Shown piece after piece: positions 1-64,000 of a stretch of DNA of 64,000 bases. The DNA is from Streptomyces sp. NBC_01317 (lineage in GTDB: Bacteria; Actinomycetota; Actinomycetes; Streptomycetales; Streptomycetaceae): positions 5,937,001 through 6,001,000 of the forward strand of contig NZ_CP108393.1 of the NCBI RefSeq assembly GCF_035961655.1. Reading direction: 5' to 3'. Under the pieces are notes generated by a model. That model ran no database searches. It saw nothing but the letters and a program-made list of their open reading frames with translations, and had not been told where the DNA came from. Position 1 is the first letter of the stretch. Each line of letters begins with the position of its first letter. A program made the position numbers and the translations under genes.

Positions 1-686
1 GCCTGCGCCGGGGCGAAGTCGGCCAGCAGGGCGGCGCCGAAGCCCGCGTCCATCGGCTGTCCTTCCGCCGGGATCGCGTCGATCAACGTGTCGGGGACGG
101 CCGCCGCGATCGCCGCCGCCAGTGGCGGGATGCGCGGATCGTCGCGCGGCGCTTCTGCGAGGTCGTCCAACCGCCGGTAGAGCGCGAGCATTTCGGCGTC
201 GTGAGCCAGCGGACGCAGGGCCTCGTACACGCGCCGGTCGCCGTGAGCGGTGTCAAAGAGAGTCAGCAATTCCCGGTCCTTGGCGGCCATGGGGGAGTCC
301 GTGGCGGGGAGCGTCCCGAGGAGCCGCGTCAACGCGGGGGAGACCGGGACGGCGCCCCCGGACAGCGGGCCCGCCATCAGCTCGGCGAGCCTGGCGCGCC
401 GCTCCTGGATCGCCCGCTCCTCCCGGGCCAGATCGGCGTCCAGCTCCGCGAGCACCTCGGCCAGCTCACGCCCGGCGTCGTCGGCGAGCACGTCCCGTAC
501 CTCGTCCAGACCGAGCCCCAGCTCGGTCAGCCGGCGGATCCGGGCGAGCAGGACGGCGTCCCGTACCGAATACTCACGGTAACCGTTGGCCCGGCGCCCG
601 GGCTCGGGCAACAGGCCCCGGTGGTGGTAGTGCCGTACCGCCCGCGGGGTGACCCCGATCAGCGCGGCGATCTCTCCGATCCGCAT
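1..686 (-). CDS. MerR family transcriptional regulator (3' end cut off by window edge)
   Basis: The protein starts MRIGEIAALIGV and continues with RAVRHYHHRGLLPEP, the winged-helix MerR DNA-binding domain (residues about 1-70). A long charged helix follows (about 75-125), typical of the dimerising coiled coil. About 228 residues are visible and the C-terminus lies beyond base 1. The C-terminal part resembles the effector region of the TipA/BmrR-like group, but no ligand can be named. The ATG at 686 is chosen because a MerR-type promoter ends just before it, leaving almost no leader. The regulator probably controls itself. Target genes, if any, lie left of the window. The family call is secure; the inducer is unknown. 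Confidence 0.9.
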   Translation of the reverse strand, partial: MRIGEIAALIGVTPRAVRHYHHRGLLPEPGRRANGYREYSVRDAVLLARIRRLTELGLGLDEVRDVLADDAGRELAEVLAELDADLAREERAIQERRARLAELMAGPLSGGAVPVSPALTRLLGTLPATDSPMAAKDRELLTLFDTAHGDRRVYEALRPLAHDAEMLALYRRLDDLAEAPRDDPRIPPLAAAIAAAVPDTLIDAIPAEGQPMDAGFGAALLADFAPAQ

Positions 687-692
687 ACGCCC

Positions 693-723
693 AGTAGAAA
701 CCTTGACGCCGCGACAAGGTCAA
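693..723 (-). promoter_or_regulatory. MerR-type promoter with 19-bp spacer and dyad operator
   Basis: On the minus strand a -35 TTGACC (718-723) and a -10 TCTACT (693-698) are separated by 19 bp, the over-long spacer characteristic of MerR-controlled promoters. The spacer contains the dyad ACCTTG (arms at 700-705 and 715-720). The predicted transcription start falls at or next to the ATG at 686, so the mRNA is probably leaderless. This is inferred from spacing and symmetry only. Confidence 0.7.
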
Positions 724-760
724 GCGGCTCACGCCGTGCGGGGGCCGCCCGCACGGCGGG

Positions 761-766
761 TAACAT
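761..766 (+). promoter_or_regulatory. Probable -10 of the rnpB promoter
   Basis: TAACAT lies about 10 nt before the first paired base of RNase P RNA helix P1 (776), the right distance for a -10 hexamer. No convincing -35 is visible. Confidence 0.45.
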
Positions 767-775
767 GGTCAACAC

Positions 776-1187
776 GGCAGACGAGCCGGGCGGACGGCCG
801 CGTCAAGATCTCCGATCTTGCCGAGGAACGTCCGGGCTCCACAGGGCAGGGTGATGGCTAACGGCCACCCGGGGTGACCCGCGGGACAGTGCCACAGAAA
901 ACAAACCGCCGGGAGCTTCGGCCCCCGGTAAGGGTGAAACGGTGGTGTAAGAGACCACCAGTGCCCAGGGCGACCTGGGCAGCTAGGTAAACCCCACCCG
1001 GAGCAAGGTCAAGAGGGGCCTCCGTAGAACGAGACCCTGCGCGGACGCTTGAGGGCTGCCCGCCCGATGTCCGCGGGTAGACCGCACGAGGCCGGCGGCA
1101 ACGCCGGTCCTAGATGGATGGCCGTCTCCCCGGCCGCCGCGAGGCAACCGGGAGACAGAACCCGGCGTACAGCCCGACTCGTCTGCC
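776..1187 (+). ncRNA. rnpB: RNase P RNA (M1 RNA, bacterial type A)
   Basis: This is the catalytic RNA of RNase P, which removes 5' leaders from tRNA precursors. Both ends pair perfectly as helix P1: GGCAGACGAG at 776-785 with CTCGTCTGCC at 1178-1187. Conserved internal motifs are present: GAGGAACGTCCGGGCTCC near 821-840 (P4/CR-I region), CCACAGAAAACAAACCGCC near 892-911, GGTAAGGGTGAAACGGTGG near 927-945, and AGATGGATGGCCGTC near 1112-1126 (P4 3' strand region). The 412-nt length is normal for actinobacterial type A RNA. A hairpin terminator follows directly. Open reading frames across this region are spurious. Confidence 0.97.
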
Positions 1188-1191
1188 GCTC

Positions 1192-1232
1192 AGGGCCCGC
1201 GACCAGCGAAAGTGCTGGTCAAGGGCCCTTTG
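1192..1232 (+). terminator. Rho-independent terminator of rnpB
   Basis: Two nested stems, AGGGCCC/GGGCCCT and GACCAGC/GCTGGTC closed by a GAAA tetraloop, are followed by a short TTTGTGT tract. It lies 4 nt after the mature 3' end of rnpB. Confidence 0.85.
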
Positions 1233-1365
1233 TGTAGATCGTCTCTGATCGCCTGTCGGTGGCGTCGTGCGTTCGGCGCGTGCGTACTGGCTCGGCGGCT
1301 GTGGCCGGGAGCGTGTCGGTTGAAATTGCCTACCGTGAGGGGCCGTAAGGGCGGAGACTCGTGGC

Positions 1366-1983
1366 GTGGCTGACATGGGGGTGTTCCGGGACGTGGTTCT
1401 CGCGTGGGCTGCCGGTGGTTCCGGGGAGCTTGCGCGGGAGTTGGCCGGGCGGGTGGGCGTGCGGGTTGTTGTTCTGTTGGAAGGGCCCAGTGATGCCGCC
1501 GCGGTAAGTGCGTTGGCTGCGCGGCGCGGTAGGGATCTGGCCGCCGAAGGGGTCTGTGTGCTGCCTATGGGTGGTGCGATGAGTGTGGGGCGGTTCGTTC
1601 AGCTTCTTGGGCCGCCCGGCCTTGGGCTGCGGCTCGTGGGGTTGTGTGACGAGGCGGAGTTCTCCTTCTATGCCCGTGGGCTGGAGCGGGCCGGTGCGGC
1701 GCGGGAAGGGTTTTTTGTCTGCGTGGCTGACCTGGAGGATGAGTTGATCCGTGCCCTGGGTACGGACCGGGTGGCGGAACTGGTCGAGGCCGAGGGCGAT
1801 CTGCGCGCCCTCCAGACGTTTCTGCGTCAGCCCGCGCAGCAGGGCCGTACCTCGCGGCAGCAGTTGCGGCGCTTCCTCGGTACGAAGAAGGGGCGCAAGA
1901 TCCATTATGGGCGGGTTCTGGTCGAGGCCCTGGACCTCGACCGCGTACCCGCCCCGCTTGATGGCCTTCTCGCCAGCCTCTGA
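1366..1983 (+). CDS. Stand-alone TOPRIM domain protein (OLD-nuclease-like)
   Basis: The 205-residue protein reads as a TOPRIM fold. It has a hydrophobic strand ending in EGPSDAAAVSAL (catalytic-type Glu at about 39) and a second acidic motif GLCDEAEF (Asp95/Glu96). These resemble the TOPRIM half of OLD-family nucleases, but no ABC-type ATPase domain is encoded here or beside it. The C-terminus is basic and rich in Gln/Arg (about 148-190), which may bind nucleic acid. The GTG at 1366 gives MADMGVF; an internal ATG lies three codons later. The gene stands alone after rnpB and is convergent with the cupin gene. The fold is well supported; the substrate is unknown. Confidence 0.75.
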   Translation: MADMGVFRDVVLAWAAGGSGELARELAGRVGVRVVVLLEGPSDAAAVSALAARRGRDLAAEGVCVLPMGGAMSVGRFVQLLGPPGLGLRLVGLCDEAEFSFYARGLERAGAAREGFFVCVADLEDELIRALGTDRVAELVEAEGDLRALQTFLRQPAQQGRTSRQQLRRFLGTKKGRKIHYGRVLVEALDLDRVPAPLDGLLASL

Positions 1984-2021
1984 CCGCCGGGATGGAGAGT
2001 CCCTGCCTGTTGCCTTCCCAC

Positions 2022-2396
2022 TCAATGGGCCCACGGTGGTGTGATCCTGGTGCCGTCGGACAGGCGGGCCGTCAGGCCGACGCGGGTGGTCACCCATATG
2101 TGGGTGAGGTCGTCCGTGGTGTTGGCGACCGCCACCTCTGAGCCGGCCGGGGCCACCGCCGCGTCGCCCGCGTCGAGTTCGGCCGTTTCGGCGTCGATGG
2201 TGAGGCGGAGGCGGCCGGACAGGACGTAGAACGTCTCCTCCTCGCTGATCACATGGGCCGGCGCCACCGTTCCCGCCGGGATCTCGCCGCGCCAGGCGGC
2301 CAGGTCCTGGCTGCCCGTACCAGGGCGGATGTACGAAACGAACCGGACGCCGTGGGTCTCGTGCACGACGGCCTCGTCGCTGCGGATGAAAGGCAT
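2022..2396 (-). CDS. Small cupin-domain protein
   Basis: The 124-residue single-domain cupin carries PAGTVAPAHVISEEETFYVL (first cupin motif, G-x5-H-x-type with His and Glu ligands) and a second, less conserved motif around DAGDAAVAPAGSEVAV. The start at 2396 (MPFIRSDEA) is preferred over an upstream ATG because AGGAGG lies 8-9 nt before it. It is divergent from a MarR regulator, with a palindrome between them, so it is probably the target of that regulator. Cupins of this size act as small-molecule dioxygenases, isomerases or sensors; the substrate cannot be deduced. Confidence 0.85.
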   Translation of the reverse strand: MPFIRSDEAVVHETHGVRFVSYIRPGTGSQDLAAWRGEIPAGTVAPAHVISEEETFYVLSGRLRLTIDAETAELDAGDAAVAPAGSEVAVANTTDDLTHIWVTTRVGLTARLSDGTRITPPWAH

Positions 2397-2417
2397 GGGG
2401 GTGTTCCTCCTCATGGG

Positions 2418-2461
2418 CAAGCAGCTTGTCCATGTAGACAAGCTGCTTGACGAGTTATAGT
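2418..2461 (+). promoter_or_regulatory. Operator palindrome and leaderless promoter of the MarR gene
   Basis: A perfect 13-bp inverted repeat, CAAGCAGCTTGTC (2418-2430) and its complement (2437-2449), has a 6-nt centre and fills the intergenic space between the cupin and MarR genes. A -10 TATAGT (2456-2461) follows, exactly 7 nt before the ATG at 2469, so the marR mRNA is probably leaderless. The palindrome covers the expected -35 of marR and the upstream region of the cupin gene, a layout expected for dual repression. Confidence 0.75.
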
Positions 2462-2468
2462 CAAGCCT

Positions 2469-2906
2469 ATGGACGACGCCCTGGCCTTCTCCGCTCTCGT
2501 ACTGGCCCTCTCCGGACAGCTGGTGCAAGAGATCCACGCGCGCGTGTCCCAGCAGGGATTCGAGGATCTGCGGCCGGCGCACGGCTTCGCCTTCGTGCGG
2601 ATCTCGCGGGGCGGCGCCACCACCGCCGACCTGGCCGAGCACCTCGGAGTGACCAAGCAGGCCGCCGCCCAGTCCGTCGACGAACTGGTCCGCAAGGGGT
2701 ACGTGGTCCGGCGCCCCCACCCCCACGACGCCCGCGCCCGCCTCCTGGAGCTGACCGAGACCGGCTGGGCCGCCACCCGGGCCGCCGACCGGGCAGCCCG
2801 GGACGCCGTCGCGCCCTGGCGGGAGGCGCTGGGCGAGGCGCGTTTCAGCGAGCTGGTCGCCGACCTGATCCGGATCGCCCCACCGGGACCGATCCGCCCC
2901 ACCTGA
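2469..2906 (+). CDS. MarR family transcriptional regulator
   Basis: The 145-residue protein has a winged helix with GGATTADLAEHLGVTKQAAA (recognition helix about 60-75), then the wing KGYVVRRPHPHDARARLLELT (about 78-98), which carries the DxR motif of MarR wings. Flanking helices would form the dimer interface. The ATG at 2469 coincides with the predicted transcription start. The protein most likely binds the palindrome immediately upstream and represses itself and the divergent cupin gene; the inducer is unknown. Confidence 0.88.
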   Translation: MDDALAFSALVLALSGQLVQEIHARVSQQGFEDLRPAHGFAFVRISRGGATTADLAEHLGVTKQAAAQSVDELVRKGYVVRRPHPHDARARLLELTETGWAATRAADRAARDAVAPWREALGEARFSELVADLIRIAPPGPIRPT

Positions 2907-2948
2907 CGTTCCGCTCGCCGGAAGCGCCCCTGCCCCTGCCTGTTCCCG

Positions 2949-3794
2949 TCACCCGCCCCCAAGTACGCGGACCTCCGCCGCGGCGAAGCGGGCCGCCCTC
3001 GCGGACCATCTGCCGTCCTCGTGCCGGACGTTGATGGGGTGGTGGAAGGCCGCCGAGACGTTCTCCGTCGTCACGACCGACTCCACCGCGCCGGAGGCGA
3101 CCACCCGCCCGTCGTCGATGAGCAGGGCGTGGGTGGTCGAGGTCGGCAGTTCTTCGAGGTGGTGGGTGACCAGGATCGACGCGAGGGCGGGATGGGTGCT
3201 GTCGAGCAGGTCGATCGTTTCGAGGAGCTGTTCGCGGGCCGCCACGTCCAGGCCCGTCGACGGTTCGTCGAGGAGGAGCAGGCGCGGGTCGCACACGAGG
3301 GCGCGGGCGATCAGGACCCGCCCGCGTTCCCCCTGCGACAGGGTGGGCCACTTCGCGTCCGTCCTGCCCGCCAGGCCCAGCATGTCGATGAGGGAGTCGG
3401 CCGCGTCGAGGTCGCCGGGTCCGGGCCGCCACCTCGGCGGGCTCTCGATCGACCCCGTGAGACCCGTCAGGACCACCTCGCGGACCGTCAGCGGTGACCG
3501 CAGCGGGTGGCGCGGGTTCACATGGCCGATCGCACGGCGGAGCGCTTGCAGCTCGACCCGGCCCAGCCGGCCGCCCAGGACGTGGACCGTACCCGATGTC
3601 GGGTGCGTGACCGCGCCGCAGAAGCCGAGCACGGTGCTCTTGCCGGCGCCGTTCGGGCCGAGGAGAGCCCAGTGCTCCCCCTCGCGTACGGCGAAGCTGA
3701 TGCCGTGCAGGATCTCCTTGCCCTCGCGCCGGAACGTCACGTCGTCCAGCTCCACCACCGGGAGATGCCCGGCCCTCGCCGCCGCCCGCGTCAC
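2949..3794 (-). CDS. ABC transporter ATP-binding protein
   Basis: The 281-residue nucleotide-binding subunit has Walker A GPNGAGKST (46-54), signature LSQGE (152-156), Walker B LLLLDEP (172-178), D-loop STGLD and switch His in LVTHHLEE (about 208-215). It starts with GTG at 3794, overlapping the GntR stop codon by 4 bp (GTGA), so the two are translationally coupled. No permease gene is adjacent. It may work with a distant membrane partner or, like ModF/YlmA-type ATPases, on its own. The substrate is unknown. Confidence 0.88.
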   Translation of the reverse strand: MTRAAARAGHLPVVELDDVTFRREGKEILHGISFAVREGEHWALLGPNGAGKSTVLGFCGAVTHPTSGTVHVLGGRLGRVELQALRRAIGHVNPRHPLRSPLTVREVVLTGLTGSIESPPRWRPGPGDLDAADSLIDMLGLAGRTDAKWPTLSQGERGRVLIARALVCDPRLLLLDEPSTGLDVAAREQLLETIDLLDSTHPALASILVTHHLEELPTSTTHALLIDDGRVVASGAVESVVTTENVSAAFHHPINVRHEDGRWSARAARFAAAEVRVLGGG

Positions 3795-4462
3795 GCGAAC
3801 GCCTCCTTCAGAGTGGTCAGATGCGAGCGGCTCGACTCCGTGGCCGCCCGTGGGTCGCGGTCCGCGACGGCTCGTACCAGCGCCTCGTGCAGCGCGTGAT
3901 CGGCCTCCTCGGAGACGAGGGGCCGCAGCCTGAGCATGTCGATCATCGCGGTGCGTACGCGCGGGACGAACCCGTCGAAGAGTTCGGTCAGGACGTCGTT
4001 GTGGGCCGCCACCACCACCGTGCGGTGGAAGGCCATGTCGGCGTCGACGTGGGCGTCGAGGCTTTGGCCGTCCGTACGGCGCTCCCGCAGCGCCCGTCGC
4101 ATCGTGCGCAGGTCGGCGGGGGTGCGCCGCGCCGCGGCGAGGCCGGCGGCCTCGGCCTCGATCGCGATCCTGGCCTCGATCACCGACACGATCGACGCGT
4201 TCCGCAGGACGGTCTCACGGTCCTCGGGCACGTCGAGCGCGGTGACGTACACCCCGGAGCCCTGCCGGGAGTCGAGCACCCCCTTCCCGGACAGCTCACG
4301 GATCGCCTCGCGCAGGGTCGAGCGCCCGACGCCGAGCTGGGCCGCGAGGGTCGTCTCGCCGGGCAGTTTGTGACCGAGCGGCCACTCGCCCGCCCGGAGG
4401 CGCTCCAGCAGGACGTCGGCGACCTGGGCCGCCAGGGGGTGGCGGCGGATGGATGACGGCAT
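3791..4462 (-). CDS. GntR family regulator, FadR/FCD subfamily
   Basis: The 223-residue protein has an N-terminal winged helix (about 1-75: LPGETTLAAQLGVGRSTLRE, then GVLDSRQGSGVYV) and a C-terminal all-helical FCD domain (about 90-220). The FCD domain has acid/His residues typical of a metal site (DADMAFH near 141-147, HNDVLTELF, and a His in SRSHL near 213). It is the first gene of a two-gene operon with the ABC ATPase. A clear RBS GGAGGAG precedes ATG 4462. FCD regulators usually sense carboxylates. It likely controls its own operon. Confidence 0.88.
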   Translation of the reverse strand: MPSSIRRHPLAAQVADVLLERLRAGEWPLGHKLPGETTLAAQLGVGRSTLREAIRELSGKGVLDSRQGSGVYVTALDVPEDRETVLRNASIVSVIEARIAIEAEAAGLAAARRTPADLRTMRRALRERRTDGQSLDAHVDADMAFHRTVVVAAHNDVLTELFDGFVPRVRTAMIDMLRLRPLVSEEADHALHEALVRAVADRDPRAATESSRSHLTTLKEAFA

Positions 4463-4468
4463 AGACAG

Positions 4469-4494
4469 CTCCTCCGCTTGTCTGAGGAGTTATA
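4469..4494 (-). promoter_or_regulatory. Promoter and possible operator of the gntR-ABC operon
   Basis: The minus-strand -10 TATAAC (4489-4494) is followed by an inverted repeat with arms CTCCTC and GAGGAG (4484-4489 and 4469-4474). The second arm doubles as the RBS. A GntR dimer bound here would block transcription start and translation. Confidence 0.45.
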
Positions 4495-5053
4495 CCATTC
4501 CGGCCCATCGTTCCGGTTCCTCGTTCCGGCCCCCTCCCGCCCTCCGTACGACCGGAGCGATTCACGCCCTCCTGGGGCAATAATGGCCAGTGTTCGATTA
4601 CCCCTCAGCGAGCCGTCCCCGACGCGGGGTCGGGCCGTGAGCGGTGAGGCGGAGGCGGGGGAAGTGGCGAAGTGACGGGTGAACGGGATGGGCGCGGATC
4701 TCGTGTGTCCGGTAGGCGGTACGACCCCGCGCGGGCCGGGCCGGTCCGGTCCCGGCGGCCCGCCACGCGCGGGCGCTGACATGCCCTCAGGACCGGCCGC
4801 GCAGCGGGCTATGCTGCCGACTGGCCGGAGGCCCTGGCGCATGCGCTGAACAGGGGCGACCCGGCTCCGAAGCAGAAACGGATCATGCGGGGGGACCTGG
4901 CCGGCCCGGTACGTGACGCCCCGCCCGGCGGCTCGGTGACGACGGGCGCGCATCGGTCTCAGCAGTTCATCGCATCGGTCCCAGCAGTTCCACGATCCCT
5001 CTCTGCAACCCCTCCCTACAACCCCTCTCTACGAACCATGGAAGGAGTCACCT
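4495..5053. other. Intergenic region with a short tandem repeat (no gene seen)
   Basis: This 560-bp spacer separates the leftward gntR operon from the rightward FHA gene. I see no credible coding sequence. Near the right end is a 19-nt direct repeat, GCATCGGTCYCAGCAGTTC, at 4950-4968 and 4972-4990 (one mismatch, 22-bp period). It is followed by C-rich CCCCTCYCTACRA-like iterations at about 4997-5035. These lie in the probable 5' leader of the FHA gene and may bind a regulator. Confidence 0.5.
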
Positions 5054-6952
5054 GTGCCACCCGAAATAGTTGGGCGTGAAGGTGCTCTCGCCGGACGACG
5101 CTTTCCGGTCGGCGAACAGCCGATCACCTTCGGGCGCAAGGGCGACAACAGCGTGGTCATCACGGGTGGCAGCGCCTCGCGCTTCCACGCCGAAGTGATC
5201 CGCGAGGCCGACGGCTACGTCCTGCACGACCGGGGGAGCAGCAACGGCACCCTGGTCAACGGGAAGCGCGTGACCTCCCACGTGCTGCGGCCCGGCGACC
5301 TGATCAAGATCGGCGACGAGACGTTCTGTTTCGAGGTCGCCGACGCCATGGAGACGATCATGGATCTCTCCCTGATCGAGTCGCTCATCGCCTCCACCCC
5401 GGCCGTCGAACCCGGCCCGGTCCTCAAGGTCACGATCGCGGGCGGCGGACCGGTCGGGCTGAGCCTCGCCCTGCTGCTGGAGCACTTCCTCGGCCCCCAG
5501 GTGGCCATCACGGTGTACGACGGCCGCTGGGTCCAGGAGGACGCGCGGATCGTATGGAAGAACCAGGGCCAGGGGAACGTACGGCGGCAGCAGGTCGTCA
5601 CGGTCCAGAGCCGCCAGTACCTGAATCTCCCCGAAGAGATCCAGGCGCGCCTTTTCACCCCCGAGGCGTATTCCGAGATGTGGCCCGCGGGCCCGGACTC
5701 GATTCGCGGATTCAATCCCCGGAACATCCGGATCGCGCACGTCGAGGACAAACTGCTCGAAATAGCGAACGAGAAATCCGAGCGCATCACCCTCGTTCCG
5801 GCGAAATTCGATCCGACCGAGCAGCACGACACCCTGGTCAAGGACCATGTGCTCGCGATCTGCGAGGGCGGCCGGTCCCGGACGCGTGAGCATTTCACGT
5901 CGAAATTCGGCAACGCCGACAAATCGATCTATTCGCTGGACGGGCATCACGTCCAGGATGTCGTGCTGGGCCTGCGGGTGAAGTCCGACCTGACGGACCC
6001 CATGACCGTCCTGCTGACCGTCGCGCAGAACCGCTTCCTGCTGAACGCCCTGCGCGGCGAGGGCTTCCTGAACATGCGCCTCACCGACGCGGAGGCCAAG
6101 GAAGTGGTCGGCATCGACCCCGTCCGGCACGTCTTCGAGGACTGCATCGCCTCGCGCCCCTGCGTGATGGGACGCGACGAGGACGGCGACTTCCACTGCT
6201 CCACCCACGGCACGCTGTTCCTGCCCGCGCTGGTCAGGGGCTCGGCGCTGTGGAAGCGGGTGACGGAGGGGCTGGCGTTCTTCGGCATCTCCGAGGGGAA
6301 CCTCAGCGCCGTCACCGCGTTCCGGCTGGACATGGTGCAGCGGCCGCGCTTCACCGCCCACCTGTACTCGGCGACGTCGACCACTCCGGGAACGTACGGA
6401 TTCCTCCTCGGCGACGCGGCCAACGCGATCCACTTCTGGCCGGGGCGCGGGCTCAACAGCGGTCTGGCGTCGGCCATTTCGCTCGCGCGCTCGCTCAAGA
6501 ACAGCTGGAAGGGGAGGCCCTTCCGCGACGCCGACTTCGTACGCCACGAAGCGGCGATGTCGATGCTCCAGTACCGGCACAAGAGCCGGGCCTGGAAGGC
6601 GATGGTGACCACCGACGAGGACGGGGTCACCTCCGCGATCAAGGACAAGATCGCGCAGAGCATCGCGGCGGCGGAGGGGGCGGAGGCGGCGGGCGGCCTG
6701 GACAAGGAAGCCGACATCGACGCGCTGATGGACCAACTGCGCGCGATCCGCGACCGCTTGGCGCCGCGCATTCCCGGCATGCCCGACGACACGGTCCTGA
6801 AGGACCATCTGCGCACGATGAAGAGCGCGACGCTGCGGACCCTGCTGGAGAGCGGGGCCTGGGACACGATGATCGTCGGGGGCGAGGAGGTCGACATCGA
6901 CATCTTCTACCGGGAGGACTCCCCGGTCGCGGCCAAGAAGACCCTGCCGTGA
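5054..6952 (+). CDS. FHA domain fused to an FAD-dependent monooxygenase-like protein
   Basis: The 632-residue protein has an N-terminal forkhead-associated domain (about 5-95). It shows the phosphothreonine-binding residues GR (27-28), SRFH (42-45) and SSNGT..NG (62-70). After a short linker comes a Rossmann nucleotide-binding start, AGGGPVGLSLA (129-139), and later a flavoprotein GD motif, FLLGDAANAIHF, followed by GRGLNSG (about 450-468). This matches the PHBH/MICAL-like flavin monooxygenase class. The C-terminus (about 530-632) is helical and charged, without a recognised domain. GTG 5054 follows GGAAGGAGTCACCT. There is no signal peptide, so it is cytoplasmic. The FHA half suggests docking to a Ser/Thr-kinase-phosphorylated partner; the enzyme substrate is unknown. 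The fusion is one continuous frame. Confidence 0.8.
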   Translation: MPPEIVGREGALAGRRFPVGEQPITFGRKGDNSVVITGGSASRFHAEVIREADGYVLHDRGSSNGTLVNGKRVTSHVLRPGDLIKIGDETFCFEVADAMETIMDLSLIESLIASTPAVEPGPVLKVTIAGGGPVGLSLALLLEHFLGPQVAITVYDGRWVQEDARIVWKNQGQGNVRRQQVVTVQSRQYLNLPEEIQARLFTPEAYSEMWPAGPDSIRGFNPRNIRIAHVEDKLLEIANEKSERITLVPAKFDPTEQHDTLVKDHVLAICEGGRSRTREHFTSKFGNADKSIYSLDGHHVQDVVLGLRVKSDLTDPMTVLLTVAQNRFLLNALRGEGFLNMRLTDAEAKEVVGIDPVRHVFEDCIASRPCVMGRDEDGDFHCSTHGTLFLPALVRGSALWKRVTEGLAFFGISEGNLSAVTAFRLDMVQRPRFTAHLYSATSTTPGTYGFLLGDAANAIHFWPGRGLNSGLASAISLARSLKNSWKGRPFRDADFVRHEAAMSMLQYRHKSRAWKAMVTTDEDGVTSAIKDKIAQSIAAAEGAEAAGGLDKEADIDALMDQLRAIRDRLAPRIPGMPDDTVLKDHLRTMKSATLRTLLESGAWDTMIVGGEEVDIDIFYREDSPVAAKKTLP

Positions 6953-7030
6953 AGGACGGAAGGTAAAGGCCGGAAGGAAGGGCCGGGAAGGAAGGGCCGG
7001 AAGCAAGGGGCGGAAGCAGGAAACGGAAGC
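6953..7030 (+). repeat. Purine-rich GGAAGG iterations
   Basis: Directly after the FHA gene stop are about ten degenerate copies of GGAAGCAAGGGGC-like units on the plus strand, almost pyrimidine-free. It may be slipped-strand expansion. No terminator hairpin is visible. Confidence 0.6.
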
Positions 7031-7246
7031 ATGTGGCCCGGTTCCCCCCGCCGGGCCGTACCGTACGGGCTCCGGCATCCCTTACGGGATGGGGCCCGGG
7101 CGGCGTGTCGGACGTTTCGGGTGGTGGGGGAGGGTGCGAACCCGCGAGAATGGGGGGTACGGCACCGGCCCGCCCCCGCGGGCTGCCGTTCACGCCGGGC
7201 CGGGGTCTTTTCCGCCCCACGTTGCTTGAGCGACTTAGGAGTGATC

Positions 7247-7693
7247 ATGGCTGGACAGTTCGAGGCGACCACGGAGATCGACCGCCCCATCGAGGAGGTC
7301 TTCGCGTTCCTTGCCGACGGTACGAACGACCCGAAGTTCAGCCCCCGGGTGCAGCAGATCGTGAAGTCCCCGGAGGGCGCCACCGGGGTCGACACGGTCT
7401 TCCTCAGCACGGTCAAGGACGCCGGGATGACCACGAAGCGGGAATTCCGCATCAGTGAGCTGGTGGCGCCCACCCGGATCCGCTGGACCGAGACCTCCAA
7501 GAACACCGTCACGGCCACCGAGGGCGGCTACGACCTGGAGTCCATCGAGGGCGGCAGGACGCGGGTGCGGATCTACAACGTGCTGGAGGGCCACGGCATC
7601 GGCAAGCTCCTCGTCGGTGTCGCGCTGAGCGCGGCCCGCAAGGACGCGCCGGCCTTCGCCCAGCGGATCAAGGCGGCGGTCGAGGGCGCCTGA
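7247..7693 (+). CDS. SRPBCC (polyketide cyclase/START-like) family protein
   Basis: The 148-residue single domain begins GQFEATTEIDRPIEEVFAF, the usual first strand and helix of the SRPBCC fold. A long C-terminal helix (about 115-146) would close the hydrophobic cavity. The ATG at 7247 is chosen over upstream starts because TTAGGAG lies 6-7 nt before it and the fold starts there. Such proteins bind hydrophobic ligands or act as cyclases and chaperones. No neighbour fixes the function; the next gene is an aldo/keto reductase on the same strand after a 140-bp gap. Confidence 0.85.
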   Translation: MAGQFEATTEIDRPIEEVFAFLADGTNDPKFSPRVQQIVKSPEGATGVDTVFLSTVKDAGMTTKREFRISELVAPTRIRWTETSKNTVTATEGGYDLESIEGGRTRVRIYNVLEGHGIGKLLVGVALSAARKDAPAFAQRIKAAVEGA

Positions 7694-7833
7694 GCCCGCG
7701 CCGGCGGGGGGCCGGGCGCGTGACCGCCGAGGCCCCCGCCGCGAACGGTTCCCCCATGGCTCGGTGTGTACGGGCAGCCGGTCCGGGCCGCGCCCTGGAC
7801 TTCGCCCGCACTCCAACTCGTACGCTCCCTCCC

Positions 7834-8832
7834 ATGGAAGCGACAGCGATACGGACCAGGCCGCTGGGACGCAGCGGGATCACCGTCAGCGCACTCGGTT
7901 TCGGCTGCTGGGCCATCGGCGGGGAGTGGCAGGACGGCCAGGGCAATCCGCTCGGCTGGGGCACGGTGGACGACAACGAGTCCGTCGCCGCGGTCCACCG
8001 GGCGCTCGACCTCGGTATCACCTTCTTCGACACGGCGGACGTGTACGGCGCCGGGCACAGCGAACGTGTCCTCGGCCGGGCGCTGCGGGGCCGGCGCGAC
8101 GAGGTCGTGATCGCGACCAAGTGGGGCAACGTCTTCGACGAGTCCGCCAAGTCCGTCACCGGCAGCGACACTTCACCCGCCTTCGCGCGTCAGGCGCTGA
8201 CCGCGTCGCTGCGGCGGCTCGGTACGGATCGCGTCGACCTGTTCCAACTGCACCTGTCCGACGCCCCGTTGGAGGAGGCCGCCGAACTGCGCGACGCCTG
8301 CGAGGAGTTCGTACGGGAAGGGCTGATCCGCGCGTACGCGTGGAGCACCGACGATCCCGAGCGCGCCGCGCTCTTCGCGGACGGGGAGCACTGCGCGGCC
8401 GTGCAGCACGCGTGCAACGTCCTCCTGGACGCGCCCGCGATGCTCGCCCTCTGCGCGGAGCGCGACCTCGCGAGCGTCAACCGCAGCCCCCTCGCGATGG
8501 GGCTGCTCACCGAGAAGTACCGCACCGGGGGCCGGGGTGAGGCCGGTGACATCCGTGTGGTGCCGCCGGCGTGGCTCCAGTGGTTCGCCGCGGGCGGGGT
8601 GCCGGTGCCGGAGTGGTCGGCGCGGGTGGAGGCCGTACGGGACATCCTCACCAGCGAGGGCCGCACGCTCGCGCAGGGCGCGCTGGCCTGGCTCTGGGCG
8701 CGCAGCCCCCACACCGTACCGATCCCGGGCTTCCGGTCGGTGGCCCAGGCGGAGGAGAACGCGGGGGCGCTGGCGTACGGTCCGCTGGGGGAGGGGCAGT
8801 TGACGGAGATCGCGCGGCTGTTGGCGGCGTAG
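7834..8832 (+). CDS. Aldo/keto reductase
   Basis: The 332-residue protein has a TIM-barrel AKR pattern: FFDTADVYGAGHSE (catalytic Asp and Tyr, about 65-75), VVIATKWG (catalytic Lys, about 91-98), DLFQLHLSD (His, about 133-141), and the C-terminal cofactor-binding stretch TVPIPGFRSVAQAEEN. It should use NADPH to reduce aldehydes or ketones. The start is ATG 7834, because a -10-like TACGCT (7821-7826) lies 7 nt before it, so the mRNA may be leaderless. It is convergent with the phzF-like gene, with only 4 bp between the stops. Confidence 0.9.
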   Translation: MEATAIRTRPLGRSGITVSALGFGCWAIGGEWQDGQGNPLGWGTVDDNESVAAVHRALDLGITFFDTADVYGAGHSERVLGRALRGRRDEVVIATKWGNVFDESAKSVTGSDTSPAFARQALTASLRRLGTDRVDLFQLHLSDAPLEEAAELRDACEEFVREGLIRAYAWSTDDPERAALFADGEHCAAVQHACNVLLDAPAMLALCAERDLASVNRSPLAMGLLTEKYRTGGRGEAGDIRVVPPAWLQWFAAGGVPVPEWSARVEAVRDILTSEGRTLAQGALAWLWARSPHTVPIPGFRSVAQAEENAGALAYGPLGEGQLTEIARLLAA

Positions 8833-8836
8833 ACGG

Positions 8837-9775
8837 CTACCGCGCGTCTTCGCCCGTGCCTCCATCCTTGTCCTTGTTCTTGTCCCCGTCGCCGGCCCCC
8901 GCCTCGTCGGGGATTCGGGCGCCCGTGCCGCCCACCCGGACGCGCGCGTCGCCCGCCCGCAGCTCCACCGTCAGCACGCCGGGGCGGCCCATGTCGGCGC
9001 CCTGGTGCAGGGTGAGGGTCGCCGCGTCCGGTACGACGCCCAACTCGCGGGCGTACGCGCCGAACGCGGCCGCCGCGGCGCCGGTCGCCGGGTCCTCGAC
9101 GACGCCGCCGACGGGGAACGGGTCCCTCACGTGGAACACGTCCGCCGACTCGCGCCAGACGAGCTGAACGGTCGTCAGGTCGAGGCGCCGCATCAGCGAT
9201 TCGAGGCGGTCGAAGTCGTACGCCAGGTCCGCAAGGCGGGCGCGGGTCGCGGCGGCGAGCACGAGGTGGCGGGCGCCGGCGAACGCGATGCGGGCCGGGA
9301 GGGCGGGGTCGAGGTCGGCGGCCGCCCAGCCGAGCGCGGCGAGGGCCTCCTTGACGTCGGCGTCGGTCACGTCTGTGACGTACGGCTCGACGCTGGTCAG
9401 CGTGGCGCGCAGGGTCCCGTCCGGCGTGCGGGTGACCGTGACCGGCACGGTACCGGCGCGGGTCGCGAACACGAGGTCCCCGGGGCCGATGCGGTCGGCG
9501 AGGGCCACGGCGGTGGCGACGGTGGCGTGGCCGCAGAACGGTACTTCGGCGCGGGGGCTGAAGTACCGGACGGTGTGGGCGCGTCCGGGCTCGCCGAGGT
9601 CGTCGGGCGGCGCGGTCAGGAACGCGGTTTCGCTGTAGCCGAGGTCTTTCGCGATGGCGAGCATGTCGCTGTCGGCGAGGTGGGTGGCGTCGAGGACGAC
9701 ACCGGCGGGGTTGCCTCCGGCGGGGTCGGCGGAGAAGGCGGTGTATCGGAGCGGGGTGGTGGTGTGGTCGGGCAT
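8837..9775 (-). CDS. PhzF family epimerase/isomerase
   Basis: The 312-residue protein has the PhzF diaminopimelate-epimerase-like double domain. It carries GNPAGVVLDA near the N-terminus, catalytic Glu in GYSETAF (about 46-52), PFCGHAT (about 79-85) and DPATGAAAAAF (about 227-237). The last 25 residues are a Gly/Asp/Lys tail (GDGDKNKDKD), unlike the family core and probably disordered. There are no phenazine genes nearby, so it is most likely a stand-alone isomerase of unknown substrate. Confidence 0.9.
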   Translation of the reverse strand: MPDHTTTPLRYTAFSADPAGGNPAGVVLDATHLADSDMLAIAKDLGYSETAFLTAPPDDLGEPGRAHTVRYFSPRAEVPFCGHATVATAVALADRIGPGDLVFATRAGTVPVTVTRTPDGTLRATLTSVEPYVTDVTDADVKEALAALGWAAADLDPALPARIAFAGARHLVLAAATRARLADLAYDFDRLESLMRRLDLTTVQLVWRESADVFHVRDPFPVGGVVEDPATGAAAAAFGAYARELGVVPDAATLTLHQGADMGRPGVLTVELRAGDARVRVGGTGARIPDEAGAGDGDKNKDKDGGTGEDAR

Positions 9776-9845
9776 GTCACGTTAACGCGGGGGCCCTGTC
9801 CGGGCATTCCGGGGGGCCCAGGTGTTGACCCTGGCGGCCGGCTTT

Positions 9846-10467
9846 GTCCTCAATCGCCGGACGGGCGTTCTGGGGCCGGTGGGCCGCGCGTCTGGGTGAC
9901 CGGGTTGCGGTTCGTGTTGTCCTCAATCGCCGGACGGGCTTTATTTGTGGCGTCTGCCCGGTGCGGGCGGGTGCGGGTTACTGATTGTCCTCAATCGCCG
10001 GACGGGCTTGATGGTGCCGCTGCGGGCCGGTGGTTTGGGTGCGGGTTGTTGCCGGGGGCCGGGCAGGGGTCGTGTCCTGCACTGCATGTTTTACGTCGCG
10101 TTCGGGGACTTCGGACATTCACGGTAGTCACGCGACACAAAACACGCTTTACGTTCCGGACACGACCCCTGCCCGTCCCCCTTCCACGCCCGCGTCAAGG
10201 CAAATCAAGCCCGTCCGGCGTTTGAGGACATCCGTAAGCCGCACCCGGCACCGGGCAGAGGCCAAAATCCAGCCTGTCCGGCGTTTGAGGACATCGGTAA
10301 GCCGCGCCCGAGCACCGCGCAGGGCCACAATCAAGCCCGTCCGGCGATTGAGGACGTTGGTAAGCGGCACCGTCCACCGGGCGGAGGTGAGGCTCCCCGG
10401 GCCGGCGGGGTCGTTCAGCTCACCCCCCGCCACCACGACACACCCAGCCCGTCCGGCGATTGAGGAC
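9846..10467. repeat. Cluster of seven copies of a 20-nt interspersed repeat
   Basis: The unit GTCCTCAATCGCCGGACGGG (usually followed by C) occurs on the plus strand at 9846-9866, 9919-9939 and 9987-10007. It occurs on the minus strand at 10209-10229, 10272-10292, 10335-10355 and 10447-10467, with T or C variants at one or two positions. Orientation flips around the hairpin element at 10060-10175, so the whole spacer is roughly mirror-symmetric. No gene is credible in this 725-bp region. GTCC/GGAC inside the unit can pair as a short stem. The function is unknown; copies recur elsewhere in the window. Confidence 0.85.
10060..10175 (-). repeat. Long hairpin element, copy 1 (possible structured RNA)
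   Basis: The 116-bp element is bounded by a perfect 18-bp inverted repeat (10060-10077 and 10158-10175, arm CGGGCAGGGGTCGTGTCC). Inside, 10085-10102 pairs with 10127-10144 as an 18-bp stem that is complete only if G.U pairs are allowed on the minus strand. The loop holds the conserved CTACCGTGAATGT. Copies 2 and 3 are at 17245-17360 and 17436-17572. I do not recognise the family. Confidence 0.7.
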
Positions 10468-10500
10468 ATCAGTAACCCGCGCCGCCCACGGGGCGAAACG

Positions 10501-11286
10501 TCACCCACGCCCAATCAACGGCATCCCCGCCGCCATCACCGTCGCGAACTGCACATTCGCCGACAGCGGCAGCCCCGCCATATGCGCCACCACCCCCGCC
10601 ACATCCCCCACGTCCATGACCGGCTCCACCGCCACCTCCCCGTTCGCCTGCGGCACGCCCCGCCGCATGCGTTCCGTCATGTCCGTCGCCGCGTTGCCGA
10701 TGTCGATCTGGCCGCACGCGATGCGGTACGCGCGGCCGTCCAGGGACAGGGACTTCGTCAGGCCGGTCACGGCGTGCTTCGTGGCGGTGTACGCGATGGA
10801 GTCCGGGCGGGGCGCGTGTGCCGAGACCGAGCCGTTGTTGATGATGCGGCCGCCCTGCGGATCCTGCGCCTTCATCTGGCGGAACGCCGCCTGCGCGCAC
10901 AGGAAGCTGCCGGTCAGGTTCGTGTCCACGACCTTCCGCCACGCCGAGAACGGCAGCTCGTCCACGGGCACGCCGCCGGGCCCGAACGTGCCCGCGTTGT
11001 TGAAGAGCAGGTCCAGCCGCCCGTACCGTTCCCGCGCCGCCGCGAAGAGCGCGTCCACCTCCTCGGGGAGGGTCACGTCCGTGGGGACGGCCAGCACGTC
11101 GTCACCGCCCGTCGCGCGGGCGAGCGCCTCCGCCGTCTCCGTCAACGCAGAGGCCGTCCGGCCCGCCAGCACCAGCGACCACCCCGCACGCCCCAGCGCG
11201 AGCGACACCGCGCGTCCGATGCCCGAACCCGCGCCCGTCACTAGTGCGATCTTGTGCTTGGAGTTGATCTCCCGCATGGCGTTCAT
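10501..11286 (-). CDS. Short-chain dehydrogenase/reductase
   Basis: The classical SDR has 261 residues. It contains cofactor motif TGAGSGIG (about 17-24), the NNAG motif (about 94-97), catalytic Ser in NNGSVSAH (about 150), and YTATK (Tyr/Lys about 165-169). The basic GRTAS after strand 2 favours NADP(H). Two starts are possible, ATG 11286 and ATG 11277; neither has a clear RBS. It is divergent from the phosphatase gene. The substrate is unknown. Confidence 0.9.
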
Positions 11287-11361
11287 GGGCCCGCAGCGTA
11301 GTTGAGGTACAGATAGGCGAGGCACGGACCGTCGTCGGGGGAGCCGTCAGGGGAGGGGCAC

Positions 11362-13023
11362 ATGACCGCCGCACACCGCCACGCACCCGAACTCAGGGCC
11401 GCCGCGCAGCGCCTCGCGGCCCTGGCGCGGGCCAGAGGCCTCCCCCGCCGCCGCCTCCTCACCGGCGCGAGCGCCGGGGCCGTCGCGCTCGCCTTCGCCG
11501 TGAACCTTCCCGCCGCCGGTGTCGCGGGCGCCGCCGAGCTGGACGCCCGGAAGGTCGCGGCGGACCCGTTCACCCTCGGCGTGGCCTCCGGCGACCCCCG
11601 CCCCGACGGCGTCCTGCTCTGGACGAGGCTCGCGCCCGACCCGTACGTACCCGACAGCGGCCTGCCTCCCGAGCGCGTCGCCGTCGGCTGGGAGGTCGCC
11701 GCCGACGCCGGGTTCGCCAGGGTCGTGGCGCGGGGCGAGGCGACCGCGCACCCCGAGTTCCACCACAGCGTGCACGTCGACGTGCGGGGCCTCGACCCCG
11801 ACCGCGTGTACTGGTTCCGCTTCCGTACCGGTACGTGGATCAGTCCGGCGGGGCGGACCCGTACCGCCCCCGCGCCCGGCGCGCTGGTGAGCCGCCTCCG
11901 GTTCGCCGCCGTCTCCTGCCAGGCGTACCACGACGGGTACTTCACCGCGTTCAGGCACCTCGCCGAGGAGGACGTGGACGTCGTCTTCCACCTGGGCGAC
12001 TACCTGTACGAGTACGCCGTGTCGTCCGTCGGCGGCGCCCGCGACTACACCGACCGCACCCTGCCCGCCGTCTTCAACCGGGAGACGGTCACGCTGGACG
12101 ACTACCGGCTGCGGTACGCGCTCTTCAAGTCCGACCCCGACCTGATGGCCGCGCACGCCGCGCACCCGTTCGTCGTCACGTGGGACGACCACGAGACCGA
12201 GAACAACTACGCCGGTGACATCCCCGAGAACTCCGTGTCCCCGGAGGAGTTCTTACTGCGCAGGGCCGCCGCCTACCGCGCGTACTGGGAGAACCAGCCG
12301 CTGGGCCCCCTCCAGGCGCCCTCGGGCCCGGACATGCGGCTCTACCGGCGGCTCCAGTACGGACGGCTCGCCCAGTTCGACGTGCTGGACACCCGGCAGT
12401 ACCGCTCCGACCAGGCGTACGGCGACGGCTGGCAGGTGCCCGGCCCGAAGTCCGAGGACCCCTCGCGCACCCTGACCGGCGAGACCCAGGAGCGCTGGCT
12501 GCTGGACGGCTGGAAGAGTTCGGCGGCGACCTGGAACGTCGTACCGCAGCAGGTCACCTTCGCCCGGCGCCGTACCGCCCCGACCGCCGGTCACAAGCTG
12601 TCGATGGACTCCTGGGACGGCTATCCGGCTTCCAGGCAGCGGCTGATGGACGGGGCCGAGGCGGCCGGTCTCGCGAACCTCATGGTGCTGTCGGGGGACG
12701 TGCACACGGGGCACGCGTACGACATCAAGAAGGACTGGGACGACCCGGACTCCCGCACGCTGGGCACCGAGATCGTGGCGACGTCCGTCACGAGCGGGAG
12801 AGACGGACAGGATCGGCCGGCTGACTGGGACACCTTCATGGCCGCCAATCCGCACATGAAGTTCTACAGCGGGCGGCGCGGCTACGTGAACGTCGAGCTG
12901 GGCCTCACGCGCGCCAGGGCGGACTTCCGTACGGTGGACGTGGTCACGGCACCGGGGGGCCCGGTCAGAACGGCGGCGTCCTTCGTGACGGAGGCGGGCA
13001 GCCCGGGCCTGAGCCCGGCCTGA
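11362..13023 (+). CDS. PhoD-like alkaline phosphatase, Tat-exported
   Basis: The 553-residue protein has a twin-arginine signal (RRRLLTG near 29-35, hydrophobic stretch, Ala-rich cleavage region about 55-60). An N-terminal PhoD domain (about 68-165) is followed by the metallophosphatase domain: FHLGDYLYEY (about 211-220), TWDDHETENNY (about 273-283), and LSGDVHTGH (about 443-451), which supply the metal ligands. It should release phosphate from phosphomono- or diesters outside the cell. ATG 11362 follows GGGGAGGGGCAC. PhoP control is usual for the family, but I do not see an unmistakable PHO box in the 75-bp spacer. Confidence 0.93.
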   Translation: MTAAHRHAPELRAAAQRLAALARARGLPRRRLLTGASAGAVALAFAVNLPAAGVAGAAELDARKVAADPFTLGVASGDPRPDGVLLWTRLAPDPYVPDSGLPPERVAVGWEVAADAGFARVVARGEATAHPEFHHSVHVDVRGLDPDRVYWFRFRTGTWISPAGRTRTAPAPGALVSRLRFAAVSCQAYHDGYFTAFRHLAEEDVDVVFHLGDYLYEYAVSSVGGARDYTDRTLPAVFNRETVTLDDYRLRYALFKSDPDLMAAHAAHPFVVTWDDHETENNYAGDIPENSVSPEEFLLRRAAAYRAYWENQPLGPLQAPSGPDMRLYRRLQYGRLAQFDVLDTRQYRSDQAYGDGWQVPGPKSEDPSRTLTGETQERWLLDGWKSSAATWNVVPQQVTFARRRTAPTAGHKLSMDSWDGYPASRQRLMDGAEAAGLANLMVLSGDVHTGHAYDIKKDWDDPDSRTLGTEIVATSVTSGRDGQDRPADWDTFMAANPHMKFYSGRRGYVNVELGLTRARADFRTVDVVTAPGGPVRTAASFVTEAGSPGLSPA

Positions 13024-13048
13024 CTGCCCGTCACCACGGCACACCCAA

Positions 13049-13069
13049 GCCCGTCCGGCGATTGAGGAC
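13049..13069 (-). repeat. 20-nt interspersed repeat, single copy
   Basis: This copy of the CCCGTCCGGCGATTGAGGAC unit lies 26 bp after the phosphatase stop codon, in the 117-bp convergent gap. A shorter degenerate copy (CGCCCGTCCGGCATGAG) follows near 13107. Confidence 0.85.
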
Positions 13070-13140
13070 ATCAGTAAGCCGCGTCCACCACCGGGCCGCA
13101 GACGCCCGTCCGGCATGAGAACACCACGCACCCCCGCGGG

Positions 13141-14205
13141 CTACGCCCGCCCCGCGTCAGCCGGAAAACGCACGCCGATCAGCGAACGCACCGCATCCAG
13201 CGTCCGCATCACCGCCAGCGTGCCGGCCAGCGGCACGAGCGGGGACTCCGTCTCGCCCGCCCGCAGGCAGCGCATCACCTCGACCGCCTCGTGCTGCATC
13301 CCCCACAGGCCGCCCGCGCCCGTGAGCCGGGCCTCCGTGATCTCCTCCGGCTCCGCCCCCGACCGCCGCAGGACGAGGCGGTCCGGGGCGAAGAAGCCCG
13401 CCGGGATCTCGATCCGGCCCTTCGTGCCGGTGACGGTGGCGGTACGGGGTGTCTCGGCCGTCACCGAGCAGGTGAGGAGCGCCGTCGCGCCCGCGTCCCA
13501 GCCCAGCAGGATCCCCGTGTTGAGGTCGGCGCCCTCGGGGGAGAGCAGCGCGTCGGCCTGGACCCGGTCCGGTTCGCCGAGCAGCAGCTGGGCGAACGAC
13601 ACCGGGTAGACGCCGAGGTCGAGCAGCGCGCCGCCGCCCAGCGCCGGGTCGCGCAGCCGGTGTTCGGGCGGGAACGGGCCCTCCAGGCCGAAGTCCGCCT
13701 GTACGGTACGGATCTCGCCGATCGCCCCGTCCCGTACGAGTGCCACCAGGTGCCGGATCACGGGGTTGCAGTACATCCACATGGCCTCCATCAGGAAGAG
13801 CCCCCGCTCCCCGGCCAGCGCCACCAGCTCGCCCGCCTCCCGGGCGTCGAGCGTGAACGCCTTCTCGCAGAGCACCGGCTTCCCGGCGGTGAGGGCCAGC
13901 CCGGCGGCGGCCCGGTGCGCGGAGTGCGGGGTGGCCACGTACACGACGTCGACGTCCTCGTCGGCGACGAGCCCGGCCCAGCTGCCGTACGCGCGCGGGA
14001 TCCCGAGCCGTCCGGCGAACTCCTTCGCCGAGGCGTCACCGCGCGAGCCGACCGCCACGATCTCGGCGTCCGGCAGTTCACCGACCTCGGTGACGAACCG
14101 TTCGGCGATCCCGCCCGTCGCCAGGACACCCCAGCGCACCGCCCGGCCGGCCGCCACCGGTGTCGCCCGAGTCGCCGGTATCGGCTGTTCCGCTTCCGCT
14201 GTCAT
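13141..14205 (-). CDS. Gfo/Idh/MocA family NAD(P)-dependent oxidoreductase
   Basis: The 354-residue protein has an N-terminal Rossmann domain (VRWGVLATGGIAERF about 23-37) and the family motif normally written EKP, here CEKAF (about 113-117). A C-terminal alpha/beta substrate domain contains GGGALLDLGVYPVSF (about 189-203). Members oxidise or reduce sugars, inositols or dihydrodiols. The start ATG 14205 has GAGGCAGG upstream. It is convergent with the phosphatase and divergent from the MFS exporter. The specific substrate is unknown. Confidence 0.9.
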   Translation of the reverse strand: MTAEAEQPIPATRATPVAAGRAVRWGVLATGGIAERFVTEVGELPDAEIVAVGSRGDASAKEFAGRLGIPRAYGSWAGLVADEDVDVVYVATPHSAHRAAAGLALTAGKPVLCEKAFTLDAREAGELVALAGERGLFLMEAMWMYCNPVIRHLVALVRDGAIGEIRTVQADFGLEGPFPPEHRLRDPALGGGALLDLGVYPVSFAQLLLGEPDRVQADALLSPEGADLNTGILLGWDAGATALLTCSVTAETPRTATVTGTKGRIEIPAGFFAPDRLVLRRSGAEPEEITEARLTGAGGLWGMQHEAVEVMRCLRAGETESPLVPLAGTLAVMRTLDAVRSLIGVRFPADAGRA

Positions 14206-14312
14206 GTGCTGCCTGCCTCATCCGTAGGTATTCGTGGGTGCCGCGTGCATCCCGGATCAATAGGTCCTGACCACTCCGCCTGAGCTGAGAGCATAGGTAA
14301 GGATTCAACGAC

Positions 14313-15719
14313 ATGGAGATGCGGATGCCTGACGGCGGGCGGACCACCGAGGGACGAATAGGCCACATAGGACCGGGGCAACTCCTGCCGGACGCGGGCA
14401 AGAGGCCGCCGGAGGAGGCGGGTTCGGGCCCGGCCGGGACGGCGGGGAAGCCGCCGTCCCGGCGCCAGGCACCTCCCCAGGACACGCAGCGGCTCGCGGA
14501 AAGCCCCACCGCCCGCCGGGCCGGGCTCCTCGTCACCCTCGTCCTGGGCGGGCTCACGGCCCTTCCCCCGCTCTCCATGGACATGTACCTCCCGGCGCTG
14601 CCCGACGTCACCGGCTCGCTCGCCGCGCCCGCCGCCACCGTCCAGATCACCCTCACCGCCTGCCTGATGGGCATGGCGCTCGGCCAGATCGTCGTCGGGC
14701 CCATGAGCGACCGGTGGGGGAGACGCGGACCGCTGCTCCTCGGCATGGTCGTCTACGTCTTCGCCACCGCCCTCTGCGCCGTCGCCCCCAACGTCGAACT
14801 CCTCATCGGCGTCCGCCTCCTCCAAGGACTGGCGGGCTCCGCGGGGATCGTCATCGCCCGTGCCGTGGTGCGTGATCTGTACGACGGGGTGGAGATGGCG
14901 CGGTTCTTCTCCACGCTGATGCTGATCTCCGGTGTCGCGCCGATCATCGCGCCGGTGATCGGCGGTCAGGTGCTGCGGCTCACCGAGTGGCGGGGCATCT
15001 TCCTCGTCCTCACCGTGATCGGCGCGCTGCTCACGTTCGTGGTGTGGAAGTGGCTCCACGAGACCCTGCCCGAGGAGAAGCGGCACAGCGGGGGTGTCGT
15101 TGAGGCGCTGCGAACGATGCGCGGGCTGCTTGCCGACCGGGTGTTCACCGGCTACATGCTGGCGGGCGGTCTCGCCTTCGCCGCGCTGTTCGCGTACATC
15201 GCGGCCTCGCCGTTTGTCGTCCAGGAGATCTACGGCGCCTCGCCGCAGATGTTCAGCCTGCTCTTCGGCGTCAACTCCGTGGGGCTGATCGTGGTCGGCC
15301 AGATCAACGGCAAGCTGCTCGTCGGCCGGGTGAGCCTGGACCGGGTGCTCGGTTTCGGGCTGGCGGTCATCCTGCTCGCCGGGGTGGCGCTGCTGCTGAT
15401 GACGACCGGGGTGTTCGGCACGGTGGGGCTCTTCCCGGTCGCCGCGGGTCTGTTCGTCCTGATGTCCGCGATGGGTCTGGCGATGCCCAACACCAACGCG
15501 CAGGCGCTGATGCGCACTCCGCACGCGGCCGGTTCGGCCTCGGCGCTCATCGGTACGTCGTCGTTCCTGATCGGGGCCGTGGCCTCGCCGCTCGTCGGGA
15601 TCGGCGGCGAGGGGACGGCGGCGCCGATGGCCCTGGTCCAGGTGGTCAGCGCGGCCGGTGCGATCGGCTGCTTCCTGGGGTTGGTACGGCCCTGGCAGCG
15701 GCGGCGGCCGACGCCGTAG
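14313..15719 (+). CDS. Bcr/CflA-type MFS multidrug exporter
   Basis: The 468-residue protein has a long hydrophilic N-terminal extension (about 1-65), then 12 predicted membrane segments. LPPLSMDMYLPALP in TM1 and the loop GPMSDRWGRRGPLL (A-motif, about 129-142) are typical of the Bcr/CflA drug:H+ antiporters. The ATG at 14313 is the first of two near starts (14313, 14322), and the extension makes the true start uncertain. Convergent with the secreted propeller-like gene downstream. The drug specificity is unknown. Confidence 0.87.
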   Translation: MEMRMPDGGRTTEGRIGHIGPGQLLPDAGKRPPEEAGSGPAGTAGKPPSRRQAPPQDTQRLAESPTARRAGLLVTLVLGGLTALPPLSMDMYLPALPDVTGSLAAPAATVQITLTACLMGMALGQIVVGPMSDRWGRRGPLLLGMVVYVFATALCAVAPNVELLIGVRLLQGLAGSAGIVIARAVVRDLYDGVEMARFFSTLMLISGVAPIIAPVIGGQVLRLTEWRGIFLVLTVIGALLTFVVWKWLHETLPEEKRHSGGVVEALRTMRGLLADRVFTGYMLAGGLAFAALFAYIAASPFVVQEIYGASPQMFSLLFGVNSVGLIVVGQINGKLLVGRVSLDRVLGFGLAVILLAGVALLLMTTGVFGTVGLFPVAAGLFVLMSAMGLAMPNTNAQALMRTPHAAGSASALIGTSSFLIGAVASPLVGIGGEGTAAPMALVQVVSAAGAIGCFLGLVRPWQRRRPTP

Positions 15720-15736
15720 GGCCTGTCCGGCGTGTG

Positions 15737-17110
15737 TCAGGGGCGCAGTGGGTACGCCGTCAGGTGCGGCCGGTCCCGGGCGTCCGTCCAGGGGAAGAGG
15801 CCCATGCCCGCCGTGCTCCCGCCCGGCAGCCGTACGTTGGGGGCCAGCGCCACCGCCTCCGGCTGCCCGGCCGTCAGGTCGACCTCGACCGGGCTGCCGC
15901 CGCCGGCCAGCGCGTCGGTCACCGAGCGGGCCAGGGCCGCGCCGTACGCGGTGCCCTCGTCCGTCACGGCCGTCAGGGTCAGCGGACCGGTGCCGTCCGC
16001 CTCCTCGAAGCACTGGCCCTTCCCCGTCGCCAGGTCGAAGGCGAGGCGGCCGGCGATCAGGTAGCGGCCGGTGGGGGAGAGGGCGGGCTGCGGCGCGTCG
16101 ACGGGCGCGAGCGCGGGCCTGCGGCAGCGCGTGCGGGCCAGCACCTTGCCGGTGGTCATGTCGTGCACCGCCCAGGTCTCGTGCGTGGCCGTGTCCTTCG
16201 CTTTCCTCTTGCCCTGCCAGCGGGCGAGGATCCGGCCCGGTGCGACGGATGACAGCACTCCGGAGGCGGGTGCGGTGCCCGTGGGGGCGACCGTACGGCT
16301 GAACCAGCCGCCACGGACCCAGAATTCGGCCGCGCCGCCCACCAGTACGCCCTGCTCGGTCACGGCGCGCAGTTCGGTCAGCCGGCCGCACTCCCGGCAG
16401 CCCTTCGGCCGGCCGAGCGCGCCGGGCTCCACCCGGGACACCCCGCCGGTCGCCGGGTCGACCACCGCGCCGGTGGCCTTCCCGTCGCTGATCAGTACGC
16501 GGGGTCCTGCGGCGGTCACGACGGGCGCGGCGGGCCAGGGCACTTCGACGCGGCGGCGGGCGCCGGTCGTCGCGTCGTACACGTCGAGGGAGACGATCGT
16601 GTCGGAGGGCGCCGGGGCGGTCGCGTCGAGCTTTCCGTACGACCAGGTCACGAAGTACGCGCTGCCGTCGGCGGCGGTGACGGCCAGCAGGCGGGGGGCG
16701 AGGCCGGGGGCGAACAGCGCGCGGGTGGGCGTGCCTTCCCAGCCGCGTTCGCCGGACGCCGGGTCGAGCGTCCGCAGCCGGAAGCGGTTCTCCCCGGCGC
16801 TCTCCAGGTGGGCGAGGCGGGTCGCGGTACCGACCCCGGCGAGCGCGTACGCGAGCGTGGACGTGGGCGTGTACGCCGGCGCGGGCGCGGGGCCGGTGAT
16901 CTCCCAGCCGCGTGCGGTGTCGTAGACGGGCGGAACGGTGAGCCGGGCCGGGGGCGCGACGCTCCTGGCCCCTGGCTTCTCGTCGCCCCGGGCGGCTTTG
17001 GCTTCGGCGCCGCCTTCTTCGGCGCGGTCACCGTAGACGGCGAGGAGGACGAAGAACGCCACCACGATGCTGCCGGCCAGCAAGGACAGGCGTAAGGCCC
17101 GCTGTCTCAT
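15737..17110 (-). CDS. Membrane-anchored extracytoplasmic protein, beta-propeller-like
   Basis: The 457-residue protein has one N-terminal membrane anchor (LSLLAGSIVVAFFVLLAVYG, about 9-28) and an Ala/Glu/Lys linker. About 380 residues follow of repeated short beta-type segments such as LDVYDATTGARR, VVDPATGGVSR, VHDMTTGKVLA and AFDLATGKG, suggestive of a quinoprotein-like propeller. One CxxC (CRECG, near 240) and a few other cysteines are present. ATG 17110 is the only start giving the full anchor. No enzymatic motif is visible. I cannot name a function; the protein is probably extracytoplasmic and soluble apart from the anchor. Confidence 0.75.
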   Translation of the reverse strand: MRQRALRLSLLAGSIVVAFFVLLAVYGDRAEEGGAEAKAARGDEKPGARSVAPPARLTVPPVYDTARGWEITGPAPAPAYTPTSTLAYALAGVGTATRLAHLESAGENRFRLRTLDPASGERGWEGTPTRALFAPGLAPRLLAVTAADGSAYFVTWSYGKLDATAPAPSDTIVSLDVYDATTGARRRVEVPWPAAPVVTAAGPRVLISDGKATGAVVDPATGGVSRVEPGALGRPKGCRECGRLTELRAVTEQGVLVGGAAEFWVRGGWFSRTVAPTGTAPASGVLSSVAPGRILARWQGKRKAKDTATHETWAVHDMTTGKVLARTRCRRPALAPVDAPQPALSPTGRYLIAGRLAFDLATGKGQCFEEADGTGPLTLTAVTDEGTAYGAALARSVTDALAGGGSPVEVDLTAGQPEAVALAPNVRLPGGSTAGMGLFPWTDARDRPHLTAYPLRP

Positions 17111-17170
17111 GGTCCCCCCGGGGGTGAGATCGGCCGCGTGCCCGGTGCGGGTGGGTGCGGCTTACTGATT

Positions 17171-17191
17171 GTCCTCAATCGCCGGACGGGC
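17171..17191 (+). repeat. 20-nt interspersed repeat, single copy
   Basis: A perfect copy of GTCCTCAATCGCCGGACGGG. It lies inside a segment of about 230 bp that is nearly identical to 9964-10195. Confidence 0.85.
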
Positions 17192-17244
17192 TTGATTGTG
17201 CCCGCTGCGGGCCGGTTGCGTATGCGCGGGTTGTTGCCGGGGGC

Positions 17245-17360
17245 CGGGCAGGGGCCGTGTCCTGCACTGCATGTTTTACGTCGCGTTCGGGAACCCCGAA
17301 CATTCACGGTAGCCACGCGACACAAAACACGCTCTACGTTCCGGACACGACCCCTGCCCG
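17245..17360 (-). repeat. Long hairpin element, copy 2 (possible structured RNA)
   Basis: The 116-bp element has outer arms 17245-17262 and 17343-17360, matching copy 1 except one base (T to C at the eleventh arm position on the plus strand). On the minus strand this difference keeps a G.U pair. The inner 18-bp stem and the loop CTACCGTGAATGT are conserved. The loop additionally forms GTTCGGG/CCCGAAC. Confidence 0.7.
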
Positions 17361-17435
17361 TCCCCCTTCCCGGCCCGCGTTACCACCCGGCCCACCCCAG
17401 GCGGGGAGTCGTTGCGTCTCCCGTCCGGCGTGAGG

Positions 17436-17572
17436 GGGGTGGGGTCGGAGGAGGTGCGTGTGTCCGGACGTAAAGCGTGTTTTGTGGCGCATGACTACCG
17501 TGAATGTCCGGAGCTCCTGAGGCGCCGTAAAACATGCAGTCCGGACATACGTACCTCCGCAGGCCCCACCCC
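17436..17572 (+). repeat. Long hairpin element, copy 3, opposite orientation (possible structured RNA)
   Basis: The 137-bp element has outer arms of about 34 bp (17436-17469 and 17539-17572) whose sequence differs completely from copies 1 and 2 yet still pairs, with several mismatches that are G.U on the plus strand. The inner stem (about 17475-17490 with 17523-17538) keeps the same three G.U pairs as the other copies. One U-A pair there is replaced by G-C. The loop contains CTACCGTGAATGT. Confidence 0.7.
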
Positions 17573-17592
17573 CCGCCACCACGACACACCCA

Positions 17593-17675
17593 GCCCGTCC
17601 GGCGATTGAGGACATCAGTAACCCGCGCGCGCACCGGGCAGAGGCCACAACCAAGCCCGTCCGGCGATTGAGGAC
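17593..17675 (-). repeat. Two copies of the 20-nt interspersed repeat
   Basis: Minus-orientation copies lie at 17593-17613 and 17655-17675. About 60 bp around the first copy (from CACCCCCCGCCACCACGACA onward) are identical to 10428-10480. The second copy ends 5 bp before the target duplication of the insertion sequence. Confidence 0.85.
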
Positions 17676-17685
17676 AAGCACTAAG

Positions 17686-19293
17686 CTTGTTGTTTAACGT
17701 CCGTCCCTGAGAGGCCAGTTGGCGCCTGACGGGCGATGCGGCAGTGGTACGGCCTTGGTGTGATCATGTGCGTTGTCGAGACGCTGTTGATCATGCCAAG
17801 GCCGCGAGGGTGAGTCTGCTGTACAACGCTGTTCGCGTCGAGTCCCTGACCGTGTTGTCCCGGTTCCGGACCGACTTCTACGACTGCCTGACCGCCCGCG
17901 CGGACGCACTGTTCGAGCTGACCGACGCCGTGCTGTGCACCGACGGACCGGTACGGTCGCTGGTCGACCTCGCCCTGGCACCCGAGCACCGCCGGGGTCA
18001 CGGTTCCCTCTACGCCGGCCTGAACCGCGGCGGGCTCGATGTCGCCCGGTTGCGGCGCGCGCTGGCCGGGGTTCCGCTGCCGCGGGCGGGCGACGGGCGG
18101 CTGGTCCTGGCGGTGGACGTCTCGCCGTGGCTGCGGCCGGACGCCGGGACCGTGCCGGACCGCTCGTTCTGTCACACCTACGGCCGTGGCAACGCCAAGC
18201 ACCAGATGATGCCCGGCTGGCCGTACTCGGTGGTCGTCGCCCTGGAGGCCGGCCGCACCTCCTGGTCGGCGTTCCTGGACGCGGTCCGGCTGGCCCCCGG
18301 CGCGGACCTGGCGGCGGTCACCGCCCGCCAGGTCGGCGAGGTGGTCGAACGGCTCGTCGCGGCGGGCCAGTGGAGCGAGGGTGACCCGGACGTCCTGATC
18401 GTCCTGGACGCCGGATACGACGCCCCGCGCATCGCCCACCTGCTGTCCGGCCTGCCGGTCGAGATCCTGGGCCGGACACGGTCGGACCGGGTGATGCGCC
18501 GCCCGGCACCCTCGCGGGAAGAGTTTCTCCGTGCGAACCCGAAGGGTGGACGGCCGCCCAAGCACGGCGGGGAGTTCGTCTTCGGCGACCCCGCGACCTG
18601 GGGTGAGGAGCAGGCCGTCACGGTCACCGGCACCCGCCTCTACGGCACGGCGACCGCGCGGGCCTGGGACCGGCTCCACCCGCGGCTGACCCAGCGGGCC
18701 GCCTGGCTCGACCACGACGGCCCGCTGCCGGTCATCGAAGGCACCGTCATCCGCCTGTCAGTCGAACACCTGCCGTCCGGCGGGGTCAACAAGCCGGTCT
18801 GGCTGTGGTGGTCCCGCACCGGCGCCACCGAAGCCGACGTCGACCGCTGCTGGCAGGCGTTCCTGCGACGCTTCGACATCGAGCACACCTTCCGCATGCT
18901 CAAGCAGACCCTCGGCTGGACCCGGCCCCGCCTGCGCGACTCGGCCGCCGCCGACCGCTGGACCTGGCTAATCATCGCCGCCCACACCCAACTCCGCCTC
19001 GCCCGCCCCCTCGCGACCGACCTCCGCCGACCGTGGGAGAAGCCAGCGCCGCCGCACAAACTCACACCGGCCCGCGTCCGGCGCGGGTTCCGGAACCTCC
19101 GCACGACGACCGGTTCGCCGGCCGGGGCACCGAAACCCACCACACCCGGCCCTGGACGCCCGCCCGGCTCGAAGAACCACAGACCTGCACCCCACCACGA
19201 CGTGGGACGAGTCCTCACCGGCAGCGAGGCATACCAGCGACCGGCCCACCACAAGGTCGGCACCAAACCCCGACGAACTGGTTAAAAAACAAG
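17686..19293 (+). mobile_element. Complete insertion sequence with DDE transposase (IS701-like, NF041680-type)
   Basis: The ends are imperfect inverted repeats CTTGTTGTTTAAC (17686-17698) and GTTAAAAAACAAG (19281-19293), matching at 12 of 13 positions. They are flanked by direct repeats CTAAG (17681-17685 and 19294-19298). The exact edge is ambiguous by 1-2 bp because the flank itself contains CTAAGC. The 1608-bp element carries one intact transposase gene ending 8 bp before the right edge. It inserted in the spacer between a leftward gene (start 17110) and the Rsm22-like gene (start 19339). Confidence 0.85.
17810..19285 (+). CDS. Transposase (DDE type)
   Basis: The 491-residue protein matches in overall pattern the large Streptomyces transposases starting SLLYNAVRVESLTVLSRFR. 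Likely catalytic residues are Asp in LVLAVDVSPW (about 103-108), Asp in VLIVLDAGYDAP (about 200-205) and Glu in RRFDIEHTFRMLKQ (about 353-366), the last resembling the Y/F-E-H transposase signature. The GTG at 17810 is chosen because homology-like sequence starts there; in-frame GTGs at 17744 and 17768 would add a tail unlike a protein. The C-terminal 60 residues are Pro/Arg-rich. The gene is intact, so the element may be active. Confidence 0.85.
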   Translation: MSLLYNAVRVESLTVLSRFRTDFYDCLTARADALFELTDAVLCTDGPVRSLVDLALAPEHRRGHGSLYAGLNRGGLDVARLRRALAGVPLPRAGDGRLVLAVDVSPWLRPDAGTVPDRSFCHTYGRGNAKHQMMPGWPYSVVVALEAGRTSWSAFLDAVRLAPGADLAAVTARQVGEVVERLVAAGQWSEGDPDVLIVLDAGYDAPRIAHLLSGLPVEILGRTRSDRVMRRPAPSREEFLRANPKGGRPPKHGGEFVFGDPATWGEEQAVTVTGTRLYGTATARAWDRLHPRLTQRAAWLDHDGPLPVIEGTVIRLSVEHLPSGGVNKPVWLWWSRTGATEADVDRCWQAFLRRFDIEHTFRMLKQTLGWTRPRLRDSAAADRWTWLIIAAHTQLRLARPLATDLRRPWEKPAPPHKLTPARVRRGFRNLRTTTGSPAGAPKPTTPGPGRPPGSKNHRPAPHHDVGRVLTGSEAYQRPAHHKVGTKPRRTG

Positions 19294-19338
19294 CTAAGCG
19301 CAACCAAACGCACCGGCGAAGATGCGTACGATTCGGCG

Positions 19339-20340
19339 GTGAACGCCGACACCCTTCCCACCCCCGACGCCCTGCGCACCGCCCTCGCCGGCCTGCTCGA
19401 CGGGCTGCCGCCCAAGCAGGCCGCCCAGGCCGTCGAGCGGCTGATCGCGAACTACCGGGGGACCACCCCGACCGGCACGCCCCTGCTGCGCGACCGGTCG
19501 GACGTCGCCGCCTACGCCGCGTACCGGATGCCCGCGACGTTCGAGGCGGTACGGGCCGCGCTCGACGCGCTCGCGGACGCCGCGCCGGACTGGGTGCCCG
19601 CCAGCCACCTGGACGTGGGCGGCGGCACCGGCGCGGCGGTCTGGGCGGCCGACGCGACGTGGGCGGAGCCCCGTACCACCACCGTCCTGGACTGGGCGGA
19701 GCCCGCCCTCGCGCTCGGCCGGGAGCTGGCCGAACGCTCCGGCCTCCCCGCGCTGCGTACCGTCGACTGGCGGCGCGCCAGGATCGGCACCCCGCTCGTC
19801 CTGCCCGACACCGACCTGATCACGGTCTCGTACGTCCTGAACGAACTGACCGAGCGCGACCGGGGCGCGCTCGTCACCGACGTGGCGCGGGCCGCCCAGG
19901 CCGTGGTGATCGTGGAACCCGGCACCCCCGATGGCTACTTGAGGATCATCGAGGCCCGGCGGCAGCTCATCGGCGCGGGGCTGCGCGTTGCCGCGCCCTG
20001 CCCGCACGACGGCGCCTGCCCGATCGAACCGGGCACGGACTGGTGCCACTTCGCCGCCCGGGTCGCCCGCTCCTCCCTGCACCGGCAGGTGAAGGGGGGC
20101 TCGCTGCCGTACGAGGACGAGAAGTTCAGCTATGTGGCGGCGGTCCGCTTCGCACCGCGGCCGGTGCGGAACCGGGTGATCCGCAAGCCGCAGATCCGCA
20201 AGGGCCAGGTGCTGCTGGAGCTGTGCACCCCGTCGGACGGACTGCGCGGCGAGACGGTCACCAAGCGGCACGGCGCGCTGTACCGCGCGGCCCGGGACAC
20301 GGGGTGGGGCGACGCCTGGCCGCCGCCCGCCGCCCCGTGA
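19339..20340 (+). CDS. Rsm22-like small ribosomal subunit methyltransferase family protein
   Basis: The 333-residue protein has a SAM-binding Rossmann domain with ASHLDVGGGTGAAVW (about 90-104) and DLITVSYVLNEL (about 160-171). It also has the family's conserved cysteines in CPHDGACPIEPGTDWCHF (about 222-239), which in mitochondrial Rsm22/METTL17 relatives form a metal-binding site. A -10-like TACGAT (19326-19331) lies 7 nt before GTG 19339, suggesting a leaderless mRNA. The insertion sequence ends 45 bp upstream, so the -35 area is intact but any upstream activator site is displaced. Likely role: ribosomal small-subunit assembly or rRNA methylation. Confidence 0.85.
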   Translation: MNADTLPTPDALRTALAGLLDGLPPKQAAQAVERLIANYRGTTPTGTPLLRDRSDVAAYAAYRMPATFEAVRAALDALADAAPDWVPASHLDVGGGTGAAVWAADATWAEPRTTTVLDWAEPALALGRELAERSGLPALRTVDWRRARIGTPLVLPDTDLITVSYVLNELTERDRGALVTDVARAAQAVVIVEPGTPDGYLRIIEARRQLIGAGLRVAAPCPHDGACPIEPGTDWCHFAARVARSSLHRQVKGGSLPYEDEKFSYVAAVRFAPRPVRNRVIRKPQIRKGQVLLELCTPSDGLRGETVTKRHGALYRAARDTGWGDAWPPPAAP

Positions 20341-20390
20341 TCCGTTCGGGTGATTCCCGGTGCGGTCCTGCCGGTCTCCCCGTCAGCTGT

Positions 20391-20427
20391 CGAGACGATA
20401 CGTCTCGCCTCTACCCGTTGGTAGATT
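20391..20427 (+). promoter_or_regulatory. Operator palindrome and leaderless promoter of tetR
   Basis: The inverted repeat CGAGACG/CGTCTCG (20391-20397 and 20401-20407) is followed by a second small dyad CTACC/GGTAG (20411-20415 and 20420-20424). A -10-like TAGATT (20422-20427) lies 6 nt before ATG 20434. This is the probable autoregulatory site. Confidence 0.55.
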
Positions 20428-20433
20428 GACGCC

Positions 20434-21057
20434 ATGGCCGACAGCAGGGCACCCGACTCCACCCGCCGCAGCGACCGGTCCCGCCGGGCGATCTATGACG
20501 CCGCGCTCGCCCTGGTCACCGAGGTCGGCTACGCGAAGACGACCGTCGAGGGCATCGCTGCCCGCGCCGGAGTCGGCAAGCAGACGATCTACCGGTGGTG
20601 GCCCTCGAAGGGCGCCGTCCTCCTCGAAGCCTTCCTCGATCTCACCGAGCAGGCCGCCCGCGCCGCCGCCGACGGGGCGGGGATGTACGAGATCCCCGAC
20701 ACCGGTGACCTGGCCGCGGACCTCAAACTCGTGCTGCGCGCCACGGTCGACGAGATGAACGATCCCGCGTACGACCTCCCCTCACGCGCGCTCGCCGCCG
20801 AGGGGATCGTCGACGCCGAACTGGGCGCCGAGTTCGCCCGCAAGCTCCTCGAACCCCAGCTCCAGCTCTACGTGAAGCGCCTGCGGGCCGGTCAGGAAGC
20901 CGGTGACGTACGGCAGGACATCGACCTCCGTATCGCCCTGGAACTCCTCGCGGGCCCCCTCGCGCACCGCTGGCTGCTCCGTACCCTCCCGCTCACCCAC
21001 GCATACGCGGATGCCGTCGCCGACTACGCCCTGTACGGTCTCGCCCCGCGCGGCTGA
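20434..21057 (+). CDS. TetR family transcriptional regulator
   Basis: The 207-residue protein has an N-terminal HTH: IYDAALALVTEVGYAKTTVE then IAARAGVGKQTIYRWWPSKG (about 18-58). The C-terminal ligand-binding helices match the TetR_C_11-like group (LPSRALAAEGIVDAEL, AHRWLLRTLPL). No dedicated target gene is adjacent. The upstream dyad suggests autoregulation. Its recognition helix closely resembles that of the TetR at 43087-43704. The ligand is unknown. Confidence 0.9.
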   Translation: MADSRAPDSTRRSDRSRRAIYDAALALVTEVGYAKTTVEGIAARAGVGKQTIYRWWPSKGAVLLEAFLDLTEQAARAAADGAGMYEIPDTGDLAADLKLVLRATVDEMNDPAYDLPSRALAAEGIVDAELGAEFARKLLEPQLQLYVKRLRAGQEAGDVRQDIDLRIALELLAGPLAHRWLLRTLPLTHAYADAVADYALYGLAPRG

Positions 21058-21228
21058 CCGGCGGGGCGAGGCGCGGACGGCCGGCGGCCGACCGGCGGTC
21101 GGCCGGGCGGGCCACCGGCGGCTCACATGTGGCCGACCCCCGGCTGGGGAGGGCGGCCACCCGGGAGGCAGGATGGTGCGACCATGGGTGAGGCCGCAGG
21201 GGCCGGCGTGAGGTGTGTGAGGGGATAG

Positions 21229-21975
21229 ATGGGCGACGACTTCGGCCGCTACCGCGGCACGGACAGCAGGATTCCCCAGTGGTTGCGCAGGCGTGCCAAG
21301 AAGAGCGCCGAGGCGCTCGACGGGGCGGCGGCGGACCGGGAGGCACTGCTGCTCGCCGTGGCCGACGCCGGTATGCCCGTCTCGCCCGCGGCCCATCCCC
21401 TCGGCTACCGCTGTTCCTGTGAGCGGATCGGCTGTCCGACCCCGGCCAGACACCCCATCTCGTTCGCCTGGCAGACCCAGTCCACCACCGACCGCGCCCA
21501 GATCGAGCGGTGGGCCCGCAACCAGCCCCAGGCCAACTTCATCACCGCGACCGGCATGATCCACGACGTGCTGGACGTGCCGCTGGAAGCGGGCAGCCGG
21601 GCGCTGGAGCGGCTGCTGGAACGGTCCGTGGACGTCGGCCCCGTGGCCGATTCCGGCGGCGACCGCATGCTCTTCTTCACCGCCACCCGGGGCACCCCGG
21701 AGGACGAGGACGAGTGGTGGCCCTGCGAACTGGACTGCCACCCCGAGACGATGGACGAGCATCCGGGGCTGCGCTGGCACTGCCGGGGCAGTTACGTCCT
21801 CGTACCGCCCGCGCGGCTCCCGGGCGACCTGGCGGTGCGCTGGATCCGCGGCCCCGAGCTGCCGCTGCCCGATCCCCTGACACTGCTGGAGACCCTGACG
21901 GACGCGTGCGCGCGGTACGCGGGCGAGAACGGCGAACTGGACCCGCACGCGGTGGCCTGGCCCCTGGGCCGCTGA
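21229..21975 (+). CDS. Primase-polymerase (Prim-Pol N-terminal)-like protein, catalytic motif degenerate
   Basis: The 248-residue protein shows the layout of actinobacterial bifunctional primase/polymerase N-terminal domains: a small Cys cluster CSCERIGCPTPARHPI (about 63-78), the W/DRAQIERWARNQPQANF stretch (about 86-104), then ATGMIHDVLDVP. At this last point active members have an Asp-x-Asp metal site; here the second acid appears to be Pro. The ATG at 21229 is preceded by GGGGATAG. The protein is probably a non-catalytic or diverged paralogue. It has no replication neighbours. Confidence 0.65.
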   Translation: MGDDFGRYRGTDSRIPQWLRRRAKKSAEALDGAAADREALLLAVADAGMPVSPAAHPLGYRCSCERIGCPTPARHPISFAWQTQSTTDRAQIERWARNQPQANFITATGMIHDVLDVPLEAGSRALERLLERSVDVGPVADSGGDRMLFFTATRGTPEDEDEWWPCELDCHPETMDEHPGLRWHCRGSYVLVPPARLPGDLAVRWIRGPELPLPDPLTLLETLTDACARYAGENGELDPHAVAWPLGR

Positions 21976-21997
21976 ACGACCCCGCCGATGGCCCGCG

Positions 21998-22999
21998 TTA
22001 CGAGCCCACGGCCCCCGTCACGCCCTGCAAGCGGCCTATGACGTCGACCTGGCCGGAGGCCGTCCCGGAGCCCGCCCCGGCGCGCGGGACGACCACCGCC
22101 TGGTTCGACATCCATTCCTTCGTCACGGTGTTGGTCACCGTGCCGGTCATGAGCGCCTTCACGTCTGCGCTCACCCGCGGCCGCAGCCCCTTCGCCGCCG
22201 TCTGCCGCTCGAAGAAGCGCATGGCGAAGAAGACGAACGCGCCCCCGTCCTCCGTCGCCAGCCCGACCGGGGCGAAGTCCCCGCCGTTCAGGGGCTGGTC
22301 GACGTACTGCTGGGTGAACCCGGGGACGCGCGCCCGCTTCTGACGGTCCGTCCGCCACGCGGTGGTGTGCGGCCCCGGCGCGAAGTGCGCGGGCCGGCCG
22401 GTCCGCAGGTACGAGGTGTACTCGGCGCTCAGTGCCTTCGGCGCCACCGCGAAGTTCGTGTCGTCCGGCGATATCGCCTCGCCCCAGCCGTCCTTGTCGG
22501 TCTTGAAGGCCGGCACCGTGCCCTTGGACAGGATCGCCAGATACGCGACCTCCCACGGACGGTCCTTCGCGTTGCGCACGAACACCAGCAGCCAGCTGTT
22601 GTCCTGCGGCCCGCCGTCGACGTCCCGGTTGCTGTCGGTGTCCGCGAGGAAGAACCGCGGCCAGCCCGCCTTCTTGGGGATGGTGAACTTCGCGTCGGTC
22701 AGCTCCAGCGGTACGTGCCGGGGGTTGCCGGCCGGGTCCGTGACGCTCCGCGACTTCAGCCCGGCCTGGTTGATCGCGCCCAGCGCGCCCGTGACCTGCT
22801 CCGCGTCCAGCGCCGGATCGTACGCCAGGTCCGAGGCGTTGTACGCGTCGGTGAAGACCTTCAGCGCCCGCGCGGCCTCACTCCGCTTCGCCGACGGTAC
22901 GACCGCCAGCTCCCCGTGCACCGTCACGCACCCGCTCGCCGTCAGTGACAGCGACGCGACCGCCGCCAGCCCCACCACTGCCCGCATCGGCCTCATCAT
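21998..22999 (-). CDS. Putative lipoprotein at the 3' end of the efe operon
   Basis: The 333-residue protein starts MMRPMRAVVGLAAVASLSL and has a clear lipobox LTASGC (Cys about 24), so it should be a surface lipoprotein. The mature part contains VFTDAYNASDLAYDPALD and later SWLLVFVRN, with no motif I can name. The ATG at 22999 has AGAAGG upstream; two more in-frame Met codons follow. Its start lies inside the 3' end of efeU (122-nt overlap), so it should be cotranscribed with iron-uptake genes and may act in the same envelope process. The function is unknown. Confidence 0.75.
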   Translation of the reverse strand: MMRPMRAVVGLAAVASLSLTASGCVTVHGELAVVPSAKRSEAARALKVFTDAYNASDLAYDPALDAEQVTGALGAINQAGLKSRSVTDPAGNPRHVPLELTDAKFTIPKKAGWPRFFLADTDSNRDVDGGPQDNSWLLVFVRNAKDRPWEVAYLAILSKGTVPAFKTDKDGWGEAISPDDTNFAVAPKALSAEYTSYLRTGRPAHFAPGPHTTAWRTDRQKRARVPGFTQQYVDQPLNGGDFAPVGLATEDGGAFVFFAMRFFERQTAAKGLRPRVSADVKALMTGTVTNTVTKEWMSNQAVVVPRAGAGSGTASGQVDVIGRLQGVTGAVGS

Positions 23000-23849
23000 C
23001 GGTCGCCTTCTGCTCCTCGGCCCCGCCCCCGCCTCCAACTGACCGTCCGAACCATACCGGGGCCAGGAACAGCGCGAGTGTCGGGATCAGGTAGAGCAGC
23101 CACACGACCAGCTGGACCACGGTGGGATCCGGCTGGAAGTTGAAGACGCCCTTGAGGAGCGTGCCGTACCAACTGTCCGGCGGGATGGTGGAGCTGATGT
23201 CGAAGGCCTTGTCCGACAGGCCGCCGATGTGGTCGGCCTCCTGGAGGTCGTGCACCCCGTACGCGAGCACCCCCGCCGCGACGACGACCAGCATCCCGCC
23301 GGTCCACGTGAAGAACTTCGCCAGGTTGATCCTGAGCGCGCCCCGGTAGAAGAGCCACCCCAGTACGACGGCGGTGGCGAGCCCCAACAGCACACCGGTC
23401 AGCGGCTCGTACGTGCCGTCCTGCGACGCGCGCACCGACGCCCAGACGAACAGCGCCGTCTCCAGGCCCTCGCGGCCCACCGCGAGGAACGCCGTCGCGA
23501 CCAGCGCGCCCGTGCCCATCGCCAGCGCCGCGTCGAGCTTCGCCCCCAGGTCCGCCTTGAGGTGCCGGGCCGTACGCCGCATCCAGAAGACCATCCACGT
23601 CACCAGGCACACCGCGACGATCGACAGCGAACCGCCCAGCGTCTCCTGCGCCTCGAACGTCAGCTCCTGCGAGCCGTATTCGAGCCCGAAGCCGAAGGCG
23701 AGCGCCAGCACGATCGCGACCGAGATCCCGATCCAGATGGGCCGCAGCGCGTCGCGCCGGCCCGTCTTCACCAGGTACGCGACGAGGATGCAGACGACGA
23801 GACTGGCCTCCAGGCCCTCTCGCAGACCGATCAGGTAATTGCCGAACAC
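22878..23849 (-). CDS. efeU: FTR1-type ferrous/ferric iron permease EfeU
   Basis: The 323-residue membrane protein has about seven transmembrane segments and the two REGLE iron-binding motifs: REGLEAS in TM1 (about 9-15) and REGLETA in TM4 (about 130-136). It imports iron prepared by EfeO and EfeB. GTG 23849 (VFGNYLIG) has AGAAGGGA upstream; longer in-frame starts run through the efeB gene and are rejected. The C-terminal 60 residues are Gly/Asp/Arg-rich and cytoplasmic and overlap the next gene. It is third in the order efeO-efeB-efeU. Iron repression via the box upstream of efeO is expected. Confidence 0.93.
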   Translation of the reverse strand: MFGNYLIGLREGLEASLVVCILVAYLVKTGRRDALRPIWIGISVAIVLALAFGFGLEYGSQELTFEAQETLGGSLSIVAVCLVTWMVFWMRRTARHLKADLGAKLDAALAMGTGALVATAFLAVGREGLETALFVWASVRASQDGTYEPLTGVLLGLATAVVLGWLFYRGALRINLAKFFTWTGGMLVVVAAGVLAYGVHDLQEADHIGGLSDKAFDISSTIPPDSWYGTLLKGVFNFQPDPTVVQLVVWLLYLIPTLALFLAPVWFGRSVGGGGGAEEQKATDDEADAGSGGAGGGRVAVTDGERVRDGARGAGGRTVGEAE

Positions 23850-23874
23850 GGCGGGTCCCTTCTGCTCTCTCTGC

Positions 23875-25158
23875 TCAGGAGACCAGCGTCCGGCCCCACC
23901 AGTCGTCCTTGTCCCGGACGCCCGGCGGGATCGCGAAGACCGCTGAACCCACGTGCTGGATGTACTCGTTGAGCGCGTCGGAGCGCGCGAGGGACTGCTG
24001 TACGGGGATGAACGCGTCCCGCACGTCCCGCTGGTAGGCCAGGAAGAACAGGCCCGCGTCGAGCCGGCCGAGCCCGTCCGTACCGTCGGTGAAGGAGTAG
24101 CCGCGCCGCAGCATCCGTACCCCGTGATGGGAGTCCGGGTGCGCGAGGCGCACATGCGCGGTCGGCAGCATCGCCTTGAGGTTGGGCTTGTCGTGCTCGT
24201 GCGCCTTGCCGACCGCCGCGCCCTCGCCCTTGTCCCGGCCGAAGATGTCCTCCTGCTCCTGGAGGGAGGTGCGGTCCCAGCTCTCGATCCGCATCGAGAT
24301 CCGGCGTGCGACCAGGTAGGACCCGCCGGCCAGCCAGCCGGCCCCGTCCTTCCGCGACACCCACACGTGCCGGTCGAGCGCGGCCGTGTCCGTCCCGTCG
24401 ATGTTGCTGGTGCCGTCCTTGAACCCGAAGAGGTTACGGGGGGTCTGGGCGCCCGGCGTCGTCGACGACGTCTTGCCGAAGCCCAGTTGGGACCAGCGCA
24501 CCGCGACCTTGCCGAAGCCGATGCGGGCGAGGTTGCGGATGGCGTGCACGGCGACCTGCGGATCGTCCGCGCACGCCTGCACACACAGATCACCGCCGGT
24601 GCGTGCCGCGTCCAGGTTGTCGCCGGGGAACGCGGGCAGGTCCACCAGCGCGTCGGGCCGCCGGTCCTCCAGGCCGAACCGGCCCTTGGCGAAGAGCGAC
24701 GGGCCGAAGCCGACCGTCAGGGAGAGCCGGGACGGCTTGAGCCCCAGTGCCTCGCCCGTGTCGTCGGGCGGCGCCTCGGCGAGCCCGCCGTACGCGCCGT
24801 CGCCGACCGCCTGGCCGGCCGTCATCCGCTCGGCGGCCCGCGTCCAGTCCTTGAGGAGCTGGGCCAGCTCGGCACGGTCCTTCGTCGTCACGTCGAACGA
24901 CGCGAAATGCAGACGGTCCTGTACGGCGGTGGCGATGCCGGCCTGGTGCGTACCGTGGAAGGGGACCGCCGCGCCGCTCTCCGCGGCGGGCTCGGTCGGG
25001 TCCCCGCCGCGCACCGCCGCGACGGTGCCGCCGGCCGCGACGGCACCGAGCGCGAGCCCGGCGCCGCCCCAGCCGAGGAGGGAGCGGCGGGAGGGCGCGG
25101 CGCCCTGGCCGGATCCGTCGGCGGCTCCGGGAGAGCTTTCGGTCGTCTGGTCGTTCAC
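23875..25158 (-). CDS. efeB: Deferrochelatase/DyP peroxidase EfeB, Tat-exported
   Basis: The 427-residue dye-decolourising-peroxidase-fold protein has a twin-arginine signal (SRRSLLGWGG near 23-32, hydrophobic run, Ala/Gly cleavage region). It carries the DyP signature GFKDGTSN (the GxxDG motif) in the distal heme pocket and a proximal His region HPDSHHGVRMLRRG. It oxidises iron or heme outside the membrane to feed EfeU. GTG 25158 starts the Tat peptide. It lies between efeO (57-bp gap) and efeU (25-bp gap), consistent with one mRNA. Confidence 0.93.
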   Translation of the reverse strand: MNDQTTESSPGAADGSGQGAAPSRRSLLGWGGAGLALGAVAAGGTVAAVRGGDPTEPAAESGAAVPFHGTHQAGIATAVQDRLHFASFDVTTKDRAELAQLLKDWTRAAERMTAGQAVGDGAYGGLAEAPPDDTGEALGLKPSRLSLTVGFGPSLFAKGRFGLEDRRPDALVDLPAFPGDNLDAARTGGDLCVQACADDPQVAVHAIRNLARIGFGKVAVRWSQLGFGKTSSTTPGAQTPRNLFGFKDGTSNIDGTDTAALDRHVWVSRKDGAGWLAGGSYLVARRISMRIESWDRTSLQEQEDIFGRDKGEGAAVGKAHEHDKPNLKAMLPTAHVRLAHPDSHHGVRMLRRGYSFTDGTDGLGRLDAGLFFLAYQRDVRDAFIPVQQSLARSDALNEYIQHVGSAVFAIPPGVRDKDDWWGRTLVS

Positions 25159-25215
25159 GGCGTACGCGTCCCCTGCCTGGCTGCTCGAATGCCTTACTGG
25201 TGCCTTGCTGCCTGA

Positions 25216-26358
25216 CTACTTGACGACGGCCGCCGCGAGCCGGGAGAGCGGCTCCGCGAGCGCGTTCACCGCGTCGGAGAGTTCCTTGCGCTGCGGCTCA
25301 CGGACCTTGTCGTACGAGACGAACTCGTACGAATCGGCCCCGCCTGTACGGTACTTGTCGAGCAGCGTGTTCAGCGCGGCGAACTGCTTGTCCAGCTCGG
25401 TGACCAGAGCCGCGTCGTTCTTCCCCGCGACCGGCTTGAGCAGCTCGTACGACTGCTGCGCCCCCTCGACGTTGGCCTTGAAGTCGACCAGGTCGGTGTG
25501 GCTGTAGCGGTCCTCCTCGCCGGTGATCTTGCCGGAGGCGACCTCGTCGAGCAGCTCCTTGGCGCCGTTGGCCATGGAGGTCGGCGTGATGACCGCCTTG
25601 CCGACGCGCTTCTGCCAGTCGGCCAGGTCCTTGTCCAGCTCGTCGGCGAGGGCCGTGGCGTCCGGGCTCAGCTTCTTGTCCTGCCAGAGTTCCTTCTCCA
25701 GCCGGTGCCAGCCGGTCCACTTCTGTCCCTTCTCCAGGCCGTCCGCGCGGGTGTCGACCAACGGGTCGATGTCGCCGAAGGATTCGGCGACGGGCTCGGT
25801 GCGCTCCCAGCCGATGCGGGAGGGCGCGTACGCCTTCTTCGCGCCCTCGATGTCACCGGCGCGCACGGCGTCGGTGAAGACCTTCACCTTCGGCAGCGTG
25901 GCATCGGCCTGCTCCTGGGCGTACTTGCGGTACGCGGCGACCGCGGCGTCCTTCTCCGGGCTGCGCGTGACGGCCGTACCCCCGGTCGCGGTGACCTTCT
26001 GGCGGATGCCGTTGCCCTTCATGCCGGGCTTGCAGGCGATTTCGTACGCGCCGGACTTCACCTCGGCGGTCAGCGTGACCTTGGTGCCGGGGCCGATGTT
26101 CTCGCGCTCGGTCACGATGCGGTCGTCCGGGAAGAGGAGGTAGACCTCGGTGACCTTCGAGCCCTTGTTCTCGACGGCCAACTCGACGTGGCCCGAAGGG
26201 AACTCCTTCTTCGACACGTCGCAGGAGGTGTCCTTCGCCGTGACCTGGACGGCGTCGCCGCCGGCCTTGGCGTCGCTCCTGTCGGCGCATCCCGTGACGG
26301 CGGTCAGGGCGGCCACCGCGGCGATCGCGGAGACGACGGAGAGGCGGGCAGGGCGCAT
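25216..26358 (-). CDS. efeO: Iron uptake lipoprotein EfeO (cupredoxin plus M75 peptidase-like domain)
   Basis: The 380-residue protein has a lipobox-type signal (TAVTGC, Cys about 24). An N-terminal cupredoxin-like domain (about 35-125) contains Cys in TSCDV and ACKPGM. The imelysin/M75-like domain (about 140-378) contains the metal-binding HxxE motif in GWHRLEKELW (about 219-228). The start ATG 26358 is preferred because GGAG lies 6 nt upstream; the GTG at 26370 overlaps that RBS. It is the first gene of the efeO-efeB-efeU-lipoprotein operon, with iron-box-like sequences about 40-75 bp upstream. Confidence 0.93.
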   Translation of the reverse strand: MRPARLSVVSAIAAVAALTAVTGCADRSDAKAGGDAVQVTAKDTSCDVSKKEFPSGHVELAVENKGSKVTEVYLLFPDDRIVTERENIGPGTKVTLTAEVKSGAYEIACKPGMKGNGIRQKVTATGGTAVTRSPEKDAAVAAYRKYAQEQADATLPKVKVFTDAVRAGDIEGAKKAYAPSRIGWERTEPVAESFGDIDPLVDTRADGLEKGQKWTGWHRLEKELWQDKKLSPDATALADELDKDLADWQKRVGKAVITPTSMANGAKELLDEVASGKITGEEDRYSHTDLVDFKANVEGAQQSYELLKPVAGKNDAALVTELDKQFAALNTLLDKYRTGGADSYEFVSYDKVREPQRKELSDAVNALAEPLSRLAAAVVK

Positions 26359-26396
26359 GCGGGACTCCACAAGGGTGGTGGCGAGGGACGGGGACG

Positions 26397-26434
26397 TTGG
26401 TGAGGCAGACCTAACTTAACGAAGGCTTACCTGA
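26397..26434 (-). promoter_or_regulatory. Two adjacent iron-box-like sites (DmdR/IdeR type) upstream of efeO
   Basis: TTGGTGAGGCAGACCTAA (26397-26414) and TTAACGAAGGCTTACCTGA (26416-26434) each resemble the actinobacterial iron-regulator consensus TTAGGTTAGGCTAACCTAA. By eye they match at about 15 of 18 and 13 of 19 positions. The position fits repression of the efe operon by iron-loaded DmdR1. Inferred from similarity only. Confidence 0.7.
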
Positions 26435-26641
26435 CTTTGCCCTCTTCGTCCAGTGATTCGGATCTCAGTCCTCGGGCTCGGACACGGCGGGATCACGGGT
26501 GCTCCACGGGCCGGCCATGGGTGGGTCAAGCGGAGGTCAAGGTGTCCGATTCGCCTGTTTCGAGGTGCGGTTCGGCGAGGCCGCTCCTCAGGGTCGATGT
26601 CCTGTTCGAAAGTGCGGGGCCCCGGGTGTTTGAATGCCCGG

Positions 26642-27304
26642 GTGAATGACATCGACGTACTCAGCGTCTTCTGCGGGGCCGACGGCCGGCACGGCAACAC
26701 CCTCGGCGTCGTGCGCGAGGGCCGGGACCACCCCGACCGCGCCGACCGGCAGGCGATCGCCGCCGAACTCGGCTACAGCGAGACCGTGTTCGTCGACGAC
26801 CCCGAGCGCGGTGTGGTCGACATCTACACCCCGGGCCTGCGGCTGCCGTTCGCCGGCCACCCCCTGGTGGGGACGGCGTGGCTGCTCGACCTGGAGTCCG
26901 TGAACCCGCCCGCGGGTGAGGTGTGGGTGCGCCAGGACGGCGAGTTCACCTGGATCACCGCCCGCCCCGAATGGGCGCCGCCCCGGCAGCTCCGGCAGTA
27001 CGGTTCCGTCGCCGAGGTCGACGCCCTGCCCGCCCCGCCGCCCGGTGAGGGCTGGCTCTACGCCTGGGCGTGGCAGGACGAGGCGGCGGGGCGCGTCAGG
27101 GCCCGGGGCTTTCCGCGCCGGGACGACGGCATCGCGGAGGACGAGGCGACGGGGGCGGCGGCGCTGCTGCTCACGGAACAGCTGGGCCGCGCGCTGAACA
27201 TCACGCAGGGCCGGGGCTCGCAGATCCTCACCGCGCCGGCTCCCCGGGGCGAGATCGAGATCGGCGGCCGGGTGCGGCTGCACCAGACGCACGAGACGCA
27301 CTGA
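26642..27304 (+). CDS. PhzF-like protein (short)
   Basis: The 220-residue protein has PhzF landmarks in order: GNTLGVV near the N-terminus, catalytic Glu in LGYSETVF (about 42-49), LPFAGHPLVGTAW (about 66-78) and DEATGAAALLL (about 170-180). At 220 residues it is shorter than the usual 260-310, mainly from a compact second domain. GTG 26642 is chosen because upstream sequence does not look like protein. A -10-like TTGAAT at about 26630 would give a near-leaderless mRNA. It lies divergent from efeO, but no iron link is evident in its sequence. Confidence 0.8.
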   Translation: MNDIDVLSVFCGADGRHGNTLGVVREGRDHPDRADRQAIAAELGYSETVFVDDPERGVVDIYTPGLRLPFAGHPLVGTAWLLDLESVNPPAGEVWVRQDGEFTWITARPEWAPPRQLRQYGSVAEVDALPAPPPGEGWLYAWAWQDEAAGRVRARGFPRRDDGIAEDEATGAAALLLTEQLGRALNITQGRGSQILTAPAPRGEIEIGGRVRLHQTHETH

Positions 27305-27369
27305 GGGGCTGAGGGGCTGCCGGGCGGGCGCCTGTCCGCCCGGCGTCGTCACCGGTGACGCGTCACGCG

Positions 27370-28116
27370 TCACGCGCTGCGCGGGAACTCGTCCCCCAGC
27401 TCACGGAAGACCGCCCCGTTGAAGTCGAACGCCCGCTTGCACTCGTCGACGATCCGCTGCTTCTCCAGGTCGTCGGCCGCCACCGCGTCCAGCAGCTCGC
27501 GGTAGTCGCGCTTGAACGCGGCCGGGTTCGCGATCCCCTCGAAGACGTAGAAGCGGACCCCGTCCCCCTTACGGGCGAAGCCCCACGCCTTCTCCGCCCG
27601 GTCGCGGATGATCTGGCCGCCGGACAGGTCACCCAGATAGCGGGTGTAGTGGTGCGCCACGTATCCGCCGGGCCACGCGCGGGCGCACTCCTCCACCCGT
27701 GCCGCGTACGCGGCGGTCGCGGGGAGCGGTTCCAGGCCCGTACGCCACTCCGTACCGCACAGATGCGCCAGATCGCGCTCCAGCTCCGGCGTGCGCGCCA
27801 GCTCGCGCCGGATGAAGGGACCGGCGACCGGATCGTCCGCCAGTGCCTCGGAGGCGCCTTCCAGTGCGCGGTACACGAACCACAGCTGCTGGGTGTAGCG
27901 GGTGTACGCGTCCACCCCGAGCCGCCCGCCCAGCAGGTCGCCCATGAAGGGCGAGGTCTCGGCCTGGGTGTGCTGTTCGTGCGACGCGACGCGGATCAGG
28001 GTGGAGAACGGTGTGCTGTCGGTGACGGTGCGTGCGTCCAAGGCGGGCCTCCGGGGACCGAGGGGGACGGGAGCACCGGAAGTGCCCACGGTGGCAGCGC
28101 GGGGGCTTGCCACCAC
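27370..28116 (-). CDS. Biliverdin-producing heme oxygenase
   Basis: The 248-residue protein has the heme oxygenase pattern. The proximal His is in RVASHEQHTQAE (about 42-53), and the distal helix motif YLGDLSGGQIIRDR (about 163-176) has the flexible glycines. It opens heme to biliverdin, CO and iron. The GTG at 28116 follows AGGAGG directly; GTG 28113 has better spacing, and an internal GTG (VTDSTPF) would give a more typical length without the 30-residue leader. An iron-box palindrome sits just upstream, so expression should rise in iron starvation along with efe. Confidence 0.9.
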   Translation of the reverse strand: MVASPRAATVGTSGAPVPLGPRRPALDARTVTDSTPFSTLIRVASHEQHTQAETSPFMGDLLGGRLGVDAYTRYTQQLWFVYRALEGASEALADDPVAGPFIRRELARTPELERDLAHLCGTEWRTGLEPLPATAAYAARVEECARAWPGGYVAHHYTRYLGDLSGGQIIRDRAEKAWGFARKGDGVRFYVFEGIANPAAFKRDYRELLDAVAADDLEKQRIVDECKRAFDFNGAVFRELGDEFPRSA

Positions 28117-28126
28117 GGATCCTCCT

Positions 28127-28144
28127 ACTTAGGCTTACCTAAGT
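28127..28144 (-). promoter_or_regulatory. Iron-box palindrome at the heme oxygenase promoter
   Basis: A perfect inverted repeat ACTTAGG-CTTA-CCTAAGT whose right half matches the iron-regulator consensus. It lies between a -35-like TTGACT (28142-28147, minus strand) and the RBS, so a bound repressor would block the promoter. Confidence 0.72.
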
Positions 28145-28226
28145 CAACTGGTTCCCGACGTCCTGTCGGTAAAACGCTACCCGGCTCCCACCAGGGGCGC
28201 GCGCTCGGAGAGGCCCGCGAGGCGGC

Positions 28227-29084
28227 TCAGGGAAGCGTGAGGATCTCCGCGCCGGTGTCCGTCACCACCAGGGTGTGCTCGAACTGCGCCGTCCGCTTGC
28301 GGTCCTTCGTCACGACGGTCCACCCGTCGTCCCACATGTCGTGCTCGTACGTACCGAGCGTGAGCATCGGCTCGATGGTGAAGGTCATGCCCGGCCTGAT
28401 GACGGTCGTGGCGTGCGGGCTGTCGTAGTGCGGGACGATGAGTCCGGAGTGGAAGGACGTGTTGATCCCGTGGCCGGTGAAGTCCTTGACGACGCCGTAG
28501 CCGAAGCGCTTGGCGTACGACTCGATGACCCGCCCGATCACGTTCAGCTGGCGTCCCGGGCGTACGGCCTTGATCGCGCGGTTCAGCGCCTCGCGGGTCC
28601 GCTCGACGAGCAGTGTCGATTCCTCGTCGACGTCACCGCAGAAGTAGGTGGCGTTGTTGTCGCCGTGCACGCCGCCGATGTACGCGGTGACGTCCAGGTT
28701 CACGATGTCGCCGTCGCGGAGCACCGTGGAGTCCGGAATCCCGTGGCAGATCACCTCGTTGACGGACGTGCAGAGGGACTTGGGGAAGCCCCGGTAGCCG
28801 AGCGTCGAGGGGTAGGCGCCGTGGTCGCACATGTAGGCGTGGGCGACCCGGTCCAGCTCGTCGGTCGTCACCCCCGGCGCGATGTGCTTCGCGGCCTCCT
28901 CCATCGCCTGCGCGGCGATGCGCCCCGCGATCCGCATCAGCTCAATCGTTTCGGCGGATTGGATCTCCGGCCCGGTGTACGGGGTAGGAGCGGGTTTCCC
29001 GACATATTCGGGGCGCCGGATGTTTCCGGGAACGGAACGTGCGGGAGAGAGCTCCCCTGGTACGAGCAGCGACTGGCCAGACAT
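28227..29084 (-). CDS. map: Methionine aminopeptidase, type I
   Basis: The 285-residue enzyme removes N-terminal Met from nascent proteins. Metal ligands are visible: Asp in [15 protein letters not shown] (two Asp, about 131-144), His in FTGHGIN (about 206), Glu in FTIEPM (about 239) and Glu in AQFEHT (about 270). An N-terminal extension of about 40 residues ([19 protein letters not shown]) is typical of the longer actinobacterial forms. ATG 29084 is chosen over longer starts because conserved sequence begins there. It is followed by heme oxygenase after a 110-bp gap, so the two are probably separate units. Confidence 0.95.
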
Positions 29085-29175
29085 GCGAGCGAGTCTAACC
29101 AGCGTCGCGGCGGCGGCCGGGGGGCAGCATGGCGTCAGGGACGTCATGGACGACGGAGAAGAAAGGGAGCCGGGC

Positions 29176-29394
29176 ATGGCCCTGTTCAAGAAGCGCACGG
29201 TGGGCAAGCCGGGCGAGTGGTACTACTGCCTGGAGCACGGCAAGGTCGAGGAGGGCCCCGAGTGCCCGGCCAAGGACCGCTTCGGCCCGTACGCGTCCCG
29301 CCAGGAGGCGGAGCACGCGATGGACACGGCGAAGGAGCGGAACACGGAGTGGGAGAACGACCCCAAGTGGCACGACAAGCCGGACACGCCCTAG
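29176..29394 (+). CDS. Small conserved hydrophilic protein
   Basis: The 72-residue protein reads [18 protein letters not shown] and then [21 protein letters not shown]. It is charged, has two Cys (about 18 and 31) and one His, and no membrane segment. A repeated W/Y pattern and a helical end ([16 protein letters not shown]) give it an SPOR-like look, but it is too short to be sure. ATG 29176 has AAAGGGAGC upstream. It lies divergent from map. The function is unknown. Confidence 0.7.
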
Positions 29395-29493
29395 GGCGTG
29401 TCCGGCCCCAGCAGGTCGACGGCACGGTCTGAGGGACGGACGGGGGCGACGGGGCGGCGGGCGCCGGGGAGCGCGTACGGCCCTCCCGCCCCC

Positions 29494-30837
29494 TCACCCC
29501 GCGGGCAGCGAGGTCGTCGGCGGTGCCGGGGTCGTCGGCGGTGCGGGCACGGTCGGCGGCGTCGGCGTGAGCGCCTCCTGCCGCGCGCGGCGGCGCAACG
29601 CGTCCTCGTCCGTGCTCGCGTCGTACGTCACCAGCCTCGGCAGGACCGCCGACAGCAGCCCCACCGAGACCAGGCAGGCCAGCCCGCCGCCCCACACCGC
29701 CGGACGGGTGCCGGTCCAGCCGGCCATGGCACCCGCCCTGACCTGCCCGACCTGGGGGCCCACGCTGTACGACAGCACCTCGATGCCCGCCAGCCGGCCG
29801 CGCAGCTCCTCCGGGATCGTCTGGTTCCAGATCGTCGAGCGGCCCAGGCCGCTCAGCATGTCGCCCGCCCCGGCGAAGGCCAGGCAGACCAGCACCACCC
29901 ACACGTTGGAGAACCACCCCGCCGCCGTGATCGCCAGCCCCCACCCCGCCGCGCCGAACACCACGAAGAGCCCGTGCCGCCGCACCCGTGAGGTCCAGCC
30001 GCTGGTCAGGCTGAGGAGTACGGAGCCGACCGAGCCCGCCGCGTACATCAGCCCCAGCGACCACTCCGCGCCGAGGTCGTCCGCGAGGAACGGGAAGATC
30101 GAGTTCGGGAAGGCGAAGAGCATCGCCGCCAGATCGATCGCGTACGTCCCGAGCAGGACCGGTCTGCTCCACGCGTACCGCGCGCCCTCCGCGATGCCCC
30201 GCAGCGACGGCTTCTGCGCGTCGTGCGCGGCCGGTGCGGGCGACAGGCGCAGGCACATCAGTACGGAGACGGCGAAGCCCAGGATCGTGATGCCGTACGC
30301 CGGGGCGTGACCGGCGAACGCCACGACCACCCCTGCCAGCGACGGCCCCGCGATCGCGCCCATCTGCCAGCGCACGGCGTTCAGCGCGGCGGCGGCCGTG
30401 AGCTGGTCGTGCGGGACGATCCTGGCCAGCAGCGAGTCCAGCGCGGGACGCTGGAGCCCGGCGAGCGCGGAGACTCCCGCCGCCACCACGTACAGCGGCC
30501 ACAGCAGCGGCTCCGGCAGCAGCGCGTTCACCAGCAGCACCCCGGCCAGCACGCCGAGCCCGGCCTCGGTGAGCAGGATGACCTTGCGCCGGTCGACGGC
30601 GTCGGCGAGCGCCCCGCCGTACAGGCCGAAGACCACCAGCGGCACCAGCTCTACCGCGCCCATCGCGCCCACCGCGAGGGGGGAGTCGGTCAGATCCTTG
30701 ATCTGGAGCGGCAGGGCGATCATCGCCATGAAGCTCGCGAAGTTCGTCACCAGCCCCTGGACCCAGAGGAGCCGGAAGTCCCGGGAGGAGCGGAGGGGGG
30801 AGAGATCCGGCAGGAGCGCGGCGAACATCTTGGTCAC
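29494..30837 (-). CDS. MFS transporter (EntS/MFS_3-like)
   Basis: The 447-residue protein has 12 predicted membrane segments and the A-motif variant GGALADAVDRRKVILL (about 74-89). Its arrangement resembles enterobactin-exporter-type MFS proteins. The C-terminal tail is a low-complexity Pro/Thr run (TPPTVPAPPTTPAPPTT). The start is GTG 30837 (VTKMFAALL); ATG 30828 is an alternative. It stands beside the iron block, but no sequence feature proves a siderophore role. Confidence 0.82.
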   Translation of the reverse strand: MTKMFAALLPDLSPLRSSRDFRLLWVQGLVTNFASFMAMIALPLQIKDLTDSPLAVGAMGAVELVPLVVFGLYGGALADAVDRRKVILLTEAGLGVLAGVLLVNALLPEPLLWPLYVVAAGVSALAGLQRPALDSLLARIVPHDQLTAAAALNAVRWQMGAIAGPSLAGVVVAFAGHAPAYGITILGFAVSVLMCLRLSPAPAAHDAQKPSLRGIAEGARYAWSRPVLLGTYAIDLAAMLFAFPNSIFPFLADDLGAEWSLGLMYAAGSVGSVLLSLTSGWTSRVRRHGLFVVFGAAGWGLAITAAGWFSNVWVVLVCLAFAGAGDMLSGLGRSTIWNQTIPEELRGRLAGIEVLSYSVGPQVGQVRAGAMAGWTGTRPAVWGGGLACLVSVGLLSAVLPRLVTYDASTDEDALRRRARQEALTPTPPTVPAPPTTPAPPTTSLPAG

Positions 30838-30929
30838 AGGGGGCCATGCTGAGGCCGGAAGCCTGTAGAGGGCAACCGTATTTCAGCGGGCAGTCCTGTC
30901 TCCCCACGTGAGGGATCTCACCGGGGATC

Positions 30930-31541
30930 TCACCAACGGGACGGCGGCGGCGCCGTCAGCTGGTCGGCCAGCCGGGACAGCCGGTCCCGGAACCGCCGTT
31001 TCCCGCGCTGGGCCGGCAGGCTGTTCTCCCCGGCCGCCGCGGACACCAGATGCTGCACGGTGTCCAGGTCCACGCCGTGCGCCGCGTCCGCCGCCACCAC
31101 CGTCAGCGCCTCGTGCGCCAGGCCCCGTACCTCCACGTCACCACCGTCGAGCGACAGCACGGTCGCCCCCGCCCGCCGCGCGTCGTGCACCCGCTCCAGC
31201 AGCCCGGCGTCCGGCCGCTCCGGCGCCACCACCAGCAGCGTCTCCCCGCGCCCCGCCGCCTCCAGCCGCCCCAGGCCGACGGCCAGATGGGCCGGGTCCC
31301 CGTCCCGCACCCGGTGCCGTACGAGCGTCGGATCCAGCTCGGGCTGCCCGGACCACGCGGCCTCGTCCACCAGGTGCGCCGCCAGGTGCCACGGCTCGTA
31401 CTCCTCGGTCCCGACCAGCAGCAGCCCCCCGCCGTGCGGCACCACGGAGGACCGCAGCGCCCCCGCGAACCGCCGGGTCGCCGACAACCACTCCGTACCG
31501 GCCAGGACTTCACGCAACAGCGCGACACGTACGGCATCCAT
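30930..31541 (-). CDS. Conserved hypothetical protein
   Basis: The 203-residue protein is Ala/Arg/Gly-rich with alternating helices and short hydrophobic strands (GGGLLLVGTEEYEPWHLAAHLVDEA about 38-62; GETLLVVAPERPDAG about 98-112). It ends in a basic tail (QRGKRRFRDRLSRLADQL). No signal peptide or known motif is seen. ATG 31541 is the likely start, with ATG 31550 three codons upstream. Divergent from npdG. I do not recognise a family. Confidence 0.65.
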   Translation of the reverse strand: MDAVRVALLREVLAGTEWLSATRRFAGALRSSVVPHGGGLLLVGTEEYEPWHLAAHLVDEAAWSGQPELDPTLVRHRVRDGDPAHLAVGLGRLEAAGRGETLLVVAPERPDAGLLERVHDARRAGATVLSLDGGDVEVRGLAHEALTVVAADAAHGVDLDTVQHLVSAAAGENSLPAQRGKRRFRDRLSRLADQLTAPPPSRW

Positions 31542-31658
31542 GGGGCGCATCCTGCCCGACCACCCGCCCCGGCCGCCGCCACTCCACCGCACCTCACCCG
31601 AACGGGACGCGGACCGGCCGGGGCGGGTGTGGACGGTGCGGCAAGTAGGCTCCGCCGT

Positions 31659-32369
31659 ATGACTTCTAGTGACAACGGCAGCGTGCCCAAGCCCCCCGCC
31701 AAGGACCCCTGGGACCTTCCCGACGTGTCGGGTCTGGTGGTCGGTGTGCTCGGGGGTACGGGGGACCAGGGGCGCGGTCTCGCCTACCGGCTGGGGCGGG
31801 CCGGGCAGAAGGTGATCATCGGGTCCCGCGCGGCGGACCGGGCGGCGGCCTCGGCGGCGGAACTGGGGTACGGCGTCGAGGGCGCCGACAACGCGGAGTG
31901 CGCCCGGCGCAGTGACGTGGTGATCGTCGCCGTCCCGTGGGACGGGCACGCCACGATCCTCGCGTCCCTCCGCGAGGAGCTGGCGGGCAAGCTCGTCATC
32001 GACTGCGTGAACCCGCTGGGCTTCGACAAGAAGGGCGCGTACGCCCTCACCCCGGAGGAGGGCAGCGCGGCCGAGCAGGCCGCGGCCCTGCTGCCGGACT
32101 CCCGGGTGACCGCCGCCTTCCACCACCTCTCCGCGCCGCTGCTCCAGGACCAGGCGGTCGAGGAGATCGAGACGGACGTGATGGTGCTGGGCGAGGTCCG
32201 CGCGGACACGGACATCGTGCAGGCGCTGGCGGCGCGCATCCCGGGGATGAGGGGTGTCTTCGCGGGGCGGCTGCGCAACGCGCACCAGGTCGAGTCGCTG
32301 GTGGCGAACCTGATCTCGGTCAACCGCCGGTACAAGGCGCACGCGGGCCTGCGGGTGACGGACGTCTGA
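31659..32369 (+). CDS. npdG: NADPH-dependent F420 reductase (F420H2:NADP+ oxidoreductase)
   Basis: The 236-residue protein has an N-terminal Rossmann motif VVGVLGGTGDQGRGLAYRL (about 27-45), then IIGSRAADRA, whose Ser/Arg favour NADP(H). NPLGFDK and FHHLSAPLL (about 118-124 and 153-161) fit the F420-binding face of Fno/NpdG enzymes. It exchanges hydride between F420 and NADP+, linking F420-dependent reductases to the NADPH pool. A -10-like TAGGCT (31646-31651) lies 7 nt before ATG 31659, so the mRNA is probably leaderless. Confidence 0.9.
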   Translation: MTSSDNGSVPKPPAKDPWDLPDVSGLVVGVLGGTGDQGRGLAYRLGRAGQKVIIGSRAADRAAASAAELGYGVEGADNAECARRSDVVIVAVPWDGHATILASLREELAGKLVIDCVNPLGFDKKGAYALTPEEGSAAEQAAALLPDSRVTAAFHHLSAPLLQDQAVEEIETDVMVLGEVRADTDIVQALAARIPGMRGVFAGRLRNAHQVESLVANLISVNRRYKAHAGLRVTDV

Positions 32370-32490
32370 CGGTCCCCGGAGCCGGGTACGGGCCCGGGGT
32401 GGGGGAGACTGGGCCCGTACGACCTGAATGACCGCGGTGCCGCCCAGGAAGCAGTACCCCCCCGCTCGCCCCCGACAGGAGCCGACCGCT

Positions 32491-32685
32491 ATGCCCCGCC
32501 TCGCTCTGTACGCTCTCGCCGTCTGCGCCCTCGCCGTGATCGCGGCCGTGGTCTCCTTCGTCCAGGGCAGCTTCCTCGGCGTCGTGTGGCTGCTGCTGGC
32601 CGGGCTCTCGTCCAACATGGCCTGGTACTACCTGCGCCGGGCGAAGGCGCGGCGCGCGGCGGACGGGGTGTCGGCGGCGGGCTGA
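32491..32685 (+). CDS. Small membrane protein
   Basis: The 64-residue protein has two hydrophobic segments (LALYALAVCALAVIAAVVSFV about 4-24; FLGVVWLLLAGLSSNMAWYYL about 28-48) and a basic tail RRAKARRAADG, predicted to stay in the cytoplasm. ATG 32491 follows GACAGGAGCCGACCGCT, a good RBS. It is 120 bp after npdG on the same strand, possibly cotranscribed. The function is unknown. Confidence 0.75.
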   Translation: MPRLALYALAVCALAVIAAVVSFVQGSFLGVVWLLLAGLSSNMAWYYLRRAKARRAADGVSAAG

Positions 32686-32688
32686 GCG

Positions 32689-32762
32689 CGTCCCGCTTTC
32701 TCGCCGCCCTACTGCGGCTGGCAGTCGTCCCGCTTTCTCGCTGTGCCTACTGCGGCTGGCAG
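32689..32762 (-). repeat. Tandem duplication of the 3' end of the site-2 protease gene
   Basis: About 37 bp ending in CTACTGCGGCTGGCAG occur twice (32689-32724 and 32726-32762). The second copy contains the last codons and stop of the protease gene; the first is a non-coding duplicate just beyond it. Confidence 0.85.
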
Positions 32763-33550
32763 TAGGGACTCTGGTCGTTCCAGAAGCGGTAGAGGTTCTG
32801 GCCGCAGGCGGTGATGTTCGTGTCGGCCGGGATGCCGAGGCCGCTCAGGACGGTGTCGACCAGGTCGAAGAAGCCCGCGTTCACGGACGGGATGAAGAGG
32901 ATGCCGAAGACGGCGAGCAGTCCGAACTGCGCGTACGGCTCCACCTGCCTGCGGATCTTGTACGAGAGCCAGGGCTCGATGACGCCGTAGCCGTCGAGGC
33001 CCGGGACCGGCAGGAAGTTCAGGATCGCGGCGGTGATCTGGAGCAGCGCCAGGAAGCCGAGCGCGTAGACGAAGGTGTCCGGCACGCCGTCGAGCGCGTG
33101 CAGCCAGAACGGCGCGGTGCACACGAGCGCGAACAGGACGTTGGTCAGGGGGCCGGCCGCCGAGATCAAGCTGTGCTTCCAGCGGCCGTGGATGCGGTTG
33201 CGCTCGATGAAGACCGCGCCGCCGGGCAGGCCGATCCCGCCCATGATCACGAAGAGCACCGGCAGCACGATGCTGAGCAGGGCGTGGGTGTACTTGAGCG
33301 GGTTGAGGGTGAGGTACCCCTTGCCGCCGATGGAGATGTCGCCGCTGTGCAGGGCGGTGCGGGCGTGCGCGTACTCGTGCAGACAGAGGGAGACGACCCA
33401 GGCGGCGGTGACGAAGAGGAAGACGGCGACCCCGGCGTTGGCGGAGAAGTCCGTCCACACGGCCCATCCCGATACCGCCATGACGGCGGCGATCCCGAGG
33501 AAGACCGGGGAGATCCGCCGATCGCTGCTGCGGGTGGCTGCGGTGGTCAT
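32747..33550 (-). CDS. Site-2 protease family (M50) intramembrane metalloprotease
   Basis: The 267-residue membrane protein has about six hydrophobic segments. Zinc-site HEXXH appears as LCLHEYAHA (about 56-64), and the third ligand region as LNFLPVPGLDGYG (about 179-191), equal to the N-x-x-P-x-P-x-L-D-G pattern. Such proteases cleave membrane-bound anti-sigma factors or signal-peptide remnants. ATG 33550 follows AGGAGACCCACCC. It lies divergent from the SARP regulator gene. The substrate is unknown. Confidence 0.9.
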   Translation of the reverse strand: MTTAATRSSDRRISPVFLGIAAVMAVSGWAVWTDFSANAGVAVFLFVTAAWVVSLCLHEYAHARTALHSGDISIGGKGYLTLNPLKYTHALLSIVLPVLFVIMGGIGLPGGAVFIERNRIHGRWKHSLISAAGPLTNVLFALVCTAPFWLHALDGVPDTFVYALGFLALLQITAAILNFLPVPGLDGYGVIEPWLSYKIRRQVEPYAQFGLLAVFGILFIPSVNAGFFDLVDTVLSGLGIPADTNITACGQNLYRFWNDQSPYCQPQ

Positions 33551-33775
33551 GGGTGGGTCTCCTGGGAAGTGGGAGCCGGCGCCTGCCGGTGCGGAACGAC
33601 CGTACTCGTGACGGCCGGGGAACGTCCCGCCGGGCGCGGCGGTTCCCGGCGGGGGCGGGGGCGCCACGAGACAGTGGTGCCGGCGCTACTGGCCGGCCCC
33701 GGCCGGGACGCGCCGCGATCGGTGTGTGCGGCCCCGCCGGCTTCGTGGATTTTGTCGGGCGGGGACAATGGGCGG

Positions 33776-36700
33776 ATGCGCTACCGACTCCTCGGCACCG
33801 CCCAGGCTTTTCAGGACGACGGGACCCCCGTCGCGCTCGGTGGTGCGCGGTTGCGTGCGTTGCTGACCGTGCTCGCGCTACGGGCCGGGCGCAGCGTCCC
33901 CGTCGGGGTGCTGGTCGGCGAGGTGTGGGACGGGGATCCGCCCGCGGACGCCGTCGCGGCGCTCCAGGCGCTGGTCGGACGCCTGCGGCGGGCGCTCGGG
34001 CATGACGCGGTGGTGTCCTCGGAGGGCGGCTACCGGCTGACCGCCGACGAGGACGACGTGGACCTCCACCGCTTCGGCCGCCTCGCGGGGGAGGGCGCGC
34101 GGGCGCTGGAGGACGGCGACGCGGGCAAGGCCGCCGTACTCCTCGATGAAGCACTCGCCCTCTGGCACGGGCCCGCGCTCGCCGATCTGCCCGACCGCGC
34201 GTCGGAGGCCCTGCGCTGGGACACCCGCCGGCTGGAGGCCCGCAGGGCCCGGCTGACGGCCGCGCTCGCGCTGGGCCGCGCGGAGGACGCCCTGCCCGAA
34301 CTGGCCGCGCTCTGCGAGGAGTTCCCCCTCGACGAACCGCTTCAGGCGCTCCGTATCCGCGCCCTGCGCGACGCGTCCCGCACGGCGGAGGCGCTGGTCG
34401 CGTACGACGAGGTCCGCCGCGGCCTGGCGGACCGCCTGGGCGCCGACCCGGGCCCGGACCTGCGCGCGCTGCACGAGGAGCTGCTGCACGAGGGCCGCGC
34501 CCCGGGCGCGGCGCCCGGTCGGCGCGGCACGGCCGGGGACACACGGGGTGCGCCCGGCGACGGGAACCCACCGGACCCGTCCGGTACGGCGCCGGCTCCG
34601 GAGACCGGCTCGGCGACCGGCCGGGATACGGGCCCGGAGACCCGCACGGCGCGAGCGCGGCAAACGGACGAGGGCCGGCGGCAGCCGCACGGGGTGCCGT
34701 CGTCGGAACACGGCCGCCCTCAGGACCGGCCGGCTGAGCGGCGCCCGGACGGAACCCGGTGGGACGGGTCCGGGTCGGACGGATCCGGGTCGAGCGAAGC
34801 CCGATGGGCCGAGCGGCGGCCGGACTCCTGGTCGGACGAGGGGAGGCCGGGCGGAGCCCCCTCGGACGGGACTCGGTCGGACCAGCGGCGGCCCGACGGA
34901 AACCGGTCGGACGGCGCGGAGTGGGACGGATCCGAGGCGGGCGGAGCCCCGTCGGATGAGCGGCGGGCGGACAGGAACCGGTGGGACGAGGCCGGGTCGG
35001 AGAGGGCCCGGTCGGGCGGGCGGGAGTCGGGCGGAGCCCGGTGGGACGGCGCTTCGCCGGCCGGGGTCCGGTCGGGTGGCGTCGGGTCGGGCGAAGCCCC
35101 TTGGGACGGAGGCCCTTCGGACGAGGGGCGGTCGTCATGGGAGCCGTCGGGCGGGGACAGCCCGTACGGGAGCGGGCAGCGTGGCGGGCCGGTCTCCGGT
35201 CAAGGGCAGTTGTCGGGCCGTCAGGCCCCCGCGTGGCCGCGCGAAGGGCTGGGAGGCCACCCGGGCCACGGGCAAGCGTCCGGTCAGGGGCAGCAGCGCG
35301 GCGGCCCCGCCCCCGCGCCCAGCGCCGGCGCCCCCGCCCCCGGCAACCTCCGCGCCCGCCTCACCAGCTTCGTCGGGCGGGAAGGGGACATCGACGCCAT
35401 CCGGGCCGACCTCTCCGGTGCCCGGCTCGTCACGCTCCTCGGGCCCGGTGGGGCCGGGAAGACCCGGTTGTCGCAGGAGGCCGCAGAACGGGCCTCCGGG
35501 GCCTGGCCCGATGGGGTCTGGCTGGCCGAACTCGCCCCCGTGGACGACCCGGAGACCGTCGCCGAAGCCGTCCTGACCTCGCTCGGCGCGCGGGAGACCG
35601 TGCTGCGCGGGGCGGGTGCCGAGGAGTTCAGGGCCGTCGACCGGCAGGCCGGTGAGCCGCTCGTACGGTTGGCGGAGCACTGCGCCCGCCGCCGCATGCT
35701 CCTCCTCCTCGACAACTGCGAGCACGTGATCGGCGCCGCCGCCACCCTCGCCGAGGAACTGCTCGCCCGCTGCCCGAACCTGACCGTCCTGGCCACCAGC
35801 CGGGAGCCCCTCGGGGTGCCGGGTGAAGTCGTACGGCCCGTCGAGCCGTTGCCGCCCCGCTCCGCGCACCGGCTGTTCACCGAGCGGGCCCGGGCCGTGC
35901 GGCCCGACTTCGACCCCGAGGCCGACCCGGAGGCCGTCGCCGAGATCTGCCGTCGCCTCGACGGACTGCCGCTGGCCATCGAACTGGCCGCCGCCCGGCT
36001 CCGGTTGCTGTCCCCGCGACAGATCGCCGACCGCCTCGACGACCGTTTCAGACTGCTGACGAGCGGCAGCAGGACGGTCCTGCCCCGCCAGCAGACCCTC
36101 CGCGCGGTCGTCGACTGGTCCTGGGACCTGCTGGACGAGGCCGAACGCGCCGTCCTGCGCCGCCTGTCCGTCTTCGCGGGCGGCTGCGGCCTGGCGGCGG
36201 TGGAGGAGGTCTGCGCCGGTACGACGCCCGGCGACCCCGTACGCTCCCCCGACGTCCCCGCCCTCCTCGGCTCCCTCATCGACAAGTCCCTCGTCGTCGC
36301 CGCCCCCTCGCCGAACGGCGACATGCGCTACCGGCTCCTGGAGACCGTCGCCGAGTACGCCGCCGAGCGCCTCGACCAGGCGGGTGAGGTCGTAGGAGAC
36401 CCGGGCGGTGACCAGACCGGTGACCAGGCCGGCCGCCATGCCGGTGACCGGGCCGCCACCGAGCGGCGGCACCTCGTGTACTACCGCGAGCTGGCCCGTA
36501 CCACCGACCCCCTCCTCCGCGGCTCCGGCCAGCTCGCCGCGATCGCCCTGCTCCAGCTGGAGCACGAGAACTTCCGCACCGCCCTGCGCCGCGCCGTCGC
36601 CGCCCGCGACGAGCACGAGGTGCTCTGCATGGTCCTGTCGCTCGCCTGGTTCTGGTCGATACGGGACATGCGCACCGAGGGCCGCCAGTGGGCCACCGCC

Positions 36701-37945
36701 GCCGCGTCCCTCGGCCCCGACCCCTTCGCCCCGCCCGCCGAACCCGCTCCGCCCCTGCACCTCCGGTGCACGGACCTCCCGCCGCCCATGGCGGACGACC
36801 AGCTGATCGAGGCCCGGCGCCAGGTGCGGATCGTCGAGATGGTCACAATGGAGCACGCCGAGGACGAGTGGGAGACGCCCGAGCGGCAGGAGTGGCTGCG
36901 GAGCGTCGCCACCGTCTACCGGGCCGGGCTGCCCCAGACCTGCCGGTTCCCCGCCTCGCTCTGGTTCTTCGCGACCCTGATGAACGGGGGCGACGAACGG
37001 CTCAGGGAGGTACTGGACGAGACCGTGGCGGCCTGCGAACGGCTCGGCTACGACTGGGAGTTGGCCGGCGCGCTCCAGATGCGGGCCAATATCCTCGCCA
37101 ACCGCGGCGCGTGGGCCGACGACGCGGACAGGGACGCCGACCGCGCCCTGGAGATCTACGACACCCTCGGTGACGCCTGGGGCAGGGCCGAGGCGCTGTC
37201 GGCACGCGGCGAGGCGCGGGAGAGGCGCGGGGAGTACGGACTCGCCGTCGCCGATTTCGCCGCCGCGATCGGCCACGTCGAAAGCCTGGGCGCGCGGAGC
37301 CAGATCGCCGTGCTGCGCGCCCGGATGGCGAGCAGCATGTTCGAGACGGACCGCGCGGCGGAGGGGGAGGCGATACTGCGCGCGGTGCTGGACGACAGCC
37401 ACGACGTCTCGCACGAGTCCCTGATCGCGGCCCGGCTCTTCCTCGCGCTGCGGCTGGGCCGCACGGGGCGCGGCGAGGAGGCCAGGCGTCATCTGGGCGT
37501 GATCTCGGAGGCCTTCCGGCACGAGACGCTCGCCGTGTTCCAGGGTTTCATCCAGGGGGCGTACGCCTGGCTGGACTGCGAGGACGGCCGGTACGCGGAA
37601 GCGCTCGAAGAGATAAGGAACGCCTTGCGGCAGTCCCACTCGGTCCTGTCCCAGATGGTCGCCCCGCACATGGCGGCGGGCTATCTGGCGACGGCCGCGT
37701 GGGCGCTGGCGGGCCTGGCGGGGAACGACAAGGAGCGGGCGCGCGAGGCGGCCCGGCTGCTCGGCGCGTCCGAGGCGCTGACCCCCGCCGGTCACTTCCG
37801 GCCCCCGACGGAGCGGGAGTTGCTCGCCGCCTCCCGACGGGCCGTGCTGGCCGCGATGGCCGCGCTCGGCGACGAGGACGCGTTCGGGACGGCGTACGCG
37901 GAAGGCGGCCACCTCTCGCTGGAGGAGGCCGTCGCCCGCGTGTGA
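33776..37945 (+). CDS. Large SARP-type regulator with BTAD, NB-ARC-like ATPase and TPR-like C-terminus (AfsR-like)
   Basis: The 1389-residue protein has an OmpR-type winged helix (about 1-92, RLRALLTVLALRAGRSVPV) and a BTAD domain (about 97-240). A 280-residue low-complexity linker follows (about 241-523) of Arg/Ser/Asp/Gly/Trp pseudo-repeats such as RSDG, RWDG and GGAPSD. The ATPase has Walker A GPGGAGKTR (about 555-563) and Walker B MLLLLDNCEH (about 641-650). The long helical TPR-like region runs from about 890 to 1385. A -10-like GACAAT lies 6 nt before ATG 33776. AfsR-like proteins activate secondary metabolism after phosphorylation. The DrrAB-like exporter downstream is convergent. The target is unknown. 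Confidence 0.9.
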   Translation: MRYRLLGTAQAFQDDGTPVALGGARLRALLTVLALRAGRSVPVGVLVGEVWDGDPPADAVAALQALVGRLRRALGHDAVVSSEGGYRLTADEDDVDLHRFGRLAGEGARALEDGDAGKAAVLLDEALALWHGPALADLPDRASEALRWDTRRLEARRARLTAALALGRAEDALPELAALCEEFPLDEPLQALRIRALRDASRTAEALVAYDEVRRGLADRLGADPGPDLRALHEELLHEGRAPGAAPGRRGTAGDTRGAPGDGNPPDPSGTAPAPETGSATGRDTGPETRTARARQTDEGRRQPHGVPSSEHGRPQDRPAERRPDGTRWDGSGSDGSGSSEARWAERRPDSWSDEGRPGGAPSDGTRSDQRRPDGNRSDGAEWDGSEAGGAPSDERRADRNRWDEAGSERARSGGRESGGARWDGASPAGVRSGGVGSGEAPWDGGPSDEGRSSWEPSGGDSPYGSGQRGGPVSGQGQLSGRQAPAWPREGLGGHPGHGQASGQGQQRGGPAPAPSAGAPAPGNLRARLTSFVGREGDIDAIRADLSGARLVTLLGPGGAGKTRLSQEAAERASGAWPDGVWLAELAPVDDPETVAEAVLTSLGARETVLRGAGAEEFRAVDRQAGEPLVRLAEHCARRRMLLLLDNCEHVIGAAATLAEELLARCPNLTVLATSREPLGVPGEVVRPVEPLPPRSAHRLFTERARAVRPDFDPEADPEAVAEICRRLDGLPLAIELAAARLRLLSPRQIADRLDDRFRLLTSGSRTVLPRQQTLRAVVDWSWDLLDEAERAVLRRLSVFAGGCGLAAVEEVCAGTTPGDPVRSPDVPALLGSLIDKSLVVAAPSPNGDMRYRLLETVAEYAAERLDQAGEVVGDPGGDQTGDQAGRHAGDRAATERRHLVYYRELARTTDPLLRGSGQLAAIALLQLEHENFRTALRRAVAARDEHEVLCMVLSLAWFWSIRDMRTEGRQWATAAASLGPDPFAPPAEPAPPLHLRCTDLPPPMADDQLIEARRQVRIVEMVTMEHAEDEWETPERQEWLRSVATVYRAGLPQTCRFPASLWFFATLMNGGDERLREVLDETVAACERLGYDWELAGALQMRANILANRGAWADDADRDADRALEIYDTLGDAWGRAEALSARGEARERRGEYGLAVADFAAAIGHVESLGARSQIAVLRARMASSMFETDRAAEGEAILRAVLDDSHDVSHESLIAARLFLALRLGRTGRGEEARRHLGVISEAFRHETLAVFQGFIQGAYAWLDCEDGRYAEALEEIRNALRQSHSVLSQMVAPHMAAGYLATAAWALAGLAGNDKERAREAARLLGASEALTPAGHFRPPTERELLAASRRAVLAAMAALGDEDAFGTAYAEGGHLSLEEAVARV

Positions 37946-38041
37946 GACGTGAGACGGGAGGCGGGAGAGGGGCCGGCCCGGTCCGTACGACCGGGCCGCC
38001 TCCCCCCCCGTACGACCGCGCCGCCCCACCCCGCGCCCGCC

Positions 38042-38923
38042 TCAGGACTTCTTGCGGAACTTCGCCACCGCCAGCGGCATCGAGACCAGTGTGATCCCTG
38101 CCGACCACGCCAGCGTCATCCACACCGAGTGCCCGACCGGCTGGTCGTTGATCAGGCTCCGGGCCGCGTCGGCCAGGTTGGACAGCGGGTTGTAGTCCGT
38201 GAAGGCCTGGAGCCAGCCGGGCATCGTGGACGGCGGGGCGAAGATCGAGGAGCCGAACTGCAACGGCATCAGGACGAGCATCGCCGTCCCCTGGACCGCC
38301 TGCGCCGTCTTCATCGTCAGCCCCAGCAGGATGAAGATCCACATCAGCGAGGCACCGAACACCGTGGACAGCCCGATCGCCGCGAAGAGGTCGAGCACCG
38401 AGGACTTGATCTCAAGACCGAGCAGGAAGCCCATGCCGAGCAGGATGGCCGTGGCGACCAGCATCCGGCCCATCTCCACGACGATCTTCGCGATCAGGAC
38501 CGACGAGCGCGCTATCGGCATCGTACGGAACCGGTCCATGACCCCCTTGCGGAAGTCGTCGTTCACGCCGGTGCCGACGGCCATGGCGATGTTCATGCCC
38601 ATCATCGCCATCAGGCCCGGGATCACGTAGTTGACGTACTCGCCGCGGCTCCCGCCGAGGCTCGCGCCCACGGAGCCGCCGAAGACGTACACGAACAGCA
38701 GCGTGAAGATGATCGGCATCAGCAGGACGTCGAACATCGACTCCGGGTCCTGCTTGATCTGGAGCGCGTTACGGCGCACGAGCGCGCCGATGTGCCGCAG
38801 ATTCGCGCGCAGTCCGATCCGTCCGTCGTCCACGACACCGGCGGAGGCGGCGCGCGGCAGCCGGTCGCCCGGTCCGGCGGCCGGCGTCCCGGGGGTGGAT
38901 GTGGGCAGCGTGGTGGTGCTCAT
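38042..38923 (-). CDS. ABC-2 type (DrrB-like) transporter permease
   Basis: The 293-residue protein has a hydrophilic N-terminus then six hydrophobic segments. Features such as DVLLMPIIFTLLFVYVFGG (about 65-83), YVIPGLMAMMGMN and RFRTMPIARSSVL (about 132-144) are typical of the DrrB/NodJ drug-exporter permeases. ATG 38923 overlaps the ATPase stop by 4 bp (ATGA), so translation is coupled. It exports an unknown, probably hydrophobic, compound. Confidence 0.9.
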   Translation of the reverse strand: MSTTTLPTSTPGTPAAGPGDRLPRAASAGVVDDGRIGLRANLRHIGALVRRNALQIKQDPESMFDVLLMPIIFTLLFVYVFGGSVGASLGGSRGEYVNYVIPGLMAMMGMNIAMAVGTGVNDDFRKGVMDRFRTMPIARSSVLIAKIVVEMGRMLVATAILLGMGFLLGLEIKSSVLDLFAAIGLSTVFGASLMWIFILLGLTMKTAQAVQGTAMLVLMPLQFGSSIFAPPSTMPGWLQAFTDYNPLSNLADAARSLINDQPVGHSVWMTLAWSAGITLVSMPLAVAKFRKKS

Positions 38924-39987
38924 GCGGCGACCTCCTCGGGTGTGGTGCCGGTGCCGGTGCCGGTGCGGGCGTCGGCGTCGGCGTCGGTGGTGATGTCGTC
39001 GGACAGAGAGGTCTTCTGGCCGGTGATGGCCAGGAACACCTCGTCCAGGCTGGGCAGATGGGTCCCGATGTTGGCGATGCCGAAGCCGCGCTCGCCCAGC
39101 AGGCCTATGACCGCGGTCAGTTGCTCGTCGCTGAGGATGGCCACATGCACCAGGCCCTCGGCCGGATCGGCCTGGGCGCCGGCCAGGCCGACCAGTCCGC
39201 TGTCGGTGAGCGCCTGCGCCATGGGGGCGAGTTGGGCCGGATCGGCCGGGCGGATCTGGAGCGTACGGCCGCCGACCCGCGCCTTCAGTTCGTCGACGCC
39301 GCCGCTGGCGATGATGCGGCCCCGGTCGATGACCGTCAGCTCGTTCGCCAGCTGCTCGGCCTCTTCCATGTACTGGGTGGTGAGCAGGACCGTCGCCCCC
39401 TCGGCGACCATCCGCCGCACCTCCTCCCAGACCTCGTTACGGGTCCTGGGGTCGAGCCCCGTCGTCGGCTCGTCCAGATACAGCACGGCCGGGCGGCCGA
39501 TCATCGAGGCGGCCAGGTCGAGCCGGCGGCGCATGCCGCCGCTGTACTGCATCGCGGGCCTCTTCGCGGCCTCGGTGAGCGAGAAGCGCTCCAACAGCTC
39601 GTCGGAGCGGCGGCGGGCGTCCGCGCGGGACAGGTCGAGGAGCCGGCCGATCATGTACAGGTTCTCCCAGCCGGAGAGCTTCTCGTCGACCGAGGCGTAC
39701 TGACCGGTGAGCCCGATGGTGCGGCGCAGCTGGCGCGGCTGGCGGAGCACGTCGTACCCCGCGACCATGGCGGTGCCCGCGTCCGGCTGGACGAGGGTGG
39801 AGAGGATGCGGACGAGCGTTGTCTTGCCGGCGCCGTTGGGCCCGAGCACACCGAGGACGGTGCCCTCGCGGACATCGAGGTCGATGCCGTCCAGAGCCTT
39901 GGTGTCGCCGTAGTGCTTGACCAGCCCCCGCACCTCGACGGCGTGGCCGGTGCGGCCGCCGTTGGGGTTCTTGTCGATTCGCGTCAT
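38920..39987 (-). CDS. ABC transporter ATP-binding protein, DrrA-like
   Basis: The 355-residue protein has Walker A GPNGAGKTT (about 44-52), signature YSGGMRRRLDLA (about 145-156), Walker B VLYLDEPTTGLD (about 164-175) and the DrrA-type C-terminal domain (about 225-330). The tail is a Thr/Asp/Gly repeat (DADADARTGTGTGTT), copied in DNA as GGTGCC-like iterations. ATG 39987 is the start; sequence farther upstream is not protein-like. First gene of a two-gene exporter operon. Confidence 0.9.
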   Translation of the reverse strand: MTRIDKNPNGGRTGHAVEVRGLVKHYGDTKALDGIDLDVREGTVLGVLGPNGAGKTTLVRILSTLVQPDAGTAMVAGYDVLRQPRQLRRTIGLTGQYASVDEKLSGWENLYMIGRLLDLSRADARRRSDELLERFSLTEAAKRPAMQYSGGMRRRLDLAASMIGRPAVLYLDEPTTGLDPRTRNEVWEEVRRMVAEGATVLLTTQYMEEAEQLANELTVIDRGRIIASGGVDELKARVGGRTLQIRPADPAQLAPMAQALTDSGLVGLAGAQADPAEGLVHVAILSDEQLTAVIGLLGERGFGIANIGTHLPSLDEVFLAITGQKTSLSDDITTDADADARTGTGTGTTPEEVAA

Positions 39988-40164
39988 GCCCCTATAGGAC
40001 CAGGTGCCACCGACAACGCGCCGACAGATGTCCGACAGGCGCCCGGCGCACGGCCGACATTCCACCGACAAGCACGTTCCGGCCCGGCGGACCAGGGTCC
40101 CTCCGGGCACGCAACAGCCCGCCGACGGGGGAAGATCGGCGGGCCGTCGCTCGTGCGGCAGTGG

Positions 40165-41076
40165 CTAGTGGAAGGTGTGCTCCTCCTGCGGGAACGTTCC
40201 CGCGACGACCTCGTCGGCGAACGCCTTCGCCGCGTCCCCGAGGGTCTGGCGGAGGTTCACGTACTGCTTGGTGAAGCGCGGCACCTTGCCGCCGGTCAGT
40301 CCCACCATGTCGGTGTAGACGAGGACCTGCGCGTCCGTCTCGATCCCCGCGCCTATCCCGATCGTCGGGATGTGCAGGATGCGGGTGACCTCGGCGGCCA
40401 GCTCGGCGGGCACCAGCTCCAGCACCACGGCGAAGGCGCCCGCGTCCTGGACGGCCTTGGCGTCGCGCAGCATCTGCTGGGCGGCCTCCTCGCCGCGGCC
40501 CTGCACCCGGTAGCCCAGGGTGTTGACGGACTGCGGGGTGAGCCCGATGTGGCCCATGACCGGGATGCCGGCCTGCACCAGCAGCTCGATCTGGCTGTGC
40601 GAGCGCTCGCCGCCCTCCAGCTTGACCGCGCCGACCCCCGCGTCCTTCAACAGGCGCGTGGCGCTGCGCAGGGCCTGGACGGGCCCTTCCTGGTACGAAC
40701 CGAAGGGGAGGTCCGCGACGATCAGGGCGCGCTTCGTGCCCCGTACGACGGCGGCGGAGAGCATCGTCATCTCGTCGAGCGTGACCGGCACGGTCGTCTC
40801 GTACCCGAGGTGGACGTTGCCCATGGAGTCGCCGACGAGCATGACGGGGATGCCCGCCTCGTCGAAGACGGAGGCCGTCATCGCGTCGTAGGCGGTGAGC
40901 ATCGGCCACTTCTCGCCGCGCTCCTTGGCGGCGGAGAGGTCGTGCACGGTGACGCGGCGGGAGCTCGTACCGCCGTAGAGCGTTTTGGTGCCGTCTCCGG
41001 GGCGTCCCGCGGGAGAGGTCCGGTTGTTCCGGTGATCCTGCTGTCCCTGCTGGTTGTGCGCAGCCTGAGCAGTCAT
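40165..41076 (-). CDS. panB: 3-methyl-2-oxobutanoate hydroxymethyltransferase (pantothenate biosynthesis)
   Basis: The 303-residue enzyme transfers a hydroxymethyl group from methylene-tetrahydrofolate to 2-oxoisovalerate, giving ketopantoate. Mg-binding and catalytic segments are visible: [12 protein letters not shown] (about 81-92), VADLPFGSY (about 121-129), KLEGG (about 151-155) and [22 protein letters not shown] (about 231-252). A 40-residue Gln/Asn-rich N-terminal tail is additional to the core. ATG 41076 has GAAAGGG upstream. It lies divergent from the DHA2 exporter and stands alone; panC and panD are not here. Confidence 0.95.
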
Positions 41077-41199
41077 GGCCGATGGCCCTTTCGTCATCTC
41101 GAGGCACCCTGACGGTGTCCCCGGACCACACCCATGGTGGCATCCCGGAGCGGTCCACGGGAAGTGGGACCCAGGGCGACCGTGGGTAAAGACTTTCCA

Positions 41200-41218
41200 A
41201 TACGAGACGGTCTCGTAT
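41200..41218. promoter_or_regulatory. 19-bp palindromic operator (TetR type) before the DHA2 exporter
   Basis: ATACGAGACGGTCTCGTAT is a perfect palindrome with 9-bp arms and one central base, 24 bp upstream of ATG 41243. It is the likely site of the TetR encoded after the exporter. It shares CGAGAC/GTCTCG halves with the dyad at 20391-20407. Confidence 0.75.
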
Positions 41219-41242
41219 CGAAATGACGTTACGCTGCTGGTC

Positions 41243-42850
41243 ATGTCCACACCGTCCGGCGCGCCAGTCGCCGCATCCCGCATACCCGAAGCCGTCCACC
41301 GCCGCCGCTGGGCGATCCTGGGCGTCCTCATGTTCAGCCTGCTCATCGTCGTGCTGGACAACTCGATCCTGAACGTCGCGGTCAAGACCATCGCCGCCCC
41401 CGCGCCCGAGGGCATCGGCGCCACCCAGAGCGAGCTCGAATGGGCGATCAACAGCTACACGCTGGTCTTCGCCGGGCTGCTCTTCACCGCCGGACTCCTC
41501 GGCGACCGCATCGGCCGCAAGAAGGTGCTGCTCTTCGGCATCGCCGTCTTCGGCGTCGGCTCGGCGCTCGCCGCGATGTCCGGCTCACCGGCCGAACTGA
41601 TCGGCTACCGCGCCCTGATGGGCTTCGGCGCGGCGTTTGTGATGCCCGCCACCCTCGCCGTCCTGATGAACGTCTTCGAGCGCGACGAGCAGCCCAAGGC
41701 CATCGGCATCTGGGCGGGCAGTGTCGGCCTCGGCATAGCCATCGGCCCCATCACCGGCGGTCTGCTGCTGGAGCACTTCTGGTGGGGCTCGATCTTCCTG
41801 GTCAACGTGCCCGTGGCCGCCGTGGCGCTGATCGCCATGGTGCTGCTGGTGCCGGACTCCAGGGATCCCCGGCCCGGCAAGCTCGACCCGCTGGGCGTGG
41901 TGCTCTCCATCATCGGACTGGTCCTGCTGGTGTACGGCATCATCCGCGGCGGCGAGCTGGCCGACTTCACCGAGGTCTCGGTGCTGGCGCCGCTGCTGGG
42001 CGGGGTGGCCGTGCTGGCCGGCTTCGTGTGGTACGAGAAGCGCAGCAGCCACCCGGCGATCGACGTCACGTACTTCAAGAAGCCGGCGTTCGCCGCCGCC
42101 GTGGCCGCGATCGCGCTGGTGTTCTTCGCGCTGATGGGCGTCACGTTCTTCTCGGCGTTCTACCTCCAGAGCGTGCGCGGCTACAGCGCGCTCCGGTCCG
42201 GCCTGCTGATCGTGCCGCTCGCCGCCGCCCAGATGATCTTCGCGCCCCGCGCGCGGCTGGTCGTCGACCGGTTCGGCGCACGGGTCGTCTGCACGGCGGG
42301 CATGGTGCTGGTGGCCGGGGGCCTGGCGGCGTTCGCCCTGTTCACGGCGGGCACGCCGGTGTGGGTGCTGTGTGTCGACTACTTCGTGCTCGGTACGGGC
42401 ATGGCCCACATCATGCCGCCGGTGACCGTGGCGATCATGCAGGCGCTGCCCCGCGAGAAGGCCGGCTCGGGCTCGGCGATCAACAACACCTTCCGCCAGG
42501 TGGGCGGCGCGCTGGGCGTCGCGGTCCTGGGGTCGGTGCTGTCCGCCACGTACCGCGGCGACATCGAGAGCCACCTCGGCGCGCTCCCGGCGGGTACGCG
42601 GGACGCGGCGGGGGAGTCGATCGAGGCGACGCTGACGGTCGCGGGCAAGCTGGGCCCGGCGGGCGGCCCGCTGGTCGAGTCCGCGCACGACGCGTTCCTG
42701 CACGCGATGCACCTGACCGCGCTCGGCTCGGCGGTGGTGGCGCTGATCGGGGTGGCGGTGGTCGCGCTGTTCCTGCCGGGGCGCGCCCCGGGGGAGAAGC
42801 TCCCCCAGGCGGACCGTCCTTCGTCCCGGGAGCCGGCGACCCGCAACTGA
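41243..42850 (+). CDS. DHA2-family (EmrB/QacA) MFS drug exporter, 14 TM
   Basis: The 535-residue protein has 14 hydrophobic segments. It carries [13 protein letters not shown] in TM1 (motif D1-like, about 32-44), [16 protein letters not shown] (A-motif, about 84-99), and [19 protein letters not shown] (motif C, antiporter type, about 156-174). It should export drugs by proton exchange. ATG 41243 is chosen because a TetR operator lies directly upstream. The TetR gene 236 bp downstream is the likely repressor. Confidence 0.9.
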
Positions 42851-42857
42851 CGGGCGG

Positions 42858-42985
42858 TGGCGCACGACCGACCGGCGGCGGTACGCGACGGACCGGCAGC
42901 GCGCGACGGAGCGGCAGCGCACGACGGACCGCCGGCGCACGACGGACCGCCGGCGCGCGACCGACCGGCGGCGGCGCGCGGTACG
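42858..42985 (+). repeat. Six degenerate 18-bp tandem repeats
   Basis: Units of the form CGCACGACGGACCGCCGG (two are identical, others vary by 1-4 bases, with GGCGG/CCGCC alternation) fill most of the gap between the exporter and tetR. The number of units may vary between strains. Confidence 0.75.
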
Positions 42986-43086
42986 GCGATCGGCGTCCAT
43001 GTCCGCGCCGGTGGGCGAGAATCGGGGGCCGGACAGGTTGGGCCGGGCCGGGACGGGCTCGGGCCGGGCGGCGAGAGGTGGCGTAC

Positions 43087-43704
43087 GTGCGGGACCAGGA
43101 GTACGAACAGGGCGGCGAGCACCGGCGCGGACGCCCTCGGAGCGAGGCGGCCGAACGGGCCATCCTGGACGCCGTCGTGTCCCTCCTGGAGGAGGGCGTG
43201 CCCCTCGGCACGCTCTCCATCGAGCGCATCGCGCGTACGGCAGGCGTCGGCAAGGCGACCATCTACCGGCGCTGGCAGGGCAAGGAGGCGCTCTTCGTGG
43301 ACGTCGTGCGGGACATCGAGCCTCCCGAGCCCACCCTCCCCGGCACGTCCGCCCTCGCCGATCTCGCCGTCCTGCTGGAGTCCCTGCGCACGCGCGGCCT
43401 CGCCCAGCGTTCCTCGGCCCTCCTCCACAACGTCTTCGCGGAGATGAAGAGCCGGCCCACCCTGTGGGCCGAGTACCGCAGGCTCGTCATCGAACCCCGC
43501 CACGAGGCGACGCTCGCGGTGCTCCGCCGCGCCGTCGCCGGGGGGGAGTTGCGCGACGACGTCCCGGTGGACCTGATGAACGACCTGCTGGTCGGCGCCA
43601 TGCTCGTACGGACGTTGCACCGCCCGGACGCGCCGCTGCCCGAAGATCTGGCCGAGCAGATCATCGGAGCCGCGATGGGGGGCATCGGCCCGCGCGAGGC
43701 GTGA
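43087..43704 (+). CDS. TetR family repressor of the adjacent exporter
   Basis: The 205-residue protein has the HTH ILDAVVSLLEEGVPLGTLSI then IARTAGVGKATIYRRWQGKE (about 25-65) and a TetR_C domain with LIDL/AMLVRTLH helices. The GTG at 43087 has GAGAGG 8 nt upstream; GTG 43078 is an alternative. It lies downstream of the DHA2 exporter on the same strand. The palindrome at 41200-41218 is the likely operator. Confidence 0.88.
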   Translation: MRDQEYEQGGEHRRGRPRSEAAERAILDAVVSLLEEGVPLGTLSIERIARTAGVGKATIYRRWQGKEALFVDVVRDIEPPEPTLPGTSALADLAVLLESLRTRGLAQRSSALLHNVFAEMKSRPTLWAEYRRLVIEPRHEATLAVLRRAVAGGELRDDVPVDLMNDLLVGAMLVRTLHRPDAPLPEDLAEQIIGAAMGGIGPREA

Positions 43705-43935
43705 CGCCGGGACGGCCTGCGGCGCCCCGACTGCCCGTCGCCCACGTGACGTTGGCAACACCACAATCGTGCGGGTTCTGTCACAACCGGTCGTGATCTG
43801 CCCGTGATCGGAACCCCTCCGCGCGCCGGTTTCGTCCTCGTGGCAGTACGGCCGTCCCGGACGGCAGAGAAAGCGGCCGCGTATCCCCTAGGGTCGGGGG
43901 CGGGCGTGCACGGCAAGGCAGTGAGGGCAGCGGAC

Positions 43936-44979
43936 ATGACGCAGGAGTACACGGCGGAGTCGGTGGAGACCGGCGCGGACGCGGAACACCAGCGCGCGGG
44001 TGCGGGAGCCCGGATCCGGAACGTGCTGTCCCGATGGCGTGGCGGCCGGAACATCTGGCGGCGCGGCATCGTTCTCGCCGTTCTCGCGCTCCTGGCCGCG
44101 CTGTTGATGATCCTGCACGCGCAGATCCCCAACCGGATCGGCAACCTGGGCAGCCTCACCGAAACCTTCCTGCCCTGGCTGGGCCTGGTCATCCCGGTGA
44201 TTCTCGTCCTCGCTCTCCTGCGCAGGTCCGCGACCGCGCTGATCGCGCTCCTCCTGCCCGCCGTCGTCTGGGTCAACCTCTTCGGCGGCCTCCTCGCCGA
44301 CAAGTCGGGCGGGGGCGGCGACTTCACCGTCGCCACGCACAACGTCAACGCGGAGAACCCCGATCCGGCGGGCACCGCGCGCGAGGTCGCCGAGGCCGGG
44401 GCGGACGTCCTCGCGCTGGAGGAGCTGACCGAGACCGACGTACCGACGTACGAGAAGGCGCTGGCGGGGACGTACAAGTACCACTCCGTGCAGGGCACGG
44501 TCGGGCTGTGGAGCAAGTACCCGATGTCCGGCACCCGCCCCGTCGACATCCGGCTGGGCTGGGTCCGCGCGATGCGGTCCACGATCACCACGCCCGAGGG
44601 GCAGGTCGGCGTGATCGTGGCGCACCTGCCGTCCGTACGGGTCAAGCTGCACGCCGGCTTCACCGCCAACCAGCGAGACAACAGCGCGGACGCGCTCGGA
44701 GTGGCCATCAGCCGCGAGCCCGTCGGCCGGGTCATCCTGCTCGGCGACCTGAACGGCACGATGAACGACCGCTCCCTGAACGCCGTCACGTCCCAGATGC
44801 GCTCCACGCAGGGGGCGGCGGGGGACGGGTACGGGTTCAGCTGGCCGGCTTCGTTCCCGATGGCGCGCATCGACCAGATCATGGTGAAGGGCATCGAGCC
44901 GACGGCGTCCTGGACCCTGCCGAGGACGGACAGCGACCATCTGCCGGTCGCGGCGCGGGTGGAGCTGCGGGCGGACTGA
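43936..44979 (+). CDS. Endonuclease/exonuclease/phosphatase family membrane protein
   Basis: The 347-residue protein has a basic cytoplasmic start, three transmembrane segments (about 43-60, 76-95, 98-118), then an extracytoplasmic EEP domain. The domain motifs are THNVNAENPD (Asn ligand), LALEELTE (catalytic Glu, about 164), VIVAHLPSV, LLGDLNGTMND (Asp/Asn, about 272-282), RIDQIMVKG and DSDHLPVAARV (His near 337). It probably hydrolyses a phosphodiester or phosphoester at the cell surface. ATG 43936 is chosen; a GTG at 43906 is in frame. Confidence 0.87.
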   Translation: MTQEYTAESVETGADAEHQRAGAGARIRNVLSRWRGGRNIWRRGIVLAVLALLAALLMILHAQIPNRIGNLGSLTETFLPWLGLVIPVILVLALLRRSATALIALLLPAVVWVNLFGGLLADKSGGGGDFTVATHNVNAENPDPAGTAREVAEAGADVLALEELTETDVPTYEKALAGTYKYHSVQGTVGLWSKYPMSGTRPVDIRLGWVRAMRSTITTPEGQVGVIVAHLPSVRVKLHAGFTANQRDNSADALGVAISREPVGRVILLGDLNGTMNDRSLNAVTSQMRSTQGAAGDGYGFSWPASFPMARIDQIMVKGIEPTASWTLPRTDSDHLPVAARVELRAD

Positions 44980-45064
44980 GACGCGGACCGGGTACGGAAC
45001 CGGGCGTTCATCTGCTGGTCCATCCGCCGGTTCATCCGTGGGAAGAAAACGTCTGAGAGACTTT

Positions 45065-45088
45065 GTTCAGTCGAGGTACTTACTGAAC
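45065..45088 (+). promoter_or_regulatory. Inverted repeat upstream of the MFS gene
   Basis: GTTCAGT (45065-45071) and ACTGAAC (45082-45088) form a dyad with a 10-nt centre, 45 bp before ATG 45133. It is a possible operator; no regulator gene is adjacent. Confidence 0.45.
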
Positions 45089-45132
45089 GCGTCCTCACAC
45101 CGCTCCCCTTCTCCGGAAAGGCTTCCCTCCCC

Positions 45133-46350
45133 ATGCCCTTGGCGCTGCTGGCCCTCGCTGTAAGTGCCTTCGGTATCGGCACGACCGAGTTCGTGATGAT
45201 GGGCCTGCTGCCCAACGTCGCGGACGACCTCGGTACCTCCGTACCGACCGCCGGCTATCTCGTCTCCGCCTACGCGATCGGGGTGGTCCTCGGCGCCCCG
45301 CTCCTCACCGCCGTCGGGTCCCGTATCCCGCGCAAGCGGATGCTCCTGCTCCTGATGGGGTTCTTCGTCCTCGGCAACCTCGCCTCCGCGCTCGCCCCGA
45401 GCTTCGGCTGGCTGCTGGCGGGCCGGCTGCTCGCGGGGCTGCCGCACGGCGCGTTCTTCGGGGTCGGCGCGGTGGTCGCGTCGCGGCTGGTGGAGGAGGG
45501 GCGGCAGGCACGGGCGGTGGCGACGATGTTCCTGGGCCTGACCGTCGCCAACATCGTCGGGGTCCCGGCGGCCACGCTGCTGGGACAGCACCTGGGCTGG
45601 CGCGCCACGTTCCTGGTCGTGACCGTGATCGGCCTGGTGGCGCTGGGCGCGCTGGCGAGGCTCGTCCCGTACGTACCGGTCGACGCCCATCAAAGCCTCG
45701 GCCGGGAGTTGCGCGCCCTGGGGAACCGTCAGGTGCTGCTCGGGCTTGCCACGGCGGTCTTCGGCTTCGCGGGGGTCTTCGCGGTGTACTCGTACCTCGC
45801 CTCGATGACCACCGAGGTCATGGGCTTCGGGGAGTCGTCGGTGACGGTGGTGCTCGCGCTGTTCGGCATCGGCATGACGCTGGGCGCGCTGGCGGCGGGC
45901 CCGCTGACGGACCGGGCGCTGCGGCCGACGCTGTACGTGTCGCTCGCCACGCTCGCGGTGGTGCTGGTCGCGTTCCGCTTCACGGCGCACGTGCAGTGGG
46001 CGGCGCTGGTGACGGTGGTGGTGCTGGGGGCGGTGGGCTTCCTGACGACCACGCCGCTCCAGATGCTGGTCATGCAGAAGGCGAAGGACGCGCCGACGCT
46101 GGCCTCGGCGTCCAACCACTCGGCCTTCAACCTCGCGAACGCGGGCGGCGCGTGGCTGGGCGGCGCGGCGATCGCGGCGGGCTGGGGCTGGATGTCCCCG
46201 ACGCTGGTGGGGGCGGTGCTGGCGGTACTGGGCCTGACGATCGCCCTGGTCGCGGGCCGCCTGGACGGGCCCGGCTCGGCGGGCGGGTCCGCGTCACGCG
46301 TGGTGGCGGAAAACACCCCCCAGGACCGTCACCCGATCCCGACGCACTGA
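45133..46350 (+). CDS. MFS efflux transporter (Cmx/CmrA- or AraJ-like)
   Basis: The 405-residue protein has 12 hydrophobic segments. TM1 reads LAVSAFGIGTTEFVMMGLLP, the signature of the chloramphenicol-resistance/AraJ-type DHA1 exporters. ATVA-type loops and GAPLLTAVGSRIPRKRMLLL (about 54-73) act as the A-motif. The end is hydrophilic (ENTPQDRHPIP). ATG 45133 follows GGAAAGGCTTCCCTCCCC. Drug or sugar export is inferred; the substrate is unknown. Confidence 0.88.
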   Translation: MPLALLALAVSAFGIGTTEFVMMGLLPNVADDLGTSVPTAGYLVSAYAIGVVLGAPLLTAVGSRIPRKRMLLLLMGFFVLGNLASALAPSFGWLLAGRLLAGLPHGAFFGVGAVVASRLVEEGRQARAVATMFLGLTVANIVGVPAATLLGQHLGWRATFLVVTVIGLVALGALARLVPYVPVDAHQSLGRELRALGNRQVLLGLATAVFGFAGVFAVYSYLASMTTEVMGFGESSVTVVLALFGIGMTLGALAAGPLTDRALRPTLYVSLATLAVVLVAFRFTAHVQWAALVTVVVLGAVGFLTTTPLQMLVMQKAKDAPTLASASNHSAFNLANAGGAWLGGAAIAAGWGWMSPTLVGAVLAVLGLTIALVAGRLDGPGSAGGSASRVVAENTPQDRHPIPTH

Positions 46351-46363
46351 GCATGAGCGGCCC

Positions 46364-46966
46364 ATGGCAGGCTCATCCCGCATGATCGATGAATTCGCGA
46401 AGGACAACCTGCACGGGAGACTGCGGCGGGACCGCGAGGCGCTGCTGTGGAAACTTGACGGCTTGTCCGAGTACGACGCCCGCCGGCCTTTGACAGCGAC
46501 CGGGACCAGCCTGCTCGGCCTGGTAAAACACGTGGCCACCGTCGAGGCCAGGTACTTCGGCGAGGTCTTCGACCGCCCTTCCCCGGAACCGCTGCCCCGG
46601 TGGCAGGACTCCGACGGTGGCGATCTGTGGGCGGCCGAGGGCGAGACCCGCGATCAGATCATCGCGTTCTACCGGCGTACGTGGGAACACTCGGACGCGA
46701 CGATCAACGAGCTTCCCCTCGACACCCCCGGCCACGTGCCGTGGTGGCCGGAGCCTTTTCCCCACACGAACCTGTTCGCCGTCATGGTCCATGTCGTCGG
46801 CGAGTCCAACCGGCATGCCGGGCACGCCGACATCCTCCGCGAGGGCCTCGACGGCCGGACCGGGATGCGCCCCGAACACGAGAAGCAGATCGACGAGAAA
46901 GCCCGTGCGGCCTACTACGCGAAGATCGAGCAGGCCGCGAGGTCGGCCGCACCCATCAAGGCTTAG
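46364..46966 (+). CDS. DinB/DUF664 family protein
   Basis: The 200-residue four-helix-bundle protein has metal ligands LVKHVATVEARYF (His about 56) and VHVVGESNRHAGHADI (two His about 148 and 152), the DinB/YfiT three-His pattern. Such proteins include mycothiol- or bacillithiol-dependent transferases. Starts at 46364 and 46382 are both possible. The stop codon TAG (46964-46966) is made from the TA target and the first G of the IS5-type element, replacing a predicted TAA. Confidence 0.85.
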   Translation: MAGSSRMIDEFAKDNLHGRLRRDREALLWKLDGLSEYDARRPLTATGTSLLGLVKHVATVEARYFGEVFDRPSPEPLPRWQDSDGGDLWAAEGETRDQIIAFYRRTWEHSDATINELPLDTPGHVPWWPEPFPHTNLFAVMVHVVGESNRHAGHADILREGLDGRTGMRPEHEKQIDEKARAAYYAKIEQAARSAAPIKA

Positions 46967-47887
46967 AGGGCATCTGGTCTGTGTAGTTGGTAGTTCGGGA
47001 TGATTTTGTGACTGTGGGGGTTGGCGGTCGTTGGGCGAGGTGTGAACGCTCGTCGCCCGTACCGCAGTGATGTCTCGGATGTCCGCTGGGTCCTGATCGA
47101 ACCTGTCTTCACCGCCTGGAGAGCCAAGCGAACCGGGCCCGGAACGGCAGCTCGGGTGCACGAACCTGCGAGAGATCGTCAACGCGATCCTCTACGTCAA
47201 TCGCACCGGCATTCCGTGGGAGTACCTGCCGCACGACTTCCCGCCGTGCAAGACCGTCTACGACTACTACGCCAAGTGGGAAGCCGACGGCACGACCCGG
47301 CAAGTCCACGACCTGTTACGGGACAAGACCCGCCGGGCCCACGGTCGCAACCGTGAGCCGACCGCGGCCGTGGTCGACGCGCAGAGCGTGAAGACCTCGG
47401 CAAACGTGCCCGAGACCAGCCAGGGCATCGACGCCGGCAAGAAGATCAAAGGACGCAAGCGGCACCTGATCACAGATACTCTCGGCCTGGTACTGGCCGT
47501 CCTCGTCACCGCTGCGTCCGTGCACGACACCGCCGGCGGCAAGCTCCTGCTCGACGATCTGGCCGCAGCTCATCCCAGCGTGTCGAAGGTCTGGGCCGAT
47601 GGCGGCTGCCAGAACAGCGTCCTCAACCATGGCGCCCGACTGGGCATTGATGTCGAGGTCGTGCGGCGACCGCGGACAAAGGGATTCGAGCCGCTCCCGA
47701 AGCGATGGGTGATCGAGCGGACCTTCGGCTGGCTGATGCGGCACCGCCGTCTGGCACGGGACTACGAATCTTTGCCGCAGAGATCCCGGGCGATGATCCA
47801 TTGGGCGATGGCTAACCAAATGAGCCGCGAGCTCACGGGAACCAGGCGGGATCCACCTCATTGTGTTAGCCGTTGTAAGATAACCTC
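46966..47887 (+). mobile_element. IS5-family insertion sequence (IS427-like group)
   Basis: The ends share GAGG..ATCT as imperfect inverted repeats: GAGGGCATCTGG at the left edge and, read from the right edge, GAGGTTATCTTA. They are flanked by duplicated TA (46964-46965 and 47888-47889). The 922-bp element carries an IS5-type transposase broken by one extra base. It sits exactly between the stop codons of dinB-like and ribD-like genes. Confidence 0.8.
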
Positions 47888-47906
47888 TAAGTTCTGGCTC
47901 CTGTAA
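47042..47906 (+). pseudogene. IS5-type transposase, frameshifted
   Basis: The N-terminal frame (47042 to about 47162) reads VNARRPYRSDVSDVRWVLIEP up to RVHE. The rest, from CTGCGAGAGATC (LREIVNAILYVNRTGIPWEY) onward, is in the +1 frame and continues to 47906. It includes VVDAQSVKTSAN (Asp of DDE), VWADGGCQNSV (second Asp) and VIERTFGWLMRHRRLARDY (Glu with the IS5 signature). CACGAACCTG at 47160-47169 appears to hold one A more than the expected CACGACCTG, causing the break. The frame runs past the IS edge because no stop lies inside. Programmed frameshifting is less likely, since no slippery A-run is present. Confidence 0.75.
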
Positions 47907-48789
47907 GGCGGACATGAGATGCCGTCCGGGTAACCTCGGTCAACCGGTATCCGTCCGGAATTGCAGTAATCCTGCCGACATCCTTCCTGGGCGACCTAGA
48001 GGGCGATGTTCGCGGTAGGTAGCAGATCACCTTGTCAACCATTCCGGCTGAAGCGATCCGACAGAACTGATCAACTGCGCCGGACAGCAGAACAGATCGT
48101 GATCCTGTGCTGCCGAGCGCTTTTGTGAATTCATTGACATCGTTGCTCAGTGCTCCATTTGGAAGCTGGAATACGCCGGTTCCGTGCCCTCCCGGTTCTC
48201 CTTCCTCGATGCCGCCTTCCTGGTTGATCACTAGATCGTACGAGGCTCGGAGCTTATCCGCTTCTTCAAGCGCGACACCCTGTAGAGAATAAGGAATGGG
48301 TTTCCCGTCCACTCCCGCTTCGTAGATCCATGTAATGAACGGGTGACCGTAGCTCAGAGATGCCTGCCACGGGCCCAGAACGAGAAGTGCCTCATTCTTC
48401 AGGAAACCCTGTTCAACTTCCACTCCGGCTCTCCGTAGAAGCGCCGCCCCGCCTTCACCACGAGATGTCGGGTCCATTACGGCAATGAGCACTCTGGCGA
48501 CATTCGCATTGATCAGTGCTTCACGGCATGGCGGTGTGCGTCCGTAGTGATTGCATGGTTCCAGCGTGACGACGGCTGTTCCGCCCTCTGCCCGCTTTCC
48601 GGCGTTGGTAAGCGCATTGACCTCCGCGTGTGATTCGCCCTTGCGTACGTGATATCCTTCGCCGGCCGTTCGTCCCTCACTGTCGAGAATGACACAGCCA
48701 ACAGGCGGGTTCGGGCTGGTTGACCCAAGGCCCTGAGCTGAAATTGCAATTGCGCGACGCATTGCGGCCATCTCATAGACATTCGCCAC
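47887..48789 (-). CDS. Stand-alone RibD-like protein (deaminase domain plus reductase-like domain)
   Basis: The 300-residue protein has a CDA-fold deaminase domain (about 7-150) with the zinc motifs SHAEVNAL (His/Glu about 52-54) and EPCNHYGRTPPC (Cys about 77 and 86), as in RibD. A C-terminal half (about 155-300) resembles the RibD reductase domain but is degenerate (YEAGVDGKPIPYSLQG where reductases have S-x-D-G-K). The GTG at 48789 lies two bases after the regulator's stop and has GGGGAG upstream: tight coupling. No other riboflavin genes are present and GC is lower than in flanking genes. The stop TAG is completed by the IS edge. Function beyond a RibD-like deaminase is unknown. Confidence 0.75.
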   Translation of the reverse strand: MANVYEMAAMRRAIAISAQGLGSTSPNPPVGCVILDSEGRTAGEGYHVRKGESHAEVNALTNAGKRAEGGTAVVTLEPCNHYGRTPPCREALINANVARVLIAVMDPTSRGEGGAALLRRAGVEVEQGFLKNEALLVLGPWQASLSYGHPFITWIYEAGVDGKPIPYSLQGVALEEADKLRASYDLVINQEGGIEEGEPGGHGTGVFQLPNGALSNDVNEFTKALGSTGSRSVLLSGAVDQFCRIASAGMVDKVICYLPRTSPSRSPRKDVGRITAIPDGYRLTEVTRTASHVRLTGART

Positions 48790-48790
48790 T

Positions 48791-50296
48791 TCAGAAACTC
48801 CCCTCTTCTTTAATGGTGTCAAAAAGTTGAGAGACTGCCTGTGATGTATGGACTTCCCCGAGTGTGTTCACTGCGGACACCGACTCATGCATCGTGCGCA
48901 ATGATCCGGAACTACGCGCCATGCTCAGCGCGGAGGCGGCTTGTGCTGCCGCTGAGTCGTACTCTCGTATTTTGGCGTATGCAAGTGCCAGGCGGGCTCG
49001 TGTGAGACCTCTGTCACGCTCGTAGGCGTCGGGAAGCTTGTCGAGTGCGGTTTCAAAAAGTGGGACGGCCAGATCGGGCCGCCCGAGGGTGAGCCAGCAA
49101 TTAGCGCGCTGAATTTCGATATAACTTGCAGTACAGAAATCTCCGTGCCCGGTGCGAGCGTCTCCCTTTGTGTCCGGTGAGGCTGCAAAGTCATGGGCAT
49201 TGTCCAGACGGGCATGGCAGGAGACTTCGTCCCCATCCAATGCGTACCCGTGCGCTTCTTGTTGTATGGCCGCCGCTCGCATGGGCCGCGTAAGGGCAGG
49301 GCTATTTCTTTGGGCAGCTTGAGCAAGGCTAATAGTCTGCGCAGCGCTTTTCTTCGTGGTGGCTTGTTGACTCTTTCGGAAAAGTGTCCACGTCACCATG
49401 GCTTGATCGCCGGACTCGGTTGCCCATTCCATGGCTTGGCTGGTCCACTTTGTGGCGCTCTGTATATCTGCCGAGTCTTCGTGCAGCCAAGCAGCGGACT
49501 CGGCGTATTGGGCGGCAAGTCTCAGTAACTCGGAGCGCTGGGCACCTCCGGCTTGTTCCAGAAGTGATTCGAGGATGGACAGTTGTTGGCGCACTGCCGT
49601 GAGAGCGTGCCGTGGGCCGAAGAGGTTGTCAGCACGGACAAGGGAATGCCACATGTCTCGGAGATGTTCTGTCGCTGCCTCGATACGGCTTGCGTCGAAC
49701 TTCGCCAACGGTGCGGTTACTGGATTGGATTCGTTGATGAGTTCAGGAAATCGCGTTAAGTCTGCCACTTGTAGGCCGGCGCCAATCGCGCCAGTAATCA
49801 GGGTTCGCCGACTGATGGGCACGATCTGTTTCCTCCCTTCGATCCATACCGAGACCAGAAGCACATCGGAATGAGCAGAAGTGAGAGTTTCTTCGTCGTT
49901 CTGCGGTAGGGGATGTGCTGTATCCGCTGCTTCTTGCCTTGTTTCAGAATGGGTTGACGATTGAGGCAGGAGGACTTTTCCTGGGGAACCCTCCCACGGC
50001 CGCGGGGGTAACCCAATCATTTCGCCGGGGATGCCGAATCCGTCAGCTACGCGTTCGATCACTCCCTGCCCGCGAATTCTTCGTACACCACGGATTACAT
50101 CGCTCACGCGTGAGCTCGTCATCCTGCCGACTGCGGCAGCCATCACCGCGTAGCTTGAGCCCGTACGTCTGTTGACGAGACGGAAGACCTCTTGAAAGTC
50201 GCGAGTCGCGCAGGCTCGGCGCATGGTCTCGCTCTGTAGCAGCGTGGCGGGGATCGTGAGCGGGTAACCGCCGCGCCGTGTCTCGCGATCGTCCAT
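48791..50296 (-). CDS. HTH regulator with TPR-like C-terminal region
   Basis: The 501-residue protein has a Cro/C1-like DNA-binding domain (about 22-85: FRLVNRRTGSSYAVMAAAVG and SRVSDVIRGVRRIRGQG). A linker with VSVWIEGRKQIVPISRRTLI follows, then a long helical region (about 195-495) with TPR-like spacing (YAESAAWLHEDSADIQSATK; ALAYAKIREYDSAAAQAASA). The ATG at 50296 is chosen; GTG 50308 is in frame. It is translationally coupled to the RibD-like gene, so the pair acts as one unit. Codon bias is weaker and GC lower than the core genes, a sign of transfer. Confidence 0.75.
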   Translation of the reverse strand: MDDRETRRGGYPLTIPATLLQSETMRRACATRDFQEVFRLVNRRTGSSYAVMAAAVGRMTSSRVSDVIRGVRRIRGQGVIERVADGFGIPGEMIGLPPRPWEGSPGKVLLPQSSTHSETRQEAADTAHPLPQNDEETLTSAHSDVLLVSVWIEGRKQIVPISRRTLITGAIGAGLQVADLTRFPELINESNPVTAPLAKFDASRIEAATEHLRDMWHSLVRADNLFGPRHALTAVRQQLSILESLLEQAGGAQRSELLRLAAQYAESAAWLHEDSADIQSATKWTSQAMEWATESGDQAMVTWTLFRKSQQATTKKSAAQTISLAQAAQRNSPALTRPMRAAAIQQEAHGYALDGDEVSCHARLDNAHDFAASPDTKGDARTGHGDFCTASYIEIQRANCWLTLGRPDLAVPLFETALDKLPDAYERDRGLTRARLALAYAKIREYDSAAAQAASALSMARSSGSLRTMHESVSAVNTLGEVHTSQAVSQLFDTIKEEGSF

Positions 50297-50518
50297 GACC
50301 GCCACCACCTTACTGGGACAGAAGTGTCGTCCCAGGGTAGTCCGGGCGCTTCAGAGGGGTTCCCCAAATGGGCTTGCGGGGTTCCCCGTTCGCTGTTCCT
50401 TCAACTGCCGTGTCCGGTTGAACCTTTTCAGACAGCACGTCTTGTGCACCGGACAGCACAGACCCCCGCAGCCGTGGCGACGGCCCGGGGGCATGGACCA
50501 CCTGGGAGGCAGGCAGCC

Positions 50519-50779
50519 ATGGCAGAGACTACGCGCCGCGAGATTGACGAAGGAATCGGGAACAGTGAACTGCCCCGTATCGGCAGACTCGTTCGGGACA
50601 ACAAGGGCAGGCTCGGCCGATACATGGGCAAGGCCGGTCCATACGCCATGCTTCGGCCGGTCGGCGGGGGCAAGGAATGGGAAGCCGACTTGGAAAGCGT
50701 CGAGTCTCTGACGGACGCCGAAGCGTTGTCCGCCGAAGTGAAAGAAACCAACGCGCGCAGTGGTCGGAGGCAGTCGTGA
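50519..50779 (+). CDS. Small hydrophilic protein of the accessory locus
   Basis: The 86-residue protein starts MAETTRREIDEGIGNSELPR and continues RLVRDNKGRLGRYMGKAGP, with an acidic end LTDAEALSAEVKETNARS. There is no membrane segment or cysteine. ATG 50519 has GGGAGGCAGGCAGCC upstream. It lies divergent from the HTH-TPR gene and overlaps the next gene by 4 bp (GTGA). Unknown function; the pairing resembles small genes found beside HTH regulators in Streptomyces accessory DNA. Confidence 0.6.
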   Translation: MAETTRREIDEGIGNSELPRIGRLVRDNKGRLGRYMGKAGPYAMLRPVGGGKEWEADLESVESLTDAEALSAEVKETNARSGRRQS

Positions 50780-50925
50780 GTGAGTGCGCGGAGTGCGCCC
50801 GTCTGGAGAAGGCGAAGAAGGCGGCAAGGGCGGTGGGGGACAGGAGCGCGGTGAGTGACTGCATCGTTCTGCTCGGCCGCCATCCGGATCACGACAAACC
50901 GCTGGCAGACCCCGAGGCGTCATGA
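50776..50925 (+). CDS. Very small Cys/His protein
   Basis: The 49-residue protein reads VSECAECARLEKAKKAARAV and then SDCIVLLGRHPDHDKPL. Two Cys (CxxC), a third Cys and two His suggest a metal-binding site. GTG 50776 overlaps the previous stop by 4 bp, so it is translated by coupling. The function is unknown. Confidence 0.55.
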   Translation: MSECAECARLEKAKKAARAVGDRSAVSDCIVLLGRHPDHDKPLADPEAS

Positions 50926-51128
50926 GTCGCGACGCCGGTGGTTCGTCCCTCCGTGTCGTGACGACCACGCGTGTGTGACGCGCGAGGAACAGGAACCCCG
51001 GCACGCTGAGGACGAAAGCCTGGCCCAGCGTGTCGGCAGCCCCGTCCGTGCGTCGTCCCCCGAGGGGCACGGGCGGGGCTTCTGTCGTTTCTGACCAGGC
51101 GATACGCCGGAATCCGAGTCATCGACCA

Positions 51129-51149
51129 GCCCGTCCGGCGCTTGAGGAC
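51129..51149 (-). repeat. 20-nt interspersed repeat, single copy
   Basis: CCCGTCCGGCGCTTGAGGAC, one base different from the consensus, in the 268-bp gap before the nadE stop. Nothing else is recognised in that gap. Confidence 0.8.
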
Positions 51150-51193
51150 AAAGCCGCCCCCGGGCGGACCCGGGCCCGCGCACGGCCCCCGCC

Positions 51194-52954
51194 TCACCCC
51201 GAAGGGGACTCCCGCCACCGGTTCGTGATCGGCAGGCGCCGGTCCTTGCCGAAGCCCTTCGCCGAGATCTTCGTCCCCGGCGGATACTGCCGCCGCTTGT
51301 ACTCCGCCACGTCCACCATCCGCAGCGTCCGCGTCACCAGCTCCTCCTCGAACCCGGCCGCCACAATCGCGTCCTTGCCCGTGTCCCGGTCCACGTACAG
51401 CTCCAGGATCCGGTCCAGGACGTCGTAGTCCGGCAGCGAGTCCGTGTCGACCTGGCCCGGCCGCAGCTCCGCGCTCGGCGGCTTGCTGATCGAGTTCTCC
51501 GGGATCGGCGGCACCTGCCCCCGCTCCTCCGCCGCGCGGTTGCGCCACCGCGCCAGCCGGAACACGGTCGTCTTGTAGACGTCCTTGATCGGCCCGTACG
51601 CGCCGACCGAGTCCCCGTACAGCGTCGAATACCCCACCGCCAGCTCGGACTTGTTGCCCGGCGCGAGCACGATCTGGCCCTCCTGGTTGGAGACCGCCAT
51701 CAGCGTCGTACCGCGCAGCCGCGACTGGAGGTTCTCCTCCGCCAGCCCCGTCAGGCCCAGCGCGTCCATGTACGCGTCGAACATCGGCTCGATGACCACC
51801 GTGCGCAGGTTGAGGCCGGTACGGCGGGCCAGTTCGGCCGCGTCGTCCTTCGAGTGGTCCGAGGAGTACTTGGACGGCATGGAGATGCCGTACACGTTCT
51901 CCGCCCCCACCGCGTCGCACGCGATCGCCGCGACCAGCGCCGAGTCGATGCCCCCGGAGAGCCCGATCAGGACGGACCGGAAGCCGTTCTTCGCCGCGTA
52001 GGCGCGCAACCCCACCACCAGCGCCGAGTAGATCTCCTCGTCGTCCTCCAGCCGCTCCGCGTACCCGCCGGACAGCTCACGCTCGTACGCGGGCAGCGGC
52101 TCCTCGGACAGGACGACGTGGTCGATCACCAGCCCGTCGTCCACCACCCCCGACGGCGGCACCGCGGGCGCGGCCGGCAGATCGAGGTCGAGCACCACAC
52201 AGCCCTCCGCGAACTGCGGGGCGCGCGCCACGACTTCGCCGTCCTTGTCGACGACGATCGAGTCCCCGTCGAAGACCAGCTCGTCCTGGCCGCCGATCAT
52301 CGCGACGTACGCCGTGGTGCAGCCGGCCTCCTGGGCGCGCTTGCGCACCAGGTTCAGGCGGGTGTCGTCCTTCTCCTTCTCGTACGGAGAGGCGTTGATG
52401 GAGATCAGCAGTCCGGCACCGGCCGAGCAGGTCGCCGGGACCCGCCCGCCGTCCTGCCAGAGGTCCTCGCAGATCGCCAGCGCGATGTCGACGCCGTGGA
52501 CCCGTACGACGGGCAGAGTGTTGCCCGGCACGAAGTACCGGAACTCGTCGAACACCCCGTAGTTCGGCAGGTGGTGCTTGGCGAACGTCAGCACCACCTC
52601 CCCGCCGAACAGCACCGCGCCCGCGTTCTGCGGCGCGCCGGCGGGCTGGCCGTACCGGGGCTGGGCCTTCTCGGAACGGTCGAGGTAGCCGACGATCACC
52701 GGCCGCCCGCCGAAGCCCTCGGCGTCCAGGCGGCCCGCGAGGGCGCGCAAAGCGTCCCGGGACGCCTCCACGAAGGACGACCGCAGGGCCAGGTCCTCGA
52801 CGGGGTAGCCGGTCAGCACCATCTCGGGGAACGCGATGACATGCGCTCCCTGCTCGACGGCGTGCCGGGTCCAGTGCACGATCGCCTCGGCATTCGCGGC
52901 GAGATCGCCGACGGTCGAGTCGATCTGATTCAGAGCGAGGCGTAGTTGAGGCAC
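51194..52954 (-). CDS. nadE: Glutamine-dependent NAD+ synthetase
   Basis: The 586-residue enzyme makes NAD+ from deamido-NAD+, ATP and glutamine. The N-terminal nitrilase-type glutaminase domain (about 1-270) has catalytic Glu in FPEMVLTGYP, Lys in KHHLPNYG and Cys in AICEDLWQDG. The C-terminal ammonia-dependent synthetase (about 290-586) has the PP-loop IGLSGGIDSAL and LAPGNKSELAVGYSTLYGD. A -10-like TACACT lies 6 nt before GTG 52954, so the mRNA is probably leaderless. Confidence 0.96.
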   Translation of the reverse strand: MPQLRLALNQIDSTVGDLAANAEAIVHWTRHAVEQGAHVIAFPEMVLTGYPVEDLALRSSFVEASRDALRALAGRLDAEGFGGRPVIVGYLDRSEKAQPRYGQPAGAPQNAGAVLFGGEVVLTFAKHHLPNYGVFDEFRYFVPGNTLPVVRVHGVDIALAICEDLWQDGGRVPATCSAGAGLLISINASPYEKEKDDTRLNLVRKRAQEAGCTTAYVAMIGGQDELVFDGDSIVVDKDGEVVARAPQFAEGCVVLDLDLPAAPAVPPSGVVDDGLVIDHVVLSEEPLPAYERELSGGYAERLEDDEEIYSALVVGLRAYAAKNGFRSVLIGLSGGIDSALVAAIACDAVGAENVYGISMPSKYSSDHSKDDAAELARRTGLNLRTVVIEPMFDAYMDALGLTGLAEENLQSRLRGTTLMAVSNQEGQIVLAPGNKSELAVGYSTLYGDSVGAYGPIKDVYKTTVFRLARWRNRAAEERGQVPPIPENSISKPPSAELRPGQVDTDSLPDYDVLDRILELYVDRDTGKDAIVAAGFEEELVTRTLRMVDVAEYKRRQYPPGTKISAKGFGKDRRLPITNRWRESPSG

Positions 52955-53135
52955 GGAACCAGTGTAATCGTCTTTCTGACGCGATGTCGTGCGGTGAGAC
53001 GTGGGTGTGGCCGGTCCCACTCCGGCGGGGACGGACGTTCCGCTCCCGCGCGGGGCGGGCCGGCTGCGTACCGTACGAAGATCTCAGCCGCGTACCAGGG
53101 GTGCGGCGACCTCAGGCGCGCACGTACGTGGACCT

Positions 53136-53555
53136 TCAGCCCCGCGCGTACACCTGCTCCACCCACGCGCCCATCTGCGACTCGGTCAGGTGCCTGGCCA
53201 GGTCGGCCTCACTGATCATCCCGACCAGCCGCTTGTCCTGGATGACCGGGAGCCGGCGGATCTGGTGGCTCTGCATCTCCTGGAGCACCTCGCCCACGTC
53301 CGCGTCCGAGTCGATCCAGCGCGGAGTGCCCTGGGCGAGATCGCCCGCAGTGATCTTCGACGGGTCGTGGCCCATCGCCACACAGCCGACGACGATGTCG
53401 CGGTCCGTGAGGATGCCCGCGAGCCGCTCCTGCTCGTCGGCGATGAGCAGCGACCCGAGTTCCCTCTCGCGCATGATCTGCGCGGCGCGGTCGAGGGTCT
53501 CGTGGGCGGGGATCCACTGGGCCCCCGGGTGCATGATGTCCTTGGCGGTGGTCAT
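53136..53555 (-). CDS. Two-CBS-domain protein
   Basis: The 139-residue protein consists of a tandem CBS pair: DIMHPGAQWIPAHETL then GILTDRDIVVGCVAMG, and later DADVGEVLQEMQSHQIRRLP then GMISEADLARHL. Such modules bind adenine nucleotides and sense energy state. ATG 53555 follows AGGAGGTACGACCCC. It stands alone between nadE and the DUF305 gene. Confidence 0.92.
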   Translation of the reverse strand: MTTAKDIMHPGAQWIPAHETLDRAAQIMRERELGSLLIADEQERLAGILTDRDIVVGCVAMGHDPSKITAGDLAQGTPRWIDSDADVGEVLQEMQSHQIRRLPVIQDKRLVGMISEADLARHLTESQMGAWVEQVYARG

Positions 53556-53756
53556 GGGGTCGTACCTCCTGCGTGTCCTGGCCGTACTCCCCGAGCCACA
53601 CCCCATTCTCCGGGGGCCGTCCGGATGACGCGACCGCGACCGCGCGACCGGCGCGACCGCGCGCGGCGGCCTGGCGGGGCGGCCGGGCCGGGCTGGGCGG
53701 CCGGGCGTACGAGGAGCCCCCCGACCCACCCCGCCCGCCCGGCGCCACCGCCGCGA

Positions 53757-54437
53757 TCATCCCCGAGGCTTCGCCCCCCGCTCCTTCAGCAGGTCCGCCA
53801 TCAGCCGTATCTCCGACTCCTGCGCCGTGACCATGCCCTGCGCGAGGTCACGCTCCGTACCGGCCGCGCACAGATCGACACACCCCCGCGCCATCATCAC
53901 GCCACCCTTGTGGTGGTCGGTCATGAGCTGGAGATACAGCACCTCGGCGGCCTTGCCGCGCGCCTTCCGCAGCCGCTCCAGCTCCGCCGTCGTGGCCATG
54001 CCCTCCATCAGCGCGCCGTCGTGCGGCTCGAACATGGCGTGCCCGGCCCCCATCCGCGTGTCCATCGGCATCCACGCCATCGGCTCCACGCCCGACTCGA
54101 CCTTCGGCAGCTTCCACAGGTCCAGCCAGCCCAGCAGCATCCCGCGCTGGTTCGCCTGGGTGTTGGCGATGTCGTACGCCAGCCGGCGCACGTCCTCGTC
54201 GTCCGTGCTGTCCCGCACGATGAACGACATCTCCACGGCCTGCTGGTGGTGGAGTGCCATGTCCCGGGCGAAGCCCGCGTCCGGCGAGCCCGCCGCGGGG
54301 GTACGGGGGGCTCCCGCGCCGTCGTCCCGCCCGGCGGAGGCCACCGTCGCCGCGCCGGCGAAGAGCAGCGCCAGCACGACGGCCGCGATCGCCGCCCACT
54401 GCGTACGGTTCACCGAGGCCACGACCCCGAGCCTCAC
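53757..54437 (-). CDS. DUF305 extracytoplasmic protein
   Basis: The 226-residue protein has an N-terminal membrane or signal segment (WAAIAAVVLALLFAGAATVA, about 14-33). A helical DUF305 domain has two Met/His-rich motifs, FARDMALHHQQAVEM (about 57-71) and LMTDHHKGGVMMA (about 176-188), consistent with metal binding. GTG 54437 overlaps the DUF3105 stop by 4 bp, so the two genes are coupled. A role in envelope metal or redox homeostasis is plausible but unproven. Confidence 0.85.
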   Translation of the reverse strand: MRLGVVASVNRTQWAAIAAVVLALLFAGAATVASAGRDDGAGAPRTPAAGSPDAGFARDMALHHQQAVEMSFIVRDSTDDEDVRRLAYDIANTQANQRGMLLGWLDLWKLPKVESGVEPMAWMPMDTRMGAGHAMFEPHDGALMEGMATTAELERLRKARGKAAEVLYLQLMTDHHKGGVMMARGCVDLCAAGTERDLAQGMVTAQESEIRLMADLLKERGAKPRG

Positions 54438-55081
54438 TGCGCGCCCATTCCACCCGTGCAGGCGGCGCCCGGCTCGGGGGTCTGCGGGCCCTGCACGTAC
54501 TTCGTGAGGAACTGGTTCACCCGGGGGTCCGACGCCTTGTCGACCGAGAGCTGCTTGCCCCACGCGCTCAGCATGATCGTTCCGGCCTGGTCCTTGTACG
54601 GGCTCAGCAGCGTGTACGCGGTCTTTCCGACCTTGTCGGTCAGCGTCTTGACGTCGTCGTCCGAGGCCTTGTCGTTGTACGTGACCCAGACCGCGCCGTG
54701 CTCCAGCGAGTGCACCGCGTTCATGTCCGGTATCGCGTCCTTGTAGACGTTCCGGTCGCAGTTCATCCAGACCTGGTTGTGGTCACCGCCGACCGGCGGC
54801 TTCATCGGGTACTTCACCGCTTCGGTGACGTGGTTACGGGTGAGCTTCTTGGCGTCCCAGGACTTCTCGCCCTTCACGGGCTCCTTGGCGGCGGCCTGTT
54901 CCTGTTCCTTCTGGTCGGACTCCTTGTTCAGGATCACGGCGCCGAAGGCGACGAGACCCGCCACGACCACGGCGCTCACCGTGATCGTGATGATGCGACT
55001 GCGCCGCTCACGGGCCTGCTCGGCGCGGCGCATCTGCTCTATTCGGGCCTTGCGCTCGGCGGACTGGGACTTGGAAGCCAT
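54434..55081 (-). CDS. DUF3105 membrane-anchored protein
   Basis: The 215-residue protein has a charged cytoplasmic start, one membrane segment (IITITVSAVVVAGLVAFGAVIL, about 30-51), then the DUF3105 domain. The domain motifs are KYPMKPPVGGDHNQVWMNC (about 90-108) and HSLEHGAVWVTY (about 124-135). His and Cys residues suggest a metal site. ATG 55081 is preceded by AGAAGG. First gene of the DUF3105-DUF305 operon. Confidence 0.87.
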   Translation of the reverse strand: MASKSQSAERKARIEQMRRAEQARERRSRIITITVSAVVVAGLVAFGAVILNKESDQKEQEQAAAKEPVKGEKSWDAKKLTRNHVTEAVKYPMKPPVGGDHNQVWMNCDRNVYKDAIPDMNAVHSLEHGAVWVTYNDKASDDDVKTLTDKVGKTAYTLLSPYKDQAGTIMLSAWGKQLSVDKASDPRVNQFLTKYVQGPQTPEPGAACTGGMGAQ

Positions 55082-55192
55082 GGTGTCTGTCCTTCTGGGG
55101 GTGACTGCGTACGTACGTGACGGGTGGCGGTGATCCCGGGAATCCCGCGCGCACAGGGGCGCCGGGTTCCCGGCTGGGGCTACGTCTTAGGA

Positions 55193-55588
55193 CTACGTCC
55201 GCAGTACTTGAAGGACGTGGAGGTCCGGCGCGCGGGCCTGCGCACCGGGGCGGGGGAGCCGGCCCGCGGGGGCCGCCGGTTCGACCAGCGGATGCGGGAC
55301 TCCGGCGTCCAGGGGGGCGGCCGGCGGCGGTACGGTGAGCACGGCCGGGCTCAGGTGCGGGAAGTATCCGCAGTCGTTGCCGTCGTACGGGCAGCTGTAC
55401 CGCGCCACGGGCTCGTTCACGGGGGTGAACGGGGCGGCGGCGCGATGATGGCTGTCGGGGCCCCGGGCGGAATCCCCGGCGGGCCCGTTGCCGGGGCCCA
55501 GACAGACGAAGAGCGCGGCGAACAGCGTCGCCACGGCACTCAGCAATGCCATGGGACGCGTGATGCGCGTGCGGCGGGCTCCCCCCAT
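55193..55588 (-). CDS. Small secreted or membrane-anchored protein
   Basis: The 131-residue protein has an N-terminal hydrophobic segment (ALLSAVATLFAALFVCLG, about 14-31). A Pro/Ala-rich exported part follows, containing YSCPYDGNDCGYFPHLSPA (two Cys, about 64-82). The ATG at 55588 is tentative; Met13 is an alternative. It lies directly upstream of the DUF3105-DUF305 pair on the same strand, after a 111-bp gap. The function is unknown. Confidence 0.65.
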   Translation of the reverse strand: MGGARRTRITRPMALLSAVATLFAALFVCLGPGNGPAGDSARGPDSHHRAAAPFTPVNEPVARYSCPYDGNDCGYFPHLSPAVLTVPPPAAPLDAGVPHPLVEPAAPAGRLPRPGAQARAPDLHVLQVLRT

Positions 55589-55711
55589 GAGCGCAGATCG
55601 TAGTGCGTACTGCCCCGGTAGCAGCAGTGAGGAGCCGCTTCCGGCCGGGGATCGGGCCGACGGTCCCACCCGTTGCGGTACGAACCGGGCGCGGGCGGGG
55701 TACAAAGAGGC

Positions 55712-56386
55712 ATGGCCGACCGAGCAGAGCCACCACGTCGAGCCGAAGGGCCGTCGGATCCGACCGCCGGTCCGACCACCGACCCCACGGTCGGCCCGAT
55801 GGCCGACGCGACGGCCGACCCGACCGCCCACCCCGGCGAGGCGATCCCCGGTGACGTCGACGCGGTGACGCACGCCGTGCTCGCGGCCTCCCGGCTGCTC
55901 GTCGCCATCTCCGTACGCGCGCTGGCGGCGGTCCCCGACCGGGTGACCCTCCCGCAGTACCGCTTGCTGGTGGTCCTCGACACCCACGGCGACGCCAAGC
56001 TCGTGGAGGTCGCCGAGCGGCTCGGCGTGAACCCCTCGACCGCCATGCGCATGCTGGACCGGCTGATCGCGGCGGGCCTCGCCGCCCGGCGGAGCAACCC
56101 GGCCAGCCGCCGCGAGACCCTGCTGCGGCTCACACCGGACGGCAGGCGACTGGTGGACGAGGTCTCGGCCGCCCGACGCCACGAGATCACGGCCATCGTC
56201 GAACGGCTGCCACCCGGACAGCGCGCCGATCTGGTCACGGCGCTGACGGCCTTCACCCAGGCGGGCGGGGAACCTGCGGCTCCGGTCGGGGACTCGGAGC
56301 CGTACCCCCTGGGCTGGTCGGACACCCACACGAGGCAGACCGACGACCGCACCGACGACCGCACCGACAACCGGACCGACGACTGA
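55712..56386 (+). CDS. MarR family regulator with low-complexity tails
   Basis: The 224-residue protein has a central MarR domain (about 52-175): VTLPQYRLLVVLDTHG, then VAERLGVNPSTAMRMLDRLI, with wing RRSNPASRRETLLRLT. The N-terminal 45 residues are Pro/Thr/Asp repeats and the C-terminus is TDDRTDDRTDNRTDD, encoded by a DNA tandem repeat. ATG 55712 has AAAGAGG upstream. It lies divergent from the small secreted protein, and glnA2 follows 245 bp downstream. Confidence 0.88.
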   Translation: MADRAEPPRRAEGPSDPTAGPTTDPTVGPMADATADPTAHPGEAIPGDVDAVTHAVLAASRLLVAISVRALAAVPDRVTLPQYRLLVVLDTHGDAKLVEVAERLGVNPSTAMRMLDRLIAAGLAARRSNPASRRETLLRLTPDGRRLVDEVSAARRHEITAIVERLPPGQRADLVTALTAFTQAGGEPAAPVGDSEPYPLGWSDTHTRQTDDRTDDRTDNRTDD

Positions 56387-56437
56387 ACCGACGACTGAAC
56401 CGACGACCGGACCGGCGGCCGAACCGAAGGACCGACC
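56339..56437 (+). repeat. 12-bp tandem repeat across the MarR stop codon
   Basis: Units of the form ACCGACGACCGC run from the last codons of the MarR gene into the spacer (about eight degenerate copies). A change in copy number would alter the protein tail and the distance to glnA2. Confidence 0.7.
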
Positions 56438-56630
56438 GGCCGCCGGAGGTACCGGCGTATCCGCCGAGCAGGCACTATGGGCAGAGACCCGTACATCCGC
56501 GCGACGGAAGGCGTTGGACCGGGGTTCGCAACGCGCCGGAAATCGTGTGGTGGGATGCTCGTGTGCCCCAACGTGCCCCTCGGCATGGGAGCAGGTGGCC
56601 TGACCAGCAAGGATGGGTAGGACAGCTAAT

Positions 56631-57992
56631 ATGGACAAGCAGCAGGAATTCGTGCTCCGTACATTGGAAGAGCGCGACATCCGCTTCGTACGCCTTTGGT
56701 TCACCGACGTGCTCGGCTTCCTGAAGTCGGTCGCCGTGGCGCCCGCCGAGCTGGAGCAGGCCTTCGACGAGGGCATGGGATTCGACGGCTCGGCGATCGA
56801 GGGCTTCGCCCGCGTGTACGAGTCGGACATGATCGCCAAGCCCGACCCGGGCACGTTCCAGATCCTGCCCTGGCGCGCGGAGGCCCCCGGCACGGCGCGG
56901 ATGTTCTGCGACATCCTGATGCCCGACGGCTCGCCGTCCTTCGCCGACCCGCGGTACGTCCTCAAGCGGATGCTCGCCAAGACCTCGGACCTGGGTTTCA
57001 CCTTCTACACCCACCCCGAGATCGAGTTCTTCCTGCTGAAGGACAAGCCGCTGGACGGCTCGCGGCCCACCCCCGCCGACAACTCCGGCTACTTCGACCA
57101 CACGCCCCAGAACGTCGGCATGGACTTCCGCCGCCAGGCGATCACCATGCTCGAATCCATGGGGATCTCGGTGGAGTTCAGCCACCACGAGGGCGCGCCG
57201 GGACAGCAGGAGATCGACCTCCGCTACGCGGACGCGCTCTCCACGGCCGACAACATCATGACGTTCCGTCTGGTGATGAAGCAGGTCGCGCTGGAGCAGG
57301 GCATCAACGCCACGTTCATGCCCAAGCCCTTCTCGGAGTACCCCGGTTCGGGCATGCACACCCACCTCTCCCTCTTCGAGGGCGACCGCAACGCGTTCTA
57401 CGAGTCGGGCTCGGAGTACCAACTCTCCAAGGTCGGCCGCTCGTTCATCGCCGGCCTGCTCAAGCACGCCGCCGAGATCTCGGCGGTCACCAACCAGTGG
57501 GTCAACTCGTACAAGCGCATCTGGGGCGGCTCCACCCGCACCGCGGGCTCGGGCGGCGAGGCCCCCTCGTACATCTGCTGGGGCCACAACAACCGCTCCG
57601 CGCTGATCCGGGTCCCGATGTACAAGCCCGGCAAGACCGGCTCGGCCCGCGTGGAGGTCCGCTCGATCGACTCCGGCGCCAACCCCTACCTGACCTACGC
57701 GGTCCTCCTCGCGGCAGGCCTCAAGGGCGTGGAGGAGGGCTACGAACTCCCGGCCGGCGCCGACGACGACGTCTGGGCCCTCTCCGACGCCGAACGCCGC
57801 GCGATGGGCATCGAACCCCTCCCGCAAAACCTCGGCGAGGCGATCTCCCTGATGGAACGCAGCGAACTGGTGGCGGAAACCCTCGGCGAACACGTCTTCG
57901 ACTTCTTCCTCCGCAACAAGAAGCAGGAGTGGGAGGAATACCGCTCGGAGGTCACCGCCTTCGAACTCCGCAAGAACCTCCCGGTCCTGTAA
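56631..57992 (+). CDS. glnA2: Glutamine synthetase-like enzyme GlnA2 (gamma-glutamylpolyamine synthetase class)
   Basis: The 453-residue type I GS fold has the N-terminal beta-grasp with MGFDGSAIEGFA (about 49-60). Metal and ATP sites are visible in PEIEFFLL (about 129-136), HHEGAPGQQEIDLRYADAL (about 184-202), SGMHTHLSLF (about 242-251) and RVEVRSIDSGANPYL (about 343-357). The adenylylation Tyr region of classical GlnA is not obvious, which fits GlnA2. In S. coelicolor the homologue (SCO2241, from memory) glutamylates polyamines. ATG 56631 is assigned. A terminator-like hairpin follows. Confidence 0.9.
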   Translation: MDKQQEFVLRTLEERDIRFVRLWFTDVLGFLKSVAVAPAELEQAFDEGMGFDGSAIEGFARVYESDMIAKPDPGTFQILPWRAEAPGTARMFCDILMPDGSPSFADPRYVLKRMLAKTSDLGFTFYTHPEIEFFLLKDKPLDGSRPTPADNSGYFDHTPQNVGMDFRRQAITMLESMGISVEFSHHEGAPGQQEIDLRYADALSTADNIMTFRLVMKQVALEQGINATFMPKPFSEYPGSGMHTHLSLFEGDRNAFYESGSEYQLSKVGRSFIAGLLKHAAEISAVTNQWVNSYKRIWGGSTRTAGSGGEAPSYICWGHNNRSALIRVPMYKPGKTGSARVEVRSIDSGANPYLTYAVLLAAGLKGVEEGYELPAGADDDVWALSDAERRAMGIEPLPQNLGEAISLMERSELVAETLGEHVFDFFLRNKKQEWEEYRSEVTAFELRKNLPVL

Positions 57993-58023
57993 CTCCGACC
58001 CAGCAGCTACATCCCATGTGTCT

Positions 58024-58068
58024 GACGACTACGAGCCGAGGGTATTGAACTGTCGGCCCGTAGTCGTC
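58024..58068 (+). terminator. Hairpin after glnA2
   Basis: GACGACTACG (58024-58033) and CGTAGTCGTC (58059-58068) form a perfect 10-bp stem 31 bp after the glnA2 stop, with a 25-nt loop. No T-run follows, so it may be an I-shaped terminator. Confidence 0.6.
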
Positions 58069-58720
58069 TCACTCGAACTGGGTCGACTCTGGGCCATCGG
58101 GTGCGGGAGCGGTTGCCTTGTAGGTCTTCGACGGCCTTTGCTCAACGGTGATCCGGTGTCACCGTCGGACTTTGCAGTCATGACCTGGGCGTGGTCGATA
58201 CGGAGGTGGATTTACCGACGCGACATGATGCCGCTTATTCTCCTCGCATGGCCAACCAGCCTGATGATGAGATAACCCATGTCCGCAACCGAGAACGGAC
58301 GGCTTGGGCTTCGGTTACTCGACTCCGCCGTGCTCGTGGGACTCGAGCTCGGAACACAAGCGAGAACTTCCGCTTCAGCAAGCCGTACGACGGGCGTCGC
58401 GCGTTCGGCCTCGGGGCCCGAGTTGTGGTCAGGCATTCAAATCGTGAGCGCTTCTACGCCCATGGCGTTTGTCTTTGGTCGACATGCTTGTCGGGAATCT
58501 GCAATGGCTGCCGATCTACCCGGATCAGGGGTTCATGATCAGTGAGTCGGTGCTGGTCGATGTCGCCTCAGTGTATGAGTAACTGTGCCGTGCAGGCTTC
58601 AGAGATCGACTCGTTTGTGCCCGGTGAGGAAGAGGCCACGTGGCTGAGGCCTTGTTTCGGGCCGCCGTGGCGTCCTGTGGGTGGACGCCCGCAGAGCAGG
58701 GCGAGTCCCAGACCTGGCTC
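58069..58720. other. Gene-poor spacer of lower GC (no supported gene)
   Basis: About 650 bp between the glnA2 hairpin and the Fic gene. Short frames exist on both strands (for example a plus-strand frame near 58191-58538 and another near 58279-58545), but none has a recognisable motif, good codon bias or a clear RBS. It looks like decayed accessory DNA. Confidence 0.5.
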
Positions 58721-60097
58721 TCAGAGCCGGTCGTGGCGATCGTTTTCAGAGTCGTCCAGGTGGTGGAGCCTCACATCGAGATCCGAAACTGGCGTCCAGG
58801 TAAATGATCTGCCCGCGCGCCGCTTCAAGAAGAGTTCGCGGCTCTCAAGCCCGATCAAATCCTGTCGAGCTGTTTCGTAGGCAACATTGTGACTGCTCAT
58901 ATGTGATTGAGCGGTCACCGATGCGCCTGGATTTTTCAGCGCATAGTCCAGGAGTGCGATCTGCCGGTGATTGAACGCTTCGGCCGCACGGGAGATTTTC
59001 TTCTGGAGAGCCTTCACTTCTCTGGTTTTTTCGGCGAGATATTTGTGCAGGTTCTCGATCGATCGTCGAAGAACTTGCAGCTGGTAAAGATGAAAATAGG
59101 TGAGATCATTTTCGTCGTCTTCGCTATGTAGATAGCTCCGCGCGTAGTCGACTGGTGCATTCTTGAGGATCTGCGAGATCACAACAAACTCGGTCAGCCA
59201 ATATCCTTGATTCAGCATTGACCAGTAGAACAGCGCCCGAGCGGTGCGGCCGTTCCCGTCTTCGAAGGGATGGTCATAGCCGATCATGAAGTGAATGGTC
59301 ATTGCTCGAAGGACCGGTGGGACGTAGCCACCTTCATCCAGCTCGCCGTTGGCAAACCGGCACAGCCGTGCCACCCTCTCGGGCAGGAGTTCAGCGGGTG
59401 GAGGGCTGTGCAGGAGGACCCCGTCATCGGTGTAGACGCTGACTCGCTCTTCGTTCGGAAGTTGGAACCTGCCGGAGGCGCTTGGATTGTCCAGCGTGCC
59501 GTCAGTGACGATCCTGTGGATCTCACAGATCAGCTCAGGAGTTAGGGGCCTGTCTCTGATTTCTCCAATCATACGCATGGCTTGGTAATTGTTCACGATC
59601 ATTCGTTCGTCGCGGGAGCGGGGTGCGCGACCTGCACGCAGCATTTCCTTCGCGACGCGTCGAGTGGTAGAGGCGCCCTCAAGCTGGCTTGAGTTGATCG
59701 CTTCCTCGATAAGTGAATTTACGAGATAGCGATCTCTTGTTCCTGGATTGGTCACCTCCTCACTGATTGTGATTTTTCCGCTGGCGTCACGGGTGATTTG
59801 CTCAAGTGCTTTCAGGATCTTATCCGGGAGGGCAAAGGTAAACGGCTCACCTTTAACGTCCGCGAGGGGGAGGCTGCGACTCATTTGGCGGCGGATGAAC
59901 TTGATGCCGGCCCACCACTCTTTATGGTTAAGCCCATCCGGCGGGGTCTTGTGCCTGATTTTATCCCATGGGAAATATTCGTCAGCCGGTCCAGCGCCGG
60001 GATTTTCAAGGATCAGGGACAGCTTTTCAGGAGTGGTGGCCCTGAACATCCACCGGATGAGCTCATCGGGCTCCGGTGGTGGCATCGGTCGCTTCAT
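58721..60097 (-). CDS. Fic family protein with self-inhibitory motif
   Basis: The 458-residue protein has a Fic core with active-site motif HPFEDGNGRTAR (about 274-285), the full HPFxxGNGRxxR that supports AMPylation. Upstream is the inhibitory helix SSQLEGA (about 134-141), the (S/T)xxxE(G/N) signature, so it belongs to the N-terminally inhibited class. A flap segment lies around RFQLPNEERVSVY. The C-terminus (about 385-450) looks like a winged helix. ATG 60097 follows GAGGAGTGCCCCC. Codon use and GC differ from core genes. Targets are unknown; the gene is divergent from a GIY-YIG-like gene across duplicated sites. Confidence 0.88.
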   Translation of the reverse strand: MKRPMPPPEPDELIRWMFRATTPEKLSLILENPGAGPADEYFPWDKIRHKTPPDGLNHKEWWAGIKFIRRQMSRSLPLADVKGEPFTFALPDKILKALEQITRDASGKITISEEVTNPGTRDRYLVNSLIEEAINSSQLEGASTTRRVAKEMLRAGRAPRSRDERMIVNNYQAMRMIGEIRDRPLTPELICEIHRIVTDGTLDNPSASGRFQLPNEERVSVYTDDGVLLHSPPPAELLPERVARLCRFANGELDEGGYVPPVLRAMTIHFMIGYDHPFEDGNGRTARALFYWSMLNQGYWLTEFVVISQILKNAPVDYARSYLHSEDDENDLTYFHLYQLQVLRRSIENLHKYLAEKTREVKALQKKISRAAEAFNHRQIALLDYALKNPGASVTAQSHMSSHNVAYETARQDLIGLESRELFLKRRAGRSFTWTPVSDLDVRLHHLDDSENDRHDRL

Positions 60098-60181
60098 GGG
60101 GGCACTCCTCTTGCGGGGTGTCCAGGTGTCCGCGGCTGACTTGTCTGGGCTGGGCGTGACTACCTGTGGCCAACTACTACT

Positions 60182-60212
60182 GATCTACTAGTTTCTACCA
60201 GACTAGTAGATC
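60182..60212. promoter_or_regulatory. Palindromic operator candidate, unit 1
   Basis: GATCTACTAGT (60182-60192) and ACTAGTAGATC (60202-60212) are perfect 11-bp arms around a 9-nt centre. It is AT-rich compared with surroundings, as expected for an operator-promoter site. Confidence 0.65.
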
Positions 60213-60296
60213 GATGCATCCTCGCAGCTCAGGTGTCCAGGTGTCCGCGGCTGGCTTGTCTGGGCTGGGCGTGACTACCTGTGGCTAACTACTACT

Positions 60297-60327
60297 GATC
60301 TACTAGTTTCTACCAGACTAGTAGATC
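60297..60327. promoter_or_regulatory. Palindromic operator candidate, unit 2
   Basis: Identical 31-bp palindrome 115 bp to the right of unit 1 (about 11 helical turns), so both would face the same side of the DNA. Confidence 0.65.
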
Positions 60328-60405
60328 GATGCAGACCCGTGTGGACTCCAGTGGAACTAGAGGGGGCAACTTGGAAGGCGTGGGTTGCGACGTTGGTGGC
60401 CCAGA

Positions 60406-61095
60406 ATGTCTCTTGTGACTGATCAGCACTACGAGGATGCCTACCGGAGCTGGCGCAGCTCTCTCCATACGCTCATGTCCGATGCGTCGGGTTTGGCGCT
60501 GTGGCAGGAGCGACGCTTCGGGTTCGCACACTCGGTCGGGACCCTGCTGTGTGGCCCGTCCGGGGACTCCCCGGGCGTCACCGGTGCAGTCCTCTACGGA
60601 GTGTTCATCCCCGGAACGGGTCTCTGCTACGTAGGACAGACCCAAGAGGCGGATCGCCGTCTACGCGATCTGCCTGTCGGGGAGAGTCACCACCTGGCCA
60701 ACACTATTCCGCCTGAACTGTGGGAGAGGGTCGTCGTCCTAGAGTGGCCGTCCCTTCTTGAAAAGACTCCCGTTGAAGAACAGGCCGCTGCCGCGAAGCT
60801 GGGCTCCCTCGTCTGTGGCCTTGCACTGGAACACATGCTGCAACTTGCCACCGCACCGCCTCTGAACAGCCGCCGCCGGCACCGCGATGGTGACTGGCGC
60901 CCGAGGAACCAAGCACAGAGCCGTTCCCGCGGCGCGATCCACTCGACAGCTCTGCCAGGGCTGTGGCGCTTGACATGGGAAGCATGGAGCGACCTGAGTG
61001 CACACACAGTCCCGCCGAACGGCGAATCGGTTCTGACCACTAGCGCCGGCCGTGTCGTCTTTCCGACGACGGCCCATGAACCACCCCGGCTTTGA
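60406..61095 (+). CDS. GIY-YIG nuclease-like protein
   Basis: The 229-residue protein has a segment AVLYGVFIPGTGLCYVGQT (about 59-77) followed by ADRRLRDL, the order of the GIY-YIG core (Y...YVG...R). A helical part with LEKTPVEEQAAAAKLG (about 117-132) contains a candidate metal-binding Glu. The first Tyr motif is LYGVF rather than GIY, so activity is uncertain. The C-terminus (150-229) is basic and unassigned. ATG 60406 or GTG 60415 may be the start. Divergent from Fic and probably controlled by the duplicated palindromes. Confidence 0.55.
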   Translation: MSLVTDQHYEDAYRSWRSSLHTLMSDASGLALWQERRFGFAHSVGTLLCGPSGDSPGVTGAVLYGVFIPGTGLCYVGQTQEADRRLRDLPVGESHHLANTIPPELWERVVVLEWPSLLEKTPVEEQAAAAKLGSLVCGLALEHMLQLATAPPLNSRRRHRDGDWRPRNQAQSRSRGAIHSTALPGLWRLTWEAWSDLSAHTVPPNGESVLTTSAGRVVFPTTAHEPPRL

Positions 61096-61602
61096 CCACC
61101 TGTACAGGGTGCCCGTTCGGGAGCAGAAGCCTGCGCCCGGCTTCTTGGATGCCCGCGGAACAAGATCGGACAATTCAAAGTGCGTAGGCCTCGGCTTGAA
61201 TCCCGGTGACGACTCGCCGCATAGCTTGTGTCACGCAGCGCTCGGGACCAGGCGAGTTGTCGGCACAGCTCGGTCAGCCGCCACTCAGCCCCCTCTTGTG
61301 GGATCCGAACACGAGCCAGCCGGAGCGAACATGACGGGACCTCGTGGACGATCAGCCTGTTGAACGAGCCAGCGGATGCCAGCGGCCCTACATCGGCAAG
61401 GTGCCTGATCGCGTTCGGGACGAAGAGGTCACCGAAGGAGTGGTCGGCCACCCGGCCTCTGCTGGCCAAGGTCCCCGCTCCGCCTGCTTTCGTGAGAATT
61501 CGAAGGGATGCTCCCATGCTTCCCCTGTACGCCTCCCCCGGGCGAGCACAACGTGGAAGCCTTCCTGAGGTCTGGAGTTGGCCTCTTCGTAAGGGGTACC
61601 GA
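61096..61602. other. Spacer without a supported gene
   Basis: About 500 bp between the GIY-YIG-like gene and the small Cys/His gene. Several overlapping frames exist on both strands, but none has a recognisable domain or RBS. It is probably remnant accessory DNA. Confidence 0.45.
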
Positions 61603-61782
61603 ATGACATCTCAGTCCAGGTGTGGCGCTCGTACCAAGGCTGGTGCAGCATGTCGGAACCTCGCCGTGCTCGGTACTTCCCGCTGCGCAAAGCACCAAGG
61701 GCCTTGGTCGGCCTACGGAGTCGCGCAGCGCAAGGAGAAGGAAGCCAACGCAAAGAAACGTAAGATCCGCAAGAAGCCGTAG
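61603..61782 (+). CDS. Small Cys/His protein, phage/mobile-element type
   Basis: The 59-residue protein contains RCGARTKAGAACRN and TSRCAKHQG, the pattern C-x-x-x-T-x-x-G-x-x-C...C-x-x-H seen in small zinc-binding proteins of phages and mobile elements, followed by a Lys-rich tail (KEANAKKRKIRKKP). ATG 61603 has AAGGGGTACCG upstream. The basic tail suggests nucleic-acid binding. The function is unknown. Confidence 0.6.
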   Translation: MTSQSRCGARTKAGAACRNLAVLGTSRCAKHQGPWSAYGVAQRKEKEANAKKRKIRKKP

Positions 61783-62098
61783 GTATTGCTATGGGACGTT
61801 CGCAGGTGCGCAATCTCATCGCAGTCTCGTTCACGACCGCAGGAAGTTGTTCATCTGCCCGACGAGCCTAGCGACGGCCCGGTGAGTGGACGTGCGGGAA
61901 CCTCGGTGAGCACGTTCGTGCAGAGTTGGAAGGTGTGAGGAACGCCGCTCAGAAGTCACGGTATTAGAATCCCGCACAAGCCTCACGGTCCTGTAAGCAC
62001 AGGTCGGTACCTCCACCACCTGCATCTGATGGCTCCGCCCGCCGATGGCGCCATCCGCCGACTCGGGGTCATTCATTTGGGCGGGGGCGGGTCGAGTG
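61783..62098. other. Spacer without a supported gene
   Basis: About 315 bp between accessory and core genes. A minus-strand frame (61831-62076) exists but has no recognisable motif and poor codon bias. Confidence 0.45.
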
Positions 62099-62929
62099 TC
62101 ACGTTTCCAGGGCGGTTGCTCTGGGGTGGAAGCCCAGGCGGGTGTAGATGCGGGCTACTTGGGCGTCCGTGGCGCCCAGGAAGACGGTGTGGGCCTCGCG
62201 GGAGCGGGCCTCGCGGATCAGGGCCGCGGTGACCGCCAGGGCCAGGCCCCGGCGGCGGGCCGTGGGGAGGGTGGCGACGGCGCAGATCTCGGTGACTCCG
62301 TCCACCACTCCCGGGAGCAGGCCCGAGCTGACGGCGACGCCGTCCTCCACCGCCGCGACCAGAGTGGTGCTGCCCTCGCGGATGCGACGGGCCATGAGGG
62401 CTGTCTCGGGGGCGTGTCGTGTCTGTGCCTCCGGCAGGTCCGCCGGGCCCACGTCGCCCACGTGGGTGCCCAGGTTCGCGAAGGACAGGTACGCGGTGGC
62501 CACCGCGCTGGGCAGCCACGGGGCGTCCGGCGTGAGGGTCACGACCTGGACCCCTGGTGGGGTGAGGTCGGCCAGGGGTGGGGTGGGGGCCTCCTCCGGG
62601 AGTATCAGGAGGGGGCGGGGCGTGACCGGCAGGCCCGCTTCCTCCACCGCCGGGCGCAGGGCCGGCGCCGACTCGTGGACCCACTCGAAGCTCTCGGGGA
62701 CGCCCAGTTCGCGCTGACGCGCCCGGACGTCCGCGACGTCCGCCGCGGTGACGGGCCGGCCCCGCCAGCCCCGGGTCGGGCGGGCCTGGAGCGGTCTGCC
62801 CCCGTCCTCCCGTACGAACAGGGTCAGCGGTCCGAAGTCCTCGGCCCGGCCGATCCGGCGGGGCAGGGTGTCGCGGTACTGGTCGACCCGGTCGAGCGGG
62901 TCGAGTGGGGCTGTTGGATGGTGTGTCAC
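62099..62929 (-). CDS. GNAT family N-acetyltransferase
   Basis: The 276-residue protein has a C-terminal GNAT core: EICAVATLPTARRRGLALAV (strand 4 and the acetyl-CoA-binding Q/RxxGxG/A-like loop, about 212-231) and ARIYTRLGFHP (about 258-268). The N-terminal half (1-120) is a diverged domain, possibly a second GNAT fold. GTG 62929 is assigned (VTHHPTAPLD). It is followed on the opposite side by a PPOX-fold gene on the same strand (58-bp gap). The substrate is unknown. Confidence 0.87.
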   Translation of the reverse strand: MTHHPTAPLDPLDRVDQYRDTLPRRIGRAEDFGPLTLFVREDGGRPLQARPTRGWRGRPVTAADVADVRARQRELGVPESFEWVHESAPALRPAVEEAGLPVTPRPLLILPEEAPTPPLADLTPPGVQVVTLTPDAPWLPSAVATAYLSFANLGTHVGDVGPADLPEAQTRHAPETALMARRIREGSTTLVAAVEDGVAVSSGLLPGVVDGVTEICAVATLPTARRRGLALAVTAALIREARSREAHTVFLGATDAQVARIYTRLGFHPRATALET

Positions 62930-62987
62930 CTCGGAAGCACATCATCGGGTCACCGTCCCGGACCAGTGATTTACGCGGTACGGCGCG

Positions 62988-63503
62988 TCAGAAACGCCAG
63001 CGCGTCTGGCTGTACGGTGCCTTCCCGAAGCCGAATGCCGTCCGGGGCGCCACCTCGTGGACCACGGCCACGTTCCCCCGGTCGCCCGCGAAGCCGCCGT
63101 CCCGTACCTCGAAGTGCCACTCGGCGCCGTACTTCGCCTCCCACGCCCGCGCCAGCGCCGACAGGCGCGCCTCGTCCGTCACGCGGACCGCCGTGCCCTC
63201 GACCACGAGGTCGCAGCCCCCGGCCAGGGCGTTCGTGCCGGTCGTCAGGATCACCTCCGGGTTCTGCGCGAGGTTGCGGCTCTTGCGCTCCTCGGCGCCG
63301 GTGCAGAAGTACAGCGCGCCGTCCGACCACACCGCCAGCAGCGGGGTGACGTGCGGGCGGCCCTCGGGCCGTACGGTCGTCAGCCAGAACAGTTCCGCCG
63401 ACGTCAGCAGGGCCACCGCCTCCTGCCACGCGGTCGCCGTCGCCTGCGGCTCGCCGTAACGGGTGTCCAGTTCTGTACGGGGTTCGGGTTCCTTCGGTGC
63501 CAT
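62988..63503 (-). CDS. Pyridoxamine 5'-phosphate oxidase-fold (PPOX/FDOR) protein
   Basis: The 171-residue split-barrel flavin or F420-binding protein has LFWLTTVRPEGRPHVTPLLAV (about 38-58), GALYFCTGAEERKSRNLAQNP (about 62-82) and GTAVRVTDEARLSALARAWE. ATG 63503 follows AGGAGCGGACG. It probably binds FMN or F420; the enzymatic role is unknown. Confidence 0.88.
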   Translation of the reverse strand: MAPKEPEPRTELDTRYGEPQATATAWQEAVALLTSAELFWLTTVRPEGRPHVTPLLAVWSDGALYFCTGAEERKSRNLAQNPEVILTTGTNALAGGCDLVVEGTAVRVTDEARLSALARAWEAKYGAEWHFEVRDGGFAGDRGNVAVVHEVAPRTAFGFGKAPYSQTRWRF

Positions 63504-63583
63504 CGTCCGCTCCTGGTGTGTTTCGGTCCCGGGGCCGGGATCTCGTAGAGGTGGACCGGCCCCTCGGCCCGAAGTCATCGGTC

Positions 63584-63613
63584 CTCTTCCCGACTCTTCC
63601 CGACTCTTCCCGA
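63584..63613 (+). repeat. Three tandem CGACTCTTCC units
   Basis: A 10-bp unit is repeated just upstream of the PPOX gene, in the spacer before glnE. A short slippage-type array. Confidence 0.7.
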
Positions 63614-63716
63614 CCGCGCCGGACGCGGCCGGTCCCGCCTCCCCGCCCTGCGGTTACGCTCGATCCCCTCAGCTTGATCGGGAACGCTGGCGGGAACGCG
63701 GACGGGAGACGGCGAC

Positions 63717-64000
63717 ATGACGATGCCGGGGCGCAGGAGCAGTATTTTCACCCGTCTGCTCCGCCACGGCTTCACCGATCCGTCCGGCGCCGAGGGGCTT
63801 CTCGACGTCCCGGAGATGGCGACCGTACGGTCCGACCCGCTGTTCCTCGACGCCCTCGGCGCCACCGCCGATCCCGATCTGGCCCTGCGCGGTCTTGTAC
63901 GGCTCATCGAGGCGGCCAACCCGGGGGAGCGGCGGGTCCTGCTGGACACCCTGCTCACCGCCAAGCCCCTCCGGGACCGGCTGCTCGGCGTGCTCGGCGC
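63717..64000 (+). CDS. glnE: Glutamine synthetase adenylyltransferase GlnE (start only)
   Basis: The 94 visible residues start MTMPGRRSSIFTRLLRHGFT and continue FLDALGATADPDLALRGLVR and TAKPLRDRLLGVLG, the conserved N-terminal start of actinobacterial GlnE. GlnE adenylylates and deadenylylates glutamine synthetase I in response to nitrogen state. ATG 63717 has GGGAG 7-10 nt upstream; Met3 is an alternative. The rest lies beyond base 64000. Confidence 0.93.
   Translation, partial: MTMPGRRSSIFTRLLRHGFTDPSGAEGLLDVPEMATVRSDPLFLDALGATADPDLALRGLVRLIEAANPGERRVLLDTLLTAKPLRDRLLGVLG

Follow-up and report, generated by a model that had tools for sequence, protein, structure and literature searches.

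Long palindromic hairpins in inverted pairs form a covarying, interspersed family in Streptomyces and are candidates for bidirectional 3'-end elements

Introduction

Several described repeat systems of bacteria resemble the hairpins that we report from Streptomyces. REPIN/RAYT elements share with them a variable spacer enclosed by inverted arms of high conservation, which form a hairpin in the single strand, as well as a dispersed, extragenic distribution in many copies with compensatory changes (PMC3116915). The Streptomyces family differs from them in having no Y1/RAYT transposase in seven of ten carriers, in its conserved wobble pairs and asymmetric internal loop, in its fixed inverted pairs of two units, A and B (in the genome under study), and in its enrichment between convergent genes. 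The BIME/REP sequences of enterobacteria are likewise palindromic repeats that often lie between convergent genes and form mosaics of several motifs (PMC1525189); they are set apart from the Streptomyces hairpins of 116-137 nt by description, not by sequence. GTAG- and CGTC-tagged REPs also occur as inverted dimers, mostly downstream of genes, and the CGTC type is without a dedicated transposase, but their units measure 20-40 bp and the words Streptomyces and Actinobacteria are absent from the main text of that paper (PMC3733652).

Two further systems are comparable in other respects. The MRSC-65-2 motif, compared by description only, is a single long covarying stem, often in dozens of copies per genome and possibly active at the DNA level, but comes from diverse phyla and carries a UYCCGG repeat (PMC11109978). 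Transcripts of S. clavuligerus end with a GC stem-loop lacking a U-rich tract, and the bidirectional or U-tract-less terminators of GC-rich bacteria share with our family a GC-rich hairpin at gene ends and the bidirectional ends (PMC8269248); the parts of that paper considered describe no repeated sequence family, whereas the inner stem of the Streptomyces hairpins is repeated and conserved across species. No description of the family was seen among the papers listed on palindromic repeats, mobile elements and terminators of Streptomyces, a coverage consisting mostly of papers outside subscription, and searches with its sequence strings matched only one unrelated plant paper. The family is not accounted for by the known families tested, and is best read as a REPIN/BIME-like repeated family in Streptomyces that lacks a recognized mobilizer.

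Results and Discussion

Three hairpins and their companion units in the window

The analysed stretch (the window) comprises 64,000 nucleotides of Streptomyces sp. NBC_01317 (contig NZ_CP108393.1) and contains three long hairpins, all confirmed at the positions given by the initial annotation, with short palindromic units beside them:

10060-10175, minus strand: hairpin copy 1, B type, solitary, with its conserved inner core at 10074-10161
17245-17360, minus strand: hairpin copy 2 (B type), which opens an inverted B(-)/A(+) pair
17436-17572, plus strand: hairpin copy 3 (A type), which completes that pair
9846-10003, minus strand: three companion units GTCCGGCGATTGAGGAC beside copy 1 (9846-9862, 9919-9935 and 9987-10003), short palindromes
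10213-10467, plus strand: four further companion units, across copy 1 from the first three, with starts at 10213, 10276, 10339 and 10451
17171-17187, minus strand: one companion unit left of the copy 2/3 pair
17597-17675, plus strand: two companion units right of the pair (17597-17613 and 17659-17675)

With lengths of 116-137 nt the hairpins far exceed REPs. The first three of the four plus-strand companion units beside copy 1 are spaced by 63 bases, and the unit occurs 369 times in the genome when up to one mismatch is allowed. Pairing checks bore out what had been noticed by eye: the same three inner G.U pairs are present in all three hairpins, which also have a loop motif in common; copy 3 carries G-C in place of one U-A, and its outer arms, different in sequence, pair nonetheless, with additional G.U in the sense strand. 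The sense strands of copies 1, 2 and 3 fold at -70.3, -77.9 and -94.7 kcal/mol (z = -9.9, -9.0 and -10.5; 0/200 shuffles fold as well in each case), and the opposite strands more weakly (-64.7, -59.5 and -74.2 kcal/mol). None of the hairpins matched Rfam at the gathering score, RNase P being the only Rfam match in the window.

Family size and anatomy

The three copies had been taken for the whole family, which is far too small a count: exact matches to the 14-base stem motif number 94 in the 8.07-Mb genome, 45 of A type (like copy 3) and 49 of B type (like copies 1 and 2). They are arranged in 43 inverted A+B pairs, plus 8 singles. All 43 pairs have the order minus, then plus, at distances of at most 514 bp; this two-hairpin module recurs, copies 2 and 3 being an instance of it. 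The A and B units are unlike each other and stand inverted, head-out, in this species and, judged by eye, in several others.

The inner stem is conserved in sequence as ACGTARAGCGTG[A/T]TTTGTGGCGC ... GCGCCGTAAA[T/A]CATGCAGT, with two strongly conserved wobble pairs. Each hairpin also has an internal loop, which is asymmetric and of GTARA or CACTCAA-like sequence; GTAG is found inside some of the GTARA loops. The free loop measures about 30 nt, and the outer arms differ in sequence from species to species, yet pair. Among the copies of this genome the stem arms are 99-100% identical to the consensus and the loops about 80%.

A conserved stem with variable loops (93 of the 94 are readable) and covariation would fit a family of small regulatory RNAs whose loops serve in target recognition. 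By eye, though, the loops are mosaics of a few blocks, and those of paired hairpins are no more alike than in shuffled pairs (0.71 vs 0.723; 428/500 shuffles at least as high), so that we regard this explanation as highly improbable. Loop flipping was not seen either: in no case (0/93) was a loop similar at >0.8 to another loop's reverse complement. A coding frame in the loop, beginning ATG GCT ACC GGT, was considered and rejected because loop length is not constant among copies, differing by a single base, and other species have other loops in that place.

Covariation and strand bias

The covariation suspected from three copies holds among homologues: 15 of 24 pairs changed on both sides in 56 sequences. 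This exceeds the shuffled controls, of which 0/500 matched it, and the slid ones, although such controls do not wholly remove the relatedness of the sequences. The outer arms pair in 116 of the 117 external hairpins scored. They played no part in setting hairpin orientation. Counts on them upheld the claimed preference of G.U for one strand close to the core; farther out it was lost. Restricted to mismatches with flanking Watson-Crick pairs and to 26 nt, the count was 74 G.T against 6 A.C (74 against 5 under the other tie rule), 35 against 3 in distinct contexts and 10 against 1 with stricter neighbors. A further outer-arm count gave 84 G.T and 18 A.C, and of the 43 clustered cases in which the strands differ, 40 favor folding of the sense strand (40 vs 3). 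In contrast, two looser counts over 40-nt arms showed no bias, with 146 G.T against 133 A.C in 116 hairpins and 40 against 35 in distinct contexts. The G.T strand bias could be partly mutational in origin.

These results bear on the possibility of a DNA-level chromosome element comparable to the BIMEs of E. coli, in which the duplex or extruded palindrome would bind a nucleoid protein or gyrase at sites of supercoiling increased by convergent transcription. Such a role would suit the mosaic of two hairpin types and short palindromic units, its enrichment between convergent genes and an inner stem kept in sequence beyond pairing alone; duplex binding explains neither the covariation of the outer arms nor the G.U bias of one strand, and we consider it improbable.

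Genomic context and orientation

Contrary to the initial annotation, according to which the elements avoid gene ends, they are concentrated genome-wide behind genes and between convergent genes. Of 44 own modules examined, none overlaps a called gene, and among the 43 with both neighbors called 28 lie in convergent gaps, the window pair being the sole divergent module. Copy 1 follows the minus-strand gene at 10501-11286 and is in sense to it. External modules occupy convergent gaps in 40/86 cases, compared to 13/136 background gaps (p = 5e-10). A strong hairpin behind a gene, a canonical terminator trait, is found for most modules, not all, and the three window copies, those inspected for a U-rich tract, have no T run to their left or right.

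Where a tandem gap holds a single hairpin, it is oriented in sense to the upstream gene in 20 cases and antisense in 14 (p = 0.39; own genome 3 and 2). This near balance counts against a role at 3' ends because a signal for transcript ends would be expected mainly in sense, and it does not support the earlier preference for folded RNA over single-stranded DNA. Locus comparisons speak for the 3'-end role. Behind one gene, which we take to be ffh, the genome under study has a module in a 651-bp gap, and 20 of the 23 ffh-like loci examined in the same genus have one compact, unrelated GC-rich hairpin, with no clean empty site in this comparison. A convergent gap between ABC and MFS genes holds the family hairpin in seven genomes, in mixed orientation (4 vs 3, which again counts against the 3'-end role), and a diverged form in an eighth; at four or more other such loci whose next gene is convergent, strong hairpins unrelated to the family occupy that place.

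Distribution and search for a mobilizer

By covariance model, members are present in 46 of 392 genomes of the genus, the own genome included, and in 1 of 10 genera of the order. Relatives have fewer copies than the approximately 94 of this genome or none; some genomes hold at least 11, most have no match, and one plasmid record matches the family at 73%. Both arms are near-identical in the 94 copies, beyond a terminator's need, which looks like copying or homogenization.

It is possible, if somewhat doubtful, that the family consists in the main of mobile elements that are non-autonomous, fold their sense strand as single-stranded DNA in transposition and lie behind genes only because insertions are tolerated there. 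The patchy copy numbers, the near-invariant arms with variable loops and flanks, the plasmid match and an orientation that is nearly independent of transcription and mixed at one orthologous gap all agree with it. Against it stands the search for a mobilizer. In a sample of 16 genomes, ten carriers and six without a covariance-model match, the Y1/RAYT transposase (PF01797) is absent from seven of the carriers (our genome and six of the nine others), six of which hold at least 11 family copies each; PF01797 matches were obtained in the other three carriers and in one of the six genomes in which the covariance model had no match. No transposase appears among the 25 families listed (78 rarer ones fell outside the listing) from the 99 of 189 flanking proteins scanned, and neither a target duplication around family members, as looked for in MITEs derived from DDE transposons, nor a clean empty site was found. 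The IS adjoining the window pair (NF041680 transposase) was also considered as mobilizer and rejected, since its ends, which are unrelated to the hairpins, and its 5-bp target duplication are its own.

Hairpins at transcript 3' ends as the preferred reading

We favor, with a probability of roughly one half, interspersed palindromic repeats in Streptomyces whose hairpins act at transcript 3' ends and whose copies are multiplied by an unrecognized enzyme. What the analysis shows is the family with its covariation, its strand bias near the core, the inverted pairs and the clustering behind genes; the 3'-end role and the multiplying enzyme are inferred. Given the head-out, inverted arrangement of A and B, two convergent transcripts would each run into one sense-oriented, better-folding hairpin on the gap's far side. 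There the folded single strand might bring about bidirectional termination without a U-tract, or protect the 3' end, and a bidirectional 3'-end role is probably what the modules have. The multiplying enzyme would be RAYT-like in effect, though no RAYT was found in seven of the ten carriers. Besides the mixed orientations, the near-identity of the arms, the lack of a clean empty site and the loss of strand bias in two looser counts weigh against this reading. In a bolder version, which we think unlikely, strand-specific, single-stranded hairpins make up a system spanning the genus. Its inverted A/B modules, ancient in origin, with free loops and with outer arms that pair although they are specific to the species, would be kept the same at dozens of loci by an unrecognized enzyme that copies or processes them, and the cell would employ them as stops in both directions where genes converge.

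Streptomyces genomes are intensively mined, yet their transcript ends and convergent gaps have received less attention than promoters. A hairpin that is repeated, covaries and has a conserved sequence would offer a searchable mark for such gaps and a candidate part for bidirectional termination. Since no RAYT is found in most carriers tested, the family would also be a test case for REPIN-like persistence without a known mobilizer.

Copies and conservation in the genome

The three hairpins described in the window by the initial annotation are real and match its description; on the sense strand given there, each folds far below its shuffled controls, and the opposite strand folds less well. Rfam, at gathering scores, has no match at the three. 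The window features are:

782-1185: RNase P RNA, bacterial class A
9846-10467, 13053, 17171-17675 and 51133: palindromic companion unit GTCCGGCGATTGAGGAC
10060-10175, minus: copy 1, B type
17245-17360, minus: copy 2, B type
17436-17572, plus: copy 3, A type
17684-19293: IS of 1,610 bp, NF041680 transposase (distantly IS701-like), ends CTTGTT.../...AACAAG, 5-bp duplication CTAAG

The 84-nt core of copy 3 has at least 40 matches in its own genome, where the 14-mer CGTAAAACATGCAG occurs exactly 94 times, with one further copy at one mismatch and a single match for the reversed control. All 94 copies were recovered (45 A type, 49 B type) and form 43 pairs and 8 singles, every pair running minus then plus and joining A with B (22 BA, 21 AB). 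Pair spacing is 258-514 bp, in steps that by eye come to ∼62-63 bp, about equal to the period of the companion unit GTCCGGCGATTGAGGAC, which is present in 369 genome copies with at most one mismatch and is possibly a separate REP-like family. In the carrier G360 this unit reads GGCCGGCGATTGAGGCC, its small stem altered on both sides.

Among these copies, agreement with the consensus is 0.99-1.00 for the arms, 0.82 (A) and 0.80 (B) for the loops, and 0.90 and 0.80 for the 5' flanks. Loops were read in 93 copies, the left stem motif being changed in one A copy, and look by eye like mosaics of few blocks. Single-step changes occur at six pair positions of the consensus fold, always to G.U in the sense strand and never to A.C; a few further positions have G-A, G-G or C-C, and part of this variation falls in helices beyond the main arms. 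Some A-type loops of this genome contain a short open frame (ATG GCT ACC GGT GAA CTG GAC GAG TTC CTG) that we take to resemble the N-termini of XRE-type regulators; because the reading frame is not preserved, the resemblance was judged a coincidence.

Covariation and strand bias

Covariation, proposed from three copies, holds when 56 sequences are aligned with MAFFT (two window copies and 54 representatives from the clustering of 123 unique external hairpins): 91.1% of cells are paired and 15 of 24 pairs are changed on both sides, in 83 cells. This level was reached by none of 500 shuffles and slid versions scored lower, these controls leaving some sequence relatedness in. Two inner pairs remain wobbles in 51 and 54 of the 56 sequences, and U.G stands at a third in 33. 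Eleven sequences have A.C at one inner pair, and departures are therefore not all wobbles.

Since the inner stem defines orientation, the outer arms provide an independent strand test of the claimed one-strand G.U bias. Isolated mismatches within 26 nt are 74 G.T vs. 6 A.C in 118 hairpins (44 vs. 2 in 51 clustered ones), and distinct mismatch contexts 35 vs. 3, or 10 vs. 1 under a stricter rule. A loose count over 116 hairpins gives 146 vs. 133, and distinct contexts with 40-nt arms 40 vs. 35. By folding energy of the 20-nt outer arms alone, sense is better in 84 of 118 hairpins and antisense in 18 (40 vs. 3 after clustering, n = 51). We consider the bias real close to the core and uncertain past ∼26 nt; strand-biased C-to-T mutation, without selection, could contribute to it.

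Distribution among genomes

A strict pattern found one relative, in G338, among 391 other genomes of the genus. R1, a covariance model trained on eight copies plus this relative, matched 46 of 392 genus genomes including our own at E ≤ 1e-3, with up to at least 11 matches per genome. Across 391 genomes of the order it matched 43 at E ≤ 1e-4, again including our own, all in one of ten genera, the share of the 391 outside that genus not being stated. Both scans used stricter filters, with weak matches lost. Among the named carriers are S. goshikiensis, narbonensis, exfoliatus, gardneri, virginiae, avidinii, jumonjinensis and griseoluteus. One plasmid record matches a relative's copy at 73%, and phages gave no match to the window B copy. 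Inverted minus-plus pairs are also present in other genomes, and in G241, G360 and G370 the outer arms are, by eye, A-like and B-like. One member in G370 (locus L175, 1765-1854) has inner stem halves that are exact complements and scores nearly equally on both strands, as though one arm were a copy of the other.

Putative mobiliser and neighboring IS

The Y1/RAYT transposase domain PF01797 is absent from seven of ten carriers (G000, the genome studied here, G241, G090, G189, G360, G370 and G338), present in three (G273, G114 and G294), and found in one of six genomes lacking a family match at E ≤ 1e-3. No transposase was seen among the 25 families listed, of 103, in 99 flanking proteins. The IS beside the window pair (copies 2 and 3) is unrelated. 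Only one further identical copy of its gene was located in this genome (7,217,693-7,219,231), and it lies ∼155 bp from a family hairpin. The data suggest that the IS prefers, or is tolerated at, hairpin modules, i.e., pairs or single hairpins.

Gene context and orthologous gaps

By our own GC3-based gene calls, 44 of the 51 modules of this genome had enough flank: 28 lie between convergent genes, 14 in tandem gaps, one, the window pair, between divergent genes, and one has one neighbor undetermined. The 86 external groups that could be classified, out of 109, comprise 40 convergent, 41 tandem and 5 divergent ones; the others were at locus edges (13), unclear (7) or too far (3). Element-free gaps of at least 100 bp in the same loci are convergent in 13 of 136 cases (p = 5e-10 vs. 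external modules). Single hairpins in tandem gaps are 20 sense vs. 14 antisense externally (p = 0.39) and 3 vs. 2 in our genome.

Gene names at orthologous gaps were read from translations, some domains being identified. An ABC/MFS transporter gap holds a hairpin in seven genomes, in sense with the ABC gene in four and with the MFS gene in three; a cobT-like/methylase gap holds one in five, in sense in all five. Among 30 ABC loci inspected next, G159 was already one of the seven and G004 carries a diverged form; the next gene is convergent at eight by our own gene calls, and elsewhere the gap arrangement differs. Four of these eight (L254, L258, L270 and L278) have strong hairpins unrelated to the family. 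Behind an ffh-like gene, our genome has a module in a 651-bp gap, and at 20 of 23 same-genus loci the gene is followed by one compact hairpin (of the other three, one was not located, one was masked and one has a 13-bp gap). Given unrelated strong hairpins at the ABC and ffh-like loci, strong hairpins of whatever kind seem to be kept at such gaps, the family occupying this place in some species.

Nature of the family

The repeat family is real, widespread and conserved in structure. It belongs in full to none of the families tested, because the RAYT domain of REPIN/RAYT systems is absent from seven of ten carriers, the three window copies show no U-tract as in a terminator, and Rfam gives them no match at gathering scores. 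It works like an interspersed palindrome of the REPIN/BIME kind, with a copying mechanism that we infer, and, judged by their position, the hairpins would act as bidirectional 3'-end hairpins.
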